Origin: Paracoccaceae bacterium
Lineage (GTDB): Bacteria > Pseudomonadota > Alphaproteobacteria > Rhodobacterales > Rhodobacteraceae
NCBI GenBank assembly: GCA_030066855.1
Contig: JASJAU010000016.1
Coordinates: 1-64,000 of the forward strand
Length of the DNA stretch: 64,000 bases
Direction: 5' to 3'
Below are positions 1 through 64,000 of the stretch, piece after piece (position 1 is the stretch's first letter; each line of letters begins with the position of its first letter). A program made the position numbers and the translations under genes. Below the pieces are notes generated by a model, which did no database searches, was not told the DNA's origin, and saw nothing but the letters and a program-made list of their open reading frames with translations.

Positions 1-457
<457 letters not shown>

Positions 458-479
458 CTGCCTGCTCCTTCAGAATGGG

Positions 480-950
480 TTACCAGCGATAATGGCTGAA
501 CGCCTTGTTGGCGTCGGCCATCTTGTGGGTGTCTTCGCGCTTCTTCACGGCGGCGCCGCGACCATTAACGGCGTCGGCAAGCTCGCCGGCGAGGCGTTCT
601 TCCATGGTGTTCTCATTCCGGCTTTTCGCGGCGGCGATCAGCCAGCGGATCGCCAGCGCCTCGCGGCGCTCGGGGCGGACCTCGACAGGCACCTGGTAGG
701 TGGCGCCGCCAACCCGGCGGGAACGGACCTCGACCGACGGTTTGATGTTGTCGAGCGCTTCGTGAAAGACCTCGACCGGCGCCTTTTTCAGGCGGTCCTC
801 AACCCGATCAAACGCATTGTAGACGATGCGCTCGGCGACGGATTTCTTCCCGTCGATCATCAGGTTGTTCATGAATTTGGTCAGAACGCGGTCGCCAAAC
901 TTGGCGTCGGGCAGAACTTCGCGTTTCTCGGCGGCGTGACGGCGTGACAT
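480..950 (-). CDS. rpsG: 30S ribosomal protein S7
   Basis: S7 is the primary 16S rRNA-binding protein that nucleates assembly of the 30S head. The 156-residue product has the usual length and the family core: [13 protein letters not shown] at the N terminus, the loop [12 protein letters not shown], and [14 protein letters not shown] in the rRNA-binding hairpin. It lies 12 bases after rpsL and 22 bases before fusA in the same direction, the classical str operon order. In other bacteria S7 can autoregulate the operon at the rpsL-rpsG junction. The 12-base gap here leaves little room for such a site. Confidence 0.98.
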
Positions 951-962
951 CGTGTCTTCCTC

Positions 963-1334
963 TTACTTCGGACGCTTGGCGCCGTATTTCGAGCGGCGCT
1001 GCTTGCGGTCTTTGACACCCTGGGTGTCGAGCACACCGCGCAGGATGTGATAGCGGACGCCCGGAAGGTCCTTCACCCGGCCGCCACGGATCAGGACCAC
1101 CGAGTGCTCCTGAAGATTATGGCTCTCACCGGGGATGTAGGAGATGACCTCGAAGCCATTGGTCAGGCGCACTTTGGCGACCTTCCGCATGGCCGAGTTC
1201 GGCTTCTTCGGCGTCGTCGTGTAGACGCGCGTGCAAACGCCGCGCTTCTGAGGGCATCCCTCGAGGTGCAGCGACTTCGAGCGTTTTACTTTCGGCTGCC
1301 GCGGTTTGCGGATCAGCTGCTGGATCGTTGGCAT
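963..1334 (-). CDS. rpsL: 30S ribosomal protein S12
   Basis: S12 sits in the decoding centre and controls accuracy. The product has 123 residues starting [10 protein letters not shown]. The open frame continues upstream to 1508, but the family always starts at MPTIQQL, so the ATG at 1332-1334 is chosen. The streptomycin-interacting loop [12 protein letters not shown] carries lysines at 43 and 44, the wild-type (sensitive) state. The second loop [13 protein letters not shown] is also unmodified, including the Asp that is methylthiolated in many bacteria. First gene of the str operon, with a consensus promoter about 230 bases upstream. Confidence 0.98.
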
Positions 1335-1561
1335 TGGGCGTGTGACCCCTTCGTTGCAACTTCGTCTCGTGGGGCGCGCGCCCCGGGTTTCATCTCGCGC
1401 CCTCGTGCGTCCACGAAAACGCGTCGCACCGCAGCGCTCCTTCATCTGGCGGAGCACGCGGCGGGCATTCAGAGGATCGGGGCCGTCTTCGGCCCGGATC
1501 GTGACCACTTCAGTCCTGTAAAAGACGGCTCCAGCTCGCGCCCGGCCGCCTGAGTTCGCGC

Positions 1562-1590
1562 CGTATAGAGGGAGTCGGAATCGCTGTCAA
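1562..1590 (-). promoter_or_regulatory. Sigma70-type promoter of the rpsL-rpsG-fusA operon
   Basis: Read on the minus strand there is TTGACA (1590-1585), a 17-base spacer and TATACG (1567-1562). This is a perfect -35 and a good -10. The predicted start near 1555 gives a leader of about 220 bases before rpsL. The leader (1335-1555) holds no gene I can support. The promoter lies between the end of the DMT transporter gene and rpsL, so the str operon need not depend on readthrough from rpoC. Confidence 0.7.
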
Positions 1591-1616
1591 CAGGCCCCGA
1601 GGACGATCTCAGCGGG

Positions 1617-2492
1617 CTATTCGCGAACCGCCGCGCGGCGCTCGCGCCAAAGCGCGAAAAGCCCTGTGCCCACCACGATCGCGGCGCCCAGCATGGTCAG
1701 ATCGTCAGGCCAGTCGTTGAAAACGAACCATCCGAGCGCGAGCGCGACAAGAAGCGCGGAGTACCGGAACGGCGCGACAGCGCCGATGTCGCCCCGCCGC
1801 ATCGCCATGACCGAGAGCAGGTAGGCGCAGATGATGGCCGCGACGGCGCCGGCGATCCAGAACCAGTGAACACTGGACATAGGCACCCAGTCGGTGACCG
1901 TCGCGCCAATAATCGAGAAGATCAGCACGCCGACCGCAGCGACGAAGGCGACCGAAACGGACGGAACGTCCCTGGACAATCGGCGCGCGGCCAGATCGCG
2001 GACCGTCACGCATGCGACAGCGCCCAGCGCATAGAGCGCGTAGAAGTTGAATTCCGCCGCCCCGGGCCGAACGATCAGGAGCACGCCGACAAAGCCGACG
2101 CCGATTGCTGCGAAGCGCCGCCATCCCACGTGCTCGCCCAGAAACAGCGCGGCGCCGAGCGTGACCGTCAGGGGCAGCGCCTGAATGATCGCGGTCACGT
2201 TTGCGATCGGCAAATGAATCAGCGCGTTGATAAAGAAGAAGGCGGCGCCGATCTCGCTCAGCGTCCGGATGACGACCCGGACCCGGTCCGCCCGCCGATA
2301 ACGGTAGGCGAGCGCGCCCGCGTACCAAGCCATGATTCCGAGAAAGCAGACGGTAGCCACGCTTCTCAGAAACAGGATCTGGAAAAAGGGCACGTCCGCT
2401 CCCAAGAGCTTGATGAAGGTGTCGTTGACCGCGAACGCCGTCATGGCCGCCGTCATCAGCATCGCGCCATTGAAGTTGTCGGACAGAGCCAT
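1617..2492 (-). CDS. DMT-superfamily (EamA) transporter
   Basis: Integral inner-membrane protein of 291 residues with about ten hydrophobic helices arranged as two EamA repeats. The first repeat begins at AMTAFAVNDTFIKLLG and the second near FNFYALYALGAVA. The family moves small metabolites, often exporting amino acids or drugs. The substrate cannot be read from sequence. It sits alone between rpoC (which has its own terminator at 2562-2588) and the str promoter, so it interrupts the usual rpoC-rpsL adjacency. No promoter for it was identified with confidence. Confidence 0.85.
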   Translation of the reverse strand: MALSDNFNGAMLMTAAMTAFAVNDTFIKLLGADVPFFQILFLRSVATVCFLGIMAWYAGALAYRYRRADRVRVVIRTLSEIGAAFFFINALIHLPIANVTAIIQALPLTVTLGAALFLGEHVGWRRFAAIGVGFVGVLLIVRPGAAEFNFYALYALGAVACVTVRDLAARRLSRDVPSVSVAFVAAVGVLIFSIIGATVTDWVPMSSVHWFWIAGAVAAIICAYLLSVMAMRRGDIGAVAPFRYSALLVALALGWFVFNDWPDDLTMLGAAIVVGTGLFALWRERRAAVRE

Positions 2493-2561
2493 GCCCGGAG
2501 CGATCGCATGAACCGTGCGGCCAGGCCAGCGGGAAGTTGGGCGAAGACGCTCAGACCAAAG

Positions 2562-2588
2562 AAAAAGGCCCCGCTAGAGCGGGGCCTT
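2562..2588 (-). terminator. Rho-independent terminator of rpoC
   Basis: Inverted repeat with 11-base arms at 2565-2575 and 2578-2588 (AAGGCCCCGCT / AGCGGGGCCTT). On the minus strand it is followed by a run of five T (complement of 2562-2566). It lies 24 bases beyond the rpoC stop, so it ends the rplJ-rplL-rpoB-rpoC transcript before the DMT gene. Confidence 0.88.
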
Positions 2589-2612
2589 CTCAACAGGTCA
2601 TGTCGGTCGGGA

Positions 2613-5600
2613 TCAGTCCCGGCTCTCCGGCGTCTCGACAAGCTCGGCGTCGATGTCCATCACGTCGCCGTCGTCCATCGGCGCCGCAAGCGCCGCCGCG
2701 GCTTCGGCCTCGGCCTGCGCTTCCTGAATGACCTTCAGGTCGCGCTCCGCCGCGATCCGCCGCACCCGCTGGGTCGCGCCGCCGGTCCCAGCCGGGATCA
2801 ACCGGCCGACGATCACGTTCTCCTTCAGGCCCACGAGCGTGTCACGCTTGCCCTGAACCGAGGCTTCGGTGAGTACGCGCGTCGTCTCCTGGAACGAGGC
2901 CGCCGAGATAAACGAGCGGGTCTGGAGCGAGGCTTTGGTGATCCCAAGAAGGATCGGCTCGCCCTCGGCCGGGCGGCGGCCTTCGGTCAGCGCCTTTTCG
3001 TTCGCGGTGTCGAACTCGGCCTTGTCGACATGCTCGCCCTTCAGAAGCGTGGTCTCGCCACTATCGGTGATCTCCCACTTCTGGAGCATCTGGCGCACGA
3101 TGACTTCGATGTGCTTGTCGTTGATCTTTACGCCCTGAAGACGATAGACGTCCTGCACCTCGTCGATCATGTAATCAGCGAGCGCCTCGACACCCATGAT
3201 CGACAAGATGTCATGCGGCGCCGGATTGCCGTCCATGATGTAGTCGCCCTTCTGGACGAAGTCGCCTTCGGCCACAGGGATGTGCTTGCCTTTCGGCACC
3301 ATGTACTCGACGGGCTCCATCGACTCGTCGGCGGGCTCGATCGCGATCCGGCGCTTGTTCTTGTAGTCGCGTCCGAATTTTACGTAGCCGTCGGCTTCCG
3401 CGATGATCGCGTGGTCCTTTGGACGGCGTGCCTCGAAGAGCTCCGCCACTCGCGGCAGACCGCCAGTGATGTCCTTGGTCTTCGCGCCTTCCCGCGGAAT
3501 CCGCGCGACCACGTCGCCCGCCTTGATCTCGGCCCCGTCCTCGACCGACAGAATGGCGTCGACCGACATCGGATAGGTGACCGGGTTGCCCTGGTCGTTC
3601 CGAACCGGCTCGCCATCCTCGCCAACTAGGATGATCTCCGGCTTGAGATCGCTGCCCTTGGGCGCGGCGCGCCAGTCGGACACGATTTTCTGGGTCATGC
3701 CGGTCGCGTCGTCGGTCTCGTCCCGGACGGAGATGCCTGAGACAAGGTCGACAAACCGCGCCGCGCCCGCCTTCTCGGCGATGATCGGCAGGGTGTACGG
3801 GTCCCACTCGAAGAGCTTGTCGCCGCGAGCGACCGTGTCGCCTTCTTTGGGGAAGACCTTGGTGCCGTAGCCTAGCTTGTGGCTCGCCCGTTCCACGCCG
3901 TTCTCATCCATGATGGCGAGCTGCATGTTCCGACCGATGACGATCATCTCGCCCGCCTCGTTCTTCAGCAGGTTGGAGTTGCGGAACTCGATCTTGCCCT
4001 CCTGGCTGGCTTCGAGGAACGACTGCTGGCCGCCCTGCGCAATGCCGCCGATGTGGAAGGTCCGCATCGTCAGCTGCGTGCCGGGCTCGCCGATCGACTG
4101 CGCGGCGATAATGCCGACAGCCTCTCCGATGTTCACCAGCGTGCCGCGCGCGAGGTCGCGGCCGTAGCACATGGCGCAGACGCCTTCTTCCGCCTCACAG
4201 GTCAGCGGCGAGCGGATGCGCACGGTTGCGAGACCCGCCGCCTCGATGGCGTCGGCCTTACGCTCGTCGATCAACTCGTTCTTAGCGACGATCACTTCGT
4301 CGGACCCGGGCACGACGACATCCTCAGCGGCGACCCGGCCCAGAACGCGCTCGGACAGCGACGCGACAATCTCGCCATCGTTGACGGCAGGTTCGGTCGT
4401 GATCGCGTTTTCGGTGCCGCAATCGTGCAAGCGAACGATGCAGTCCTGCGCCACGTCCACCAGACGGCGAGTCAGGTAACCCGAGTTCGCCGTCTTGAGC
4501 GCGGTGTCGGCCAGACCCTTCCGGGCGCCGTGGGTCGAGTTGAAGTACTCGAGCACCGTCAGGCCTTCTTTGAAGTTCGAGATGATCGGCGTCTCGATGA
4601 TCTCGCCTGACGGCTTGGCCATGAGACCGCGCATGCCGCCCAACTGCTTCATCTGCGCCGGAGAGCCCCGGGCGCCGGAGTGCGACATCATATAGACACT
4701 GTTCGGCTCCATCTGGGCGCCGGCATCGTCTTTGCGCATCGCCGAGATCTCGTCCATCATGGCGCCGGCCACGTCATCGGAGCACTTCGACCAGGCGTCG
4801 ACCACCTTGTTGTACTTTTCGCCCTGAGTAATCAGGCCGTCCATGTACTGCTGCTCGAACTCTTTGACCTGATCGCGGACGCTGTCGACGATCTTCCACT
4901 TGGCTTCCGGGATGACCATGTCGTCCTTGCCGAACGAGATGCCCGCCTTGAAGGCCTCGCGGAAGCCCATCGTCATGATCTGGTCGCAGAAGATGACCGA
5001 CTCTTTCTGACCGCAGTAGCGGTAGACGGTGTCGATGACCTGCTGCACCTCCTTCTTGCGAAGAAGCTGGTTGACCAGCTCAAAGGGCGCCTTGGCGTTG
5101 AGCGGCAGGAGCGCGCCGAGCTTCACCCGTCCCGGCGTCGTCTCGAACCGCTGGTAGACCTCGTTGCCTTCCTCGTCGATCTGCTTGATCCGCGCGGTGA
5201 TCTTAGCGTGGAGATGCACTTCGCCCGAGTCCAGCGCGTGCTGGACCTCATCCGCGTCGGCGAAGACCATGCCTTCGCCCGGCATGCCCTCGCGCTCCAT
5301 CGAGATGTAGTAGAGGCCAAGGATCATGTCCTGCGACGGAACAATGATCGGCGCGCCGTTGGCCGGCGACAGAACGTTGTTCGTCGACATCATCAACACG
5401 CGCGCTTCGAGCTGCGCTTCCAGCGAGAGCGGCACATGCACCGCCATTTGGTCGCCGTCGAAGTCCGCGTTGAACGCGGCGCAAACCAGCGGGTGAAGCT
5501 GGATCGCCTTGCCTTCGATCAGTACCGGCTCGAACGCCTGGATGCCAAGACGGTGCAGCGTGGGTGCTCGGTTCAGCAGAACCGGATGCTCGCGGATCAC

Positions 5601-6851
5601 CTCGTCGAGGATATCCCAAACTTCGGGACGCTCTTTCTCGACCAGTTTCTTGGCCTGCTTGACCGTCGAGGACAGCCCCTTCGCCTCCAGCCGCGAGTAA
5701 ATGAACGGCTTGAAAAGCTCGAGCGCCATCTTCTTCGGCAAGCCGCACTGGTGCAGCTTCAGCTCCGGTCCGGTCACGATGACCGACCGGCCCGAGAAGT
5801 CGACCCGCTTGCCGAGAAGGTTCTGACGGAAGCGGCCCTGCTTGCCCTTGAGCATATCAGAGAGCGACTTCAGCGGACGCTTGTTAGCGCCCGTGATGAC
5901 CCGGCCGCGACGGCCGTTGTCGAAGAGCGCGTCGACCGATTCCTGAAGCATCCGCTTTTCGTTCCGGATAATGATGTCCGGCGCGCGAAGCTCGATCAGG
6001 CGCTTCAGACGGTTGTTCCGGTTGATCACGCGGCGATAGAGATCGTTCAGGTCCGAGGTCGCGAAGCGACCGCCATCGAGCGGCACGAGCGGGCGCAGTT
6101 CCGGCGGAATGACCGGAATGACCGTCAGAACCATCCACTCGGGCCGGTTGCCCGACTCGATGAAGTTCTCAACGATTTTCAGCCGCTTGATGATTTTCTT
6201 CGGCTTCAGCTCGCCGGTCGCCTCGGCCAGATCCGCGCGAAGCTGTTCGGCCTCGGCTTCGAGGTCGATATTCTGCAGCATCTCACGGATGGCTTCCGCG
6301 CCGATATTGGCTGTGAACGCGTCAATCCCGTATTGGTCCTGCGCGTCCATGAACTCCTCCTCGGACATCAACTGTCCGTAGGTGAGGTCGGTCAGGCCCG
6401 GTTCGATGACGACATAGTTCTCAAAGTAGAGAATCCGCTCAAGGTCGCGGAGCGTCATGTCGAGCATGAGGCCGATGCGGCTCGGCAGCGACTTCAGGAA
6501 CCAGATGTGCGCGACAGGCGCGGCGAGCTCGATATGGCCCATCCGCTCGCGGCGCACCTTCTGGAGCGTCACTTCCACACCACATTTCTCGCAGACGACG
6601 CCGCGATACTTCATGCGCTTGTACTTGCCGCAAAGGCACTCGTAGTCCTTGATCGGCCCGAAGATCCGGGCGCAGAACAGACCGTCACGCTCGGGCTTGA
6701 ACGTCCGGTAGTTGATCGTCTCAGGCTTTTTGATCTCACCGTATGACCACGACAGAATCCGCTCTGGCGACGCGAGCGAGATCTTGATCTCGTCGAACGT
6801 CTTCGGCGGTGCGATCGGGTTGAACGGGTTTGTTGTCAGTTCCTGGTTCAT
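2613..6851 (-). CDS. rpoC: DNA-directed RNA polymerase beta' subunit
   Basis: Largest catalytic subunit of RNA polymerase, 1412 residues, full length for an alphaproteobacterium. The N-terminal zinc ribbon cysteines are at 72, 74, 87 and 90. The metal-binding active-site motif NADFDGDQM is near residue 460. The second zinc-binding cluster, [16 protein letters not shown], lies in the downstream half, followed by the bridge/trigger region [18 protein letters not shown]. The ATG start lies 45 bases beyond the rpoB stop, consistent with cotranscription. The acidic tail is typical of the group. No insertion or intein is seen. Confidence 0.99.
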
Positions 6852-6896
6852 AATCGATTCCTAATCTGGTGGTGAGGATGGATGGGGCAGCGCCGC

Positions 6897-11054
<4,158 letters not shown>

Positions 11055-11289
11055 GCTTGTCAGCACCTTTCATCGTTCAGGGGCGGATCGGCCGTCGGGG
11101 GCCGGCGAAACGCCCGAGAAACAAGCGGGAACCGAACTATACCTGGGCTGCCTCCCACAGCAGCCCGCCCGTCCGGTTCCGCGCCTTAGGAAACGCAGTT
11201 CGAAAAACTGCTCTTCCTGACACGCGGAAAGCCGGACCCGGATTTCCGGGCCCGACCTTGTCTCGAATAGGCGGTTGACCCGCCTTCGG
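11055..11289 (-). promoter_or_regulatory. Structured rplL-rpoB intercistronic spacer
   Basis: No gene. Several hairpins are visible. Arms GGGCTGC/GCAGCCC at 11145-11151 and 11160-11166 form 7 perfect pairs. Arms GCAGTT/AACTGC at 11195-11200 and 11206-11211 are extended by AGGAA/TTCCT outside a small internal loop (11188-11218). A CCCGG/CCGGG hairpin lies around 11231-11248. Enterobacteria have an attenuator plus an RNase III site in this spacer. A similar role here is inference. No convincing internal promoter was found. Confidence 0.55.
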
Positions 11290-11673
11290 TTACTTGAGCT
11301 CGACTTCGGCGCCAGCCGCTTCGAGCTTGCCTTTGATCTCTTCGGCCTCGGACTTGTCGACGCCTTCCTTGACGGCCTTGCCGCCGGCTTCGACCAGATC
11401 CTTGGCTTCCTTCAGGCCGAGACCCGTGATCGCGCGAACCTCCTTGATCACGTTGATCTTCTGAGCGCCGGCCGCCTTGAGAATGACGTCAAACTCCGTC
11501 TTCTCCTCAGCGGCAGCACCGCCGGCGTCGCCGCCAGCCGGGCCAGCCATCATGACGGCTCCGCCCGCAGCGGGCTCGATGCCGTATTCGTCCTTCAGGA
11601 TGGTTTTCAGTTCCTGAGCTTCGAGAAGCGTGAGTCCCACGATCTCTTCAGCAAGTTTCTTCAGATCAGCCAT
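11290..11673 (-). CDS. rplL: 50S ribosomal protein L7/L12
   Basis: Stalk protein that recruits translation factors, 127 residues. The N-terminal dimerisation domain is followed by a Gly/Ala-rich hinge around residues 38-55 ([15 protein letters not shown]). The C-terminal factor-binding domain contains [20 protein letters not shown]. It lies about 70 bases after rplJ in the same transcript, as in nearly all bacteria. Confidence 0.98.
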
Positions 11674-11742
11674 TTCTGTCTTCCGTTTCCTAAGATGTGT
11701 TCCAACGCGCGGTAATCAACCCCGCGCCGGTCTCGTCTTGAA

Positions 11743-12261
11743 TCACGCGGCTTCCGCGCGCTCCTCGATGGTCGAGAGAATGCTTGCGATGTTCGAAGCA
11801 GGCGCGCCAATCGCGCCGGCGATGTTCGAGGCCGGGGCGCCGATGCAGCCGACGATCGAAGCAATAAGCTCCTCGCGCGACGGCATGTCTGCCACAGCCT
11901 TGACACCGGCGGCGTCAAGCGCCGTCTCACCCATAGCGCCGCCGAGGATCTCCAGCTTCTGGTTGTCCTTGGCGTACTTGTCCATGACCCGCGCCGCAGC
12001 GGTCGGGTCTTCGGAATAGGCGAGAACGGTCATTCCCGTCAGAAGCTCAGCGATCGACTCGTTGGGCTTTCCCTGAAGGGCGATCTTGGCGAGCCTGTTC
12101 TTGGCGACGCGAACGGACCCTTCAGCTTCGCGCATCCGCGCGCGCAGGTCCTGCATTTCCGCAACCGTGAGACCGGCGTAGTGGGCAACCACAACGACGC
12201 CAGAGCTTTCAAAGATCTGGCCGAGTTCCTCGACCACTTTCTCTTTCTGGGCTCTATCCAC
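11743..12261 (-). CDS. rplJ: 50S ribosomal protein L10
   Basis: L10 anchors L7/L12 dimers to the ribosome and binds its own leader mRNA to control the operon. The product has 172 residues with the family N terminus [15 protein letters not shown], the core [14 protein letters not shown] and the C-terminal L12-binding helix. It contains the near-duplicated segment [20 protein letters not shown] near residues 140-160. It is the first gene of rplJL-rpoBC here. rplK-rplA are not directly upstream, because a divergent gene starts at 12655. Confidence 0.97.
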
Positions 12262-12472
12262 AGTTTCACTCCAAGTTTGGAGGTTTGACCCTCCGGCTCA
12301 ACACGCTCCGGCAGATGCCGGAAAACGGGTCCTTACGGGTCCGTCGCAATCGCGCCCTCAGGCTGACCTGAAAACGTATTCCTCTGTTCCCGTCTCAGGC
12401 AGGAATTATGGGCAAGCCCACCCACCGTCTCGGACGAATCGTCAGGGGGACACGCAAGCGCGTCCCCCGGAC
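12262..12472 (-). promoter_or_regulatory. rplJ mRNA leader (L10 autoregulation / attenuator candidate)
   Basis: About 210 bases between the predicted transcription start and rplJ. A strong hairpin occupies the 5' end (12445-12468, GGGGGAC/GTCCCCC with inner CGC/GCG). Near the gene two hairpins compete: CTCCAA/TTGGAG at 12269-12282 and GGAGG/CCTCC at 12279-12294. They share GGAG, so only one can form. The layout fits an L10-leader-type switch. I cannot run the Rfam model that would settle it. Confidence 0.55.
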
Positions 12473-12478
12473 GGGCGG

Positions 12479-12507
12479 CTTTTAGGGGGATTCCCCGGGG
12501 TTGTGAA
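12479..12507 (-). promoter_or_regulatory. Promoter of the rplJL-rpoBC operon
   Basis: Minus-strand TTCACA (12507-12502), 17-base spacer, TAAAAG (12484-12479). This is 5/6 and 4/6 to consensus. The predicted start is near 12472. It is the best candidate in the 393-base gap between rplJ and the divergent DUF4399 gene. The rest of that gap (12508-12654) shows nothing I can name apart from the downstream gene's ribosome binding site. Confidence 0.5.
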
Positions 12508-12654
12508 GGGGTAAATCCGCCCTTCTCGCCGGAAATCGGCTGGCCTTGGGCCTACCGCTCAAAAAACCGCCGCGTTTGCCCAGCATTGAAGCCAAGCTAC
12601 TTGAATGGCCGAGGGCGCAGGCGAGAAACCAAGGATCAATTTGGGAGGAACGAC

Positions 12655-13095
12655 ATGAGAAAGAGTATTTCAGCCGCTGTTCTGGCCGCCGCTATCGCGA
12701 TCCCCGCATATGCAGGCGAGACTCCATCGCCGGACGGGGCGCGGGTCTATTTCGCCAATCTCGAGGACGGTGCGACAGTCGACGCGGGCTCGACCGTTGT
12801 CTTCGGGTTGAGCGGGATGGGCGTCGCCCCTGCCGGGACGGATGCCGAAAACACCGGACACCACCACCTTCTGATCAACCGGCCGCCGTTCGGCGAAGGC
12901 GCGGACGACGCCTACTCCACCGAGAACGGGCTTCCTGCCGATGACAACCACAAACACTTCGGCAAGGGGCAGACCGAGACGACGCTGGACCTTCCGCCTG
13001 GGCAGCATACGTTGCAACTGGTGCTGGGAGATTTGTCTCACATTCCTCATGACCCGCCGGTCGTGAGTGAATACATCACGATCACTTTGGAATAA
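12655..13095 (+). CDS. DUF4399 periplasmic protein
   Basis: Small exported protein of 146 residues. A typical Sec signal peptide (MRKSISAAVLAAAIAIPAYA) ends near residue 20. The mature part matches the DUF4399 family as I know it: VYFANLEDGATV at the start, a His-rich segment GHHHLLIN, DDNHKHFGKGQTE, and LPPGQHTLQLVLGD. The clustered histidines suggest metal binding, but the function is unknown. The ATG at 12655 is chosen over an upstream in-frame ATG because GGGAGGAA lies 4 bases before it and the signal peptide starts there. The rhodanese gene follows 24 bases later and is probably cotranscribed. Confidence 0.85.
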   Translation: MRKSISAAVLAAAIAIPAYAGETPSPDGARVYFANLEDGATVDAGSTVVFGLSGMGVAPAGTDAENTGHHHLLINRPPFGEGADDAYSTENGLPADDNHKHFGKGQTETTLDLPPGQHTLQLVLGDLSHIPHDPPVVSEYITITLE

Positions 13096-13119
13096 GCCGG
13101 AAACGGAAAGAGGTAATCG

Positions 13120-13491
13120 ATGAAAACCGCTCAGGACTATCTGGACGAAGCCAATGCCGTGGTGCCGAAAATCACTTCGGAGGAAGGCATCGCAAGACAC
13201 GCCGCCGGATCGGCGGTTTTCGTCGACGTAAGGGATTCGGCCGATATCGCCGCCTCCGGCACGATCGCGGGGGCGGAACGCATACAGCGCGGCATGATTG
13301 AATTCCGGGCCGACGAGAGCCACCCTCTCCATAACGCGGCGATGAAGAAGGACGCCGAGATCGTCCTGATCTGCGGCGCTGGCGGGCAGGCGGCGCTGGC
13401 CGGCAAGACGCTCGTAGATATGGGCTACACCAACGTCTCCAACGTCGGCGGCTTCAATGCCTGGAAGGAAGCGGGCGGCCCGATCGAATAG
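13120..13491 (+). CDS. Rhodanese-domain protein
   Basis: Single rhodanese domain of 123 residues, a sulfur-carrier or sulfurtransferase fold. The substrate-binding stretch AVFVDVRDSAD and the active-site loop ICGAGGQAAL are present, with the catalytic Cys near residue 86. The loop ends GGQA rather than the usual GxRS. No signal peptide, so cytoplasmic. It follows the DUF4399 gene by 24 bases with its own AAAGAGG ribosome binding site. The sulfur acceptor is unknown. The adjacent Mo-cofactor operon uses sulfur chemistry, but it runs on the other strand, so a link is only a possibility. Confidence 0.85.
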   Translation: MKTAQDYLDEANAVVPKITSEEGIARHAAGSAVFVDVRDSADIAASGTIAGAERIQRGMIEFRADESHPLHNAAMKKDAEIVLICGAGGQAALAGKTLVDMGYTNVSNVGGFNAWKEAGGPIE

Positions 13492-13494
13492 GCG

Positions 13495-14751
13495 CTAGCG
13501 GAAGCTCGCGTAGGGGATATACCGCACCAGGTCACCCGGACGAATGTGGCGCGGGCCGTCCTCGATTTCGACCAGCCCGTCGGCCCAGGCCAGGCCGGAT
13601 ATCCGGCCCGAGCCCTCCGACTTGAACACCTCCGCGCGGCCGCTGGGGCCGATGCGGGCGCGAAGGTACTCGCGCCGGCCCGGCTTCTTGCGCTTTTCAA
13701 AGCCTGCGGGAACCTCGAAGCCCACCGGCTCGCGCCATCCCTGACCGGACAGAACGCCCAGCGCGGGACGGGCGAAGATCATCGTGCAGACCAGCGCCGC
13801 GACGGGGTTGCCCGGCAGCCCGAAAACCGGCGCGCCGTTCCAGACGCCCAGCGCGAGGGGCCGGCCGGGCTTGAGCGCGATCCGCCAGTCCGCGCGGCTC
13901 CCGGTCTCGCCCAGAAGCGCGGAGACATGATCCTCGTCTCCGGCCGACGCGCCGCCTGACGTGAGGATCGCGTCCACCTCCGCCCCATCGAGGGCGGCCC
14001 GCAGTACTTTCCGATCGTCGGGGACATGCCCGAGATCGACCGCCTCGAAACCCCAATCGGACAAGAGCGACAACAGCATGGGCCGGTTCGCGTCGTAAGT
14101 GCGCGACGGATCTGTTTCGGCCCCCGCCGGCACGATCTCATCCCCGGTGGATAGAACACCCACCCTGAGCGATTGATAAACCGAGACCTCGGTCACGCCT
14201 GTCGCCGCGAGGATCGCGATTTCGGCAGGTCCGAGGCGCGTGCCGTTCTCAAGCGCGACACTGCCGGCATCCACATCCTCGCCGGCCCGACGCGTATTCG
14301 CGCCGAGTTTGACCGGGCCTTCAAAGGCGATGCGCTCCCCGTCCGTCGCGACGTCCTCTTCAAGAACGACCGTATCCACCCCACCGGGCAGCAAAGCGCC
14401 CGTGAGGATTCGAACGGCAGAGCCTTCCGGCAAGCTGCCGGAATACGGCGCGCCGGCGGCGGCGCGGCCCTCAACCAAGGGCAGCGACTGATCCCCGTCG
14501 CCGGTCGCGGCATGGGCGAAGCCGTATCCGTCCACAGCCGCATTCGCGCCGGGGGGATTGGACCGCCGCGCAATGGCGTCTTCGGCCAGGATGCGCCCCC
14601 GCGCCTCTTCTAACGGCAGGTCCTCTGTACCGACCGTCGGGTGGAGCCGCTCGCGCAGGCGCCGCAGCGCCTCGTCCACAGGCGTCCAATCCACGCCGGG
14701 CGGCAGCGCGAAACAGTCGTTCTTCAATCGAGGCGGCGTCAGGTCCGGCAT
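13495..14751 (-). CDS. moeA: Molybdopterin molybdenumtransferase MoeA
   Basis: Inserts molybdate into adenylylated molybdopterin to give Moco. 418 residues, normal length. Visible family segments are VDGYGFAHA, VGVLSTGDEIVPAG, DANRPMLLSLL, the MoCF-domain core LTSGGASAGDEDHVS, and KPGRPLALGVW followed by GLPGNPVAAL. The C-terminal beta-barrel domain follows. Its start overlaps the end of the preceding unknown gene by 13 bases, placing it last in the fdhD-mobA-mobB-unknown-moeA operon. It converges on the rhodanese gene with only 3 bases between stops. Confidence 0.95.
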   Translation of the reverse strand: MPDLTPPRLKNDCFALPPGVDWTPVDEALRRLRERLHPTVGTEDLPLEEARGRILAEDAIARRSNPPGANAAVDGYGFAHAATGDGDQSLPLVEGRAAAGAPYSGSLPEGSAVRILTGALLPGGVDTVVLEEDVATDGERIAFEGPVKLGANTRRAGEDVDAGSVALENGTRLGPAEIAILAATGVTEVSVYQSLRVGVLSTGDEIVPAGAETDPSRTYDANRPMLLSLLSDWGFEAVDLGHVPDDRKVLRAALDGAEVDAILTSGGASAGDEDHVSALLGETGSRADWRIALKPGRPLALGVWNGAPVFGLPGNPVAALVCTMIFARPALGVLSGQGWREPVGFEVPAGFEKRKKPGRREYLRARIGPSGRAEVFKSEGSGRISGLAWADGLVEIEDGPRHIRPGDLVRYIPYASFR

Positions 14752-15584
14752 GCGGCGTGTCTCAACTCCCTCTCAAAGCCGAGGCCCAGTATCCAGCCTT
14801 CTTCCGGCGCGTCCACATCAAGCATGGCCCGAAGCTCGGATTCGTCCAGCCTGCTGATAGCGTCAGCGAGCAACCGCACCTGCGCCCTGTCCTTGATCGG
14901 ATCGCCCGACGCGCGAACGACATCGGCGATCAGCGACGGCCAGACTTCGACGAAGGCGACCTGTGGCGAGAGCTCTTCGAACGGCCAGACCGCAATGCTT
15001 CGACCGAACGCGGACCGGAGGCGTGAGAGCGCCGCCAGACCGGTCATCACCTGCCCGCCGACCGCGCCGGCGCCGCCCATCTGCCAGCAGGTGAAGGTTC
15101 CTGCGGCCCGTTCCTCGCACTGCCGTCTCTCCGGCAAGCCGTGATCGCTGGTGCGCCCGGACTTGAGACGCGGCAGGCTGGCGATGTCGGTCTTGGTTCC
15201 GTTGAACCAAAATGGTCCGATGCCGGCGAGCCTCCCATTCAATTCCCCCGCCAAAGCGAAGCGGTTGTTGGCCCTGGGCGTGTCTTGAAGCGACCTTTGG
15301 AAGAAGTCCCAGAGCCGCAGCGGCGACGGCTGGCCAACCACGGCGCTTGCAAAGCCTTTTGGATACCCGAACGGGAAATCGAACCCGATCATCAACCTCC
15401 GGCCGGTCGCCAGCTCTTTGCCAATGAGCTCTGAGAGCCATTCGAGCGCTAGCGTGCGATTGCGCAGGTATACCGGCTTCTCCCGATCCGCTACCGCGGC
15501 CCAGATCGCATCTTTGCGCGGACGCGGACCAGTGTCGTTGCCCGCCGACCAATCCACGACCGCGAACGTGTCGAAGGGTGTCAA
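14739..15584 (-). CDS. Unknown protein of the Mo-cofactor operon, possible RNase H-like fold
   Basis: 281-residue cytoplasmic protein encoded between mobB and moeA. The start is inferred to be TTG at 15582-15584, whose last two bases overlap the mobB TGA (TTGA). The conserved-looking core begins at once (FDTFAVVDWSAGNDTGP) and no ATG precedes it. The N-terminal strand with Asp and Gly (VVDWSAG), GFDFPFGYP near residue 75 and the late VEVWPSL recall the DUF429/RNase H-like layout. This is a pattern resemblance, not a demonstrated family. Homologues are, to my knowledge, sometimes labelled molybdopterin-guanine dinucleotide synthesis protein purely from context. Confidence 0.7.
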   Translation of the reverse strand: MTPFDTFAVVDWSAGNDTGPRPRKDAIWAAVADREKPVYLRNRTLALEWLSELIGKELATGRRLMIGFDFPFGYPKGFASAVVGQPSPLRLWDFFQRSLQDTPRANNRFALAGELNGRLAGIGPFWFNGTKTDIASLPRLKSGRTSDHGLPERRQCEERAAGTFTCWQMGGAGAVGGQVMTGLAALSRLRSAFGRSIAVWPFEELSPQVAFVEVWPSLIADVVRASGDPIKDRAQVRLLADAISRLDESELRAMLDVDAPEEGWILGLGFERELRHAACRT

Positions 15585-16075
15585 ATCCCGAGTTCCGCCG
15601 AGATGAAATCGGCGATCGCCTTCGTGTCGTTCAGGTCGAAGGTCGGCCGCCCCTCGGCCGCCGCGCCGCTGTCGGAAGCAACCGCCCGGATCGTCGGATC
15701 GCCGTCGGCGATCAGCGATTGCAGAGTCTCCGACCGATGCGCTTCGACCTTGGGATGACCGTCCCGTTTGTAACCTTCGATCAGAACCAGATCGACCGGG
15801 GCGAGTTTGACGAGCAGCGCGTCGAGCGGCATCTCCTCCTCGCCGCGCAACTCGTGCATGAGGGCCCAGCGCTTGCGGCTGGACAGAAGAACCTCGGTCG
15901 CGCCGGCCATGCGGTGCCGATAGCTGTCCTTGCCGGGATGGTCGACGTCGAACACGTGATGGGCGTGTTTCAGCGTTGAAACGCTCACGCCGCGCGATAC
16001 GAACTCCGCGACCAGACGCTCCATCAACCCGGTCTTGCCCGAGTTCTTCCAGCCGACTACGCCCCAGACCTTCAC
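15581..16075 (-). CDS. mobB: Molybdopterin-guanine dinucleotide biosynthesis adaptor MobB
   Basis: GTP-binding accessory protein for MGD formation, 164 residues. The Walker A motif GWKNSGKTGLMERL lies at residues 8-21 and the switch region LKHAHHVFDVDHPGKDSYRH follows near 36-56. VLIEGYKRDGHPKVE is the typical MobB block. It starts with GTG (16073-16075), overlapping the mobA stop as GTGA, so translation is probably coupled. Confidence 0.95.
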   Translation of the reverse strand: MKVWGVVGWKNSGKTGLMERLVAEFVSRGVSVSTLKHAHHVFDVDHPGKDSYRHRMAGATEVLLSSRKRWALMHELRGEEEMPLDALLVKLAPVDLVLIEGYKRDGHPKVEAHRSETLQSLIADGDPTIRAVASDSGAAAEGRPTFDLNDTKAIADFISAELGI

Positions 16076-16677
16076 GCCGCACCCTCGATCAGTCTTTCGG
16101 CCTCGGCGAGGTCGTCGGGCGTGTTGACGTTGAAGAACGGATCGAATGCGCCTGCCGGGAAATCCGCCATCGCTGTCCCATGCTTGTCAGTCCACATGAC
16201 CACCTTGCGCACGCCGTCTTCCAGCGCCGCCCGAAGGTCCTCCCTTAGAGCGACCGGCCAGAGACCGAAGGTCGGGTGCCGCCCATTCCGAGTTCGCGCC
16301 AGGGCGATCGGCTTTTGCTGCTCTTCCGAAGCCAGAACGAGCCGAGGCACCAGATCGGCGGGAAAGAACGGCGTGTCGGCGGCGGCTGTGCAGATATGCG
16401 TCGCCCCCTCGCCCGCCGCCCAATCGAGACCCGCCAGAACGCCTGCCAGAGGCCCCGCGAACCCCTCGACGCTATCCGACAACACCGGTAGGTCGAGCCG
16501 GGCGAACCTAGACGGGTCGCCGTTCGCGTTCAGAGCCAAAGCGCCGACCTGCGGTCCAAGGCGGTCGATCACATGCTCGAGAATCGTGCTTTCCCCGAGC
16601 GGGAGCATACCCTTGTCGCCGCCGCCCATTCGGGTCGCCTGCCCGCCCGCGAGGATGACCCCGAGCGGCGCCGTCAA
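16072..16677 (-). CDS. mobA: Molybdenum cofactor guanylyltransferase MobA
   Basis: Transfers GMP from GTP to Mo-molybdopterin, giving MGD for DMSO-reductase-family enzymes such as formate dehydrogenase. 201 residues. The nucleotidyltransferase signature GVILAGGQATRMGGGDKG is at residues 6-23, with DLPVLSDSVEGFAGPLAG and CTAAADTPFFPADL downstream. The only start that keeps this signature is TTG at 16675-16677. It overlaps the fdhD TGA as TTGA, and an in-frame stop two codons upstream excludes an earlier start. Confidence 0.95.
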   Translation of the reverse strand: MTAPLGVILAGGQATRMGGGDKGMLPLGESTILEHVIDRLGPQVGALALNANGDPSRFARLDLPVLSDSVEGFAGPLAGVLAGLDWAAGEGATHICTAAADTPFFPADLVPRLVLASEEQQKPIALARTRNGRHPTFGLWPVALREDLRAALEDGVRKVVMWTDKHGTAMADFPAGAFDPFFNVNTPDDLAEAERLIEGAA

Positions 16678-17579
16678 CTGTCAGCCCCGGCGCTTTTGCG
16701 GCGATGCTTGCCGTCCTCCTCGCTCACCGCTTTCGGATCCGCGTCGCGCACCAACCGCTCCTCGCCCGCAAGGCAATGGAACCGCCGCCCGCGCATGCGG
16801 CCGATGAGCGTGAGGCCGACCTCCCGCGCGATGTCCACACCCCAGGCGGTGAATCCGGAGCGCGAGGCGAGAACAGGAATGCGCATATGCGCGCATTTGA
16901 TCACCATCTCCGAGGTAAGCCGGCCCGTCGTGTAGAGGATCTTATCCTCCCCGCTCACACCTTCCGACAACATCCAGCCGGCGATCTTGTCGACTGCGTT
17001 GTGGCGGCCGACATCCTCCATGTAGGCGAGCGGGCGGTCCTGGCTGCAAAGCACCGTCCCGTGAATCGCGCCCGCTTCCAGGTAAAGCGAAGGCGTCCGG
17101 TTGATCCTGTTAGCGAGCGCGTAGAGCCAGGACGTCCGCACCTGGGTTTGAGGCAGCGTAAGGCCCTCGAGCCCCTCCATCATGTCGCCGAAGACAGTGC
17201 CCACCGCGCAGCCGGAAGTCCGCGTCTTTTTTTTCAGCTTCTCTTCATAGCTGGTTCGGCCTTCGGTACGCACGACGACCGTCTCCAGCTCTTCATCGAA
17301 GTCCACCCCATGGACGGTTTCGCCCTCCTGCAACATGCCCTGGTTCTTCAGAAACCCCAGCGCCAGGTACTCCGGGTAGTCGCCGATGGTCATCGCCGTG
17401 ACGATCTCCTGGCTGTTCAGGAAGATGGTCAGCGGCCGCTCTTCAACCACGGAAATCGCGGATCGCGCGCCCGTTTCGTCCACTCCCTCGACAGACCGGG
17501 TAAGGCCCTCGCGCCGGGGCGCCGGGGCGATCAGATAATCATCAAGATCATCACGAAGCATGATTTGCAGCTTCCTCAT
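16674..17579 (-). CDS. fdhD: Formate dehydrogenase accessory sulfurtransferase FdhD
   Basis: FdhD delivers sulfur from IscS to the Mo-cofactor of formate dehydrogenases. 301 residues. Family blocks include RPLTIFLNSQEIVTAMT, LGFLKNQGML, EDVGRHNAVDKIAG and ILYTTGRLTSEMV. The catalytic loop reads RTSGCAVGT with Cys124. The second Cys of the CxxC known from the Escherichia coli protein is replaced (C-A-V-G). A run of eight A in the coding strand (complement of 17227-17234) encodes the lysines just before this loop. An inner ATG at 17559-17561 is an alternative start. First gene of the Mo operon, divergent from azlC. Confidence 0.93.
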   Translation of the reverse strand: MRKLQIMLRDDLDDYLIAPAPRREGLTRSVEGVDETGARSAISVVEERPLTIFLNSQEIVTAMTIGDYPEYLALGFLKNQGMLQEGETVHGVDFDEELETVVVRTEGRTSYEEKLKKKTRTSGCAVGTVFGDMMEGLEGLTLPQTQVRTSWLYALANRINRTPSLYLEAGAIHGTVLCSQDRPLAYMEDVGRHNAVDKIAGWMLSEGVSGEDKILYTTGRLTSEMVIKCAHMRIPVLASRSGFTAWGVDIAREVGLTLIGRMRGRRFHCLAGEERLVRDADPKAVSEEDGKHRRKSAGADS

Positions 17580-17619
17580 CCGTCAGATAATGGCGTCGTG
17601 CAGTTCTTAAGGCTTCGGA

Positions 17620-18324
17620 ATGTCCTCCACCACCGCAAAATCCGCCTTCTGGCTGGGGCTTCGCGCCGGAGCGCCGTTCCTGCTGGTGGTGATCCCCTTC
17701 GCGGTTTTGTTCGGTGTTGTCGCGACCGAAGCTGGCTTGAATATTGCCGAGGTCATGGGGTTCTCCGTCCTCGTCATCGCCGGCGCCGCGCAGTTCACCG
17801 CCGTTCAGCTGATGACCGAAAACGCTCCGGTCTGGACCGTGCTGGCCGCCTCCCTCGCCGTGAACCTCCGGATGGCGATGTATTCGGCCAGCCTTCAACC
17901 GCACCTCGGTTCGGCGCCGTTTTGGCGACGTGTTTTCATCGCCTACACCAACTTCGACCAGAGCTACGCCGTCAGCATCCTGAAGTACGAAGAGGCGCCG
18001 GAATGGTCCGTCCCGCGAAAGACGGCCTATTTCTTTGGCGCCGTATCGGTGATCGCGCCTTCCTGGTGCGCCTTCACCTTCGTCGGCGCGGTGACCGGAG
18101 AGGCGATCCCGGACAGTCTCGCGCTGGATTTCGCGATGCCGATCCTTTTCCTGGCAATGGTCGCGCCGATGCTGAAAACGCTCGCGCATCTCGCGGCCGC
18201 CATCGCGTCTGTCGCCTTCGCGCTTCTGCTGGCCTTCCTGCCTTCGGGGATCGGTCTCCTCTTCGCGGCGCTCGCAGCAATGGCGGTGGGCGCAGAGGTC
18301 GAGCGACGGATGGGGCGGCCATGA
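17620..18324 (+). CDS. azlC: AzlC-family amino-acid exporter large subunit
   Basis: Inner-membrane protein of 234 residues with the AzlC signature near the N terminus (GLRAGAPFLLVVIPFAVLFG) and GAAQFTAVQLM further on. AzlCD pairs export branched-chain amino acids in characterised cases. The exact substrate here is unknown. It overlaps azlD by 4 bases (ATGA). The 40-base gap to the divergent fdhD start must contain the promoters of both, and no clear -35/-10 pair was seen there. Confidence 0.9.
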   Translation: MSSTTAKSAFWLGLRAGAPFLLVVIPFAVLFGVVATEAGLNIAEVMGFSVLVIAGAAQFTAVQLMTENAPVWTVLAASLAVNLRMAMYSASLQPHLGSAPFWRRVFIAYTNFDQSYAVSILKYEEAPEWSVPRKTAYFFGAVSVIAPSWCAFTFVGAVTGEAIPDSLALDFAMPILFLAMVAPMLKTLAHLAAAIASVAFALLLAFLPSGIGLLFAALAAMAVGAEVERRMGRP

Positions 18325-18647
18325 CCTATGCTTCCGGAACGGTCTGGACGATCATCATCCTCCTGGGCGTCGGCACGTTCCTGATCCGCTTCTCGTTTCT
18401 GGGCCTCGTGGGCGACAGAAAGATGCCGGACTGGGTCTTGCGGCACCTTCGTTACACGCCGGTCGCGGTCCTGCCCGGCCTGGTGGCGCCGCTCGTCTTC
18501 TGGCCTGCCGCGACCGGTGGAGCGACGGACGCGCCCCGCCTCGCGGCCGCCAGCATCACCGTGTTGATCGGTTGGTGGACGAAGAACGTGATCTGGGCGG
18601 TGTTCGCAGGCGCGCTGACGCTCTATGGCCTTCAGACGCTCGGTTGA
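18321..18647 (+). CDS. azlD: AzlD-family transporter small subunit
   Basis: 108-residue membrane protein with about four hydrophobic segments. It begins at the ATG that overlaps the azlC stop (ATGA) and contains the family block GTFLIRFSFLGLVG. It is the partner of AzlC in a two-subunit amino-acid exporter. A long open frame runs through it from far upstream on this strand, but only the part after 18321 is a protein. It converges on the lipoprotein gene with 9 bases between stops. Confidence 0.9.
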   Translation: MTYASGTVWTIIILLGVGTFLIRFSFLGLVGDRKMPDWVLRHLRYTPVAVLPGLVAPLVFWPAATGGATDAPRLAAASITVLIGWWTKNVIWAVFAGALTLYGLQTLG

Positions 18648-18656
18648 GGCGCGGCG

Positions 18657-19280
18657 CTACCGGCCGCGCTCCGCAGCGACGAACAGTACATTGTGGTTCT
18701 TGTCCGCGTCATCATCAGTAATGAGGTCTGTCCGCGCGCCGGTGATCTCTCCGAACCGCTCAGAGAGCGACACGGGAAAATAGGTCACGCTCACCTGCTC
18801 AAACCCCGGAACCTGTTTGAGAATGCGAGAAATCGAGAGCGAGCACTGCGCCTTGGGAACAGCGCCGTAGGTCTTGACGAGAGCCGATGCGAGCCGCGCC
18901 TGCTCCACCGTGACCTCAAACTCCTGAACCAGCACGTTGTACGTCTCGCGGGCGTGATAATCGATGTAGACCTTCAGCGCGTTCTCATCGATTCCGAAAT
19001 GCACGTCGTTCCGCTCTGGCAAGAACGGAAGTGTGAAGCTGCCTGCGGGGTCGAAAAGAATGCGCTGATCGGCGTTGATCAACAGCCCGGAATGGGCGCC
19101 CGACCCGCTTCGCTTGCTGACGACCGTGAAGAGCGTGAATTTGGGCGGGCCGTCGTGTCGGTAGTAGGCCTTTCGAACCGCCTCGTCCGGCGCCCAAATG
19201 GGTTCCGCCGGGCCGCCGCACGCTGCGAGCAGTCCCAAAAGAAGGGTCAAGATCGAGAAGCTGCGGACGAGTTCCCGCAA
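18657..19280 (-). CDS. Lipoprotein with papain-like (permuted NlpC/P60-type) features
   Basis: 207-residue predicted lipoprotein. A short signal peptide ends in the lipobox LLAAC, with Cys21 lipidated. After a linker there is GAHSGLLIN with His63, then ILFDPAG, and much later AKAQCSLSISRIL with Cys146. A His-then-Cys order with a small residue before His and a helix after Cys is what circularly permuted papain-like (YiiX/LRAT/NlpC-P60) proteins show. That assignment is my inference and no database family is claimed. The catalytic role would be as an amidase or acyltransferase in the envelope. It lies 5 bases after the small oxidase gene. Confidence 0.75.
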   Translation of the reverse strand: MRELVRSFSILTLLLGLLAACGGPAEPIWAPDEAVRKAYYRHDGPPKFTLFTVVSKRSGSGAHSGLLINADQRILFDPAGSFTLPFLPERNDVHFGIDENALKVYIDYHARETYNVLVQEFEVTVEQARLASALVKTYGAVPKAQCSLSISRILKQVPGFEQVSVTYFPVSLSERFGEITGARTDLITDDDADKNHNVLFVAAERGR

Positions 19281-19285
19281 ACCGG

Positions 19286-19420
19286 TCAGGAGTTGAAGAT
19301 CGCAAGGAAGATGAGAACGCAGATGACCACGATCACCACGTTCTTGGACCAGTTAATGAAGCCCGCGAAGGTCTTCTCCTGCGCCTCGATATTCATCTCG
19401 CCGTGTTTATGTTCCGACAT
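19286..19420 (-). CDS. aa3-type cytochrome c oxidase subunit IV (mini-protein)
   Basis: 44-residue protein. It has a charged N terminus (MSEHKHGEMNIEAQEKTF) and a single transmembrane helix from about residue 27 to 42 (NVVIVVICVLIFLAIF). This is the plan of the bacterial subunit IV of aa3 oxidases, a non-catalytic helix packed against subunits I and III. The ATG at 19418-19420 gives the canonical start. A longer in-frame extension upstream is not supported. No other oxidase gene is nearby, which is common for this gene in the family. Confidence 0.85.
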   Translation of the reverse strand: MSEHKHGEMNIEAQEKTFAGFINWSKNVVIVVICVLIFLAIFNS

Positions 19421-19508
19421 TCCCGGGCTCCACGTTCCACTTGCCGACTGACTATCCCATTCCGGCGAGGCTGTCACGGGGCCGGAACGCGGACGGAGTG
19501 CCGCAGGC

Positions 19509-19967
19509 TCACTCCTCTTCCAGCGCCTTCGCCAGTTCGAACCCGATGCGGCGCGGCGCCTCGGCGGTGTCCGGTTTTCGCGCCGCCCGAAGCAACACGT
19601 TGAGCTGGCTGACGTGCTGTACAAGCTGCACCCGGCTGCCCGTCGCATCGACACCATAGAACGTCACGATATCAGGGTCGAAGTAGCCCAGGCCTTCGAT
19701 CTTGATCACACCGGCGCCTGTATCGGTGAACCCCATGGCCACCTCATGCTCGTTGTCCAGGTTCTTCTCGAAATTGCGAATGTAGAGAATCAGCCGCTCA
19801 TAGGCCCACTCGGCGGGGCTCTTCTGATCGACTGGCTTTCGCGCCAGCGCCTCTGGCAGCGGCACTTGCTCCGGGCTCACCTCGGACGGGTTGGAATGCG
19901 CGGCCCGTCCGGCGCGAAGCACGCTCGCCTCAGCGATTTCAGCCGATGTTTGGATTTCCTCATCCAT
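19509..19967 (-). CDS. DUF6173-type conserved protein
   Basis: 152-residue cytoplasmic protein of unknown function, recognised as the DUF6173 type by SAEWAYERLILYIRNFEK, the stretch HEVAMGFTDTGAG and the end block QLVQHVSQLNVLLRA. The ATG at 19965-19967 has AGGAGG at ideal distance (complement of 19975-19980). That start overlaps the end of the MBL hydrolase gene by 8 bases, implying coupled translation. A start 34 codons earlier is possible but lies inside the hydrolase gene. Confidence 0.8.
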   Translation of the reverse strand: MDEEIQTSAEIAEASVLRAGRAAHSNPSEVSPEQVPLPEALARKPVDQKSPAEWAYERLILYIRNFEKNLDNEHEVAMGFTDTGAGVIKIEGLGYFDPDIVTFYGVDATGSRVQLVQHVSQLNVLLRAARKPDTAEAPRRIGFELAKALEEE

Positions 19968-21015
19968 GCCCGCCTCCTGAAGACCGGTAGAGCCATGCCC
20001 CGTCGCTTCGCCGCTCCCGCGTCGCGCGGCCAGCATGCCAAAGGTGCAGGCAATGCGCGACCGCTTCAACCAGGGCGAGACCGTATTCGCCGGACCCGAT
20101 TGGCCGCTTGAAAAGCGTGTCGAAGCAATCGACGGCTGTTCGCGGCTTAGCCAAGAACGCTTCGAGCCGGTCGAGCGCGCTCACGTGGTTCTCAATTAGC
20201 TGGTCGATACGCGTCGGCAGGCCGCGATAGGGTTGCTTGTGACCCGGCAGCACCAACTGGTCGTCGGTCGCGAAGGGCTTGAGCCTCTCAGAACTCGCCA
20301 GCCAATCGGCGACCGGGTCCGCATGCGGCTCGGTCGGGTAGACCCCCAGATTGGGCGAGATCGACGGCAGAAGTTGGTCGCCCCCGATCACGAGCGCCTC
20401 GTCTTCGGACCAAAGCGTCGCGTGGTCCGGCGCGTGACCGTGTCCCAGCCGCACGATCCACTCGCGCCCGCCTGCGGATATGCGGCTTCCCTCATCGATC
20501 CGGGTGAAGCCGAGCGGCAGCGCCGAAATGACATCCGAGAAGTTGAACGGCCGCTCCGACATGCGCGCCGCCAGCACGTCCGGAGCCATGCCTGCCGACT
20601 TCCAGAACGCGATTGTTTCCTCCGCTGGTCTCGGCTGCTCGTCCAGGTGCAGCATCCGCGCGAAAAGCCAGGCGGTCCGCGTCGAGACGAGCTCCGCGCC
20701 GCGCTCGCTTTGAAACCAGCCGGCCAGGCCGATGTGGTCGGGGTGATGATGCGTGACGATCACGCGTTTGATTGGCTTGCCCGCGAGCGGGCCGGCGAGC
20801 GCTTGCTCCCACAATGCGCGCGTTTTGCGTGTGTCGAGCGCCGTGTCGATCAGCGTCCAGTTCTCGCCGTCGTCCAGCGCGTAGAGATTCACGTGATCCA
20901 GCGCCATCGGCATGGGCATGCGCAGCCAGAGGACGCCCTTGGCGACCTCCGCCGCACCGCCGGGCGCGGGCGGATCGACGTCCAGATAGCGTATGGCGCG
21001 ACCGTCCTTGGGCAT
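19960..21015 (-). CDS. MBL-fold metallo-hydrolase
   Basis: 351-residue metallo-beta-lactamase-fold protein. The metal ligands are clear: THHHPDHIG at residues 88-96 (HxHxDH), GHGHAPDHATLW, an IGGDQLL aspartate and the late LPGHKQPY histidine. The C-terminal third is helical, as in LACTB2-like proteins. The substrate is unknown; thioester or phosphodiester hydrolysis are family options. Its ATG overlaps the stop of the upstream acyl-CoA dehydrogenase gene by one base, suggesting a linked role in acyl metabolism. Confidence 0.88.
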   Translation of the reverse strand: MPKDGRAIRYLDVDPPAPGGAAEVAKGVLWLRMPMPMALDHVNLYALDDGENWTLIDTALDTRKTRALWEQALAGPLAGKPIKRVIVTHHHPDHIGLAGWFQSERGAELVSTRTAWLFARMLHLDEQPRPAEETIAFWKSAGMAPDVLAARMSERPFNFSDVISALPLGFTRIDEGSRISAGGREWIVRLGHGHAPDHATLWSEDEALVIGGDQLLPSISPNLGVYPTEPHADPVADWLASSERLKPFATDDQLVLPGHKQPYRGLPTRIDQLIENHVSALDRLEAFLAKPRTAVDCFDTLFKRPIGSGEYGLALVEAVAHCLHLWHAGRATRERRSDGAWLYRSSGGGHG

Positions 21016-22721
21016 CAGCCGGCGAGATCCTCCACTGTCACGTCGAACAATCCGCTGTCTCCCTGCCGCACCTGCTCAAGCAAGCCAAGATGCTCGGGTA
21101 AAAGCCTGTTGATGTAAAACGCGGCAAGCGCCGCGTGCGGGCCATGCGCCCGATCCGCGAGAGCGGCCTTAAGATGGAAGTGACCGCCCAGTACCCGTGC
21201 GAACGCGCGCGCATACGGCACGGCCACGGCAAACCGCCCGGCCAAGTCCTCACCGTTCAACCACTCTGTCGCCTCGCGCAGGCTTTCCGCCGACGCCCAA
21301 ACCGCCTCCGCCAGTTTCGGGAACGCATCCCTTGCGGCCTCCGCCGAACTCTCCACGTCATCCAGCAGCCGATAGGCCGCCTCGCCGCCGTCGTTCATCT
21401 TCCGCGCGACGAGGTCCATCGCCTGGATGCCATTGGTCCCCTCGTAGATTGCGGTCACCCGGACATCCCGCATCAGCTGCGCGACACCTGTCGCTTCAAT
21501 ATATCCGCTGCCGCCGTGGACCTGCATGCACTCGTTGGAAACCGCGAACCCGGTGTCGGTGCCAAAGGCCTTGGCGATGGGGGTCAGAAATGCCGCGCGG
21601 GCCTCCCAGTCGGGATCACCGGTGGCCTTGCTCATATCGATCGCTACCGCGCAATGAAGCGCGATGCTTCTGGCCGCGAAGACCTCAGCTTTCATGCCTG
21701 CCAGCATTCGCCGAACATCCGCATGCTCAATAATCGCACCTGAGCCGGACGCCTTTCCCTGCCGTCGATCGCTGGCATGCCAAACCGCTTCTTGAAGAGC
21801 CGCTTCCGCAACGCCGATCCCTTGCGTGGCGACACCGACGCGGGCGTTGTTCATCATCGTGAACATTGCGGCCATTCCGCCATGCGCCTCGCCTACCAGC
21901 CAACCCGTCGCGCCCTCGTAATCCATGGTCGCAGTCGGAGAGCCGTGCAGACCCATCTTGTGCTCAAGAGACGCGACGCGAACACTGTTGCGGGCGCCCA
22001 GGCTGCCGTCTGCATTCGGTATGAACTTCGGAACTAAGAAAAGGCTGATGCCCTTCGTGCCGGGCGCGGCGTCCGGAAGGCGGGCGAGGACCAGATGACA
22101 GATGTTCTCTGTCATGTCGTGATCGCCCCAGGAGATGTAGATCTTCTGTCCGGTGACGCTGTAGGTGCCGTCGCCTTTCGCAACCGCCTTGGCGCTTAAG
22201 GCGCCCACATCGCTGCCGGCCTGCGGCTCGGTCAGGTTCATTGTCCCGGCCCACTGGCCCGAGACCAGCCTTGGGATATAGAGGGCCTTGATCTTGTCGG
22301 ACGCGTGGTTCTCCAGCGCCTCGATCTGCCCCTGCGACAAAAGCGGAGCCAGTTGAAACGCGAGCGCCGCGCCGGACATCATGTCGTTAACCGCAGTGCT
22401 GAGCGCGAAGGGCAGTCCCATGCCGCCATCCTCGACGCGCGCCGAGATGCCGACCCAACCGCCCTTGGCCATCGTCGCATAGGCCTCGGCGAACCCGGGG
22501 CTGGTCCTCACAAGCCCGTTCTCGAGCACTGGCGGCGTCAGGTCGCCGTTTCGATTCGCGGGCGCGATGACCTCATCGCAAAGCCTGCCGGCCTCGGTGA
22601 GAATGGCGTCGACCACGTCGGGCGTCGCCTCTGAAAAGCACTCGGTTTTCGCGAGCAATCCCATGTCCGCGACATGGTTGAGGATGAAACTGAGTTCGCG
22701 GACGGGCGAGGCATAGGCCAT
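21015..22721 (-). CDS. Acyl-CoA dehydrogenase (FadE-like, extended C terminus)
   Basis: FAD enzyme for the first step of beta-oxidation, 568 residues. The N-terminal extension SPVRELSFILNHVADM marks the long AcylCoA_DH_N-type subfamily. FAD/substrate segments include LTEPQAGSDVGAL and GQKIYISWGDHD. The catalytic base region is [15 protein letters not shown]. The same subfamily is encoded at 34043. It is first in a three-gene overlapping run with the MBL hydrolase and DUF6173. The 115-base gap to divergent tsaC shows no MerR-type operator like that at 33530. Confidence 0.93.
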   Translation of the reverse strand: MAYASPVRELSFILNHVADMGLLAKTECFSEATPDVVDAILTEAGRLCDEVIAPANRNGDLTPPVLENGLVRTSPGFAEAYATMAKGGWVGISARVEDGGMGLPFALSTAVNDMMSGAALAFQLAPLLSQGQIEALENHASDKIKALYIPRLVSGQWAGTMNLTEPQAGSDVGALSAKAVAKGDGTYSVTGQKIYISWGDHDMTENICHLVLARLPDAAPGTKGISLFLVPKFIPNADGSLGARNSVRVASLEHKMGLHGSPTATMDYEGATGWLVGEAHGGMAAMFTMMNNARVGVATQGIGVAEAALQEAVWHASDRRQGKASGSGAIIEHADVRRMLAGMKAEVFAARSIALHCAVAIDMSKATGDPDWEARAAFLTPIAKAFGTDTGFAVSNECMQVHGGSGYIEATGVAQLMRDVRVTAIYEGTNGIQAMDLVARKMNDGGEAAYRLLDDVESSAEAARDAFPKLAEAVWASAESLREATEWLNGEDLAGRFAVAVPYARAFARVLGGHFHLKAALADRAHGPHAALAAFYINRLLPEHLGLLEQVRQGDSGLFDVTVEDLAG

Positions 22722-22836
22722 CTTCTTCTGCTCCCGGACGGCTTGGCAAAAGGAGGACGCACGGATATGCGGCGTCCATTCGTCCTAGCAACCAAGCGAA
22801 GCGCAGGCGCCTTCGCAAGAAAGACGCAGCGTCAGA

Positions 22837-23796
22837 ATGGCAACGACGGCACCCAGGAAAACCCTCCGGCTCGGGAGAGAAGCGGCCGACATCGACCGTG
22901 CCGCGTCGATCCTGCGGGACGGCGGGCTCGTCGCCTTTCCGACCGAGACGGTCTATGGGCTGGGCGCCGATGCGACGAACGACTCCGCCGTGGCGGGGAT
23001 ATTCGAGGCGAAGAACCGGCCCGCTTTCAATCCCCTGATCGTCCATGTCCGTGAACTGGAGGCGGCAGAAGCGCTCGCTGTCTTCTCCGATCCCGCAAGG
23101 GCCCTGGCCGAAGCTTTCTGGCCCGGTGCGCTGACGCTCGTGCTGCCGATGCGCGAAGGCGCGGGGGTGTCGGAGCTTGTGACAGCGGGCGGCCGATCCC
23201 TGGCGATCAGGATGCCTGACCATCCCGTCGCGGCCGCTCTGCTCGCCGCCGCGGATCGTCCCCTCGCGGCCCCGTCGGCCAACCCTTCGGGCCGGATATC
23301 GCCCACAACCGCCGCCCACGTCCTCGGCGGTTTGGAAGGCCGCATCGATGCCGTCGTCGACGGCGGACCCTGCCCGGTCGGGCTGGAGTCCACAATCGTA
23401 GGGTTCGAGACAGGCCCGGTCCTCCTGCGAGAGGGAGGAATCCCGGCGAGCGCGCTTGAGCCTTGCCTCGGCCAGAAGCTGGTTAAAGGCGCTGACGAAG
23501 AACAACTGTCGGCGCCAGGCCAGCTCGCCTCGCATTACGCACCCGCCGCCAGCCTGCGGCTCGATGCGACAGAGCCGGATGACGACGAATTCATGATCGG
23601 ATTCGGGAAAACCCCCGGAGATATCACGCTTTCCGAGAACGGCGATCTGGTCGAGGCCGCCGCCCGGCTTTTCAGCTGCCTTCACCTAGCAGATGAGAGC
23701 GGCAAGCCCATCGCTGTCGCGCCCGTCCCGGAAACTGGACTGGGCCGGGCGATCAATGACCGGCTCCGGCGCGCCGCTGCGCCCCGCGGCACGTAG
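22837..23796 (+). CDS. tsaC: L-threonylcarbamoyladenylate synthase (TsaC/Sua5 type)
   Basis: Makes threonylcarbamoyl-AMP from Thr, bicarbonate and ATP, the donor for t6A37 in ANN-decoding tRNAs. 319 residues, the long Sua5 form. The N-terminal YrdC domain holds FPTETVYGLGADA, AKNRPAFNPLIVHV and SANPSGRISPTTAAHV. A C-terminal Sua5 domain begins after the SPGxxxxHY-like segment APGQLASHYAP. tsaB, the partner later in the pathway, lies at 53921. It converges on fabI with a single base between the stop codons. Confidence 0.94.
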   Translation: MATTAPRKTLRLGREAADIDRAASILRDGGLVAFPTETVYGLGADATNDSAVAGIFEAKNRPAFNPLIVHVRELEAAEALAVFSDPARALAEAFWPGALTLVLPMREGAGVSELVTAGGRSLAIRMPDHPVAAALLAAADRPLAAPSANPSGRISPTTAAHVLGGLEGRIDAVVDGGPCPVGLESTIVGFETGPVLLREGGIPASALEPCLGQKLVKGADEEQLSAPGQLASHYAPAASLRLDATEPDDDEFMIGFGKTPGDITLSENGDLVEAAARLFSCLHLADESGKPIAVAPVPETGLGRAINDRLRRAAAPRGT

Positions 23797-23797
23797 C

Positions 23798-24586
23798 TCA
23801 GAGGTTCTCGGCCTGCATCATTCCAAGGATGTGGTAGCCCCCATCGACCCGGATGATCTCGCCTGTGGTGCAGGCGCCCTGATCCGATGCGAGGTAGACG
23901 GCGGTGCCGCCGATCGCCTCCAAGGTCGCATTCGCGCGAAGGGGCGCGTTGGCTTCCGTCGTTTTAAAGGTCTTCCGCGCACCGCCGATCGCAGCCCCGG
24001 CCAATGTCTTCATCGGCCCAGGAGAGATCGCGTTGACGCGAATTCCCTCCGGTCCGAGATCGTTGGCGAGGTACCTAACCGCCGACTCAAGCGCCGCTTT
24101 AGCGACGCCCATCACGTTGTAGTTTGGCTGGACGCGGTTCGAGCCCAAATAGGTCAACGTCATAATGGAACCGCCGTTCTTCATCATCGGACGGACCCGC
24201 CGCGCCACCTCGATCAGCGAGTAGCAGGAGATCGTGAGCGAGTTTCTGAAGTTCTCGCGGCTCGTATTGATGAACCGGCCGGTCAGCTCGGATTTGTCCG
24301 AGAAGGCGATAGAATGCACCAGGAAATCGAGGCTGTCCCATTTCTCCGAGAGCGCGCCGAAGGCTGCGTCCAAAGAGGCGTCATCGGTCACATCCACGTC
24401 CAGAGTGATATCACTGCCGACGCTCTCCGCCAGCGGCGCGACCCGTCTGCCAAAGCCCTCGCCCTGATAGGTGAAGGCCAGCTCGGCGCCCTCGCCTGCG
24501 AGCGCCTTGGCGATCCCCCAGGCAATGGAATGGTCGTTGGCGACCCCCATGACCAATCCGCGCTTGTCTTCCATCAGTCCCGGCAT
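23798..24586 (-). CDS. fabI: Enoyl-ACP reductase (NADH), FabI
   Basis: Last reductive step of fatty-acid elongation. 262 residues. The N-terminal GLVMGVANDHSIAWGIA is the FabI nucleotide-binding block. The active-site tyrosine and lysine are in YNVMGVAK (Tyr-x6-Lys) and TYLGSNRV precedes it. Two starts are close, 24586 and 24574. The first is chosen by comparison with relatives (M-x-GLM-x-x-KRG). It lies 4 bases after the fabB stop, so fabA-fabB-fabI are probably one transcript. Confidence 0.94.
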   Translation of the reverse strand: MPGLMEDKRGLVMGVANDHSIAWGIAKALAGEGAELAFTYQGEGFGRRVAPLAESVGSDITLDVDVTDDASLDAAFGALSEKWDSLDFLVHSIAFSDKSELTGRFINTSRENFRNSLTISCYSLIEVARRVRPMMKNGGSIMTLTYLGSNRVQPNYNVMGVAKAALESAVRYLANDLGPEGIRVNAISPGPMKTLAGAAIGGARKTFKTTEANAPLRANATLEAIGGTAVYLASDQGACTTGEIIRVDGGYHILGMMQAENL

Positions 24587-24590
24587 GACG

Positions 24591-25811
24591 TCACCCGTGG
24601 AATTTGCTGAGCGCGAGGGTCGCGTTCGTTCCGCCGAAACCGAAGCTGTTGGACAGAACGGTGTCGAGCTCCGCGTCGCGCGTCTCGGTGGCGATCTCAT
24701 CGGGGCGAAGCGCCGGATCGAGTGTTTTCACGTTGATCGAAGGCGCGATGAACCCGCCCTTCATCATCAGGATGGAGTAGATCGATTCATGCACGCCCGC
24801 CGCTCCAAGCGAATGCCCGGTCATTGACTTGGTTGCCGAGACGACGGGATGCTCGTCCCCGAATACACGCCGGACTGCTTCCATCTCGGTCACGTCGCCA
24901 ACCGGCGTCGAGGTGCCGTGCGCGTTGATGTAGTCGACGGACCGATCCCCGAGCGTCTCCACCGCCAACCGCATCGACCGCTCGCCACCTTCACCCGACG
25001 GCGCGACCATGTCGTACCCGTCGGAAGTGGCGCCGTAGCCGGTCACTTCAGCGTAAATCTTGGCGCCCCGGGCCTTCGCATGCTCGAGTTCTTCCAGAAC
25101 GACCATGCCGCCGCCGCCGCCAATCACGAACCCGTCGCGGGTCTCGTCATAAGCCCGCGCCGCTTCAGTGGGCGTGTCGTTGTACTTCGAGCTCATCGCG
25201 CCCATCGCGTCGAAAAGGCAAGAGAGCGTCCAATCGACCTCCTCGCCGCCGCCCGCGAAGACGATGTCCTGCTTGCCCATCTGAATCTGCTCGACGCCGT
25301 TGCCGATGCAATGAAGCGTTGTCGAGCAGGCCGAGGTGATCGAGTAGTTGATGCCCTTGATCTTGAACGGCGTCGCGAGGCAAGCCGAGACCGTAGAGGA
25401 CATGCAGCGCGTGACCATGAACGGCCCCATCCGCTTCGGGCTGCCCTTTTCGATGACGGTGTTGTGCGCGACAAAAAGGTTCGAGGTCGACGGCCCGCCA
25501 GAACCCGCGATCAGCCCGGTTTTGGCATTCGAGACATCGCTTTCTTCAAGCCCAGAGTCCGCGATCGCCTGCTCCATCGACAGATAGGCATAGGCGGCGG
25601 TCGGCCCCATGAAGCGCAGCTGGCGCTTGTCGATGTGGTCCTCCAGAACGATGTCCGGCACCCCGGCGATCTGGCTGCGGAAGCCGTGCTCGGCATAGTC
25701 GGGTTGAAACGTGATCCCCGAGCGGCCGGCGCGAAGGCTCTCTTCGACCTCCGAGGCGTTGTTGCCGATCGGGCAGATGATCCCGAGCCCTGTTATGACG
25801 ACACGGCGCAT
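24591..25811 (-). CDS. fabB: 3-oxoacyl-ACP synthase I (FabB)
   Basis: Condensing enzyme required for elongation of unsaturated acyl chains. 406 residues from ATG 25809-25811. The catalytic triad is visible: Cys in [10 protein letters not shown], His in [12 protein letters not shown] and His in [13 protein letters not shown]. The C-terminal [11 protein letters not shown] block is intact. A long in-frame extension upstream is a shadow of fabA. It is 17 bases downstream of fabA in the classical fabAB pair, with fabI added. Confidence 0.96.
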
Positions 25812-25828
25812 GCGTTGTCCCTTTGTGT

Positions 25829-26338
25829 TCAGCTCTCGGAGAGAGCGACTTTCATGTCTTTGACCTGATAGATGGTCTCTCCATCGGCCTCCACACGGCC
25901 GTCGGCGACGCCCATGGTCAGCCGCCGGGTCTGAACCGCCTTGGTGAAATCGACGTAGTAGGTGAGCATTTTGCGATCTGGCCGAACCATGCCGGTCAGC
26001 TTGACCTCGCCTACCCCAAGCGCGTAGCCGCGCCCCGGCCAGCCGCGCCAGCCGAGATTGAAGCCCGTGAGCTGCCAAAGCCCGTCGAGACCAAGGCAGC
26101 CTGGCATGATCGGATTGCCCGGAAAATGGCAGTCAAAGAACCAAAGGTCGGGGTGAATGTCGAACTCGGCGACCACATGACCTTTCCCGTGGGCACCCCC
26201 ATCGTCAGAGATATCCGTGATCCGGTCCATCATGAGCATCGGCGGTTCCGGCAATTGGGCGTTGCCGTCTCCGAAGAGCTCGCCCCTCGCGCAGGCGAGA
26301 AGCGCATCGCGGTCGAATTGTTTTGGATATCCGCCCAT
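25829..26338 (-). CDS. fabA: 3-hydroxydecanoyl-ACP dehydratase/isomerase (FabA)
   Basis: Introduces the cis double bond in anaerobic unsaturated fatty-acid synthesis. 169 residues. Active-site His71 ([13 protein letters not shown]) and Asp85 (LGLDGLW) match the E. coli enzyme's His70/Asp84. First gene of fabA-fabB-fabI. Its promoter (TTGTAC-17-TTTATC, minus strand) appears to share the -35 palindrome with the divergent irr promoter. Confidence 0.97.
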
Positions 26339-26423
26339 CAGGCGCTGCCCCCGGTTTTCTTTTCAATCGTTGCCCGCCCATATCAAAGCCCTTGTCCAAG
26401 GCGCAAGACCGGACCCGATTGCG

Positions 26424-26481
26424 ACAATTCGATAAAATTCACGAATTCGAATTGTACAAGAGTCCCTGGGCGCCTTATATT
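26424..26481. promoter_or_regulatory. Divergent irr / fabA promoter region with palindromes
   Basis: TTGTACAA (26452-26459) is self-complementary and can serve as -35 on both strands. Rightward, TTGTAC-18-TATATT (26452-26457, 26476-26481) leads to irr. Leftward, TTGTAC-17-TTTATC (26459-26454, 26436-26431) leads to fabA. An inverted repeat ACAATTCG/CGAATTGT (26424-26431, 26448-26455) and a 10-base palindrome AATTCGAATT (26444-26453) overlap this core. The segment is strikingly AT-rich for the window. The regulator is unknown; Irr autoregulation is one option. Confidence 0.55.
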
Positions 26482-26503
26482 CCTACAAACTCTGGATGAA
26501 GCT

Positions 26504-26920
26504 ATGAACGACGCCGCACATCAAAGGGGCACCGATTGGCTCGCAGGCGCGGGCCTGAGACCGACGCGCCAACGCGTTTCACTGGCCGCGCTTCTTGTCG
26601 GGGACGGCAAAGACCGGCACGTGACCGCCGAGAGCCTGCACATCGCCAGTCAGGCGGCGGGCGAGACCGTTTCGCTCGCTACGGTCTACAACACGCTCAA
26701 GGCCTTCTGCGACGCGGGCCTCATCCAAGAAGTTACCGTTGACGGCTCGCGCAGCTACTTTGACACGCGCACGGACGACCATCCTCACTTCTACTGGGAG
26801 GATGAGGGGCGTCTGACCGACGCGCCGGCCGAACAACTTGAGGTCAAGCGCTTGCCTGAGGCGCCCGAGGGCACCGAGATCGCGAAAATCGACGTGGTGA
26901 TCCGCCTCCGCAAGCGCTGA
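26504..26920 (+). CDS. irr: Fur-family iron response regulator Irr
   Basis: Haem/iron-status regulator of alphaproteobacteria, 138 residues. The winged-helix part is typical (GLRPTRQRVSLAALL, then TVSLATVYNTLKAF). The metal/haem-sensing segment reads DDHPHFYWEDEGRLTDAP with His93 and His95. Irr rather than Fur is indicated by the DxxHFYWEDEG-L-D pattern and the short C terminus ending VIRLRKR, which lacks the Fur CxxC zinc sites. Start ATG 26504. An ICE-like box lies before nfuA at 53292. It diverges from fabA. Confidence 0.87.
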   Translation: MNDAAHQRGTDWLAGAGLRPTRQRVSLAALLVGDGKDRHVTAESLHIASQAAGETVSLATVYNTLKAFCDAGLIQEVTVDGSRSYFDTRTDDHPHFYWEDEGRLTDAPAEQLEVKRLPEAPEGTEIAKIDVVIRLRKR

Positions 26921-26932
26921 GCCGCCGCGCCT

Positions 26933-27592
26933 TCAGACGGCTTCGATCAACTCGGGCCCATGAGCCCTGTTCGAATTCACCTTCGGATCAACCCTGTGAA
27001 ACGCCAACGCCGCGTCCGGAGCGGGCAGCATGAGCGTTGCGGCGCCCTTGCCCTCCTCTCCCAGCCAGAGGCCCCAATCCGATTGGGCGAGAACGACAGG
27101 CATCCGGTGATGGATCGACGACATCGGGCCGTTCGCGTCAGTGGTCACGACCGCGCAGGTCACAAGCGGGTCGCCGCCCTTGTCCCAAACCTGCCAGACG
27201 CCGGCAAAGGCGAGCGCCTCTCCTTCTGACGGATAGATATACCACGGCAGACGATTGCCGTCGGCGTCCTTGGTCCATTCGTAAAACCCGCTCGCAGGGA
27301 CAAGACACCGTCTCTCGCGGGCGGCGGCGCGGAAAGCGGGCTTCTCGGCGATCGTCTCGGCCCGCGCGTTGATCAACAGCGGGCTGTCCGCAGGCGACTT
27401 GTACCAATGCGGCAGGAAGCCCCACCGCATCGGACGGACGCGGCGCGCGCCATCTTCGCTCGTCACCGTGTGGATCTGGGTTGTCGGGCAGACGTTGTAG
27501 TTCGGGATGTCGGGCAGATCATTGGACAGGACCGCGTCGAACAGCCCGGCCATCGCATCGTCCGGAAGCGTGATCGCAAATCGACCGCACAT
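26933..27592 (-). CDS. YedK/HMCES-type abasic-site processing protein (SRAP)
   Basis: SOS-response-associated peptidase family, 219 residues. Members crosslink to abasic sites in single-stranded DNA through Cys2. The key residues are present: MCGRF with Cys2, the YNVCPT Asn block, Glu in ASGFYEW and His in SIHHRMPVVL. No alphaproteobacterial LexA box (GTTC-N7-GTTC type) was seen upstream. It is preceded by the hairpin at 27627-27649. It converges on irr with 12 bases between stops. Confidence 0.92.
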   Translation of the reverse strand: MCGRFAITLPDDAMAGLFDAVLSNDLPDIPNYNVCPTTQIHTVTSEDGARRVRPMRWGFLPHWYKSPADSPLLINARAETIAEKPAFRAAARERRCLVPASGFYEWTKDADGNRLPWYIYPSEGEALAFAGVWQVWDKGGDPLVTCAVVTTDANGPMSSIHHRMPVVLAQSDWGLWLGEEGKGAATLMLPAPDAALAFHRVDPKVNSNRAHGPELIEAV

Positions 27593-27626
27593 GGCTTTCT
27601 TCTTGGGTCAAATACTCCAAGGGGGT

Positions 27627-27649
27627 GCGGGGGGACAGCGTCCCCCCGC
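27627..27649 (-). terminator. GC-rich hairpin after the 5'-nucleotidase gene
   Basis: Perfect 10-base arms GCGGGGGGAC / GTCCCCCCGC around a 3-base loop. It is 8 bases beyond the stop of the minus-strand 5'-nucleotidase gene and 34 bases before YedK. There is no T-run after it on the minus strand, so termination is not certain. The hairpin followed by (minus strand) CCTTGGAGTATTTG resembles a repetitive intergenic element I associate with Rhodobacteraceae genomes. No second copy was found in this window. Confidence 0.6.
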
Positions 27650-27657
27650 CCTCAAAA

Positions 27658-29232
27658 TCACTCCAGAATGGTTATGCGGCCATCCAGGAATGGGGTGTAG
27701 GGCGCGTTCGCCTTTAGATAGTCGGCGAGCACGTCAGCCTGGTCCGGACCGAAGTCATAGGCGTTTTCGGCATCGACGAACATCGAGTAGCCGTCTCCGC
27801 CCCCGCGGACAAAGCTGTTGGCCACGACACCATAGAGCTTGGCTGGATCAATCGGCACGAAGGAGCCGCCTTCGTCCACCATGATGTCGCTGATCCGTTC
27901 ACCGGTCGGAGCGGACTTGGTGATGGTGTATTTTAGACCCGCGACCTGAGCAAAGCGGCCGGTGGCGTCGGGGTCGTCATACTGTTTGACCGAGTTTTCA
28001 AGCGCGGCCTTGATGGCGTCGCCTGTGACGAAGAATGTCGACATGGTGTTCTGGAACGGCAAAACCTGAAGCACTTGGCCCTTGGTCACTTCACCAGCTT
28101 CGATCGAGGCCCTGATACCGCCGCCGTTCTGAATGGCGATCTGGATGCCCTGATCGCGAACGCGGTCAAGATGCGATTCGGCGACGAGGTTGCCCATTTC
28201 GCATTCCATCGCCCGGCAGAAACTGCGGTCGCCTTCGATCTTGGCAGTGGCGTCAGAGACGACTTCGTTGCGAATGGTGTCCAGAGGACCGGCCAGTTCG
28301 GCAAGGCGCTCTACCACCATGGCGTTTTCTTCGACCGATGCGTCGATCAGAACCGGCTGGCCCGAAGTTGACGTGACGTTGCCATCATCGTCAAAGGTGA
28401 CCTCAAGCTCGCCAAGATATTTGCCGAACGCAAACGCCTGCACGATCGGCACACCGTTTGTCACGGTGGGATAGGCACCATCGGCACCGTCCATGTCGCC
28501 CAGAAGCGTATTGGAATGCCCGCCGACGATCAGATCGAGACCTTCGGTATTGATCGCGATGACATTGTCTGTCGCGTAGCCGGAATGGCTCAGGAGGATG
28601 ATCTTGTTGATGCCTTCGGCTTCGAGTGCATCGATCTCTGCCTGAATGGCCGGGCTTGGATCAGTGAAGACGATGTTCGGCCCTGGAGTCGAAAGCTCGG
28701 AGTTGTTGGACGGCGTCACGCCGATCAGACCGATGCGCTCGCCGGCTTTCTCGATGATCACCGATTTCTGGATGACCGCGCGCAGTTCGGGCTCTCCACT
28801 TAGGTCGGCGTTCGACATCAGTACTGGAAAGTTCACCTGCTCGACAAAGCGCACAAGACCTGCCGGCCCGTTGTTGAATTCGTGGTTGCCGACGGCCATG
28901 GCGTCATAGCCGACCATGTTCATCATCTCGGCCTGAACGTCACCGGCGTAGTATTGGAAGAACAGGGTGCCCTGAAACTGGTCGCCCGCGTCCACGACCA
29001 GCACATTGTCGTGGCGGCCTTTGGCCGCTTCGATGGCGGTCACCATCCGGGCCATGCCGCCAAAGCATTTGCCCTCTTCGTTGTCGCCTTCGCGGCAGTT
29101 GTTGTTGAACCGGCTGATCGGCTCAAACCGGTCGTGGAAGTCGTTGGTGTGCAGGATGGTGATGCTGTAGTCGGCCATCGCCATTGTGCTGCTCAAAGCA
29201 AGCGCGGCGCCGCCCAGAAGTAATTTCTTCAT
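27658..29232 (-). CDS. Periplasmic 5'-nucleotidase / 2',3'-cyclic phosphodiesterase (UshA family)
   Basis: 524-residue exported metallophosphatase. Signal peptide MKKLLLGGAALALSSTMAMA. The N-terminal metallophosphoesterase domain begins at ITILHTNDFHDR and includes VDAGDQFQG, GNHEFNNGP and the later LLSHSGY and VGGHSN. The C-terminal 5'-nucleotidase domain carries AIQNGGGIRAS and GDGYSMF. It dephosphorylates extracellular nucleotides so that nucleosides can be imported, which would complement the BMP-type ABC importer at 55217. A weakly defined promoter (TGTCAA at 29291) and an inverted repeat lie upstream. Confidence 0.93.
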   Translation of the reverse strand: MKKLLLGGAALALSSTMAMADYSITILHTNDFHDRFEPISRFNNNCREGDNEEGKCFGGMARMVTAIEAAKGRHDNVLVVDAGDQFQGTLFFQYYAGDVQAEMMNMVGYDAMAVGNHEFNNGPAGLVRFVEQVNFPVLMSNADLSGEPELRAVIQKSVIIEKAGERIGLIGVTPSNNSELSTPGPNIVFTDPSPAIQAEIDALEAEGINKIILLSHSGYATDNVIAINTEGLDLIVGGHSNTLLGDMDGADGAYPTVTNGVPIVQAFAFGKYLGELEVTFDDDGNVTSTSGQPVLIDASVEENAMVVERLAELAGPLDTIRNEVVSDATAKIEGDRSFCRAMECEMGNLVAESHLDRVRDQGIQIAIQNGGGIRASIEAGEVTKGQVLQVLPFQNTMSTFFVTGDAIKAALENSVKQYDDPDATGRFAQVAGLKYTITKSAPTGERISDIMVDEGGSFVPIDPAKLYGVVANSFVRGGGDGYSMFVDAENAYDFGPDQADVLADYLKANAPYTPFLDGRITILE

Positions 29233-29250
29233 GCGGGAATCCCCCTGTCT

Positions 29251-29271
29251 GTCTCGTTATGGGAACGAGAC
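29251..29271 (-). promoter_or_regulatory. Inverted repeat before the 5'-nucleotidase gene
   Basis: GTCTCGTT (29251-29258) and AACGAGAC (29264-29271) form a perfect 8-base inverted repeat with a 5-base spacer, 19 bases before the start codon. A minus-strand TTGACA (29296-29291) lies upstream, but no good -10 follows at 17 bases. It could be an operator overlapping the promoter or an mRNA hairpin near the ribosome binding site. Confidence 0.4.
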
Positions 29272-29352
29272 TGACTCCTTGGCACGGGGTTGTCAAAACG
29301 TCGTGGCGTCATTCCGGTTGACGGCCCCGCGCGATCGCGCCACTCACGAGGC

Positions 29353-29697
29353 ATGACGGTCGTCTACAAGATCTTTCGCGCCGTGGAACATGAGGCGTTT
29401 CACAGAAACGGCAGCACCCTAGGCGCCCCTGTGGATATCGCGGACGGCTTTGTTCACATGTCGTCGCGCGATCAGGTGGTTGAAACCGTCGCCAAGCATT
29501 TCAGCGGCGAAACTGGGCTGAAGATTCTCGGGATCGAGACGGACGGGCTCGGCGACGCACTGCGGTGGGAGCCGTCGCGCGGCGGCGCACTTTTTCCACA
29601 TCTCTACCGCGAATTGCGGCTGGAAGACGTGCTTTGGACCCGCGATCTGCCGCTTGTCGATGGCGCCCATGATTTCACAGGCCTCATCGACTCATGA
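29353..29697 (+). CDS. DUF952-family protein
   Basis: 114-residue cytoplasmic protein. The family hallmarks are [28 protein letters not shown] and [18 protein letters not shown] with conserved His and Arg. DUF952 proteins resemble ADP-ribosyltransferase-like folds in some classifications, but no activity is established to my knowledge. The ATG at 29353 is preferred over an upstream start because the family begins (M)xxVYKI. Its stop overlaps the pyrD start as ATGA, so the two are coupled. Confidence 0.88.
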
Positions 29698-30734
29698 TCG
29701 AACGGCTCGGCCTGTCCGTTCTGAATCGGCTCGACCCGGAACGCGCCCACGACCTCGCCCTGCGCCTGGCCCATACGCCGTTCGTCGCGGCGCCCGGTCC
29801 CGTCACGTCGCCCGTATTGAAGACCCGCCTCGCAGGCCTCGACCTGCCAAATCCCATCGGTCTGGCGGCGGGCTTCGACAAGAACGCAACCGCGATGGCG
29901 CCGCTCATGCAGGCCGGGTTCGGGTTTCTCGAGGTCGGCGCGGCGACGCCCAGGCCACAGCAAGGCAATCCCAGGCCTCGGCTCTTCCGCCTGAGAGAGG
30001 ACCGAGCGGCGATCAACAGGTTCGGGTTCAACAACGAGGGCATCGACGCCATCGTCGAGCGTCTTGCGGCGCGGCCCGAGGGCATTCCTGTGGGTCTGAA
30101 CCTCGGCGCCAATAAGGAAAGCGCGGACAAGGCCGAGGACTATGCCGAGGTCTTGCAGCGCGCGGCGGCGCATATCGATTTCGCGACCGTCAACGTCTCC
30201 TCCCCCAACACCGAAAAATTACGAGACCTGCAAGGAGCGGAGGCCTTGCGGGAAGTTCTGGATCGGGTTGCGGCAGTCAAAGCAGGGGTGCCCGTCTTCC
30301 TAAAAATCGCACCCGATCTGACCGATGCGGAGATCGCTCAGATCGCCGAGGTCTCCCTTGCCGCCGGAATTGACGGGATCGTGGCCACGAATACCACAGT
30401 CGCAAGGCCCGAACTTAAGAATGCCCATCGACGCGAGACTGGTGGTCTGTCTGGCAGGCCGCTTTTCGGCCCCTCAACCCGCGTGCTCGCGCGGCTCTAC
30501 CGCGAATCCGGCGGTCAGCTCCCGCTCATCGGCGTGGGCGGTATCGAGTCTCCGGCGGAAGCCTACGCCAAGATACGCGCGGGCGCCTCGGCGGTGCAGC
30601 TCTATACGGCCATGGTCTACTGGGGATTGTCGCTGGTGGAGCGGATCGCCCGCGGGCTGGACGAGCGCCTCTCGCATGACGGGTTCCGGTCGGTCTCGGA
30701 GGCGGTGGGAACCGGCGTCGACGACTGGCTCTAG
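29694..30734 (+). CDS. pyrD: Dihydroorotate dehydrogenase (quinone), class 2
   Basis: Oxidises dihydroorotate to orotate in pyrimidine synthesis, passing electrons to ubiquinone at the inner membrane. 346 residues. The N-terminal membrane-associated helical domain ([19 protein letters not shown]) marks class 2. The catalytic Ser block is TVNVSSPNT and FMN contacts include LAAGFDKNA and IGVGGIES. The start overlaps the DUF952 stop. The final TAG shares the palindrome CTAG with the stop of the convergent MATE gene. Confidence 0.96.
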
Positions 30735-32059
30735 GCCGCGGCTCGCTCCAAGGCGGGGTAGCGTATGCCGAGCGTGACGCCCCGGGTGAAAAGCGAGATC
30801 AGAAGCGCGAGCCACAGTCCGTGGTTCCCCAAAACCGGCACGAGGGCCCAGACGGCCACAGCGTAGATCACAGCCGAAACCACCATCATGTTCCGCATGT
30901 CGGCCGTGCGCGTGGCGCCGACGAAGATGCCGTCGAGCATGTAGGCCGCGACTGACAATACGGGCGCCATCACGATCCAGGGCAGAAGCGCTTTGGCCGC
31001 CTCGCGCACCTCTTCCGAGGTTGTGAGGATATCGATCCCCATCGGGCCCAATACCCACATTGTGAGCGATAGGCCGATGGCGACGAGCAACCCCCATGAC
31101 GAGGCCATGAGCGACGCGCGGCGCACCCGGTCGGGACTTTTGCGACCGTAGGCGTTGCCGACCAGCGTCTCGGCCGAGAAGGCGAACCCGTCGAGCGCGA
31201 AAGAGATCACATGCAGGAACTGCAGTAGGACCTGATTGGCCGCGAGCGGCACATCGCCAAACCGTGCGCCAAGGAACAAAAACGAGACGAAGATCGACTC
31301 GAGCAAGAGCGATCGGATGAGAATATCGCGATTGACGTAGGCCATTCGAAGAAGCCGGGTCCGGTCCAGCACCCTCTCCCGCTGCCGCCAGTAGGCGCGG
31401 CCGAATGCGTCGCGGCAGAGCCACAAACCCATCGCTAGCCCCGCCCATTCGGCCATCAGCGTCGCGATCGCAACCCCTGCGACTCCCCAACCGAGCCCCA
31501 GAACGAAAACCAGATCGAGGACGATGTTCAGCCCATTCATCCAGACCTGGACCACCAGAACCGCCCGTGTCCGCTCGGCCGCGATCAGCCAGCCGGTGAT
31601 CCCGTAGAGGGCTATGGCGACGGGTGCGGACCAGATGCGGATCTGCATGTAGTCCCGCGCCAGTCGCTCCACTTCGGCAGACGCGGGCGAGACCTGGAAC
31701 GCAGCCGCGAATATGAAGACCTGAAAGGCGATGACAACCGCGCCGCCCGCCACCGCCACAAGAAGCGCCCGCGAGAGAAGCGCGTCCGCCTCAGCCCTGT
31801 CGCCAGCACCCAGCGCCTGACTGGTCAGACCGACGGTCCCCATCCTGAGGAACCCGAAGACCCAGTAAACTGCCGTGAGAATGATCGCGCCGATGCCGAC
31901 GGCGCCGATGGGTACGGGATCGCCGATCTGGCCGACAACACCCGTGTCCACAAGACCGAGGATGGGCACAGTCGCATTCGACAGCACGATGGGCCCGGCG
32001 ATGGCCCAGATTCGCCGATGGGTGATCGGCCGCGGCGGTGACGCCGCGCTGCCGGTCAT
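30731..32059 (-). CDS. MATE-family efflux transporter (DinF type)
   Basis: 442-residue polytopic inner-membrane protein with twelve predicted helices in two bundles. It matches the MATE/DinF plan: [24 protein letters not shown] in helix 1 and [17 protein letters not shown] after helix 2. Family members exchange cationic drugs or metabolites for Na+ or H+. The substrate is unknown. It is last in a run with two hotdog thioesterases, overlapping the preceding gene by 4 bases (ATGA). Confidence 0.92.
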
Positions 32060-32565
32060 TCGCCGGAAGACGGCATCAGAAAATGCCCGGTCGCCTGCGC
32101 GTACAGCCTGTCCCGATTATCCTGCCAGGCTTCGACATGGACGCTGGCGTAGCGCCGCCCGGAGCGGTTTACTCGCGCCCGCGCGTAGGCGTCGCGCGGC
32201 AAGCCCGAGCGAAGATAGTCGACCGTGAAGTCGATCGTCTTAGGCATCCGCGGAAGGGTCTCAGGCCCGAGTCTCTCGACATCGACCGCTCCGCTTTCAA
32301 CCGCCTCCCAAACCCGCTGCCAGCCGAGTTCGACCAGAGCGGTCGTCTCCAGAAAGGCTGCGGTCGCTCCGCCATGCAGTGCGGGAAGGAAGGGGTTTCC
32401 GATGAGCTTCTCATCGAAGTTCAGGATCGCGGTCAGCTCGTCCCCTCGCCGCTCGAAACCAATGCCCAGAAAACGCGCGTAGGGAATTCCGTCCACGAGC
32501 GCCGTGAGCGCCCGATCCCGCCGTTCCTTAACGACCTGAACCGGCTCCGGCGGGCGGCGCATCAT
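32056..32565 (-). CDS. PaaI-type hotdog-fold thioesterase
   Basis: 169-residue hotdog-fold protein. Family landmarks are PYARFLGIGFERRGDELT, NPFLPALHGGATAAFLETTA (the HGG catalytic loop) and KTIDFTVDYLRSG. Members hydrolyse acyl-CoA thioesters. It begins with tandem ATG codons. Both ends overlap neighbours: 4 bases with MATE and 4 bases with the other hotdog gene. A role in clearing dead-end acyl-CoAs next to the beta-oxidation locus is plausible but inferred. Confidence 0.88.
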   Translation of the reverse strand: MMRRPPEPVQVVKERRDRALTALVDGIPYARFLGIGFERRGDELTAILNFDEKLIGNPFLPALHGGATAAFLETTALVELGWQRVWEAVESGAVDVERLGPETLPRMPKTIDFTVDYLRSGLPRDAYARARVNRSGRRYASVHVEAWQDNRDRLYAQATGHFLMPSSGE

Positions 32566-32999
32566 ACCCGGATCCCCCGTCCCTCGACGGTGAACGCGCC
32601 GGACGCCGTCGCCACTGGATTATCCGCGTCCTCGTCGGTCGCAATCGCGCGAACGAAGGCGACCGTGCGTGTGATGTGAAAACATGTCGCCTCGGCTCGG
32701 ATGCGCTGCCCGGGCGTGGCGGCGCGCATGTAATCGATGCGCAAGTCGATCGTCGCGGTTCCGCCCGGCGCGCCCGGATGGCTCATGACCGCTGCGCCGC
32801 CGCAGGTGTCCATCAGGGTCGATACGGCGCCGCCGTGGATGACCTCGGTGCGCGGATCGCCGACGAAGCGCGGGTCGTATGGCATCGAGATTACCGCCGT
32901 TCCGTCGCCGACGTCCTCCAGCGTCATCTGCAGCGCCTGGGCGTGGGGAATCGCCTCGATGAATTGCCGCGCCATCAGGCGCTTTCGGTCCTCAGCCAT
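32562..32999 (-). CDS. PaaI-type hotdog-fold thioesterase
   Basis: 145-residue paralogue of the next gene. The hotdog loop is VIHGGAVSTLMDTCGGAAV, followed by ATIDLRIDYMRAA. The ATG at 32997-32999 with AGAGGAG about 6 bases upstream is chosen, because the longer frame to 33047 adds an unrelated arginine-rich stretch. First of the three-gene run, divergent from the first MerR regulator with about 100 bases between. That gap contains no clear promoter. Confidence 0.88.
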   Translation of the reverse strand: MAEDRKRLMARQFIEAIPHAQALQMTLEDVGDGTAVISMPYDPRFVGDPRTEVIHGGAVSTLMDTCGGAAVMSHPGAPGGTATIDLRIDYMRAATPGQRIRAEATCFHITRTVAFVRAIATDEDADNPVATASGAFTVEGRGIRV

Positions 33000-33100
33000 C
33001 TCAGACTCCTCTGAAAACCTTTTGATCGGAGCCGCTAACCTGCGCAAGTCGATTGAACGCGAACGGTCGCGGCAGTACCCTTCGGACGGGGAGGATCAGG

Positions 33101-33469
33101 ATGCCGGTCGAAAGGCTCTCGTTCAAAGAAATGTGCGCGAGATTCGACGTCACGCCGCGTACCCTCCGCTATTACGAGTACATCGAGCTACTGGCCCCGG
33201 AGAAGGAGGGGCGATCCCGCTTCTACGGACCCAAGGAGATCGCCCGCATGACGCTGATCCTGCGCGGGCGCCGGTGGGGTTTCTCGCTAGAGGAAATCCG
33301 GCAGTGGCTTTTGATCTACGAGAAGGAAGGCACCGAACCGCAATACAGAACCTTTGTCGAATATGCGGACCGGCAGCTGAAATCGCTCCGCGAGGAGCGG
33401 GAAGAGCTTGGCCGCACGATCGAAGACCTCGAACGCGCGCGTGACGAGGTTTTGAAGTCTCTGGGCTGA
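33101..33469 (+). CDS. MerR-family transcriptional regulator
   Basis: 122-residue regulator. The winged-helix HTH starts FKEMCARFDVTPRTLRYYE, then RSRFYGPKEIARMTLILRGRRWGFSLEEI, followed by a coiled-coil dimerisation helix. It has no metal-binding cysteines, so it belongs to the acyl-CoA or other small-molecule-sensing group (LiuR-like). It is very similar to the second MerR protein 150 bases downstream. Start ATG 33101 with GGGGAGGA 6 bases before. Probable controller of adjacent fatty-acid genes, by position. Confidence 0.88.
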   Translation: MPVERLSFKEMCARFDVTPRTLRYYEYIELLAPEKEGRSRFYGPKEIARMTLILRGRRWGFSLEEIRQWLLIYEKEGTEPQYRTFVEYADRQLKSLREEREELGRTIEDLERARDEVLKSLG

Positions 33470-33529
33470 CGGAACCACTCCAAAGAACCCGAAAACCCAA
33501 ACCAGCGCACTTCAGCGCGAGAAGTGACG

Positions 33530-33554
33530 TGACGTTCCATTTACGTAAACGTCA
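33530..33554 (+). promoter_or_regulatory. Palindromic operator before the second MerR gene / fad genes
   Basis: Inverted repeat TGACGTT (33530-33536) and AACGTCA (33548-33554), with the inner palindrome TTTACGTAAA (33540-33549). The TTACGTAAACG core resembles the motif reported for LiuR-type MerR regulators of branched-chain and fatty-acid degradation. A TTTACG -35 (33540-33545) and GATAAG -10 (33566-33571) would be 20 bases apart, the long spacing typical of MerR-controlled promoters. Confidence 0.6.
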
Positions 33555-33616
33555 ACTCTTCTTGCGATAAGGGTCTCAGACCGTCATTTTTCATAACGAC
33601 CTTCCGGGAGCGATCC

Positions 33617-34015
33617 ATGGCCGACGACTACATGACCATTCGCGAAATGTGCGACGCCTTCGACGTCACGCCCCGCACGCTTCGCTTCTATGAGTCCAAG
33701 GAGCTCCTCTTTCCCGAACGGCGCGGCACCCGGCGGCTCTACACGAAACGCGACCGCGCCCGTTTGAAACTCATTCTGCGCGGCAAGCGCTTCGGCTTCA
33801 GCCTGGAAGACATCCGCCAGCTTCTCGACCTCTACGACACCTCGGATCAGAACGTGACCCAGATGGTCAAGGCATTCGAGCTGGGCAAGGATCGGCTCGC
33901 CGACATGAAACGCCAACGCGAAGAACTGGACGCGACCATCAAGGAACTCGAAGCGCAACTGGAATGGGGCGAGGGGTTGCTGGCGTCGATGAAGGCGCCA
34001 AACCCCGCCGAGTAG
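33617..34015 (+). CDS. MerR-family transcriptional regulator (fad locus)
   Basis: 132 residues. The HTH TIREMCDAFDVTPRTLRFYE and GKRFGFSLEDIRQLLDLYD are nearly the same as in the upstream MerR protein, indicating duplication. A long coiled coil occupies residues 70-120. No metal-ligand cysteines. It lies 28 bases before the acyl-CoA dehydrogenase gene and downstream of a palindromic operator, so it is probably an autoregulated sensor of acyl-CoA for the following operon. Confidence 0.9.
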   Translation: MADDYMTIREMCDAFDVTPRTLRFYESKELLFPERRGTRRLYTKRDRARLKLILRGKRFGFSLEDIRQLLDLYDTSDQNVTQMVKAFELGKDRLADMKRQREELDATIKELEAQLEWGEGLLASMKAPNPAE

Positions 34016-34042
34016 CCAACCATCGGAGAACAGGAGACGCCG

Positions 34043-35821
34043 ATGACCACCTACACACCGCCCCTCAAAGACATCCAGTTCGTCATCCATGACGTTCTGA
34101 AGGTGACCGAGAGCGGCATTCCCGGGTACGAGGAGCTCTCTCCCGACTTCACGCAGGCCGTCCTCGACGAGGCCGGCAAGATCGCGGCGAACGTCCTACA
34201 TCCCTTAAACAAGACGGGCGACGAGCAGGGATGCGTGCTTGAGAACGGTGTCGTGCGGACGCCGGAGGGGTTCAAGGCGGCCTATGACCAGGTGCGCGAG
34301 GGCGGCTGGACGGGCTTGGATTGCAATCCTGCGTTTGGCGGACAAGGCCTGCCGCATCTGATGAACACTGCCACGGGCGAGATGTTCTCGGCGGCGAACA
34401 TGGCCTTCCAAATGTATGTCGGGCTGAGCCACGGTGCTGCATCGGCGCTTCACGCCCACGGGACTGAAGAGCAGAAGGCGACTTATTTGCCGAAGCTCTA
34501 TTCCGGCGAATGGTCAGGAACGATGAACCTGACCGAGCCGCAGTGCGGCACCGATCTGGGCCTGATCCGGACGAAGGCCGAGCCGCAGCCGGACGGCAGC
34601 TACCGGATCACCGGTCAGAAGATTTGGATCTCCGCCGGAGAGCATGATCTGACCGACAACATCATTCATCTCGTTCTCGCAAAGATTCCCGGAGGGCCGG
34701 AGGGCGTGAAGGGCATTTCGCTTTTCGTCGTGCCGAAGTTCCTGGTGAAAGAGGACGGCGGACTGGGCGAGCGGAACAGGTTGTCCTGCGGCGGGCTTGA
34801 GCAGAAGATGGGGATTCACGCAAATGCCACCTGCGTCATGGACTACGACGGCGCCACCGGCTGGCTCGTGGGCGAGGCCCACAAAGGCATGCGGGCCATG
34901 TTCACGATGATGAACGAGGCGCGGCTTTCCGTAGCTCTGCAGGGGTTCTCGCAAGGTGAGGTCGCCTATCAGAACGCTCTCGGTTTCGCGCGCGAGCGGC
35001 TGCAGGGGCGCGACGTCACTGGCATGAAGAACCCTGACGGTCCTGCCGATCCGATCATCGTTCATCCCGATGTCCGGCGGAACCTCCTAGACCAGAAAAC
35101 CCTCGTCGAGGGCTCGCGCGCCTTGGCCTATTGGGGCGCCGAGCTGATAGACCGCGGGCGGCTTGCCGGCGACGAGGACGCCGAGGCCATGATCTCGCTC
35201 CTGATCCCTGTGATGAAAGGCTTCCTGACCGACAAGGGCTTCGAGACGACGGTGCTGGCCCAGCAGACTCTCGGCGGATCGGGCTTCACGAAGCAATGGG
35301 GGCTCGAGCAGTTCGTCCGCGACGCGCGGATCGCAATGGTCTATGAGGGGACCAACGGCATCCAGTCGCTTGATCTTGTGGGCCGCAAGCTCGGATCGAA
35401 CGGCGGTCAAACGATGATGGCGTTCTTCGAGATTGTGAAATCCTTCATCAGGGAGAACGAGGGGAGCGAGACGCTGAAGTCCGATTTCCTCGATCCGCTC
35501 AAAGAGGCCTTGAAGGATCTACAGGCGGCGGTGATGTACTTCATGGCCGAGGGCATGAAAAACCCCCTGAACGCCCTTTCGGGCAGCTACGACTTCATGC
35601 ACCTTTTCGGGCATGTTGCGGTCGGGTTCATGTGGGCGCGCATGGCGAAAGCGTCGCTGGACGCGCTTGAAGACGGGGCTTCCGACAGGGACTTCTATGA
35701 AACCAAACTCGCGACCGGCCGCTACTACATGGCCAGACAGCTTCCGGCGACCAGACTGCATCTTGCGCGGATCACTTCGGGCGCCGAGCCGGTCATGGCT
35801 CTTGAGGCCGCAAACTTCTAG
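34043..35821 (+). CDS. Acyl-CoA dehydrogenase (FadE-like)
   Basis: 592-residue flavoenzyme for the first dehydrogenation in fatty-acid degradation. N-terminal extension [18 protein letters not shown] (AcylCoA_DH_N type). FAD-binding block [12 protein letters not shown], then [16 protein letters not shown]. The catalytic-base segment is [18 protein letters not shown]. An extended C-terminal helical domain follows. Paralogue of the 21015 gene. AGGAGA precedes the ATG. First structural gene after the MerR regulators. Confidence 0.94.
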
Positions 35822-35850
35822 CTGGGCCGCCCCCTAGACAGGATGATGGA

Positions 35851-36063
35851 ATGCCAAAACGCTTGCGCCTGACTCGCCGATTTCCCGTCGCAATGAGCGA
35901 GGACGGCTACCGTCGGCTTCGCGCCTTCGCGAAGGACGCCGGATTGGACGAAGGTGAGGCGCTGAGTTTTCTGTTCGAGAACTTCAGCTCTGTCATGGAC
36001 GAGGACAAGCTGACCGCGCGGCTAAGATTGTTTAACGCTGAACTAGATGATCGAAAGCGCTGA
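35851..36063 (+). CDS. Small conserved protein of the fad operon
   Basis: 70-residue basic protein with the core RRFPVAMSEDGYRRLRAFA and the segment LDEGEALSFLFENFSSV. It has no signal peptide or membrane helix. The pattern of a short strand followed by two helices recalls ribbon-helix-helix proteins, but I cannot assign it to that family. From memory, similar small proteins occur next to GST and thiolase genes in related genomes. It lies 29 bases after the dehydrogenase gene and 24 before GST, so it is cotranscribed. Function unknown. Confidence 0.75.
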   Translation: MPKRLRLTRRFPVAMSEDGYRRLRAFAKDAGLDEGEALSFLFENFSSVMDEDKLTARLRLFNAELDDRKR

Positions 36064-36087
36064 TTTTATTGACCCGGAGACCCTGAG

Positions 36088-36726
36088 GTGACGATCAAAC
36101 TCCATTGTTTTGGCGAGAGCGGGCACAGTTACAAGGTCGCCTTGTCGCTCGCGTTTAACAATCTCGATTGGGAGCCGGTCGGTATCGACTTCTTCCGGGG
36201 TGGTTCCCGCACGGACGCTTACAGAAGCGATCTGAATGAGATGGGCGAAGCGCCCGTCTTCATCGAAGGCGATCTGAAACTGACCCAATCTGGCGTAATC
36301 CTCGACTACCTGTCCGAGAAAACCGGCCGTTTTGGCGGGAGCGATCCCGACGAGCGCCGCGAGGTCTTGCGCTGGGTGCTTTGGGACAATCACAAAATGT
36401 CCGCTCAAGCTGGCGTCCTTCGGTTCCTCGCGAATTTCCTAACGGAGGAGAAACGCTCAGCTGAGGTGATCGCATTCCTGACAGGGCGGATGAAGTCCGC
36501 GCTCTCGGTCCTCGAAACCCACCTCAACGGCCGCGACTGGATCGTCGGCCAGGGCATCACCAACGCCGACCTGTCCTGCTGCAGCTATCTCTTCTACAAC
36601 GAGCCCTTCGGTTTCGACAGAAGCGCCTATGCCTGCATCGACCGCTGGCTCGCGCGGATCGCCGAGCAGCCAGGCTGGAAACATCCTTACGACCTCATGC
36701 CACGCGCCTTCCCCGGCGCCGCCTGA
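36088..36726 (+). CDS. Glutathione S-transferase family protein
   Basis: 212 residues. N-terminal thioredoxin-like domain (IKLHCFGESGHSYKVALSLA) with the cis-Pro block GEAPVFIEGD and the glutathione-binding LTQSGVILDYL. The C-terminal helical domain contains IVGQGITNADLSCCSYLFY. The usual catalytic Ser/Cys near residue 10 reads GESGHSYK, so Ser is likely. GTG start at 36088 with GACCCGGAGA upstream. It sits between fad genes, 15 bases before thiolase. It may detoxify reactive enals or epoxides, which is inference. Confidence 0.88.
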   Translation: MTIKLHCFGESGHSYKVALSLAFNNLDWEPVGIDFFRGGSRTDAYRSDLNEMGEAPVFIEGDLKLTQSGVILDYLSEKTGRFGGSDPDERREVLRWVLWDNHKMSAQAGVLRFLANFLTEEKRSAEVIAFLTGRMKSALSVLETHLNGRDWIVGQGITNADLSCCSYLFYNEPFGFDRSAYACIDRWLARIAEQPGWKHPYDLMPRAFPGAA

Positions 36727-36741
36727 ATACAGGAGACCCGA

Positions 36742-37953
36742 ATGCGCGACGCATTCATCTACGACGCAATCCGCTCGCCCCGTGGCAAAGCCCGCAAAGA
36801 CGGAAGCCTGCACGAGATCACATCGGTCAAACTCTCGGCCGACATGCTGAACGCCGTGAAGGCCCGAAACGGACTTGAGGGCCATGCGGTCGAGGACGTG
36901 ATCTGGGGAAACGCCACGCAAGTGATGGAGCAAGGCGGCTGCCTGGCGAGAACCGCCGTGCTCGCCTCCGAACTTGACGAGGCCATCCCCGGCCTCTCGA
37001 TCAACCGCTTCTGCGCGAGCGGCATGGAGGCCGTGAACCTCGCCGCGAACCAGGTCCGGGGCGGCGCGGGTGAGGCCTATATCGCCGGCGGGGTCGAGTG
37101 CATGAGCCGCGTGCCCATGGGCTCGGACGGCGCCGCGATCGCGGTCGACCCCTCGGTGGCGATGAAAACCTACTTCGTACCCCAAGGCATCTCGGCGGAC
37201 ATCATCGCGACCGAATACGGGTTCTCCCGTGACGACGTGGACGCTTTCGCGGTGGAAAGCCAGAAGCGCGCGGCGCAGGCCTGGCAAGAAGAGCGCTTCT
37301 CGCGCTCGATCGTGCCGATCAAGGACATCAACGGCCTTCCGATCCTCGACCGGGACGAGCACATGCGGCCCGACAGCGACATGCAGGCGCTCGGCGCCCT
37401 AAAGCCCAGCTTCAAGGACCAGGGCGAGGTCATGCCCGGCTTCGATCAAGTGGCGCTGATGAAGTACCCGCATCTCGAGCGCATCAACCACGTCCATCAT
37501 GCCGGCAACTCGTCGGGTATCGTCGATGGCGCGGCCGCCGTTCTGGTTGGCTCCGAGGCCTTCGGTTCGGCCAACGGGCTGACGCCCCGCGCCCGGATCA
37601 AGGCGACGGCCAAGATCGGCACGGACCCGACCATCATGCTGACTGGCCCCGTGCCCGCGACGCAGAAGATCTTGGCCGACAGCGGCATGGAGATCGGCGA
37701 CATCGACCTTTTTGAAGTAAACGAGGCCTTCTCGTCAGTTGTCCTGCGTTTCATGCAGGCATTTGACGCGGACCACGATAAGCTAAACGTGAATGGCGGC
37801 GCCATCGCCATGGGGCATCCCCTAGGCGCGTCCGGCGCGATCATCATCGGCACGCTTCTGGACGAGATGGAGCGGCGAGACGCCGAAACCGGCCTCGCCA
37901 CGCTGTGTGTGGCCTCCGGTATGGGCGCCGCCACAATTATTGAGCGAATTTGA
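36742..37953 (+). CDS. fadA: Acetyl-CoA C-acyltransferase (FadA-type thiolase)
   Basis: Cleaves 3-ketoacyl-CoA in the last step of beta-oxidation. 403 residues. The nucleophile Cys is in NRFCASGMEAVN, the His base in AIAMGHPLGASG and the second Cys in LATLCVASGMGAA. AGGAGA precedes the ATG at 36742. It pairs with the FadB-type gene at 38567, forming the alpha2beta2 trifunctional-like complex in related bacteria, although a small unknown gene lies between them. Confidence 0.94.
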   Translation: MRDAFIYDAIRSPRGKARKDGSLHEITSVKLSADMLNAVKARNGLEGHAVEDVIWGNATQVMEQGGCLARTAVLASELDEAIPGLSINRFCASGMEAVNLAANQVRGGAGEAYIAGGVECMSRVPMGSDGAAIAVDPSVAMKTYFVPQGISADIIATEYGFSRDDVDAFAVESQKRAAQAWQEERFSRSIVPIKDINGLPILDRDEHMRPDSDMQALGALKPSFKDQGEVMPGFDQVALMKYPHLERINHVHHAGNSSGIVDGAAAVLVGSEAFGSANGLTPRARIKATAKIGTDPTIMLTGPVPATQKILADSGMEIGDIDLFEVNEAFSSVVLRFMQAFDADHDKLNVNGGAIAMGHPLGASGAIIIGTLLDEMERRDAETGLATLCVASGMGAATIIERI

Positions 37954-38062
37954 CATCTCAACTCAACCGATGGCACAATGATTGACGTTAGGTTACCAAA
38001 TACTGGCGGGCAGCGGGGCGAAGACCGAGATCGACACCCTGCCTGCAAATGTAGAACTGTCG

Positions 38063-38494
38063 ATGGGAACGAAAGTGGTGGAGATTTCAGCCTTCTTTCA
38101 GAGGCTGGCGGACGACTTTGCGGCCGCTCGCTTCCGCACGTTCACCGAAAAGAGCGTTTACCCTTTGATCGTTTACGGCACTCAGGGCATCCGGATCGAG
38201 AAGCACCCGGGCGATACGGTGTCGGTCCTGTCCCGCCATCACGATGCAATGATGCTGTCGGGCGCCCGGCGTGTGGTTTCGACTGTGACGACCCCGTCTT
38301 CTGTATCAGAAGAGCGATTCCCCCTGCGCGTCCGCTGGCGTTTTCTGAAGGAGGACGGCCGCGAGGCGGCTACTTCGGAGTACATGCACTTCTGCACGCA
38401 TGGCGGCCCGCATGGCCTGATGATCGAAATGCTCGAGGTCGTCGAGGTCGGCTTGGAGACGCCGTCGCCCTCCGCAAGCCCATCGCGGCACTGA
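38063..38494 (+). CDS. Hypothetical protein between fadA and fadB
   Basis: 143 residues from the ATG at 38063. A longer version from TTG 37982 (170 residues) cannot be excluded, since neither has a strong ribosome binding site. The sequence has an N-terminal helix (ISAFFQRLADDFAAARF) and strand-rich middle and end (RVRWRFLKEDG, EYMHFCTHGG). This arrangement resembles NTF2/SnoaL-like small folds, but no family is recognised. Position inside the operon suggests a fatty-acid role or an acyl-CoA binding function. Confidence rests on the plausible composition and on this frame fitting the intergenic gap. Confidence 0.6.
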   Translation: MGTKVVEISAFFQRLADDFAAARFRTFTEKSVYPLIVYGTQGIRIEKHPGDTVSVLSRHHDAMMLSGARRVVSTVTTPSSVSEERFPLRVRWRFLKEDGREAATSEYMHFCTHGGPHGLMIEMLEVVEVGLETPSPSASPSRH

Positions 38495-38566
38495 CGCACC
38501 GCGGGCTGGAAGCTCCGAAGGCGGATTCGCGCCACGATTCCACACCATTCAGCCGCGAGGCGCGAC

Positions 38567-40765
38567 ATGACTGACTTCACCTATGACCTGCACGACGACG
38601 GCGTGGCGGTGATCACCTGGGACGTGCCGGGGAGAACCATGAACGTTCTCACGCGCGAGGCGTTCGGCCTGATCGACGGCATGATCGATCAGGCGCTCGC
38701 CGACGACGCGGTCAAGGGCCTCGTCATCACCTCCGCGAAAGAGACGTTCGCGGGCGGCATGGACCTGAATGTTCTCGCCACAATTAAAGAGGAATCGGGA
38801 GATGACCCGGCCGCTGCGCTCTTCGACTTCACGATGGGCGGGCATCGCATCCTGAGAAAGCTCGAACGCGCCGGCATGGACCAAAGGAACAAGGGCGGCA
38901 AACCGGTCGCCTGCGCGATCCCGGGTCTCTCGGCCGGGATCGGCACCGAGATCGCGCTCGCCTGCCACCATCGAGTGATGGCGGACACGCCCAAGGGCCG
39001 GATTGGATTGCCGGAAATCCTCGTCGGGCTCTTTCCCGGCGCCGGCGGCACGACGCGCTACTCCCGCATGGTTGGCGCTCTGGCCGCCGCGCCGGTGCTC
39101 CTTGAAGGCAAAATGCTCTCCCCAGCCAAAGCCAAGTCCGCAGGGCTGATCGACGACATCGCGCCGGCGGAGGAATTGCTTGAGCGGGCGAAGGGCTGGG
39201 TCCTGTCCGCGACGGACGCGGATATCGTCAAACCATGGGACCAAAAAGGCTGGAAAATGCCGGGCGGCGCCCCCTATCACCCGGCCGGGTTCATGACCTT
39301 CGTCGGCGCGAGCGCGATGGTCAATGGTAAGACCAAAGGCGCCTATCCCGCCGCGCAGGCGCTGCTGTCCGCCGTATACGAAGGCGCGCTCGTTCCGTTC
39401 GACGCCGCGCTGAAGATCGAGGCGCGCTGGTTCACAAAGATCCTGATGGATCCGACATCCTCAGCAATGATCCGGTCGCTCTTCGTCAGCAAGCAGGCGC
39501 TGGAGAAGGGCGCCAACCGGCCTCCCCTAGAAGATCAATCCGTCAGAAAGCTGGGCGTTCTCGGCGCTGGCATGATGGGCGCCGGGATCGCTCATGTCGC
39601 CGCAAGCGCCGGGATCGACGTGGTGCTTGTCGATCGGACGCAGGAGGCGGCGGATCGCGGCAAGGCGCATTCCGCAGGTCTTCTGGACAAGGGCGTTCAG
39701 CGCAAGGCCATCCCCGCGGACAGAAAGGCCGAGGTTCTCGCGCGGATTGCGCCAACAACCGACCTCGTCGAGTTGAAAGGATCGGACCTGATCGTCGAGG
39801 CGGTGTTCGAAGACCCAAGCATTAAAGCCGAGATGACCCGAAGGGTGGAGGCGGTGGTCGGCAATGATTGCATCTTCGCCACCAACACTTCGACCCTGCC
39901 CATAACCGAGCTCGCACGCGCCAGCGTCCGGCCCGAGCACTTCATCGGCATCCACTTCTTCTCTCCTGTCGATCGGATGATGCTGGTCGAAATCATCAAG
40001 GGCGCCGAGACCGGCGACCGCGCCGTTGCCAAGGCGCTCGATTTCGTCCGCCAGATCAGGAAAACGCCGATCGTCGTCAACGACGCCCGCTTCTTCTACG
40101 CCAACCGCTGCATCCTGCCCTATGGCAAGGAGGGCATCCGAATGGTCAGCGAGGGGGTGGAGCCCGCATTGATCGAGAACGCGGCGAAGCTCCTGGGCTT
40201 CCCCCTTGGCCCGCTCCAGCTGATTGACGACACCACGATCTCGCTCAACGCCGCGATCGCGCGGGCGACCAAGGCCGCCATGGGCGATGCCTACGCCGAC
40301 GAGATCACGGACGAGGTCCTGTTCTGGCTCGAAGACAGCGACCGGCTCGGCCGCAAGGCGCGGGGTGGGTTCTACACTTACGACGAGGCCGGCAAGCGCG
40401 CGGGTCTCTGGAACGGTTTGAACGAGAAATACCCGCTCCTTGCCGATCAGCCGGGCCTGACCGAGGTCAAACACCGTCTGATGATGACGCAGGCTCTCGA
40501 AGCCGTCCGATCGCTGGAGGACGGTGTCTTGACGGACATCCGCGAAGGCGACGTCGGCGCCATTCTGGGTTGGGGTTTCGCGCCCTGGTCCGGCGGCCCC
40601 TTCTCATGGCTCGACAGGATCGGCGCCGACAAGGCCGTCGAGATTTGCCACGACCTTGCCGAGAGGCACGGGCGCCGCTTCACCGCGCCGGACCTCCTCC
40701 GCCAGATGGCTGCCGAGGGCGAGACCTTCTACGGGCGCTTCGCGCCACCCACCAAAGCCGCGTGA
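38567..40765 (+). CDS. fadB: Multifunctional enoyl-CoA hydratase / 3-hydroxyacyl-CoA dehydrogenase (FadB/FadJ)
   Basis: 732 residues combining two activities of beta-oxidation. The N-terminal crotonase domain has FAGGMDLN, SAGIGTEIALAC with one catalytic Glu, and IGLPEILVGLFPGAGG with the other. The NAD-binding domain begins GVLGAGMMGAGIAHVAA near residue 330. The HCDH catalytic His is in FIGIHFFSPVDRM. Two C-terminal HCDH repeats follow. It is last of the fad operon and is followed by a bidirectional terminator. Confidence 0.95.
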   Translation: MTDFTYDLHDDGVAVITWDVPGRTMNVLTREAFGLIDGMIDQALADDAVKGLVITSAKETFAGGMDLNVLATIKEESGDDPAAALFDFTMGGHRILRKLERAGMDQRNKGGKPVACAIPGLSAGIGTEIALACHHRVMADTPKGRIGLPEILVGLFPGAGGTTRYSRMVGALAAAPVLLEGKMLSPAKAKSAGLIDDIAPAEELLERAKGWVLSATDADIVKPWDQKGWKMPGGAPYHPAGFMTFVGASAMVNGKTKGAYPAAQALLSAVYEGALVPFDAALKIEARWFTKILMDPTSSAMIRSLFVSKQALEKGANRPPLEDQSVRKLGVLGAGMMGAGIAHVAASAGIDVVLVDRTQEAADRGKAHSAGLLDKGVQRKAIPADRKAEVLARIAPTTDLVELKGSDLIVEAVFEDPSIKAEMTRRVEAVVGNDCIFATNTSTLPITELARASVRPEHFIGIHFFSPVDRMMLVEIIKGAETGDRAVAKALDFVRQIRKTPIVVNDARFFYANRCILPYGKEGIRMVSEGVEPALIENAAKLLGFPLGPLQLIDDTTISLNAAIARATKAAMGDAYADEITDEVLFWLEDSDRLGRKARGGFYTYDEAGKRAGLWNGLNEKYPLLADQPGLTEVKHRLMMTQALEAVRSLEDGVLTDIREGDVGAILGWGFAPWSGGPFSWLDRIGADKAVEICHDLAERHGRRFTAPDLLRQMAAEGETFYGRFAPPTKAA

Positions 40766-40812
40766 ACGCCCGCCGCTTTCCTCTTGGCGCAAGAACTCCC
40801 GCCGGAGGTACC

Positions 40813-40844
40813 AAAAAAGGCCTCCCGAGGGGCGGCCTTCCTTT
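40813..40844. terminator. Bidirectional terminator between fadB and rpsD
   Basis: Arms AAGGCC (40817-40822) and GGCCTT (40834-40839), with inner TCCC/GGGG pairing. The structure is flanked by A6 on the left (40813-40818) and CCTTTT on the right (40840-40844), so it can work in both directions. It ends the plus-strand fad operon and the minus-strand rpsD gene, whose stop is at 40863. Confidence 0.85.
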
Positions 40845-40862
40845 TCAGACCAAAGCGGCCCC

Positions 40863-41483
40863 TTAGTTCTGCGCGTAGTATTCGATGACGAGGTTCGGCT
40901 CCATCATCACCGGATAGGGCACGTCGGTCAGACCGGGCGTCCGCACGAAGGTCGCCGTCATCTTGGAGTGGTCCACATCCAGATAATCCGGCACGTCACG
41001 CTCAGGCAGCCCTGCGGCCTCGAGTACGATGGCGAGCTGCTTCGAGCGGTCCCGAACCTCGACCACGTCCCCTTCCTTCACGCGATAGGACGGGATGTTC
41101 ACCCGCTTGCCGTTCACCCGGACATGCCCGTGGTTCACGAACTGGCGGGCTGCGAAGATCGTGGGCACGAACTTGGCGCGGTAAACGACCGCGTCTAGGC
41201 GACGCTCCAACAGGCCGATCAGGTTCTCGCCCGTGTCGCCCTTGACCCGGGCGGCATCGGCGAAGATGCGCTTGAACTGCTTCTCGGTCAGGTCGCCGTA
41301 GTAGCCCTTGAGCTTCTGCTTGGCGCGGAGCTGCAGACCAAAGTCCGACATCTTGCCCTTACGGCGCTGACCGTGCTGACCCGGGCCGTATTCGCGTCGG
41401 TTGACGGGGGATTTCGGGCGACCCCAGATGTTTTCGCCCATCCGGCGGTCTATTTTGTACTTGGCAGCCGTTCTCTTGGTCAT
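40863..41483 (-). CDS. rpsD: 30S ribosomal protein S4
   Basis: Primary 16S rRNA-binding assembly protein, 206 residues. The N-terminal segment ([20 protein letters not shown]) and [20 protein letters not shown] are typical, and the S4 RNA-binding domain is [19 protein letters not shown]. The ATG 41481-41483 is chosen over the upstream frame. It is monocistronic here, as usual in alphaproteobacteria, where rpsD is not in the alpha operon. Confidence 0.98.
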
Positions 41484-41589
41484 ACGACTGATCTCCTCTT
41501 CGGTTTCGAGAGGGCGTTGTCCTTTCCCCGGATTTGGCCAGGGCGACAGGCATCCCCTTGCGGGGGCCACCAACACCAATGAAGCCGCG

Positions 41590-41618
41590 CGTTTATACGC
41601 GGTCCATAGGGCTGTCAA
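41590..41618 (-). promoter_or_regulatory. Promoter of rpsD
   Basis: Minus-strand TTGACA (41618-41613). The -10 is either TATAAA after 15 bases (41597-41592) or TAAACG after 17 bases (41595-41590). The -35 is perfect. The leader before rpsD contains a CCCC-TTGC-GGGG hairpin around 41550-41566, a possible site for S4 autocontrol. That last point is only a guess. Confidence 0.6.
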
Positions 41619-41637
41619 TCGGCGTCATGTTGCTTTT

Positions 41638-42705
41638 TCAACTGACCCGGCGCATCAGCGCCGCTTCCTCGGCGTCCAGAACTTTGCGCGACATCGGCCC
41701 ATAGACCGAAGGGGTCCGGCGCAGCTCCGGCATAACATCGAAGAGCCGGGTCAGCTGATCCGCCGCGATCGTGTCGAGCTGCGCCGCGGCCGGGTGGAAG
41801 CTCTCGCATTCCACACCATTGGCCCAGACGATGCCATGCCGCGGCAGCATCAGGTGAATGTAGGTGACCGGATTCCGGTCCTGCACGCGCAGAATACCCC
41901 GGTCGTTCACCATCTCGCTGGCGGCGACCAGAACTTCTTTTTCGCCCCAAAGCGCCAGCGCCCCTGCGCCTTTGACAAGCATGCGGTGGTCTGGAGACAC
42001 GATCAGATCGCCCTCGGGCCGGTCATCGCCTAGCGCTTCGTTCCGAATCCGGATCGGGCGCAGGTCTGGCGCCGCCACGAGCCGCGCCGACGACAGGTAG
42101 CGCTGGCCGATCCATAGGATCTCCTGCAATCCGTCGTCCTTCGTGTAGAGCATGTCGCCCGCGACCAGGTCTTCGATCTTTCGCGGCCCACCCGGCGCGT
42201 CGAGCCATGTGCCGGGGGTGAAGCAGACCACGCCTTCCCTGTTCCGTCCGCGCGCGTTCGAGGCCAGCGGGCTTTCGGGCCCGGAGACCACCTTAAGGTC
42301 GATCTCCTCGGGCGGCGCGTCGCCGATGAAAAGTATCAGAGGCTTCGAGAGGTCGGGCACGTCGATCAGCGTGGCGGTCCAGCGGCGGCGGCCGTCAGTC
42401 ACGGTGAAGGACTGCTCGACATCCGCTTTCGCCGGAGCGAAGGGCGATCGCGCTCCCTCCTGCACCAGCGCCCGCAGGATCAACTGACTGGCGAGTTCAG
42501 CGGACCGGCGGCGGTAGGTCTTGACCGAGGACTGGAGCGCCTCCGCCCGGAAGCCGCTCGTCTCGTCGATCCGCACGGCTCGTCCGGACCACTCCCAGTT
42601 CGCGCCCCTCGTCAACGCCCGCACGGGCGCGCCGGTCAGCCCGTCGATCTCCGTCTGCGACCACGCAATCACAAACGCGCCCCTCGGAGCGGTCGTTGCG
42701 CTCAT
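41638..42705 (-). CDS. Hint-domain protein
   Basis: 355-residue protein with a Hint (hedgehog/intein-type, Hint_2) domain in its C-terminal half. VVCFTPGTWLDAPGGPRKIEDL starts the domain with the nucleophile Cys161. IVSPDHRMLV carries His240 and NGVECESFHPA ends it. The N-terminal 150 residues are a separate, unrecognised region. Hint domains cleave or rearrange the peptide bond at their Cys, so autoprocessing at residue 160/161 is possible. Start ATG 42705 with GGGGCAGAG upstream. An in-frame TTG at 42753 is an alternative. Related proteins are frequent in Rhodobacteraceae and their function is not known. Confidence 0.82.
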   Translation of the reverse strand: MSATTAPRGAFVIAWSQTEIDGLTGAPVRALTRGANWEWSGRAVRIDETSGFRAEALQSSVKTYRRRSAELASQLILRALVQEGARSPFAPAKADVEQSFTVTDGRRRWTATLIDVPDLSKPLILFIGDAPPEEIDLKVVSGPESPLASNARGRNREGVVCFTPGTWLDAPGGPRKIEDLVAGDMLYTKDDGLQEILWIGQRYLSSARLVAAPDLRPIRIRNEALGDDRPEGDLIVSPDHRMLVKGAGALALWGEKEVLVAASEMVNDRGILRVQDRNPVTYIHLMLPRHGIVWANGVECESFHPAAAQLDTIAADQLTRLFDVMPELRRTPSVYGPMSRKVLDAEEAALMRRVS

Positions 42706-42814
42706 AATCTCTGCCCCAATCGTCTTTTGTTCGGGCGAACCTATCAGCGCCAATCTGAGGGGTGAATCCTCGCACGGAACTCATGGCGACGGTGCGGCCA
42801 AATCAACACGTATG

Positions 42815-43711
42815 TCAGAACCGGAACTTGGCCTGAAAGGTGCCCACGAATTGCCCTTCTGACTGCGCCTCAAACTCGGGGCTGAGCCATGTCAGGCCGT
42901 AGAAAACCTTATACCTGTCAGAGGCGTAGCTTCCTCCGATCCGGACACGGCCGCGGACCTCGGTCAGCTCGGCGCCAAGATCGGGCGTTAGGAAGACGCT
43001 CTCGTCAACCCAGGCGACATCGGCGCCAAAGGAAAGCGCCAGACCTTCGGGGCGATTGCCAGTGACGGCTGGCGCGCGTTGGCCGCCGACAACACTTCGA
43101 AGAAGAAGCGAGTCCTTGTCCCACGCCCCGAAAGCGATATCGAAACCGGCGCGGATCAGATCCTCGCTGCCCGCCTGCGCCTCGACGAACGGCCGGATCG
43201 TGTTGCTGCCAACGATCCAGGTCCGCGCGATCTCCCCGCTGACATCGAACCCGATCTGATCCTCGATCTGAAAGCCGTCCATCCTGGGGATCGTGAATCC
43301 CAAAATGCGGTGCAGTTCCGTTTGAAGATCCAGCAGCCCGGTCTGCTCGCCGATGACGACCAAATCCGCACCTATCCGCGACTCGAAACCCGACAGCTCG
43401 GCGTGCGAGTGCAGGCCGAAGGCCAGCACGCCGGCGTGGCGGCGGTCGGCAGGATCGGGCGCGTCGAGGTTTGAAGGGGTTATGATATCGGTTCGGAACC
43501 GGAACTCCAGGAGCTCGCCGAAGCGGTCGGGAAGCCGCCCGTTCCAGGCGTCGCCATAGACGGCGCCGACCTGGACAGAGGAACTTTGCCAACGGTCCCT
43601 AAACTCACCGATCGAATCGTTGGTAATGGCGAGCGACCAGCCGAGACGCTCCTTGGCGATCGCGCCGCCAGGAAGCGCCGCCAGAAGAGCAGCGGCGAGG
43701 GCTAGCCGCAC
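42815..43711 (-). CDS. LpxR-like outer-membrane lipid A deacylase (DUF2219)
   Basis: 298-residue outer-membrane beta-barrel. Signal peptide through about residue 19 (MRLALAAALLAALPGGAIA). The mature protein begins with the strand SLAITNDSIG carrying Asn31-Asp32, the catalytic pair of LpxR in other bacteria. It alternates polar and hydrophobic residues throughout and ends in Phe, as barrels do. A 3'-O-deacylase role on lipid A is assumed by family. Its start overlaps the last codons of nrdJ by 10 bases, so it may be translated by coupling from that transcript. Confidence 0.75.
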   Translation of the reverse strand: MRLALAAALLAALPGGAIAKERLGWSLAITNDSIGEFRDRWQSSSVQVGAVYGDAWNGRLPDRFGELLEFRFRTDIITPSNLDAPDPADRRHAGVLAFGLHSHAELSGFESRIGADLVVIGEQTGLLDLQTELHRILGFTIPRMDGFQIEDQIGFDVSGEIARTWIVGSNTIRPFVEAQAGSEDLIRAGFDIAFGAWDKDSLLLRSVVGGQRAPAVTGNRPEGLALSFGADVAWVDESVFLTPDLGAELTEVRGRVRIGGSYASDRYKVFYGLTWLSPEFEAQSEGQFVGTFQAKFRF

Positions 43712-45990
43712 TTGGAATACCCGCAGGACGGGCAGGTCATGCAGCCTTCGATCATCTGCATCCCGAACTGCCCGCAGGCCGGGCAGGCGGGACCGCGCGG
43801 CTGGTCGAGGTTTACAACCTGGGCCCGGGGATCGGACTTGAGGCCCATGCCCTCCCCATCGATGAAGCCGATCGAGACCAGATGACGCTCAATCACGCCG
43901 CCAATGGCCGCGAGGATCGACGGAATGTACTTGCCCTGCATCCAGGCGCCGCCCCTCGGATCGAAGACCGCCTTCAGTTCCTCCACCACAAAACTGACAT
44001 CCCCGCCCCGCCGGAACACGGCCGAGATCATGCGGGTGAGCGCGACGGTCCAGGCATAGTGCTCCATGTTTTTCGAGTTGATGAACACCTCGAACGGTTG
44101 CCGGCGCCCGCCCACGACAATGTCGTTGATCGTGATGTAAATGGCGTGCTCGCTGTCCGGCCATTTGAGCTTGTAGGTATTCCCGTCGAGCGCCTGCGGC
44201 CGGTCGAGCGGCTCTGCGATATAGACAACATCACCGTGCGGCATTGCAGGCGCGTCCTCGTCCTTGCTCAGGACCTCGGGCGCGCTTGGCGTCTCTTCCG
44301 CCACGCTCAGCACAGACCCCGTAACGGCGTTCGGCCGGTACGTCGTGCAGCCTTTGCAGCCAGTCTCATAGGCTTGCAAATACACGTCCTTGAACGCCTC
44401 GAAGTCGATGTCTTCCGGACAATTGATGGTCTTAGAGATCGATGAATCCACCCATTCCTGCGCCGCCGCCTGCATCTTTACGTGCTCGGACGGCGTCAGC
44501 GTCTGGGCGTTGACGAAATATTCCGGCAGGGGCGCGTCGCCATTCAGGTCGCGCCACATCTGGACGGCGTAGTCGACCACCTCCTCTTCCGTCCGCGAGC
44601 CGTCCTTTTGCAGCACCTTGCGCTTGTAGGCATAAGCGAAGACCGGCTCGATCCCGGAAGACACATTCCCGGCATAAAGGCTTATGGTGCCGGTCGGGGC
44701 GATGGAGGTCAGAAGCGCGTTGCGAATTCCATGCGCGCGGATGGCGTCCTTCACGTCGTCTTCCATGTGCGCGAGCGAGCCGCTTGCGAGAAATTTGTCC
44801 GCGTCGAAAAGCGGGAACGCCCCTTTCTCACCCGCCAGTTCAGCGGAAGAGAGATAGGCGGCGCGGGCGATCTGGCGCATCCACGTCCGGGTCTGTTCGG
44901 CGGCTTCGTCGGATCCGTAGCGCAGTCCCAGCATCAAAAGCGCATCGGCGAGGCCGGTTACGCCAAGACCGATGCGACGCTTCGCCTGCGCCTCGGCCCG
45001 CTGCTCCGGCAACGGGAAGCGGGAGGCGTCGACCACATTGTCCATCATTCGGATCGCGGTCTTCACAAGATTTCCGAGCGCTTCCGCGTCCAGCGCGGCG
45101 GCGTCAGTGAACGGGTTCTCGACCAGCCGCGCAAGGTTGACGGACCCCAGAAGGCAGGCGCCGTAGGGCGGCAGGGGCTGCTCGCCGCAGGGGTTGGTGG
45201 CCGAGATGGTCTCGGCGTAGGCGAGGTTGTTCATCTCGTTGATGCGGTCGATGAAGATCACGCCCGGCTCGGCGTAGTCATAGGTCGCCCGCATGATCCG
45301 GTTCCAGAGATCCCGCGCCTCAACCGTATGGTAGATCGTGCCGTTGAAGGTCAGGTCCCATGAGGAGTCCGCTTTCACCGCCTCCATGAAGGCGTCGGTG
45401 ACGAGGACCGAGACGTTGAAGTTGCGGAGCCGCGCGGGATCGGCCTTGGCCGAAATGAAGTCTTCAATATCGGGATGATCGCAGCGCATCGTCGCCATCA
45501 TTGCCCCGCGGCGGGAACCGGCGGACATAATGGTGCGGCACATCGCATCCCATACATCCATGAAGCTCAAGGGACCGGAAGCGTCGGCGGCCACGCCCTT
45601 AACATTGGCGCCCTTTGGCCGGATCGTGGAGAAGTCATAGCCGATCCCGCCACCCTGCTGCATGGTGAGCGCGGCCTCTTTGAGCATGTCGAAGATGCCG
45701 ACCATACTGTCCGGGATCGTGCCCATGACAAAACAGTTGAATAGGGTTACTGAACGCGCGGTTCCGGCCCCTGCTGTGATGCGGCCAGCGGGGAGAAACT
45801 TAAAGTCTTCAAGGGCTTCGAAGAAGACCGGCTCCCAGTGATCCGGGTCATTCTCGACTTCGGCCAGAGCGCGGGCGATGCGGCGCCAAGTTTCCTCGAC
45901 TGTCGCGTCAATGGGCGCGCCGTCCGCCGCTTTGAAGCGGTACTTCATGTCCCAGATCTGTTCCGCGATGGGCGCGGCGAAGCGGGTCAT
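43702..45990 (-). CDS. nrdJ: Adenosylcobalamin-dependent ribonucleotide reductase (class II)
   Basis: Reduces ribonucleotides for DNA synthesis using a B12 radical. 762 residues from ATG 45988-45990, with GGAGAG about 8 bases upstream; an in-frame start 17 codons earlier is possible. Active-site and binding blocks include NPCGEQPLPPYGACLLGSVN, QQGGGIGYDFSTIRPKG and SSGIEPVFAYAYKR. The C-terminal tail GCMTCPSCGYSKCG holds the redox cysteines. No intein is present. Two DnaA boxes lie in its promoter region. Confidence 0.96.
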   Translation of the reverse strand: MTRFAAPIAEQIWDMKYRFKAADGAPIDATVEETWRRIARALAEVENDPDHWEPVFFEALEDFKFLPAGRITAGAGTARSVTLFNCFVMGTIPDSMVGIFDMLKEAALTMQQGGGIGYDFSTIRPKGANVKGVAADASGPLSFMDVWDAMCRTIMSAGSRRGAMMATMRCDHPDIEDFISAKADPARLRNFNVSVLVTDAFMEAVKADSSWDLTFNGTIYHTVEARDLWNRIMRATYDYAEPGVIFIDRINEMNNLAYAETISATNPCGEQPLPPYGACLLGSVNLARLVENPFTDAAALDAEALGNLVKTAIRMMDNVVDASRFPLPEQRAEAQAKRRIGLGVTGLADALLMLGLRYGSDEAAEQTRTWMRQIARAAYLSSAELAGEKGAFPLFDADKFLASGSLAHMEDDVKDAIRAHGIRNALLTSIAPTGTISLYAGNVSSGIEPVFAYAYKRKVLQKDGSRTEEEVVDYAVQMWRDLNGDAPLPEYFVNAQTLTPSEHVKMQAAAQEWVDSSISKTINCPEDIDFEAFKDVYLQAYETGCKGCTTYRPNAVTGSVLSVAEETPSAPEVLSKDEDAPAMPHGDVVYIAEPLDRPQALDGNTYKLKWPDSEHAIYITINDIVVGGRRQPFEVFINSKNMEHYAWTVALTRMISAVFRRGGDVSFVVEELKAVFDPRGGAWMQGKYIPSILAAIGGVIERHLVSIGFIDGEGMGLKSDPRAQVVNLDQPRGPACPACGQFGMQMIEGCMTCPSCGYSKCG

Positions 45991-46022
45991 CAGGGGCTCT
46001 CCAGTTGGGTCGGCGGACCGCG

Positions 46023-46042
46023 TTTTCCACAGGTTATCCACA
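46023..46042. promoter_or_regulatory. Two DnaA boxes upstream of nrdJ
   Basis: TTTTCCACA (46023-46031, fits TTWTNCACA) and the consensus TTATCCACA (46034-46042) stand in tandem on the plus strand. They lie 33-52 bases upstream of the nrdJ start, which is on the opposite strand. In Escherichia coli the nrdAB promoter carries DnaA boxes that link dNTP supply to initiation. The same logic may apply here to a class II enzyme. They also lie upstream of the DUF1489 gene. Confidence 0.7.
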
Positions 46043-46063
46043 AGTTGTTGGCTTGCGGAGGAG

Positions 46064-46079
46064 TGATATTACCATATCA
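46064..46079. promoter_or_regulatory. Inverted repeat in nrdJ / DUF1489 divergent region
   Basis: TGATAT-TACC-ATATCA is a perfect 6-base inverted repeat with a 4-base spacer in an AT-rich patch between the DnaA boxes and DUF1489. It is similar in size to an NrdR box (16 bases) but does not match that consensus well. It could be an operator for either divergent gene. Confidence 0.4.
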
Positions 46080-46103
46080 TGTGGTTTCGGCTAGGGGTGA
46101 TGT

Positions 46104-46535
46104 ATGGGCCACATGAACATGATCAAGCTCTCCGTCGGATCGGAGAGCGTCGAGAGCCTGATCGACTGGCAGCGCAACCGCTCGCGACAGATCAAGGGCA
46201 ATCGGTATTTCCACATCACCCGCATGTTCCCCAAGCGGACCGAGGAGATCCTCGCAGGCGGGAGCATCTATTGGGTCATTCAAGGGGTGATCCAATGCCG
46301 CCAGAAGATCGTTGATTTTGAAGAAGTTATCGGGGACGACGGCATTCGCCGCTGCGCCATCCTGCTGGATGAAGAGATTGTGCGGACCGAACCCGTCCGC
46401 AAACGTCCGTTTCAGGGCTGGCGGTATTTCGACCCCAAGGACGCCCCGCGCGACCTGTCGCCAGGTCGGGCGAAGGCCTCGGCGGATTTGCCGCCGAAAC
46501 TGATGGCCGCGCTGTCGGAAATCGGTGTGCGTTAG
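46104..46535 (+). CDS. DUF1489-family protein
   Basis: 143-residue cytoplasmic protein of unknown function, widespread in alphaproteobacteria. Core blocks are MIKLSVGSESVESLIDWQ, RNRYFHITRMFPKR-like text (here GNRYFHITRMFPKR), GSIYWVIQGVIQCRQKI and RPFQGWRYF. ATG 46104 has GGGGTGA upstream; two further in-frame ATGs follow at 46113 and 46119. Divergent from nrdJ and convergent with hisG (23 bases between stops, no terminator seen). Confidence 0.87.
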   Translation: MGHMNMIKLSVGSESVESLIDWQRNRSRQIKGNRYFHITRMFPKRTEEILAGGSIYWVIQGVIQCRQKIVDFEEVIGDDGIRRCAILLDEEIVRTEPVRKRPFQGWRYFDPKDAPRDLSPGRAKASADLPPKLMAALSEIGVR

Positions 46536-46558
46536 GGGCGCACCAAAACGCGTCGGGA

Positions 46559-47266
46559 TCACGCCGGTGCGGATTTCAGGCCGAGCCTGGCAGTAAACTC
46601 TGCAAGAACCGCCGCGTCGTCCGCCGTCAAAGACGCTGTCTGCGAGCGGAAAAGCGCGGCTTCGGAGCGGAGCACAAGCGCGTCCTCGAGCACCCTTAAG
46701 TGATTGGCGCGGAGCGTCGCGCCGGTCGTCGTGATGTCGGCGATCGCCTCGGCGGTCAGGTTTTTGACCGTGCCCTCGGTCGCACCCTGACTGTCGACAA
46801 GCTGGTAGTCCGAGACCCCCGCATCGCGCAGGAACGTCCGGACAAGCCTGTGGTACTTGGTCGCGATCCTGAGCCTGTGGCCATGGGCAGCGCGGAACCG
46901 GGTCGCGGCGGCGTCGAGATCGTCGAGCGTCGTGACGTCGATCCAGAAATCGGGAACAGCGATAATCAGATCGGCGCGGCCGAACCCGAGCCGCGCGATT
47001 TCGGCGAGCTTACTATCCCAGAGGGGCAGCTTATCGCGGACCATGTCCATGCCGGTGACGCCGAGATGCACGCGGCCCTCAGCCAGCTCGCGGGGGATCT
47101 CACCCGCCGACAAGAGCACCAGCTCGACGCCCTCGACACCGGCCACCCGACCCGCGTACTCGCGGTTGGAGCCTGTGCGGGTCAGCATCACACCGCGCTC
47201 CGCGAACCAATCGGTCGTCTGGTCCATCAGCCGGCCCTTGGATGGCACGCCGAGCTTAATGGTCAT
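46559..47266 (-). CDS. hisG: ATP phosphoribosyltransferase, short-form catalytic subunit
   Basis: First enzyme of histidine synthesis. 235 residues, the short form (the long form is about 290-300) that lacks the C-terminal regulatory domain and needs HisZ. Substrate blocks include IKLGVPSKGRLM, DLGVTGxDMV-type text (here HLGVTGMDMVRD) and the PRPP-binding TEGTVKNLTAEAIADITTTG. The gene overlaps hisZ by 4 bases. Subunits form a hetero-octamer with HisZ, which gives allosteric control by histidine. Confidence 0.95.
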   Translation of the reverse strand: MTIKLGVPSKGRLMDQTTDWFAERGVMLTRTGSNREYAGRVAGVEGVELVLLSAGEIPRELAEGRVHLGVTGMDMVRDKLPLWDSKLAEIARLGFGRADLIIAVPDFWIDVTTLDDLDAAATRFRAAHGHRLRIATKYHRLVRTFLRDAGVSDYQLVDSQGATEGTVKNLTAEAIADITTTGATLRANHLRVLEDALVLRSEAALFRSQTASLTADDAAVLAEFTARLGLKSAPA

Positions 47267-48345
47267 GACGCGCCTCCCAGATCGACGATCACGCCCGGTC
47301 GGATCACGCCGCCCACCGCAGGCACACCCGCCTCGCCGCCAATGGCGCGGGTCAGCGCGTTGTAGCGCCCGCCGGTGGCGACCGGGGGCAAATCGGGGCG
47401 AGCGTCGGCGTAGAAGCCGAAGACAAAGCCGTCGTAGTATTCTAGCGTCGTCCGGCCGTACGCGGCCTCGAAGGCGATCCGACTCAGGTCGATGCCGTGC
47501 GCGGTCAGCGCGTCGAAGCGGTTGGCGAGGCTCTCGACGGCTGGCGCGATGGCGGGGAAGCCATCCGCAAGCGCCGTCAGCGATGCGAGCGCCTCGAGCG
47601 CGGTGCCTTTCGTGTTCAGGAGAGCGTCCATCCGGCGGATGGCCTCGGCATCGATCGGCGGCGCTTCCCGCTCGGCGCGGAGCGCGTCTAAACGGTCCAT
47701 GATGTCGGAGGTCGACCGCAGGCCAATCGCCTTTCCCCTGCCCGCGAATGGCTCTTCCGTATCGAGGAGCGCAGCGCGAGCCGGGTCCATGCCGGTCGTG
47801 CTGTACTGGTCCAGCAACCGCTTGAATCGTCCGGGACGCCAGAGATGGTGAAGGAGCGCCGCCTTGCGGGCCTTCGTAGCGTCGAGCCCCAGAACGGCCG
47901 CACGGAGGAGCCCGATGTCGCCCATTTCCATGCGCAGGCCGAGGGGGGCGAGGATGCTGGCGAAGGCGGCGAAGACCTCGGAATCGGCCTCGGCGGCGTC
48001 AGCGCCATTGAAGAGCTCGTAGCCCACCTGGAGATATTCGGACGCGCGGTCGGGGTCGTCTTCCTGACGGCGGAACACCTCGCCCGCGTAGGTGTAGCGC
48101 GCCTGATCCCGGCCTTCGTCCATGTGGCGGCGGACGAGCGGAACAGTGAAGTCGGGGCGGAGCATCATCTCGCCCCGCACGGGATCGTGCGTGACAAAGG
48201 CTCGGGCGCGGATGTCTTCTCCGTAGAGGTCAAGGAGCGCGCCGGCGGGTTGAAGGATATCGGTCTCGAAAACCTCGGCGCCCCGCTCTTCGATCAGGGC
48301 GCGGAGGCGGTTGGCCTCATCCCGGATGTCGCCCTTGGCCGGCAT
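47263..48345 (-). CDS. hisZ: ATP phosphoribosyltransferase regulatory subunit HisZ
   Basis: 360-residue HisRS paralogue that activates short HisG and binds histidine. Class II synthetase-like blocks remain: FETDILQPAGALLDLYG, MMLRPDFTVPLVRRH and the YAGEVFRRQEDD motif 2 region. It lacks the anticodon-binding domain of a true synthetase. The ATG 48343-48345 overlaps the hisS stop. Standing directly after its paralogue hisS suggests an ancient tandem duplication. Confidence 0.94.
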   Translation of the reverse strand: MPAKGDIRDEANRLRALIEERGAEVFETDILQPAGALLDLYGEDIRARAFVTHDPVRGEMMLRPDFTVPLVRRHMDEGRDQARYTYAGEVFRRQEDDPDRASEYLQVGYELFNGADAAEADSEVFAAFASILAPLGLRMEMGDIGLLRAAVLGLDATKARKAALLHHLWRPGRFKRLLDQYSTTGMDPARAALLDTEEPFAGRGKAIGLRSTSDIMDRLDALRAEREAPPIDAEAIRRMDALLNTKGTALEALASLTALADGFPAIAPAVESLANRFDALTAHGIDLSRIAFEAAYGRTTLEYYDGFVFGFYADARPDLPPVATGGRYNALTRAIGGEAGVPAVGGVIRPGVIVDLGGAS

Positions 48346-49820
48346 CAGCGATCGAGGATTTCGCGGACTTTGGCCACGAGATCGTCGAGGGGAGCTTCGA
48401 ACTGCTGTTTCCGCTCTTTCCACTCCTCGACCGAGGCGGTCTCGGCGATTTCCGCGCCAAGGACGAGGTCCTTGATCTGCACAACGCCGCGCTCGGCCTC
48501 GTCGGAGCCCTGGATGATGGCAACAGGGCTTTGCCGCTTGTCGGCGTACTTGAGCTGGTTGCCGAAGTTTTTCGGGTTGCCGAGATAGACCTCGGCGCGG
48601 ATGCCCGCGTTCCGAAGCGTCGCCGCCATCTGCTGGTAGTCGGCCATGCGGTCGCGGTCCATGACCGTGACGACAACAGGGCCCTGGGACGCGCCGCCGG
48701 TCCGGCCTTTGGCGCGGAGCGCGGCGAGGAGGCGGTCGACGCCGATGGAGATGCCGGTGGCCGGGACGGCCTGGCCGGTAAAGCGCTTGACGAGGTCGTC
48801 ATAACGTCCGCCGCCGGCGACGGAGCCGAACTGGCGCGGGCGGCCCTTATCGTCGGGGATCTCGAAGGTGAGCTCGGCCTCGTAGACCGGGCCGGTGTAG
48901 TAGCCGAGGCCGCGAACGACAGAGGGATCCATCACAATTCGATCTTCGCCGTAGTCCTGGGCGCGTACGAGTTCGATGATGCGGCGAAGTTCCGTCACGC
49001 CCTCCGCGCCGATAGACGAGCCATCGACGAGGCTGCGAAGCTCGGCCCAGCGATCCTCAAAGGAAAGCTCAGCAGCACCCAAGAAGCGCAATATGAGCTC
49101 GGTTTGACGATCCGACAGCCCGGCACCTTTTGTGTAGTCTCCACTTTCGTCCATGCGCCCTTCGCCAAGAAGCGCGCGAACGCCATCCGCGCCAAGCCGG
49201 TCGAATTTGTCAACGGCGCGGAGAACGATGCCACGTTCGGTATGGGACTCTTCTGCGATACCGGCAACCTCCAGCACCCCGTTCAGCACCTTCCGGTTGT
49301 TCAACCGGATCACGTAGTCCCCGCGGTCGATCCCTACGGCCTCAAGCGCGTCGGCCAGCATCATGCAGATCTCCGCGTCCGCCGCGACGGACGCAGTCCC
49401 CACAGTATCCGCATCGCATTGATAGAACTGCCGGAACCGGCCCGGGCCCGGTTTCTCGTTTCGCCAGACCGGCCCCATTGCGTAACGGCGGTAGGGTGTC
49501 GGAAGGTCGTTCCGGTGCTGGGCGAAGACGCGGGCCAAAGGCGCCGTCAAGTCGTAGCGGAGCGCGAGCCAGGCGGCGGCGTCATCCTCCTGCCAGGCGA
49601 AGACGCCCTCGTTCGGGCGGTCCACGTCGGGCAGGTATTTGCCCAGCGCGTCGAGCGTCTCGACAGCCGAGCTTTCCAGCGGATCGAACCCATAGCGATG
49701 GTACACCTCAAGGATCGCATCGAGCATCGCCTTGCGTTCGGCGACTTCCGCGCCGAAATAGTCCTTGAAGCCCTTCGGCGTTTCCGCCTTGGGCCGGGGT
49801 GTTTTCTTCGGTTTGGCCAT
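48345..49820 (-). CDS. hisS: Histidyl-tRNA synthetase
   Basis: 491-residue class II synthetase. Motif 1 lies near [16 protein letters not shown], motif 2 is [21 protein letters not shown], the histidine-specific block is [16 protein letters not shown] and motif 3 is [17 protein letters not shown]-terminal anticodon-binding domain follows. The ATG 49818-49820 is used; the longer frame upstream is a shadow. It heads a hisS-hisZ-hisG transcript with overlapping ends, a fusion of tRNA charging with histidine-pathway control genes. Confidence 0.95.
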
Positions 49821-49900
49821 GACCGTCTTTCGAATGGGCGCCCTTTTTCGGGTCGCGCGGGGTTTAGCCCGTGGGCTCAGACGGGGCAAGGAGGCTTGGG

Positions 49901-50098
49901 ATGACAAGGAAAATCGAAGAGCGGCTGGCGCATTTGGAGCGCGTGGTCGAAGAGTTGAACGAGGTCGTAGCCAACCAGGCGGGCGAGATCGACGCGCTGA
50001 CCAGGCGGGTCGCGATGCTGATGGCTCGGGAGGCCGAGCGCGAGGCCGACGGCTCGGGCGGCGTGGTGATCGGCGACGAGCGGCCGCCGCATTACTGA
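49901..50098 (+). CDS. slyX: SlyX-family protein
   Basis: 65-residue coiled-coil protein. The SlyX pattern is [19 protein letters not shown] followed by the heptad run [11 protein letters not shown], and the end ERPPHY (Pro-Pro-His-Tyr) is typical. Function unknown. ATG 49901 has GGAGG 6 bases before it, and the longer frame lacks support. Divergent from hisS, with 80 bases between. Confidence 0.88.
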
Positions 50099-50198
50099 TC
50101 CGGCTGTCACGCGGGCGTCGCATTGGCCCGGTAGAGCCGTAGCGTGGGCTCCCATCCCGCAATGAGCGGTGCCAGTCCGTTTTCCTCGTCCCCATTGG

Positions 50199-50287
50199 CG
50201 CCCTGCAAAGGGCGACGGCGGGCGCCGCGACTTTGGGCAACGCTTCTTCGCTGCCCGCCCCCGGCCCTTCATTGGGTCGGGGTTTTT
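50199..50287 (+). ncRNA. Candidate structured RNA ending in an intrinsic terminator, upstream of the VOC gene
   Basis: Three hairpins follow one another. CGCCCT-GCAA-AGGGCG (50199-50214) has a GNRA tetraloop. GGGCA/TGCCC (50235-50256) has extra inner pairs. CCCCGGCCC/GGGTCGGGG (50259-50282) is followed by TTTTT (50283-50287), a full intrinsic terminator. The slyX gene ends 100 bases before the first hairpin and the VOC start is 84 bases after the T-run. Either a small RNA or an attenuating 5' leader is possible. I could not match it to a known family. The rest of the 50099-50370 gap holds no gene I can support. Confidence 0.4.
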
Positions 50288-50370
50288 GCATGAACGCACA
50301 GAACCGGTTCTTCCGAGCGCCTATTCTTGTCTGTACGAACGCTTATATCGGTTCCGAAAGGATAATTCCG

Positions 50371-50871
50371 ATGGCATATCAGACTCACCCCGAAACCCGC
50401 GTCGGGCATATTCATTTAAAGGTGTCCGATCTGGAGCGGTCGATCGCCTTTTACCGCGAGGTGCTCGGCTTCGAACTCCAGCAGCGCTACGGCCGGCGAG
50501 CGGCGTTTCTGTCGGCGGGTGGCTATCATCATCACATCGGGCTGAACACATGGGAGAGCCGCCGGGGAACGAGACCTGCAGGCGGAACCACGGGGCTCTA
50601 CCACGTGGCTTTCGTCTATCCCGACCGCGCCGCGCTTGGACGGGCGATTGGGCAGGTGGTTGATGCGGGCGTCGAACTGCTCGGCGCCGCCGATCATGGC
50701 GTCAGCGAGGCCGTCTATTTCAACGATCCGGACGGCAATGGCATCGAGCTCTATCGAGACCGCCCTGAAGCGGACTGGCCGCGCGACGCCGACGGCGATC
50801 TGGCGATGGTAAACGCGCCCCTCGACGTGCCCGCGCTCATCGCCGAAGGCCGGGCGGCGCAGACGGTCTAA
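50371..50871 (+). CDS. VOC (glyoxalase/extradiol dioxygenase-fold) protein
   Basis: 166-residue vicinal-oxygen-chelate protein. Metal ligands and motifs are GHIHLKVSDLERSIAFYREV (His near residue 14), YHHHIGLNTW, LYHVAFVYPD and NDPDGNGIELY with the final Glu. This CatE-like two-repeat half matches ring-cleaving or glyoxalase-type enzymes. The substrate is unknown. ATG 50371 is used; AAAGGA precedes it by 9 bases. Preceded by the structured leader/terminator. Confidence 0.88.
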   Translation: MAYQTHPETRVGHIHLKVSDLERSIAFYREVLGFELQQRYGRRAAFLSAGGYHHHIGLNTWESRRGTRPAGGTTGLYHVAFVYPDRAALGRAIGQVVDAGVELLGAADHGVSEAVYFNDPDGNGIELYRDRPEADWPRDADGDLAMVNAPLDVPALIAEGRAAQTV

Positions 50872-50928
50872 CCGGGCTGGACGCCGGAACCCGCCGCGCC
50901 TAGGGTCCGCCCTCGGGGAGGACCGCGC

Positions 50929-51795
50929 ATGGCGACTGGCAAGAACATCCGCACCTATTTCGAAGGCGCCTGGCATGACGGCGACCTGCCCGTCATGAAC
51001 GCGGCGGATCACGGCTCGTGGCTTGGCTCGACGGTGTTCGACGGGGCGCGATGGTTCGATGGCGTGGCACCGGATCTCCATGCCCACTGCGCCCGCGTCA
51101 ACGCCTCAGCCGAAGCGCTTATGATCACGCCGACGGTCTCGACCGAGGACATGGTCGCGATCACGCTCGAGGGGTTGAAGGCGTTCGGGCCGGACGCCGC
51201 TGTCTACATCCGCCCGATGTACTGGGCGCTCCATGGCGACGCCACGGCGATCGTTCCCGCGCCCGATGCGACGGGCTTCGCGATCTGCCTTGAGGAAATC
51301 CCTTTCGCCCCGGCTGAGGCCAGCATTCGCCTGACCCGGACCCGGTTCCGCCGCCCGGTTCTCGAAGACGCGGTCGTGAACGCAAAGGCAGGGTGCCTTT
51401 ATCCCAACAATGCCCGGATGCTGGCCGAGGCGCGGTCGAAAGGCTTTCACAACGCGCTCGTCGCAGACGCCATGGGCAACGTGGCTGAGACCGCCTCGGC
51501 CAATATCTTCATGGTCAAAGACGGCGAGGTCTTCACACCGATCCCGAACGGCACCTTCCTCGCCGGGATCACGCGGGCGCGGCATATCGGCAATCTCATG
51601 CATGACGGGACAGAGGTGCATGAAACCGTCCTGACATTCGAGGATTTCGAGACTGCGGACGAGGTGTTCATGTCCGGCAACATGAACAAGGTCACGCCAA
51701 TCTCGGAGTTCGACGGCTGCCACTACCAGACCGGCCCGGTGACACGACGGGTCCGCGAGATGTATTGGGACTGGGCCTTGTCCGACCGGCCATGA
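50929..51795 (+). CDS. Class IV (branched-chain-type) aminotransferase
   Basis: 288-residue PLP enzyme of the IlvE/D-amino-acid aminotransferase fold. The Schiff-base Lys is K153 in NAKAGCLYPNN. The cofactor Glu is in NVAETASANIF. N-terminal DHGSWLGSTVFDGARWFDG is typical. It may act on branched-chain or other amino acids; the 4-base overlap (ATGA) with an ornithine-cyclodeaminase-like gene suggests a joint pathway rather than housekeeping IlvE. GGGGAGGA precedes the ATG. Confidence 0.9.
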   Translation: MATGKNIRTYFEGAWHDGDLPVMNAADHGSWLGSTVFDGARWFDGVAPDLHAHCARVNASAEALMITPTVSTEDMVAITLEGLKAFGPDAAVYIRPMYWALHGDATAIVPAPDATGFAICLEEIPFAPAEASIRLTRTRFRRPVLEDAVVNAKAGCLYPNNARMLAEARSKGFHNALVADAMGNVAETASANIFMVKDGEVFTPIPNGTFLAGITRARHIGNLMHDGTEVHETVLTFEDFETADEVFMSGNMNKVTPISEFDGCHYQTGPVTRRVREMYWDWALSDRP

Positions 51796-52757
51796 TGCAC
51801 GTCACCCACGATTACCTGCACCTGCCCGACAGCACGCTGGACGATCTCGGGATCACACCGGGTGAGGCGGCGAACGCGATTGAGGAAGTGCTTACCGCGA
51901 AAGCCGAAGGCCGGTTCCACACGGCGCCCAAGACCGCGATCATGCCCGGCGGCGGGCGTTACATGATGTCGACGCTGTCGGTGGGCGACGACGGACTCAC
52001 GATTCTGAAGACGGTCAGCGTTTCTCCCGATAATGCCGCGCGCGGGCTGGCGGCGATCAACGGCGCGATCCTGGTTCTCGATGCCGAGACCGGGCTACTT
52101 CGCGCGGTTCTGGGTGCGAATTGGGTGACGGCGGTCCGAACCGCCGCGCTCTCCGCCGTTGCGGCGCGGCGGCTGGCCGATCCCGCGTCCAAAAGCGTTG
52201 GCTTCATTGGCTGCGGCGTTCAGGCGCGGAGCCATCTCGAGACCTTCGCCGAGATGTTCCCCCTCAGGCGCATTTTCGCATACGGGCGGGGGTCCGCGAA
52301 CCGGGACAGGCTCATGAGCGCGGCAGAAGCCATGGGGCTTGAGGCCATGGCGGCAGAGACGCCTGAGGCGGCGCTCAGCGCCTCCGATCTGATCGTGACC
52401 TCGATCACGCTCGATTACAGCGTCAAACCGTTTCTAGACGCGTCCTGGCTGAAACCGAACGCCTTCGCGGCCATTACCGACCTGGCGATCCCGTGGAAAG
52501 ACGACAGCATCGGCGCCTTCGGAACAATCGTCGTGGACGATCTGGAACAGGAGAAAGAGGCCGAGCGTCCCATGGTGCCACCGGAGATGATAGCCTGCGA
52601 CCTGTCCGGCCTCGCGTCTGGATCGTTGCGGGTGCCGGAGGATGGCAAGCCCAGCGCTTTCGTGTTCAGGGGGATCGCCCTGGGTGACTACGCGGTCGCG
52701 GCGCTGGCCTACAAGCGGGCGGAGATGGAAGGCAAAGGTCTTCGGATTCTGCCATGA
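51792..52757 (+). CDS. Ornithine cyclodeaminase / mu-crystallin family protein
   Basis: 321-residue NAD(P)-binding protein. Family features are the NAD fold VGFIGCGVQARSHLETF near residue 135, WVTAVRTAALSAVAAR before it, and the end block. Members are ornithine or lysine cyclodeaminases, or imine/ketimine reductases. The catalytic Asp region reads ITDLAIPWKDDS. Start ATG 51792 overlaps the aminotransferase stop. Together the two could make and reduce a cyclic or keto-imine product. The substrate cannot be told. Confidence 0.88.
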   Translation: MMHVTHDYLHLPDSTLDDLGITPGEAANAIEEVLTAKAEGRFHTAPKTAIMPGGGRYMMSTLSVGDDGLTILKTVSVSPDNAARGLAAINGAILVLDAETGLLRAVLGANWVTAVRTAALSAVAARRLADPASKSVGFIGCGVQARSHLETFAEMFPLRRIFAYGRGSANRDRLMSAAEAMGLEAMAAETPEAALSASDLIVTSITLDYSVKPFLDASWLKPNAFAAITDLAIPWKDDSIGAFGTIVVDDLEQEKEAERPMVPPEMIACDLSGLASGSLRVPEDGKPSAFVFRGIALGDYAVAALAYKRAEMEGKGLRILP

Positions 52758-52784
52758 CAATGGACAGCCGACCCATCCGGGGCC

Positions 52785-53267
52785 ATGATCGCGCCAAAGG
52801 AGCGCCGGGCCTTGCGTAAATTTCTGGTCATACTCGACGACAGCCGCGAGTGTCTGAACGCGATGCGGTTCGCCGCGATGCGCGCTGCGAGTACGGGCGG
52901 CGGCGTGCAGATCCTGTCGGTCATCCCGCCCGACGAGTTCAACCACTGGATCGGAGTCGGGAACATCATGCGCGAGGAGGCGCGGGAGCGAATTCACGCC
53001 CATTTCGAGGTTTTCGCCAAATGGATGCGCGACCGGCAGGGCGTGGACCCGGAGCTCGTCATTCGCGAGGGCGAGCCGGTTCCCGAGGTCCTCTCGCAAA
53101 TCGACGAGGACGGGGAGATCGGCGTTCTGGTTCTTGGCGCCTCGGCCGAGAAGCGCGGGCCCGGCCCGATTGTCGCCGCGCTGTCACGGCGCTTCGGCAC
53201 CCTGCCCGTGCCGCTGACCATCGTTCCTGGCGAGCTTTCCAAGGAGCGTCTGGAGGCGATCACGTGA
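52785..53267 (+). CDS. Universal stress protein (UspA family)
   Basis: 160-residue cytoplasmic protein. The N-terminal strand KFLVILDDSRECLNAMRFA and the late GVLVLGASAEKRGPGPIVA (ATP-binding G-x2-G-x9-G-like loop) are typical UspA. ATP-binding versions regulate stress responses; this loop looks usable. It lies 27 bases after the cyclodeaminase gene, so readthrough is likely, but it is separated from nfuA by a promoter at 53312. Confidence 0.88.
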   Translation: MIAPKERRALRKFLVILDDSRECLNAMRFAAMRAASTGGGVQILSVIPPDEFNHWIGVGNIMREEARERIHAHFEVFAKWMRDRQGVDPELVIREGEPVPEVLSQIDEDGEIGVLVLGASAEKRGPGPIVAALSRRFGTLPVPLTIVPGELSKERLEAIT

Positions 53268-53291
53268 CGCCGGTAACGCGTTTTGGCGTAC

Positions 53292-53341
53292 TTTAGAATC
53301 GTTCCAACTTCTTGACATTCGCCGGGTCGCGACCGCATATT
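53292..53341 (+). promoter_or_regulatory. nfuA promoter with ICE-like (Irr) box
   Basis: TTTAGAA-TCG-TTCCAAC (53292-53308) resembles the iron-control element bound by Irr (TTTAGAA-N3-TTCTAAA), with two mismatches in the second arm. A perfect -35 TTGACA (53312-53317) and a CATATT -10 (53336-53341) follow at 18 bases. Irr, encoded at 26504, could therefore control the Fe-S carrier gene directly. Confidence 0.6.
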
Positions 53342-53370
53342 ACCAGCCACCCCCGCAATGAGGCGCGCAG

Positions 53371-53934
53371 ATGTTCATTCAAACCGAATCGACCCCCAAT
53401 CCGGCGACGTTAAAATTCCTGCCGGGCCAGACCGTGCTGGAAGCCGGAACCGCCGATTTTCCAAGCCGGGATACGGCCAAGAAATCGCCTCTCGCGCAGC
53501 GCGTTTTCGCAGTGGATGGCGTGACAGGCGTGTTCTTCGGCACGGATTTCGTCACCGTCACCAAAGGCGAAGAAGTGGATTGGGACGCGATCAAGCCGGC
53601 CATTCTCGGCGCGATCATGGAGCATTTCCAGTCCGGCGCGCCGGTGATCGAGGGCGAGGCGCAGGCGGCTTCGGCGCATGCCGAGCATGACGGGCCGGAC
53701 GCCGAAATTGTGGTGCAGATCAAAGAACTTCTGGACACCCGCGTACGGCCTGCCGTGGCGCAAGACGGAGGCGATATCGTGTTCCACGGGTTCGACCGTG
53801 GCGTCGTTTACCTCCACATGCAGGGCGCATGCGCGGGCTGCCCGTCGTCGACGCTGACGCTGAAGATGGGGATAGAGAACCTGCTCCGGCACTACATCCC
53901 CGAGGTTTTGGAGGTCCGCCCTGTCGCGGCCTGA
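53371..53934 (+). CDS. nfuA: NfuA-type Fe-S cluster carrier (NifU family)
   Basis: 187 residues. N-terminal Nfu_N domain (MFIQTESTPNPATLKFLPG) and C-terminal NifU-like domain with the cluster-binding CxxC in GACAGCPSSTLTLK. It carries Fe-S clusters to apoproteins, important under oxidative or iron stress. An ICE-like box lies in its promoter. The last 14 bases overlap the inferred tsaB start, and tsaB-rimI follow in one transcript. Confidence 0.93.
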   Translation: MFIQTESTPNPATLKFLPGQTVLEAGTADFPSRDTAKKSPLAQRVFAVDGVTGVFFGTDFVTVTKGEEVDWDAIKPAILGAIMEHFQSGAPVIEGEAQAASAHAEHDGPDAEIVVQIKELLDTRVRPAVAQDGGDIVFHGFDRGVVYLHMQGACAGCPSSTLTLKMGIENLLRHYIPEVLEVRPVAA

Positions 53935-54622
53935 TCCGATAATCCTCGCATTCGACACATCGGCCGCGCATTGCGCGGCCGCTTTGCTAATCGGGGATCG
54001 GATCGCGGCAGACCGCCATGAGGACATGGCGAAAGGTCAGGCGGAGCGCTTGTTCCCGATGATCGAGGAGGTCATGGGAGAAGCGGGCGCGGGTTGGGCG
54101 GATCTCGACGCGATCGGCGTGGGCGTCGGCCCTGGGAACTTCACCGGAGTCCGTATCTCGGTGAGCGCCGCGCGCGGATTGGCGCTCTCCCTGGGCGTCC
54201 CGGCCATCGGGGTTTCCTCCTTCGACATCTCCCGCCACGGCGCGCCCGACTGGGCCGGGCCGGAACTGGTGAGTCTGGCGACGACACGGAGGGACGCGGA
54301 CGCGATGATCCAGCTCTATCGCGACGGTGGACCGGATGGCGCGCCGTTCGAGGTCGTGTTTGGAGACGCCGACGCCAACGCGGCGCCCGAGCTGCCTTCG
54401 GGGACGCGCGTTCTCGGACATGGAGCGGCGGAATTGGGCCGGATGTTCCAGATCGACGTGCGCGAGTCTGGCGAATCGGGAGGTTCAGTTGCGGCGACGG
54501 TCGCGCGATTTGCGGCGGAGAAGCTCGCGGCCGGAGCGGCAGGCGATCGCCCCGCGCCTCTCTACATCCGCCCTGCGGACGCGGCGCCCTCCTCCGACCC
54601 GCCCCCGGTGATTCTGCCGTGA
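53921..54622 (+). CDS. tsaB: tRNA t6A synthesis protein TsaB (inferred CTG start)
   Basis: Noncatalytic Kae1-like partner of TsaD in t6A formation. From the inferred start the product has 233 residues: LAFDTSAAHCAA, then VGVGPGNFTGVRISVSAARGLAL, the family core. The conserved LAFDTS block has no ATG, GTG or TTG upstream before an in-frame stop (53873). The only start-like codon is CTG at 53921, placed 5 bases after GGAGGT (53910-53915). A TTG at 53984 would delete the DTS block. It overlaps nfuA by 14 bases and rimI by 4. Confidence 0.85.
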   Translation: MSRPDPIILAFDTSAAHCAAALLIGDRIAADRHEDMAKGQAERLFPMIEEVMGEAGAGWADLDAIGVGVGPGNFTGVRISVSAARGLALSLGVPAIGVSSFDISRHGAPDWAGPELVSLATTRRDADAMIQLYRDGGPDGAPFEVVFGDADANAAPELPSGTRVLGHGAAELGRMFQIDVRESGESGGSVAATVARFAAEKLAAGAAGDRPAPLYIRPADAAPSSDPPPVILP

Positions 54623-55029
54623 CACCAGAGGAAATGGCGGCGATCCACGCGGAGGCTATGACGGTGCCGCCGCCCTGGGGCGCACCAACCTTTCGGGGTT
54701 TTCTGAGCGCGCCTGGGGTCGTCGTCGCTTTCGAGCCTGAGGGTTTCGCGCTCGGACGGGTGATCGCGGACGAGGCGGAGCTTCTCACCCTCGCCATTCT
54801 GCCGCCCGCGCGCCGGAAAGGCCTGGCGAGCGCCTGCCTCGCGGGGTTCGAGGACAAGGCCAGCGCGAAGGGCGCGCGGCGCGTGTTCCTTGAGGTTGCG
54901 ATTACCAACACCGCGGCCAAGGGGCTCTATGAAAAATCTGGCTACAGCGAGGCCGGACGGCGCCCCGAATACTACAGAATCAAGGGGCAGGCGCCGATCA
55001 GCGCGATTCTGATGACAAAAACGCTTTGA
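54619..55029 (+). CDS. rimI: GNAT N-acetyltransferase, RimI-like
   Basis: 136 residues from GTG 54619, whose last bases overlap the tsaB TGA (GTGA). An inner ATG at 54634 is an alternative. The acetyl-CoA-binding motif A region reads ILPPARRKGLASACLAGF, followed by VAITNTAAKGLYEKSGY. RimI acetylates the N terminus of S18 in other bacteria. The nfuA-tsaB-rimI order supports the assignment. Confidence 0.85.
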   Translation: MTPEEMAAIHAEAMTVPPPWGAPTFRGFLSAPGVVVAFEPEGFALGRVIADEAELLTLAILPPARRKGLASACLAGFEDKASAKGARRVFLEVAITNTAAKGLYEKSGYSEAGRRPEYYRIKGQAPISAILMTKTL

Positions 55030-55095
55030 CCTTGCGACATTGCGTAAATGCCGGGTTTTCTGCGCGTTGCGATCCCACGGCGCGCCAGTCGGCTA

Positions 55096-55216
55096 TTGAC
55101 CCTCAGAGGGATAAGCGGCCTTATTCGAAGGTGATCTGGCGGAGTTCAGACTAAGATGACGCGCGCGGTCGGAGATCCGCAAAGGCGCGCGAGAATAGTA
55201 ACTGGGAGAGACCATA
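55096..55216 (+). promoter_or_regulatory. Promoter, operator and structured 5' UTR of the BMP transporter operon
   Basis: TTGACC (55096-55101), 18 bases, CTTATT (55120-55125). The perfect 11-base palindrome CCCTCAGAGGG (55100-55110) sits inside the spacer, so a repressor bound there would block the promoter. The transcript would carry a UTR of about 85 bases with a two-level hairpin: outer CGCGCGC/GCGCGCG (55160-55166, 55185-55191) and inner CGG/CCG. A ligand-binding leader is possible. The earlier part of the 55030-55216 gap shows nothing else I can name. Confidence 0.55.
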
Positions 55217-56218
55217 ATGACCCTTGTTAAGAAGTTCCTTGGCGCGGTCGCGGCTGTCGGGCTCACGGCGGGCGCAGCGAGCGCCGAGCCGGCCCTGATG
55301 TACGACCTGGGCGGCAAATTCGACAAATCCTTCAACGAGGCCGCTTATAACGGCGCCAAGCGCTGGGCCGAAGAAACCGGCATGAGCTACCGCGAGATTG
55401 AGGTAACCGCCGAGCCGCAGCGCGTTGAATTCGCCACGCGCCTCGCCGAGGCCGGCTTCAACCCGATCGTGGTTCTCGGTTTCCAGAACGCCGCCACCGT
55501 CGAGGAAGTCGCGCCGAAGTACCCGGACACCAGCTTTGCGATCATCGACGTGAGCTGGCTCGACATTCCGAACCTGCAGCAGATCAGCTTTGCCGAGCAT
55601 GAGGGCAGCTATCTCGTGGGCATGCTTGCGGCGATGGCCTCGGAATCCGGTACCATCGGATTCGTGGGCGGAATGGACGTGCCGCTGATCCGTCATTTTG
55701 GTTGCGGCTACGCGCAGGGCGCCAAGGCTGTGAACCCTGATATCAACATTGTGGCCAACATGACGGGCACGACGCCGACCGCCTGGAATGACCCGGTGAA
55801 AGGCGGCGAGCTGACGAAGGCTCAGATCAGCCAGGGCGCTGACGTCGTCTATGCGGCCGCGGGCGGCACCGGCGTGGGCGTTCTGCAAACGGCGGCGGAC
55901 GAAGGGATTCTGTCGATCGGCGTCGACTCGAACCAGAACTACCTGCATCCGGGCCAGGTGCTGACCTCGATGCTCAAGCGGGTCGACCAAGCGGTCTACG
56001 ACGTTTTCGCGGCCGGTGTTGAAGGCTTCGAGCCGGGCGTTCGGGTCATGGGGCTCGAGAACGAGGGCGTCGGCTACGCGCTTGATGAGTTCAACGCGGC
56101 CCTGATCACCCCGGAAATGCAGGAAGCTGTGGACGCGGCCAAAGCCTCGATCATTGCAGGCGACACCGAAGTCGTCGCCTATTACACCAACGATAGCTGC
56201 CCGGTCCTAGAATTCTGA
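55217..56218 (+). CDS. BMP-family ABC transporter substrate-binding protein
   Basis: 333-residue periplasmic binding protein for nucleosides or related purines (BmpA/basic-membrane-protein family). Signal peptide through about residue 23 (MTLVKKFLGAVAAVGLTAGAASA), without a lipobox, so soluble periplasmic. Family blocks are DLGGKFDKSFNEAAYNGAKR, GMLAAMASESGTIGFVGGMD and YAAAGGTGVGVLQTA. First gene of the importer. A hairpin between it and the ATPase gene probably favours its higher expression. The 5'-nucleotidase at 27658 could supply nucleosides. Confidence 0.93.
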   Translation: MTLVKKFLGAVAAVGLTAGAASAEPALMYDLGGKFDKSFNEAAYNGAKRWAEETGMSYREIEVTAEPQRVEFATRLAEAGFNPIVVLGFQNAATVEEVAPKYPDTSFAIIDVSWLDIPNLQQISFAEHEGSYLVGMLAAMASESGTIGFVGGMDVPLIRHFGCGYAQGAKAVNPDINIVANMTGTTPTAWNDPVKGGELTKAQISQGADVVYAAAGGTGVGVLQTAADEGILSIGVDSNQNYLHPGQVLTSMLKRVDQAVYDVFAAGVEGFEPGVRVMGLENEGVGYALDEFNAALITPEMQEAVDAAKASIIAGDTEVVAYYTNDSCPVLEF

Positions 56219-56240
56219 GACGGCCGGTCTCTTGAAAACG

Positions 56241-56272
56241 GGCCGCGCCGACTTTGTTGGCGCGGCCTTCTT
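56241..56272 (+). terminator. Intercistronic hairpin/partial terminator after the binding-protein gene
   Basis: Arms GGCCGCGCC (56241-56249) and GGCGCGGCC (56259-56267) with a 9-base loop, followed by TTCTT (56268-56272). It sits 22 bases after the binding-protein stop and 22 before the ATPase start. Such hairpins commonly raise the binding protein's level relative to the membrane parts. Confidence 0.7.
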
Positions 56273-56293
56273 GCCAGCCGAGGGGGGACACGG

Positions 56294-57880
56294 GTGAGCG
56301 ACGCGCCAGCGATTGAGCTAACGGGCATCTCGAAAGCTTTCGGGCCTGTTCAGGCCAACAAAGACATCTCGATCCGGGTTATGCCCGGCACGATCCACGG
56401 CATTATCGGCGAGAACGGCGCGGGCAAATCGACGCTGATGTCGATCCTCTACGGCTTCTACAAGGCCGACAAAGGCAAGATCTTCATCAACGGCAAGGAA
56501 ACCCAGATTCCCGACAGCCAGGCGGCCATTGCGGCCGGGATCGGCATGGTGTTCCAGCACTTCAAGCTGGTCGAGAACTTCACGGTTCTGGAAAACGTCA
56601 TTCTCGGCGCCGAGGAGGGCGCCCGGCTGAAACCCTCGCTCGGCAAGGCGCGGAAGCTCCTCACCCAGCTCGCCGAGGAATACGAGCTGAGCGTCGATCC
56701 CGACGCGCTGATCGAGGACCTTTCGGTCGGGCACCAGCAACGCGTCGAGATCCTGAAGGCGCTGTACCGCGAAGCGGACATTCTGATCCTGGACGAACCC
56801 ACCGGCGTCCTGACGCCCGCCGAGGCGGATCACCTGTTCCGCATTCTCGAAGGGCTTAAGGCTGAGGGGAAGACCATCATCCTCATCACGCACAAGCTGC
56901 GCGAGATCATGGAGGTTACGGACACTGTCAGCGTGATGCGGCGCGGCGAGATGACCGCCACGGTCAAGACCAGCACAACCAGTCCCGAGGAGCTGGCCGA
57001 GCTGATGGTGGGCCGGAAGGTCCTGCTCCGGGTCGAGAAGAAGCCGGCGACGCCCTACGCGCAGGTGCTTGAGATCGAGAACCTGAAGGTCAAGGACGAC
57101 GATGGCGTCGAGCGGTTGAAGGGCATCAGTCTGAATGTGCGGGGCGGCGAGATTCTGGGCATTGCGGGGGTGGCCGGGAACGGCCAATCAGAGCTGCTCA
57201 AGGTTCTTGGAGGGTTCCAGCGGGCCAGCGGCGCCATCCGCGTGAACGGCGAGGAGATCGACCTCACCGGGCGCAAATCCGACGGCCAGTCGCGGCGGGC
57301 GCGGGGCATCGCCCATGTGCCGGAGGACCGTCAGCGCGAAGGGCTGATCATGAACTTCATGGCCTGGGAGAACATGATCTTCGGCTATCACCATGATCCG
57401 GCCTATCAGCGCTCGAAGCGCTTGATGGACAACGCGGCAATCCGCGCGGCGACATTCGAGAAAATGAAGACCTTCGATGTGCGTCCTCCGACCCCGACCC
57501 TGCAAGCCAAGAGCTTCTCCGGCGGCAACCAGCAGAAGATCGTTCTGGCGCGCGAGATCGAGCGCGACCCGGAGCTTTTGCTCGTCGGTCAGCCAACGCG
57601 GGGCGTCGACATCGGCGCCATTGAGTTCATTCACCGGCAGATCGTCGCGCTCCGCGATCGGGGCAAGGCCATCCTGCTGGTCAGCGTTGAGCTCGACGAG
57701 ATCATGTCGCTGTCGGACCGGATCGCCGTGATGTTTGATGGACGGATCATGGGCGAGCGGCTTCCGAACCAGACGGACGAGCGCGAGCTGGGTCTTTTGA
57801 TGGCGGGCGTCGATCCCGGGTCCGCGCCCGCGCCATCCCGCGGCGCGCAAAGCGTGGCGGCAAGCGGGGAAGGAGCCTGA
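56294..57880 (+). CDS. Nucleoside-type ABC transporter ATP-binding protein (two NBDs)
   Basis: 528 residues with tandem nucleotide-binding domains, as in sugar/nucleoside importers (NupA type). NBD1 has Walker A GENGAGKST near residue 37, signature LSVGHQQRVE and Walker B LILDEPTGVLT. NBD2 has the degenerate Walker A GVAGNGQSELL, signature FSGGNQQKI and LLVGQPTRGVD, where Gln replaces the usual catalytic Glu, a known asymmetry in this subfamily. GTG start at 56294. Second gene of the four-gene importer, 2 bases before the first permease gene. Confidence 0.93.
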   Translation: MSDAPAIELTGISKAFGPVQANKDISIRVMPGTIHGIIGENGAGKSTLMSILYGFYKADKGKIFINGKETQIPDSQAAIAAGIGMVFQHFKLVENFTVLENVILGAEEGARLKPSLGKARKLLTQLAEEYELSVDPDALIEDLSVGHQQRVEILKALYREADILILDEPTGVLTPAEADHLFRILEGLKAEGKTIILITHKLREIMEVTDTVSVMRRGEMTATVKTSTTSPEELAELMVGRKVLLRVEKKPATPYAQVLEIENLKVKDDDGVERLKGISLNVRGGEILGIAGVAGNGQSELLKVLGGFQRASGAIRVNGEEIDLTGRKSDGQSRRARGIAHVPEDRQREGLIMNFMAWENMIFGYHHDPAYQRSKRLMDNAAIRAATFEKMKTFDVRPPTPTLQAKSFSGGNQQKIVLAREIERDPELLLVGQPTRGVDIGAIEFIHRQIVALRDRGKAILLVSVELDEIMSLSDRIAVMFDGRIMGERLPNQTDERELGLLMAGVDPGSAPAPSRGAQSVAASGEGA

Positions 57881-57882
57881 TC

Positions 57883-59019
57883 ATGGATGTCATGCCGAAA
57901 TGGGCCGACGCGCTTCTAATCCCACTGATCTCGATCATCATCGCCTTCGCGATCTCCGCCGGCGTGATCGTCGCCATTGGCGAGGACCCGGTCGAAGCGA
58001 TCCGTTTGATGATCGCAGGCACGTTCGGGCGATCGGACGGCATCGGCTTCATGCTGTTCTACGCCACAAACTTCATGTTCACCGGGCTCGCTGTGGCCGT
58101 GGCCTTTCACGCGCGCATGTTCAATATCGGTGGCGAAGGTCAGGCCGCTTTGGGCGGGCTTGGCGTGGCGCTCGTCCTGCTGTCGGTGCCCTGGCCCCAT
58201 TGGTCGATCGCCCTTCTCGCCGCAATCATTGGCGGCGCGGCGTTCGGAGCGGGCTGGGCGGCCGTTCCGGCCTACCTGCAGGCCAAGCGCGGCAGCCACA
58301 TCGTGATCACAACGATCATGTTCAACTTCATCGCCTCCGCCCTGCTGGTCTACATGCTGGTCGAGGTGCTCAAACCGGCAGGCTCGATGGACCCGGCCTC
58401 GGCGCGTTTCGGCGAGGCCGTGGCGCTGCCGAGGCTGTCTGAGATACTGGGCGTTGTCGGCATCGAGTTCTCGCCCGCCGCGCCTGTAAACGTCTCATTC
58501 TTCGTCGCGCTTCTGGCCTGTTTCCTCGTCTGGCTTCTGATCTGGCGGACGCGGCTCGGATACGAGATTCGCGCCTTCGGGCACAGCGAGACGGCTGCGC
58601 TTTATGCCGGCATCTCGCCAACCAAGATCATCATCGTTGCGATGCTGATCTCGGGCGCGCTGGCCGGAATGATGGCGATCAACAGCGTGATGGCGAACGG
58701 CAGGCTCGTTTTGAACTCGGTCGAGGGCGCGGGCTTCATCGGCATCGCGGTGGCCCTGATGGGGCGGTCGCATCCGCTGGGGGTCTTCCTGGCGGCGCTG
58801 CTCTTTGGATTCCTGGTCCAAGGCGGCGCCGAGTTGGACTTCTGGACGAACATCCCGCGCGAGCTGATCGTGGTCATTCAGGCCCTGGTGATCCTCTTCA
58901 CCGGCGCGCTCGACAACATGGTGCGGATGCCGCTGGAGCGGCTCTTCCTTATGTTCAGGCGAAATACGCCGGACGAGGGCACGAGCGCGCCCAATCCGAC
59001 AGCGCAGGCGGGAGAGTAA
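57883..59019 (+). CDS. ABC transporter permease (BMP-type importer)
   Basis: 378-residue inner-membrane protein of the branched-chain-amino-acid/ribose-type permease family. Hydrophobic segments run throughout; the loop blocks NIGGEGQAALGGLG and FRxRxGYEIRAFGHSETAAL-like text (here TRLGYEIRAFGHSETAALYA) are typical EAA-region features. Begins 2 bases after the ATPase gene and precedes the second permease by 3 bases. Substrate assumed to be nucleosides or purines, from the binding protein. Confidence 0.9.
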   Translation: MDVMPKWADALLIPLISIIIAFAISAGVIVAIGEDPVEAIRLMIAGTFGRSDGIGFMLFYATNFMFTGLAVAVAFHARMFNIGGEGQAALGGLGVALVLLSVPWPHWSIALLAAIIGGAAFGAGWAAVPAYLQAKRGSHIVITTIMFNFIASALLVYMLVEVLKPAGSMDPASARFGEAVALPRLSEILGVVGIEFSPAAPVNVSFFVALLACFLVWLLIWRTRLGYEIRAFGHSETAALYAGISPTKIIIVAMLISGALAGMMAINSVMANGRLVLNSVEGAGFIGIAVALMGRSHPLGVFLAALLFGFLVQGGAELDFWTNIPRELIVVIQALVILFTGALDNMVRMPLERLFLMFRRNTPDEGTSAPNPTAQAGE

Positions 59020-59022
59020 GCC

Positions 59023-60000
59023 ATGGACTTCCTCACCCTCATCCAGATCCTGGACTCATCGGTCCGCCTCGCCATCCCGCTCCTCTTCGCCTGTCTGGCC
59101 GGCCTTTTTTCAGAGCGAGCGGGGATTTTCGATATCGGCCTCGAAGGCAAGATGCTGATGGCCGCCTTCTTTTCGGCCGCGGTCGCCGCGCTCACCGGCA
59201 ATGTCTGGATCGGCTGTCTGGCGGGGATCGGCTCCGCCGTCTCGCTTTCGGCCATCCACGGGATCGCCTCGATCACGTTCAGGGGAAACCAGCTGATCTC
59301 CGGCGTGGCGATCAACTTCCTCGCGGCGGGCCTGACCGTTCTCGTGGCCGAGGCATGGTTCAGCCAAGGCGGGCGCACGCCGTCTCTGAGCGGCTTTGGA
59401 GAGAACGCGCGCTTTAACGGCATCACGCTGCCCTTCGCAGAACAAGCGGCCGAGGGCGGCATGTTGGGGCAGGTTTACTCCGAGCTGATTTCGGGTCACT
59501 CGATCCTCGTTTACGTCGGTTTCCTGACGGTGCCCCTGACTTGGTACCTGCTCTTCCGAACCCGCTTCGGACTGCGCCTCCGCGCAGTGGGTGAGAACCC
59601 GGCGGCTGTGGACACGGCCGGCGTCTCGGTTGTCACGCTCCGTTTTGCCGCCGTCGGCATTTGCGGCGTGCTCTGCGGACTTGCCGGCGCCTACCTTTCG
59701 ACCGGCCTCCAGGCGGGGTTTGTGAAGGACATGTCCTCCGGCCGGGGCTTCATCGCGCTGGCGGCGCTGATCTTCGCGAAGTGGCGGCCCTGGTATGCGC
59801 TTGCCGCCTGTTTGCTCTTTGGCTTCCTGCAGGCGCTGTCGCTTCGGCCCGACGCGGTCGAACGGATCACGCAGATGGACGTTCCGGGTCAGCTTCTCGA
59901 CGCCCTGCCCTACATCCTGACCGTCGTCATTCTGGCCGGTTTCGTGGGTAAGGCAATACCGCCTCGCGCGGGCGGAGAGCCCTACGTAAAAGAGCGGTGA
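59023..60000 (+). CDS. ABC transporter permease (BMP-type importer)
   Basis: 325 residues, partner of the preceding permease. Blocks include ERAGIFDIGLEGKMLM, FRTRFGLRLRAVGENPAAV and SGRGFIALAALIFAKWRPW, the usual nucleoside-importer permease landmarks. Last gene of the importer operon. No clear terminator follows in the 113 bases before the TauE gene (60001-60113), which hold only a weak TTGCAT promoter candidate. Confidence 0.9.
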   Translation: MDFLTLIQILDSSVRLAIPLLFACLAGLFSERAGIFDIGLEGKMLMAAFFSAAVAALTGNVWIGCLAGIGSAVSLSAIHGIASITFRGNQLISGVAINFLAAGLTVLVAEAWFSQGGRTPSLSGFGENARFNGITLPFAEQAAEGGMLGQVYSELISGHSILVYVGFLTVPLTWYLLFRTRFGLRLRAVGENPAAVDTAGVSVVTLRFAAVGICGVLCGLAGAYLSTGLQAGFVKDMSSGRGFIALAALIFAKWRPWYALAACLLFGFLQALSLRPDAVERITQMDVPGQLLDALPYILTVVILAGFVGKAIPPRAGGEPYVKER

Positions 60001-60113
60001 TCCGCGACTCATTCAATAGTTTGCATGTGTCGTAACAAAACGTGTAGAGCCGGTTGGATTTTCGACGGCCCGACGCCTTGTCAATCAGGGGGTTGCAGGT
60101 CTAGGGACTGACC

Positions 60114-61031
60114 ATGCAAATCTACCTGCCCATCGCCGAGGTTTCGGTCAACGCGTTCCTGCTTTTGGGACTGGGCGGGATCGTAGGCATCCTATCGGGC
60201 ATGTTTGGCGTCGGCGGCGGATTCCTGATGACGCCGCTCTTGTTCTTCATCGGCATTCCGCCCGCCGTAGCCGTCGCAACCGAGGCGAACCAGATCGTCG
60301 CCTCATCGTTCTCAGGCGTGCTGGCGCATCTCAGGCGACGAACCGTGGACCTGAAGATGGGCACGGTCCTGCTGATCGGCGGCCTCATTGGCGCGGCGCT
60401 TGGCGTTCAGATCTTCAACACGTTGAAAGCGATTGGTCAGGTCGATCTGCTGGTTCGCCTGTCCTATGTCGTTTTCCTCGGCATTATCGGCGGGCTGATG
60501 TTCGTCGAAAGCCTGAACGCGATCCGTAAAACGGCTGCCGGCGCGCGACCGCCCGCGCGAAAGAAACACACCTGGATTCACAACCTGCCCTTCAAGATGA
60601 AGTTCCGCACCTCGGGGCTCTACATCTCGGTCATTCCACCCGTGCTGGTCGGCGTTCTCGTCGGCGTCCTCGCGGCCATCATGGGTGTGGGTGGCGGGTT
60701 CATCATGGTGCCTGCGATGATCTACCTTTTGGGCATGCCGACCAAGGTCGTTGTCGGCACCTCCCTTTTCCAAATCATCTTCGTCACCGCCTTCACCACC
60801 CTATTGCACGCGACGACCAACTTCACCGTCGACATGGTGCTTGCCGTGCTGCTGCTGGTCGGGGGCGTGGTCGGCGCGCAAGTCGGGACCCGGCTGGGCG
60901 CGCGATTGAAGGCGGAGCAGCTTCGCATCCTCCTAGCGATCATGGTGCTCGCTGTTTGCGGCAAGCTGGCGCTCGATCTTCTTCTCGAGCCGTCGGAGCT
61001 TTACTCCCTCGGACAGGCGGCGGGGCATTGA
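60114..61031 (+). CDS. TauE/SafE-family sulfite/sulfonate exporter
   Basis: 305-residue polytopic protein of the TauE/SafE family. The two hallmark repeats are LSGMFGVGGGFLMTPLL near residue 27 and MGVGGGFIMVPAMIYLLGMPTK near residue 190. A cytoplasmic loop between helices is Arg/Lys-rich. Members export sulfite, sulfoacetate or similar anions. Its stop overlaps the start of a TIGR02186-type gene by one base, a pairing that recurs in Rhodobacteraceae as far as I know. Confidence 0.9.
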   Translation: MQIYLPIAEVSVNAFLLLGLGGIVGILSGMFGVGGGFLMTPLLFFIGIPPAVAVATEANQIVASSFSGVLAHLRRRTVDLKMGTVLLIGGLIGAALGVQIFNTLKAIGQVDLLVRLSYVVFLGIIGGLMFVESLNAIRKTAAGARPPARKKHTWIHNLPFKMKFRTSGLYISVIPPVLVGVLVGVLAAIMGVGGGFIMVPAMIYLLGMPTKVVVGTSLFQIIFVTAFTTLLHATTNFTVDMVLAVLLLVGGVVGAQVGTRLGARLKAEQLRILLAIMVLAVCGKLALDLLLEPSELYSLGQAAGH

Positions 61032-61780
61032 TGCTGCGGATCGCCCTCCTCCTCTGTCTCTTCGCCTTGCCTCTCAGGGCCGAGGAGGTCGTCGCGGGCC
61101 TGTCGCAGAGCCGGATTTCGATCTCCACCAATTTCGACGGCTCCGAGATCCTGATCTTCGGCGCCGTCAAGCGCGAGACCGAGATCGCCGAGGAGCCTCC
61201 ACTGGAGGTCATCATTACGGTGGAAGGACCTTCCAAGCCCGTCGCGGTCAGGCGGAAGGAGAAGCGGTTCGGCATCTGGGTGAACACCGACTCGGTCGAA
61301 GTCGATGCGGCGCCGAGTTTCTATGCGGTCGCCACTTCAGGCCCGTGGAACGAGGTGATCAAGGATGTCGAGGATCTGCGCCACAAGGTTTCGATCCTTC
61401 GCGCCATCCGGTCCGTCGGCGCTGAAATCTCCGGGTCGGAAGACTTCACCGACGCCCTGATCCGCATCCGCGAGGGCGATACGCTGTACCAGACCAATAT
61501 CGGGTCGGTGGAGGTCAGCGAGCAGACGCTCTTCAGCACTTCCATTCAGCTTCCGGCAAACCTCACCGAGGGCGACTACAAAGCGCGGTTCCTTCTAACA
61601 CGAGGGGGCGGAGTTCTGGACGTCTACGAGACCTCGATCGCCGTCCGCAAAGTCGGACTTGAGCGGTTCCTTTTCCGCCTCGCGCATGACCAGCCGCTCG
61701 TCTACGGGCTCCTGTCGCTGGCGATCGCGATCTTCGCCGGGTGGAGCGCCTCGGCGGTCTTCCGGTTCATCCGGAACTAA
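61031..61780 (+). CDS. TIGR02186-type membrane-anchored protein
   Basis: 249 residues. A signal peptide (MLRIALLLCLFALPLRA), a long periplasmic region of beta-type sequence, and one C-terminal transmembrane helix near residues 225-245 (VYGLLSLAIAIFAGWSA). Family blocks are AGLSQSRISISTNFDGSEILIFG and KRFGIWVNTDSVEV. Known as TIGR02186, function unknown. ATG 61031 overlaps the TauE stop (TGATG), so it is almost surely a partner of that exporter. It converges on the SDR gene with 3 bases between stops. Confidence 0.87.
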   Translation: MLRIALLLCLFALPLRAEEVVAGLSQSRISISTNFDGSEILIFGAVKRETEIAEEPPLEVIITVEGPSKPVAVRRKEKRFGIWVNTDSVEVDAAPSFYAVATSGPWNEVIKDVEDLRHKVSILRAIRSVGAEISGSEDFTDALIRIREGDTLYQTNIGSVEVSEQTLFSTSIQLPANLTEGDYKARFLLTRGGGVLDVYETSIAVRKVGLERFLFRLAHDQPLVYGLLSLAIAIFAGWSASAVFRFIRN

Positions 61781-61783
61781 CGC

Positions 61784-62515
61784 TCATCCGCGTCCGATAT
61801 AGGGCATCTTCGTCGCCATGATCGTCGCGAACTGCACGTTGGCCGAAATTGGCAGGTTCGCCATCTGAAGCACCATTCCCGCCGCGTCATTCACATCCAT
61901 GACCGGGTTGGGCGGGCGTCCCTCCGCCACCAGCCGCGCGTTCAACCCGCGCACCATGTCCGTTTCGGCGTTCCCGATGTCGATCTGCGAGCAGGCGACA
62001 TCGTGGTCGCGCCCGTCCAGGCTAATCGACTTGGTGAGACCGGTGATCGCGTGCTTGGTCGTGGTGTAGCTGAAAGACCGGTCGCGCGGCACATGCGCGG
62101 CGATGGAGCCGTTGTTGATGATCCGTCCGCCCTTCGGCGATTGCGCCTTCATCCGGACATAGGCGGCGCGCGCGCAGAGGAACATGCCGGTCAGATTGAC
62201 GTCGACCACTTCCGCAAAGGCCTCGGGCGCCACCTCGTCAATCGCGCCCGGCTGGCCGAAAATGCCGGCATTGTTGAAGATCGCATCGAGGCGCCCGGCC
62301 TTCGCTAGGAAAGCGTCGAACGTGTCGTCGACGGCGGCGGAGTCGGTCACGTCGGCAGGAAGGACTTGCGCGTTTTGACGGCCTCCCGCCACTTCCTCCA
62401 GGAGATCGCGCCGTCTGGCGACCAACCCGACGATCCAGCCGTCCTCGTGGAACGCCTCCGCCGTTGCGCGCCCGATCCCTGATGAGGCGCCGGTAATAAT
62501 TATAGTCTTGGTCAT
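61784..62515 (-). CDS. SDR-family oxidoreductase
   Basis: 243-residue classical short-chain dehydrogenase. Cofactor motif ITGASSGIGRATAEAF near residues 7-22, NNAGIFG, the catalytic Ser region NNGSIAAHV and Tyr-Lys in SYTTTKHAITG. An acidic residue after the second strand cannot be judged, so NAD/NADP preference is open; RRRD after the strand hints at NADP. The start overlaps the helicase stop (ATGA), so they are cotranscribed. Substrate unknown. Confidence 0.9.
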   Translation of the reverse strand: MTKTIIITGASSGIGRATAEAFHEDGWIVGLVARRRDLLEEVAGGRQNAQVLPADVTDSAAVDDTFDAFLAKAGRLDAIFNNAGIFGQPGAIDEVAPEAFAEVVDVNLTGMFLCARAAYVRMKAQSPKGGRIINNGSIAAHVPRDRSFSYTTTKHAITGLTKSISLDGRDHDVACSQIDIGNAETDMVRGLNARLVAEGRPPNPVMDVNDAAGMVLQMANLPISANVQFATIMATKMPYIGRG

Positions 62516-64000
62516 GAGGTTTCTTCCGCTGTCAGAGAGAGTGGCGCCGCGGGCACCGCCAGATCCGCGGTCGTTAGCGGCTCAGACGGCCGCGCGAGGC
62601 GGTAGCGCGTCACCCAGTGCAGCCGCTCCTCGGCACGGGTGATCGCGACATAGGCCAGGCGCTTCCAAAGGGCGATGCCCGCCTCGGTCCGGCCAGCGCG
62701 GCTCGCCGCGTAAAGATCCGGCGAGAAGACCTGCACCTCGGGCCATTGCGAGCCCTGCGCCTTATGGATCGTGACCGCCGCGCCGTGCAGGAAGGTGGCG
62801 CCCATGTTGGCGGCGAAGGGAATGAACGGCTCGTCCGCATCGGGCATCTCGATCTTGACGATGGAGGCCGCCGAGACCTGCGGATCGGGCGCGCCGAAGA
62901 CGTGAAGGCGGGAGAACCCGGTTTTCCGGCCCGGCCCGAGGTAGACCACCTGAGCACCCTTGATTAGACCGCGCGCCTCGAGATCCAGACGCTTTTTGCG
63001 GTGCTTGAGCGGCAGCTCGATCCCGTCGCAGATCAGCGGCTCGCCGGGCAGAAGCGCGTCGGGCGGCGCCTCGTAGGCGGTGCGGAACGCGTGGATCAGC
63101 CGGATGCGGGTTACGTTCCGCCAGACCAGAACGGGCGAGCGGGCCATCATTCCGGCGTCGACCCTTTCGTCGACCAAGACGCGGTCGTCGGCGCGCGCCG
63201 CATCTTGGACCATCCGCTCGAACCTTTCGAACGAGAGGTCGTCGTCGCCCAGCGCGTGCGCCAGATCGAGGATCGGGTTGTCCAGTTCCTGCCGGTGGAT
63301 GCGGCTGAGCGAAAGCTTCCTAGGCTCCGGCAGGCCGTCAAAGACCATCGACCCGGATTGATTGACCGGGGCCAGCTGGGCCGTGTCGCCGAAGAGCACA
63401 AGCGTCGGAAAGATCTCCTGCAGATCCTCGAACTGCCGCTCGTCCAACATCGAGGCCTCGTCGACGAACCCGATGTCCAGAGGATCCTCGCGGCGCTTCC
63501 AGCCGAGAATGAAATCGGAACCCTTGAGACCCGCCGCCGCCAGGGCGCCGGGCACGGACCGCGCCTGCTTAAAAAAGTTCTCAGCCCGGTCGAGCGCCGC
63601 GTCGGTCAGGCCTTCGATCTCCGGTCGCTCCGCATTGCCGACCAACCACTCGGCGATCTTCTCATACTCGGGGTCGTAGATCGGCGTATAGAGGATGCGG
63701 TGAATGGTCGTGGCGGCCACGCCACGCGTCCTCAGAACGCTTGCCGCCTTGTTGGTTGGCGCCAGGATCGCGAGCGTCCGTCGGTCCTTCCTGCGCCGCC
63801 CCTCGTAGTCGCCCGAGACGGTGTCGACGCCCGCATCCGTCAGCGCCTCAGCCAATCGCGCCAGCAGCATGGTCTTGCCGGACCCGGCCTTGCCGATCAC
63901 CGCGACCGCGCCAGATTGGCCCTCGGTCCGCGGCGTCGTCACGCTCTCCTCGATATCGACGCCTGCGGACCGAAAGACCTCTGCCAGCCGGTCAAAGGCT
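62512..64000 (-). CDS. AAA/RecD-like helicase with UvrD-type C terminus (cut by window edge)
   Basis: Visible part is 496 residues; the start lies outside the window. Reading on past the GTG at 63942, the frame stays open with plausible coding text (FDRLAEVFRSAGVDIEES), so that GTG is probably internal. Walker A GKAGSGKTMLLARL, Walker B FVDEASMLD, LFGDTAQLAPVNQSGS, and near the end VTIHKAQGSQWPEV and LAYVAITRAEERLHW (UvrD_C_2). It is an ATP-dependent DNA helicase or nuclease-associated ATPase. Overlaps the SDR gene by 4 bases. Confidence 0.88.
   Translation of the reverse strand, partial: AFDRLAEVFRSAGVDIEESVTTPRTEGQSGAVAVIGKAGSGKTMLLARLAEALTDAGVDTVSGDYEGRRRKDRRTLAILAPTNKAASVLRTRGVAATTIHRILYTPIYDPEYEKIAEWLVGNAERPEIEGLTDAALDRAENFFKQARSVPGALAAAGLKGSDFILGWKRREDPLDIGFVDEASMLDERQFEDLQEIFPTLVLFGDTAQLAPVNQSGSMVFDGLPEPRKLSLSRIHRQELDNPILDLAHALGDDDLSFERFERMVQDAARADDRVLVDERVDAGMMARSPVLVWRNVTRIRLIHAFRTAYEAPPDALLPGEPLICDGIELPLKHRKKRLDLEARGLIKGAQVVYLGPGRKTGFSRLHVFGAPDPQVSAASIVKIEMPDADEPFIPFAANMGATFLHGAAVTIHKAQGSQWPEVQVFSPDLYAASRAGRTEAGIALWKRLAYVAITRAEERLHWVTRYRLARPSEPLTTADLAVPAAPLSLTAEETS

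What the first reader, a model, noticed from the sequence alone, without database searches (positions are those of the whole stretch)
14739..15584. Unknown RNase H-like candidate inside a Mo-cofactor operon
A 281-residue protein of unknown function is locked between mobB and moeA by overlaps at both ends. Its opening VVDWSAG and later GFDFPFGYP recall DUF429/RNase H-like folds, an odd thing to keep in an MGD-synthesis operon. It may be an uncharacterised Mo-cofactor step.
Basis: partly seen in the sequence, partly recalled or inferred. Interest (0 to 1): 0.6.

Follow-up and report, generated by a model that had tools for sequence, protein, structure and literature searches.

The report
RNase H-fold protein beside cofactor enzymes
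An uncharacterised protein with a nuclease-like fold sits beside, and is often fused to, the enzymes that finish the molybdenum or tungsten cofactor, and relatives sit among vitamin B12 genes, so it probably helps handle nucleotide-carrying cofactors without being an essential step.

Summary
The gene is real: 281 codons, minus strand 14739-15584, overlapping mobB by 4 nt and moeA by 13 nt in an fdhD-mobA-mobB-X-moeA operon. MobA-MobB-X-MoeA order holds in 75 of 80 relatives' loci; X and MoeA share one frame in 60 of 80; X is under purifying selection. A confident AlphaFold2 model has RNase H-like topology, and D11, D69, E213 and D232 are invariant in 155 of 155 homologues. A sequence link to DUF429 was not significant. 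The neighbouring MoeA carries the Arg/Ala pair of Methylorubrum's tungsten-biased MoeA1 (75 of 75 scorable MoeAs).

New here: X is not Mo-only. In 14 of 49 loci outside the window's family (8 of 20 families) X lies in or beside cobalamin genes (after CobU, between CbiX and CobH, fused to CbiC). Where the Mo operon is reduced, X mostly stays with MobA (16 of 19). X is dispensable: one Roseovarius lost it, and 57 of 150 family genomes lack a full-length copy (MobA present in 17 of 18 X-less genomes checked).

Best reading: an accessory, probably metal-dependent phosphodiesterase acting on nucleotide-charged cofactor intermediates, not an obligatory step. Substrate and catalysis are inferred.

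The parts
14739..15584 (-). X: 281-aa RNase H-like protein of unknown function (the finding)
   Evidence: ORF and translation; model pLDDT 97.2, pTM 0.94; NF011066 C-half match
15552..15554 (-). codon of D11, end of strand 1 (first acid of an RNase H-type site)
   Evidence: invariant 155 of 155; strand 6-11 in the model
15378..15380 (-). codon of D69, just after strand 64-68 (GFDFPFGYP motif)
   Evidence: invariant 155 of 155; model
14946..14948 (-). codon of E213, end of strand 209-213
   Evidence: invariant 155 of 155; model
14889..14891 (-). codon of D232, start of helix 231-245
   Evidence: invariant 155 of 155; model
15581..15584 (-). TTGA overlap of mobB stop and X start (suggests translational coupling)
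   Evidence: sequence
14739..14751 (-). 13-nt overlap of the X stop and moeA start
   Evidence: sequence, ORF table
16674..17579 (-). fdhD, first gene of the operon
   Evidence: Pfam FdhD-NarQ E 1.6e-74
16072..16677 (-). mobA, Mo-cofactor guanylyltransferase
   Evidence: TIGR02665 212 bits, cut-off 151.85
15581..16075 (-). mobB
   Evidence: Pfam MobB E 8.4e-47; TIGR00176 above cut-off
13495..14751 (-). moeA, MoeA1-type insertase (Arg297, Ala318 in the oxyanion pocket)
   Evidence: Pfam MoeA_N/MoCF/MoeA_C; KPGR and NPVA residues

Best explanation
X is a member of an Alphaproteobacterial family with an RNase H-like (RuvC/YqgF-type) fold and an intact-looking four-acid metal site. I propose that it is an accessory, metal-dependent phosphodiesterase or pyrophosphatase. 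It would work beside the late, nucleotide-using steps of large metal cofactors: clearing, recycling or editing nucleotide-charged intermediates or nucleotides around MobA/MoeA in the Mo/W pathway and around CobU in the cobalamin pathway. In the window it is probably made by translational coupling within an fdhD-mobA-mobB-X-moeA1 operon. In most relatives it shares one frame with MoeA1 as an N-terminal domain on what looks like a flexible linker. Shown: the ORF, overlaps, conserved operon and fusions, fold model, invariant acids, the second home in cobalamin operons, and dispensability. Inferred: that it is catalytic, that its substrate carries a nucleotide, and that the common denominator is the guanylylated cofactor.
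For: Fold: AF2 model pLDDT 97.2, pTM 0.94, strand-strand-strand-helix-strand core. The best VIA-align neighbours are nearly all proteins that I know as RNase H-like or actin-like: Cas12a/Cas9/IscB RuvC, Spt6, TerL nuclease, YqgF, RuvC (Z 5.0-6.8). D11, D69, E213 and D232 are kept in 155 of 155 homologues. Operon: 75 of 80 loci MobA-MobB-X-MoeA, one frame with MoeA in 60 of 80. Of the 20 X+ family genomes with the weakest NF011060 match, one proved to have the full operon; of the other 19, 16 keep MobA beside X (11 MobA-X, 5 MobA-MobB-X). Cobalamin: 14 of 49 loci in 8 of 20 other families, as CbiX-X-CobH (9), CobU-X (3), CobB-X (1) and beside divergent CbiB (1), plus one in the window's own family (L174). 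X-CbiC fusion in L104. CobU over its cut-off in 36 of 45 X+ and 143 of 342 X- genomes. 44 of 45 X+ genomes have CobU over its cut-off or a MobA match over 100 bits (the same figure for X- genomes was not measured). X is a separate bead in the fusion: pTM 0.63, pLDDT dip at the linker.
Against: No activity is known. Foldseek E-values are 0.58 or worse and Z stays below 8, so the structural match alone could be a common arrangement. Many contexts show no cofactor link: 35 of 49 loci outside the family, among them ScpB, MATE, CCA nucleotidyltransferase (convergent), EamA, or a fusion to hydantoinase A. One X+ genome, G199, lacks both CobU and MobA. In the CbiX-X-CobH arrangement X is not next to the guanylyltransferase. 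The co-occurrence test is not corrected for kinship. X- relatives keep MobA (17 of 18), so X is not needed for guanylylation. X is the least constrained of the five operon genes.
Confidence: 0.35

Rival explanations
1. X is a nucleic-acid nuclease or nucleic-acid binding protein of the RuvC kind; its seat in cofactor operons is a lineage-specific passenger arrangement kept by tight coupling.
For: The fold neighbours are mostly nucleases. The distant Y clade (profile comparison E 1e-29) follows rarA, a RuvB-like AAA+ gene, and precedes rluC in 4 of 4 loci, with crcB between in 3. Contexts outside cofactor operons are mixed.
Against: Two unrelated cofactor pathways are hit (8 of 20 other families for cobalamin), and in-frame joins to MoeA and CbiC occur. 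A random passenger would not be expected to stay with MobA when the operon is reduced.
Confidence: 0.27
2. X is a non-catalytic scaffold or tether that holds MobA, MobB and MoeA1 (or CobU/CobH) together for hand-over of labile intermediates.
For: Frequent single frame with MoeA1, with an apparently flexible linker. In Methylorubrum the MoeA1 hub binds MobA, MobB and FdhD in two-hybrid tests (PMC13197769, Results read).
Against: Strict invariance of four acids and of R43, N116, R154 and Q178 in 155 of 155 sequences is typical of a catalytic or ligand site. Fused and separate forms are both found.
Confidence: 0.2
3. X is an obligatory, so far unrecognised chemical step of Mo/W-bis-MGD synthesis.
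For: Position between mobB and moeA in 75 of 80 loci.
Against: L081 has lost X but keeps fdhD-mobA-mobB-moeA. 57 of 150 genomes of the family lack a full-length X, and 17 of 18 X- genomes tested keep MobA. The window's genome also has a second MoeA-like protein and a stand-alone MoCF-domain protein that I read as MoaB/MogA-type, so the adenylation step is probably not vacant. Table 1 and the Results of the Methylorubrum paper name no such protein.
Confidence: 0.07

Closest known systems
NCBIfam NF011066 (PRK14495), MobB/unknown domain fusion protein
   Same: X matches the model's C-terminal 'unknown domain' over 275 residues, E 2e-51; the same gene pair.
   Different: X is a separate gene here; 175 bits against a cut-off of 596 set for the fusion, and no match in 190 class genomes passed that cut-off. 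The name gives no function, fold or link to cobalamin.
DUF429 (PF04250; COG2410/COG4328/COG4923), assigned to the RNase H-like superfamily (PMC3985635, passages seen)
   Same: Similar short motifs in similar order by eye: GxDG..GW / VDWS..W, VDMPIGLP / FDFPFGYP, E.HPE / E.WPS, and an acid near the start of the last helix. The paper predicts nuclease activity and notes conserved genomic context in close taxa.
   Different: No Pfam hit to DUF429 in 24 of 24 members; profile comparison not significant against shuffled decoys. X is about 65 residues longer than the Pfam model and its invariant Trp pattern differs.
YqgF/RuvX and RuvC Holliday-junction resolvases
   Same: Best Foldseek hit is YqgF (E 1.2); VIA Z 5.0-5.7 to YqgF/RuvX/RuvC chains over 115-123 residues.
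   Different: 11-16% identity over about two fifths of X; long stretches of X between strand 4 and strand 5 fall outside a minimal core; operon context unrelated to DNA repair.
MoeA1-MobB-MobA-FdhD tungsten branch of Methylorubrum extorquens (PMC13197769, abstract and Results read)
   Same: Same gene set as the window operon; the window MoeA has the MoeA1-type Arg and Ala.
   Different: The parts that I read name no X-like protein; metal preference in the window organism is untested.

Membership tests
RNase H-like superfamily | Core order strand1-strand2-strand3-helixA-strand4-helix-strand5-helix | tested here: met
   DSSP of the AF2 model: E6-11, E27-31, E38-40, H43-59, E64-68, helices, E209-213, H216-225, H231-245
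RNase H-like superfamily | Acidic residues at the ends of strand 1 and strand 4 and on the last helix (recalled from RuvC/RNase H) | tested here: met
   D11, D69, D232 (and E213) in 155 of 155 sequences, at the expected elements of the model
RNase H-like superfamily | Significant structural match to solved members | tested here: inconclusive
   Foldseek E 1.2 at best in PDB and 0.58 in BFVD; VIA Z at most 6.8, though the rows are nearly all RNase H/actin-like by my knowledge
RNase H-like superfamily | Metal-dependent phosphodiester hydrolysis | not testable with these tools
   needs purified protein
DUF429 (PF04250) | Match to the Pfam model above its cut-off | tested here: not met
   no hit for the window protein up to E 5; none to DUF429 among 24 members up to E 10; own genome 0 matches
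DUF429 (PF04250) | Profile-profile similarity | tested here: inconclusive
   P 0.008 with FDFPFGYP aligned to DMPIGLP, but 10 of 100 block-shuffled decoys score as high; 0 of 100 column-shuffled ones do
NF011066 MobB/unknown domain fusion | Homology to the C-terminal unknown domain | tested here: met
   E 2.2e-51, positions 166-450
NF011066 MobB/unknown domain fusion | One polypeptide with MobB, above cut-off | tested here: not met
   separate ORFs with a 4-nt overlap; 175 bits, cut-off 596
Enzyme of Mo-cofactor biosynthesis | Required wherever the pathway is present | tested here: not met
   X- operons and genomes with MobA/MobB/MoeA
MoeA1-type insertase (the neighbour) | Arg for Lys and Ala for Ser in the oxyanion pocket | tested here: met
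   75 of 75 scorable MoeA proteins (window plus loci; 3 more lack the positions); E. coli MoeA has K and S. Other MoeA copies in four genomes have Ser; their Lys/Arg position was not found by my pattern
MoeA1-type insertase (the neighbour) | Prefers tungstate | not testable with these tools
   -

The most novel reading that the evidence does not exclude
A family of RNase H-fold enzymes that act not on nucleic acid but on the guanylylated (or adenylylated) intermediates of metal cofactors, serving both the molybdenum/tungsten and the cobalamin pathways, for example as a proofreading or recycling phosphodiesterase paired with MobA and CobU.
Probability: 0.22. Interest if true: 0.8.

Novelty: new variant of a known kind. 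Interest (0 to 1): 0.5.

Why it matters
Late Mo/W-cofactor assembly still has unassigned parts (the role of MobB is called uncertain in the 2026 paper), and the roseobacter operon resembles the tungsten branch described there. A conserved, often MoeA-fused protein in it that also lives in B12 operons gives a concrete, testable candidate for a shared way of handling nucleotide-carrying cofactors, or for a non-nucleic-acid use of the RNase H fold. If it is only a passenger nuclease, the case still warns against reading function from operon position.

Tried and rejected
DUF429 membership: tested by Pfam, PDB sequence search with DUF429 (no entry up to E 1) and hhalign with 5 and then 24 DUF429 sequences. 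The motif register is suggestive, the score is not significant. A scan of viral contigs for more DUF429 gave no confirmed relative.

Replacement of a missing Moco enzyme: unlikely. The window's genome has a second MoeA-like protein and a 212-codon frame with a MoCF domain and an STGGTG motif, which I read as MoaB/MogA-type.

BluE/PduX-type L-threonine kinase (a recalled idea for a B12-linked gene of Rhodobacterales): dropped, since the paper passages that I saw (PMC6249242) give no link and the role would not fit the Mo operon. No BluE sequence was compared.

Strict dependence on cobalamin: rejected; the own genome, a draft, has no CobU match. Strict dependence on MobA: rejected; G183 and G394 have X and CobU but no MobA match over 100 bits, and G199 has neither. 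X predicted by MobA in MobB-less relatives: rejected; 17 of 18 X- genomes have MobA.

Defence (PADLOC), phage (PHROGs) and PDB sequence searches: nothing useful; the light-harvesting and L5 hits are weak and implausible. Fold search of viral models: nothing significant. Paper searches for the family or the operon with X listed no description of it; the library lacks most subscription journals.

Full report
WHAT IS THERE. The ORF is real and placed as described: 14739-15584, minus strand, TTG start, 281 residues. Its start shares TTGA with the mobB stop and its last 13 nt overlap the moeA start. The operon on the minus strand is fdhD (16674-17579), mobA (16072-16677), mobB (15581-16075), X, moeA (13495-14751), each identified by Pfam and/or NCBIfam. 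X itself has no Pfam or PHROG hit. Its one library match is the C-terminal 'unknown domain' of the NCBI model NF011066, a MobB fusion (E 2e-51), so the pairing with MobB was already on record, without a function.

CONSERVATION. One scan of genome contigs returned 80 loci, the most a call can list, by their titles Rhodobacteraceae and kin. The 67 that I aligned are 43-64% identical to X. In 72 of 80 loci the order is FdhD-MobA-MobB-X-MoeA, and 3 more have the same order without FdhD in the stretch. The other five are 2 MobA-X, 1 MobA-MobB-X, 1 cut at a contig end (X-MoeA), and 1 (L081) that has lost X. X and MoeA run in one open frame in 60 of 80 and are separate in 16; 4 are cut or remnant cases. 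Over 7 close pairs dN/dS for X is 0.08-0.18 (medians: X 0.12, MoeA 0.08, MobB 0.05, MobA 0.04, FdhD 0.03), so X is constrained, but the least of the five. L081 keeps mobB and moeA but only about 40 C-terminal residues of X, so X can be lost without loss of the operon.

FOLD. AlphaFold2 with 68 sequences gives pLDDT 97.2 and pTM 0.94; the order of strands and helices is that of the RNase H fold. Foldseek finds nothing significant (best YqgF, E 1.2). VIA-align ranks Cas12a/Cas9/IscB RuvC domains, Spt6, TerL nucleases, YqgF and RuvC at Z 5.0-6.8. That is below the level at which Z alone convinces, but the rows are, by my knowledge of these proteins, nearly all RNase H-like or actin-like. In 155 aligned homologues (L079, L081, L143, L146 and the four Y rows left out; a few are duplicates, such as L042/L189 and L192/L193) D11, D69, E213 and D232 never vary, nor do R43, F70, N116, R154, Q178, G182 and P201. 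The paper that placed DUF429 in the RNase H-like superfamily (PMC3985635, passages) describes conserved potential active-site residues in strands 1 and 4. X shows a similar motif order by eye, but the sequence link to DUF429 fails significance: P 0.008, with 10 of 100 block-shuffled decoys scoring at least as well, though 0 of 100 column-shuffled ones. I therefore say 'folds like', not 'is a DUF429'. The fused X-MoeA model (43 of the 60 fused sequences) has pTM 0.63 with a pLDDT dip at the linker. That fits two beads without a composite site, but the several domains of MoeA may also lower pTM.

NOT A MO-ONLY GENE. A profile search over 387 alphaproteobacterial genomes gives 97 with any match and 45 with a strong X (E below 1e-50). 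In 299 genomes of the phylum the only matches outside the class are one partial and one marginal hit. I fetched 49 loci with strong X from outside the window's family; some strong hits (G016, G071, G385) were not fetched. In 14 of 49, from 8 of 20 families, X lies in or beside a cobalamin cluster: CbiX-X-CobH-CobL in nine, directly after CobU in three, after a CobB/CobQ-like gene in one, and beside divergent CbiB in one. In L104 X is fused to CbiC/CobH. One X of the window's own family (L174) also sits between CbiX and CobH. X+ genomes have CobU over its cut-off in 36 of 45, the other genomes in 143 of 342 (Fisher p 1.8e-6, not corrected for kinship). The window's own genome, a draft, has no CobU match. 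Of the 9 X+ genomes without CobU, 8 have a MobA match over 100 bits; G199 has neither. The other 35 of 49 loci show no cobalamin or Mo gene beside X by my yardsticks. What I could name beside X there includes a convergent CCA nucleotidyltransferase, ScpB, MATE, EamA and a chromate transporter, and a fusion to hydantoinase A in L129.

X STAYS WITH MOBA. In 150 genomes of the window's family, 93 have full-length X, plus one partial and one marginal hit. I took the 20 of the 93 whose best NF011060 (MobB-MoeA) match was weaker than E 1e-95. X is next to MobA alone in 11, to MobA-MobB in 5, in the full operon in 1, in a cobalamin operon in 1 (L174), and elsewhere in 2 (L172 by an amidohydrolase, L180 by azlD). 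Of 11 X+ genomes with no MobB match, 8 have MobA directly beside X by coordinates. But 17 of 18 X- genomes without MobB also have MobA, so X is not needed for guanylylation. Thirteen genomes have MobB and MoeA in one match over the NF011060 cut-off, ten of them without an inner stop; of these ten, nine lack X and one (G705) has it elsewhere. In quick trees the Mo-operon sequences form one clade (with L172 and L180), MobA-X-only ones near its base; most cobalamin-linked ones fall in another, and L174 in neither (SH-aLRT 80-93 at the deep forks, so tentative).

WHICH MO OPERON. A 2026 study (PMC13197769; abstract and Results read) shows that in Methylorubrum extorquens MoeA1, MobB and FdhD are needed for a tungsten formate dehydrogenase, and that Arg291 and Ala312 of MoeA1 bias the pathway to tungsten. 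The window MoeA has both residues (R297, A318), as do 75 of 75 MoeA sequences with the positions present (window plus loci, the X-less L081 among the rows aligned; 3 more lack the positions; E. coli has K and S). Other MoeA copies in four genomes, including the window's second one, have the canonical Ser; their Lys/Arg position was not scored. So X sits in, and often shares a frame with, a MoeA1-type branch. Metal preference in these organisms is inference.

MECHANISM. Best reading (0.35): an accessory metal-dependent phosphodiesterase/pyrophosphatase that acts on nucleotide-charged cofactor intermediates or nucleotides near MobA/MoeA1 and CobU. Shown: overlaps, operon, in-frame joins, fold model, invariant acids, two-pathway context, dispensability. 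Inferred: catalysis and substrate. Main rival (0.27): a RuvC-type nucleic-acid enzyme riding in the operon. It is helped by the distant Y clade, clearly homologous (E 1e-29), which lies between rarA and rluC in 4 of 4 loci fetched. A scaffold role gets 0.2. An obligatory Moco step is mostly excluded (0.07).

NOVELTY. The domain was on record as 'unknown'. The cobalamin link, the staying with MobA, the MoeA1 residues and the fold assignment are new to me and were not found in my paper searches. I score interest 0.5: a good, testable unknown with a weak mechanism.

Noticed in passing
L118-L121 (about 5.6-6.9 kb in each): A distant sister clade of X lies between rarA and rluC in 4 of 4 loci from four other alphaproteobacterial families, with crcB between in 3; an RNase H-like gene beside the RuvB-like RarA may be a repair nuclease.
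   Followed up: partly
L081:5974-6118 (Roseovarius sp. MMSF_3281): Natural loss of X: mobB and moeA kept, only about 40 C-terminal residues of X left in the MoeA frame.
   Followed up: yes
L129:3033-6050 (L139 looks alike by length but was not scanned): X fused in one frame to hydantoinase/oxoprolinase A, followed by hydantoinase B; no cobalamin or Mo gene found by my yardsticks.
   Followed up: partly
L192:2382-3563, L193: Two viral-collection contigs with identical X domains; in L192 it lies on the strand opposite to what I read as phage tail genes (no domain scan made). Function or contamination unknown.
   Followed up: partly
window 17620-18647: azlC (Pfam) and, by eye, an azlD-like ORF lie divergent from fdhD; azlC/azlD also lie beside fdhD in Ruegeria (L170) and near X in L157 and L180, a recurrent neighbour of unexplained relevance.
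   Followed up: partly
genomes such as G736, G706, G738: MobB::MoeA single frames without an inner stop in ten relatives, nine of which lack X, as if direct fusion and X were alternatives.
   Followed up: partly
G709, G805, G814, G820: Four X+ genomes flagged with MobB and MoeA matches in one open frame of about 880 codons; whether X is part of a three-part fusion there was not checked.
   Followed up: no
window 12586-13095 and 19509-20069: Proteins with DUF4399 and DUF6173 domains near the operon, both of unknown function.
   Followed up: no
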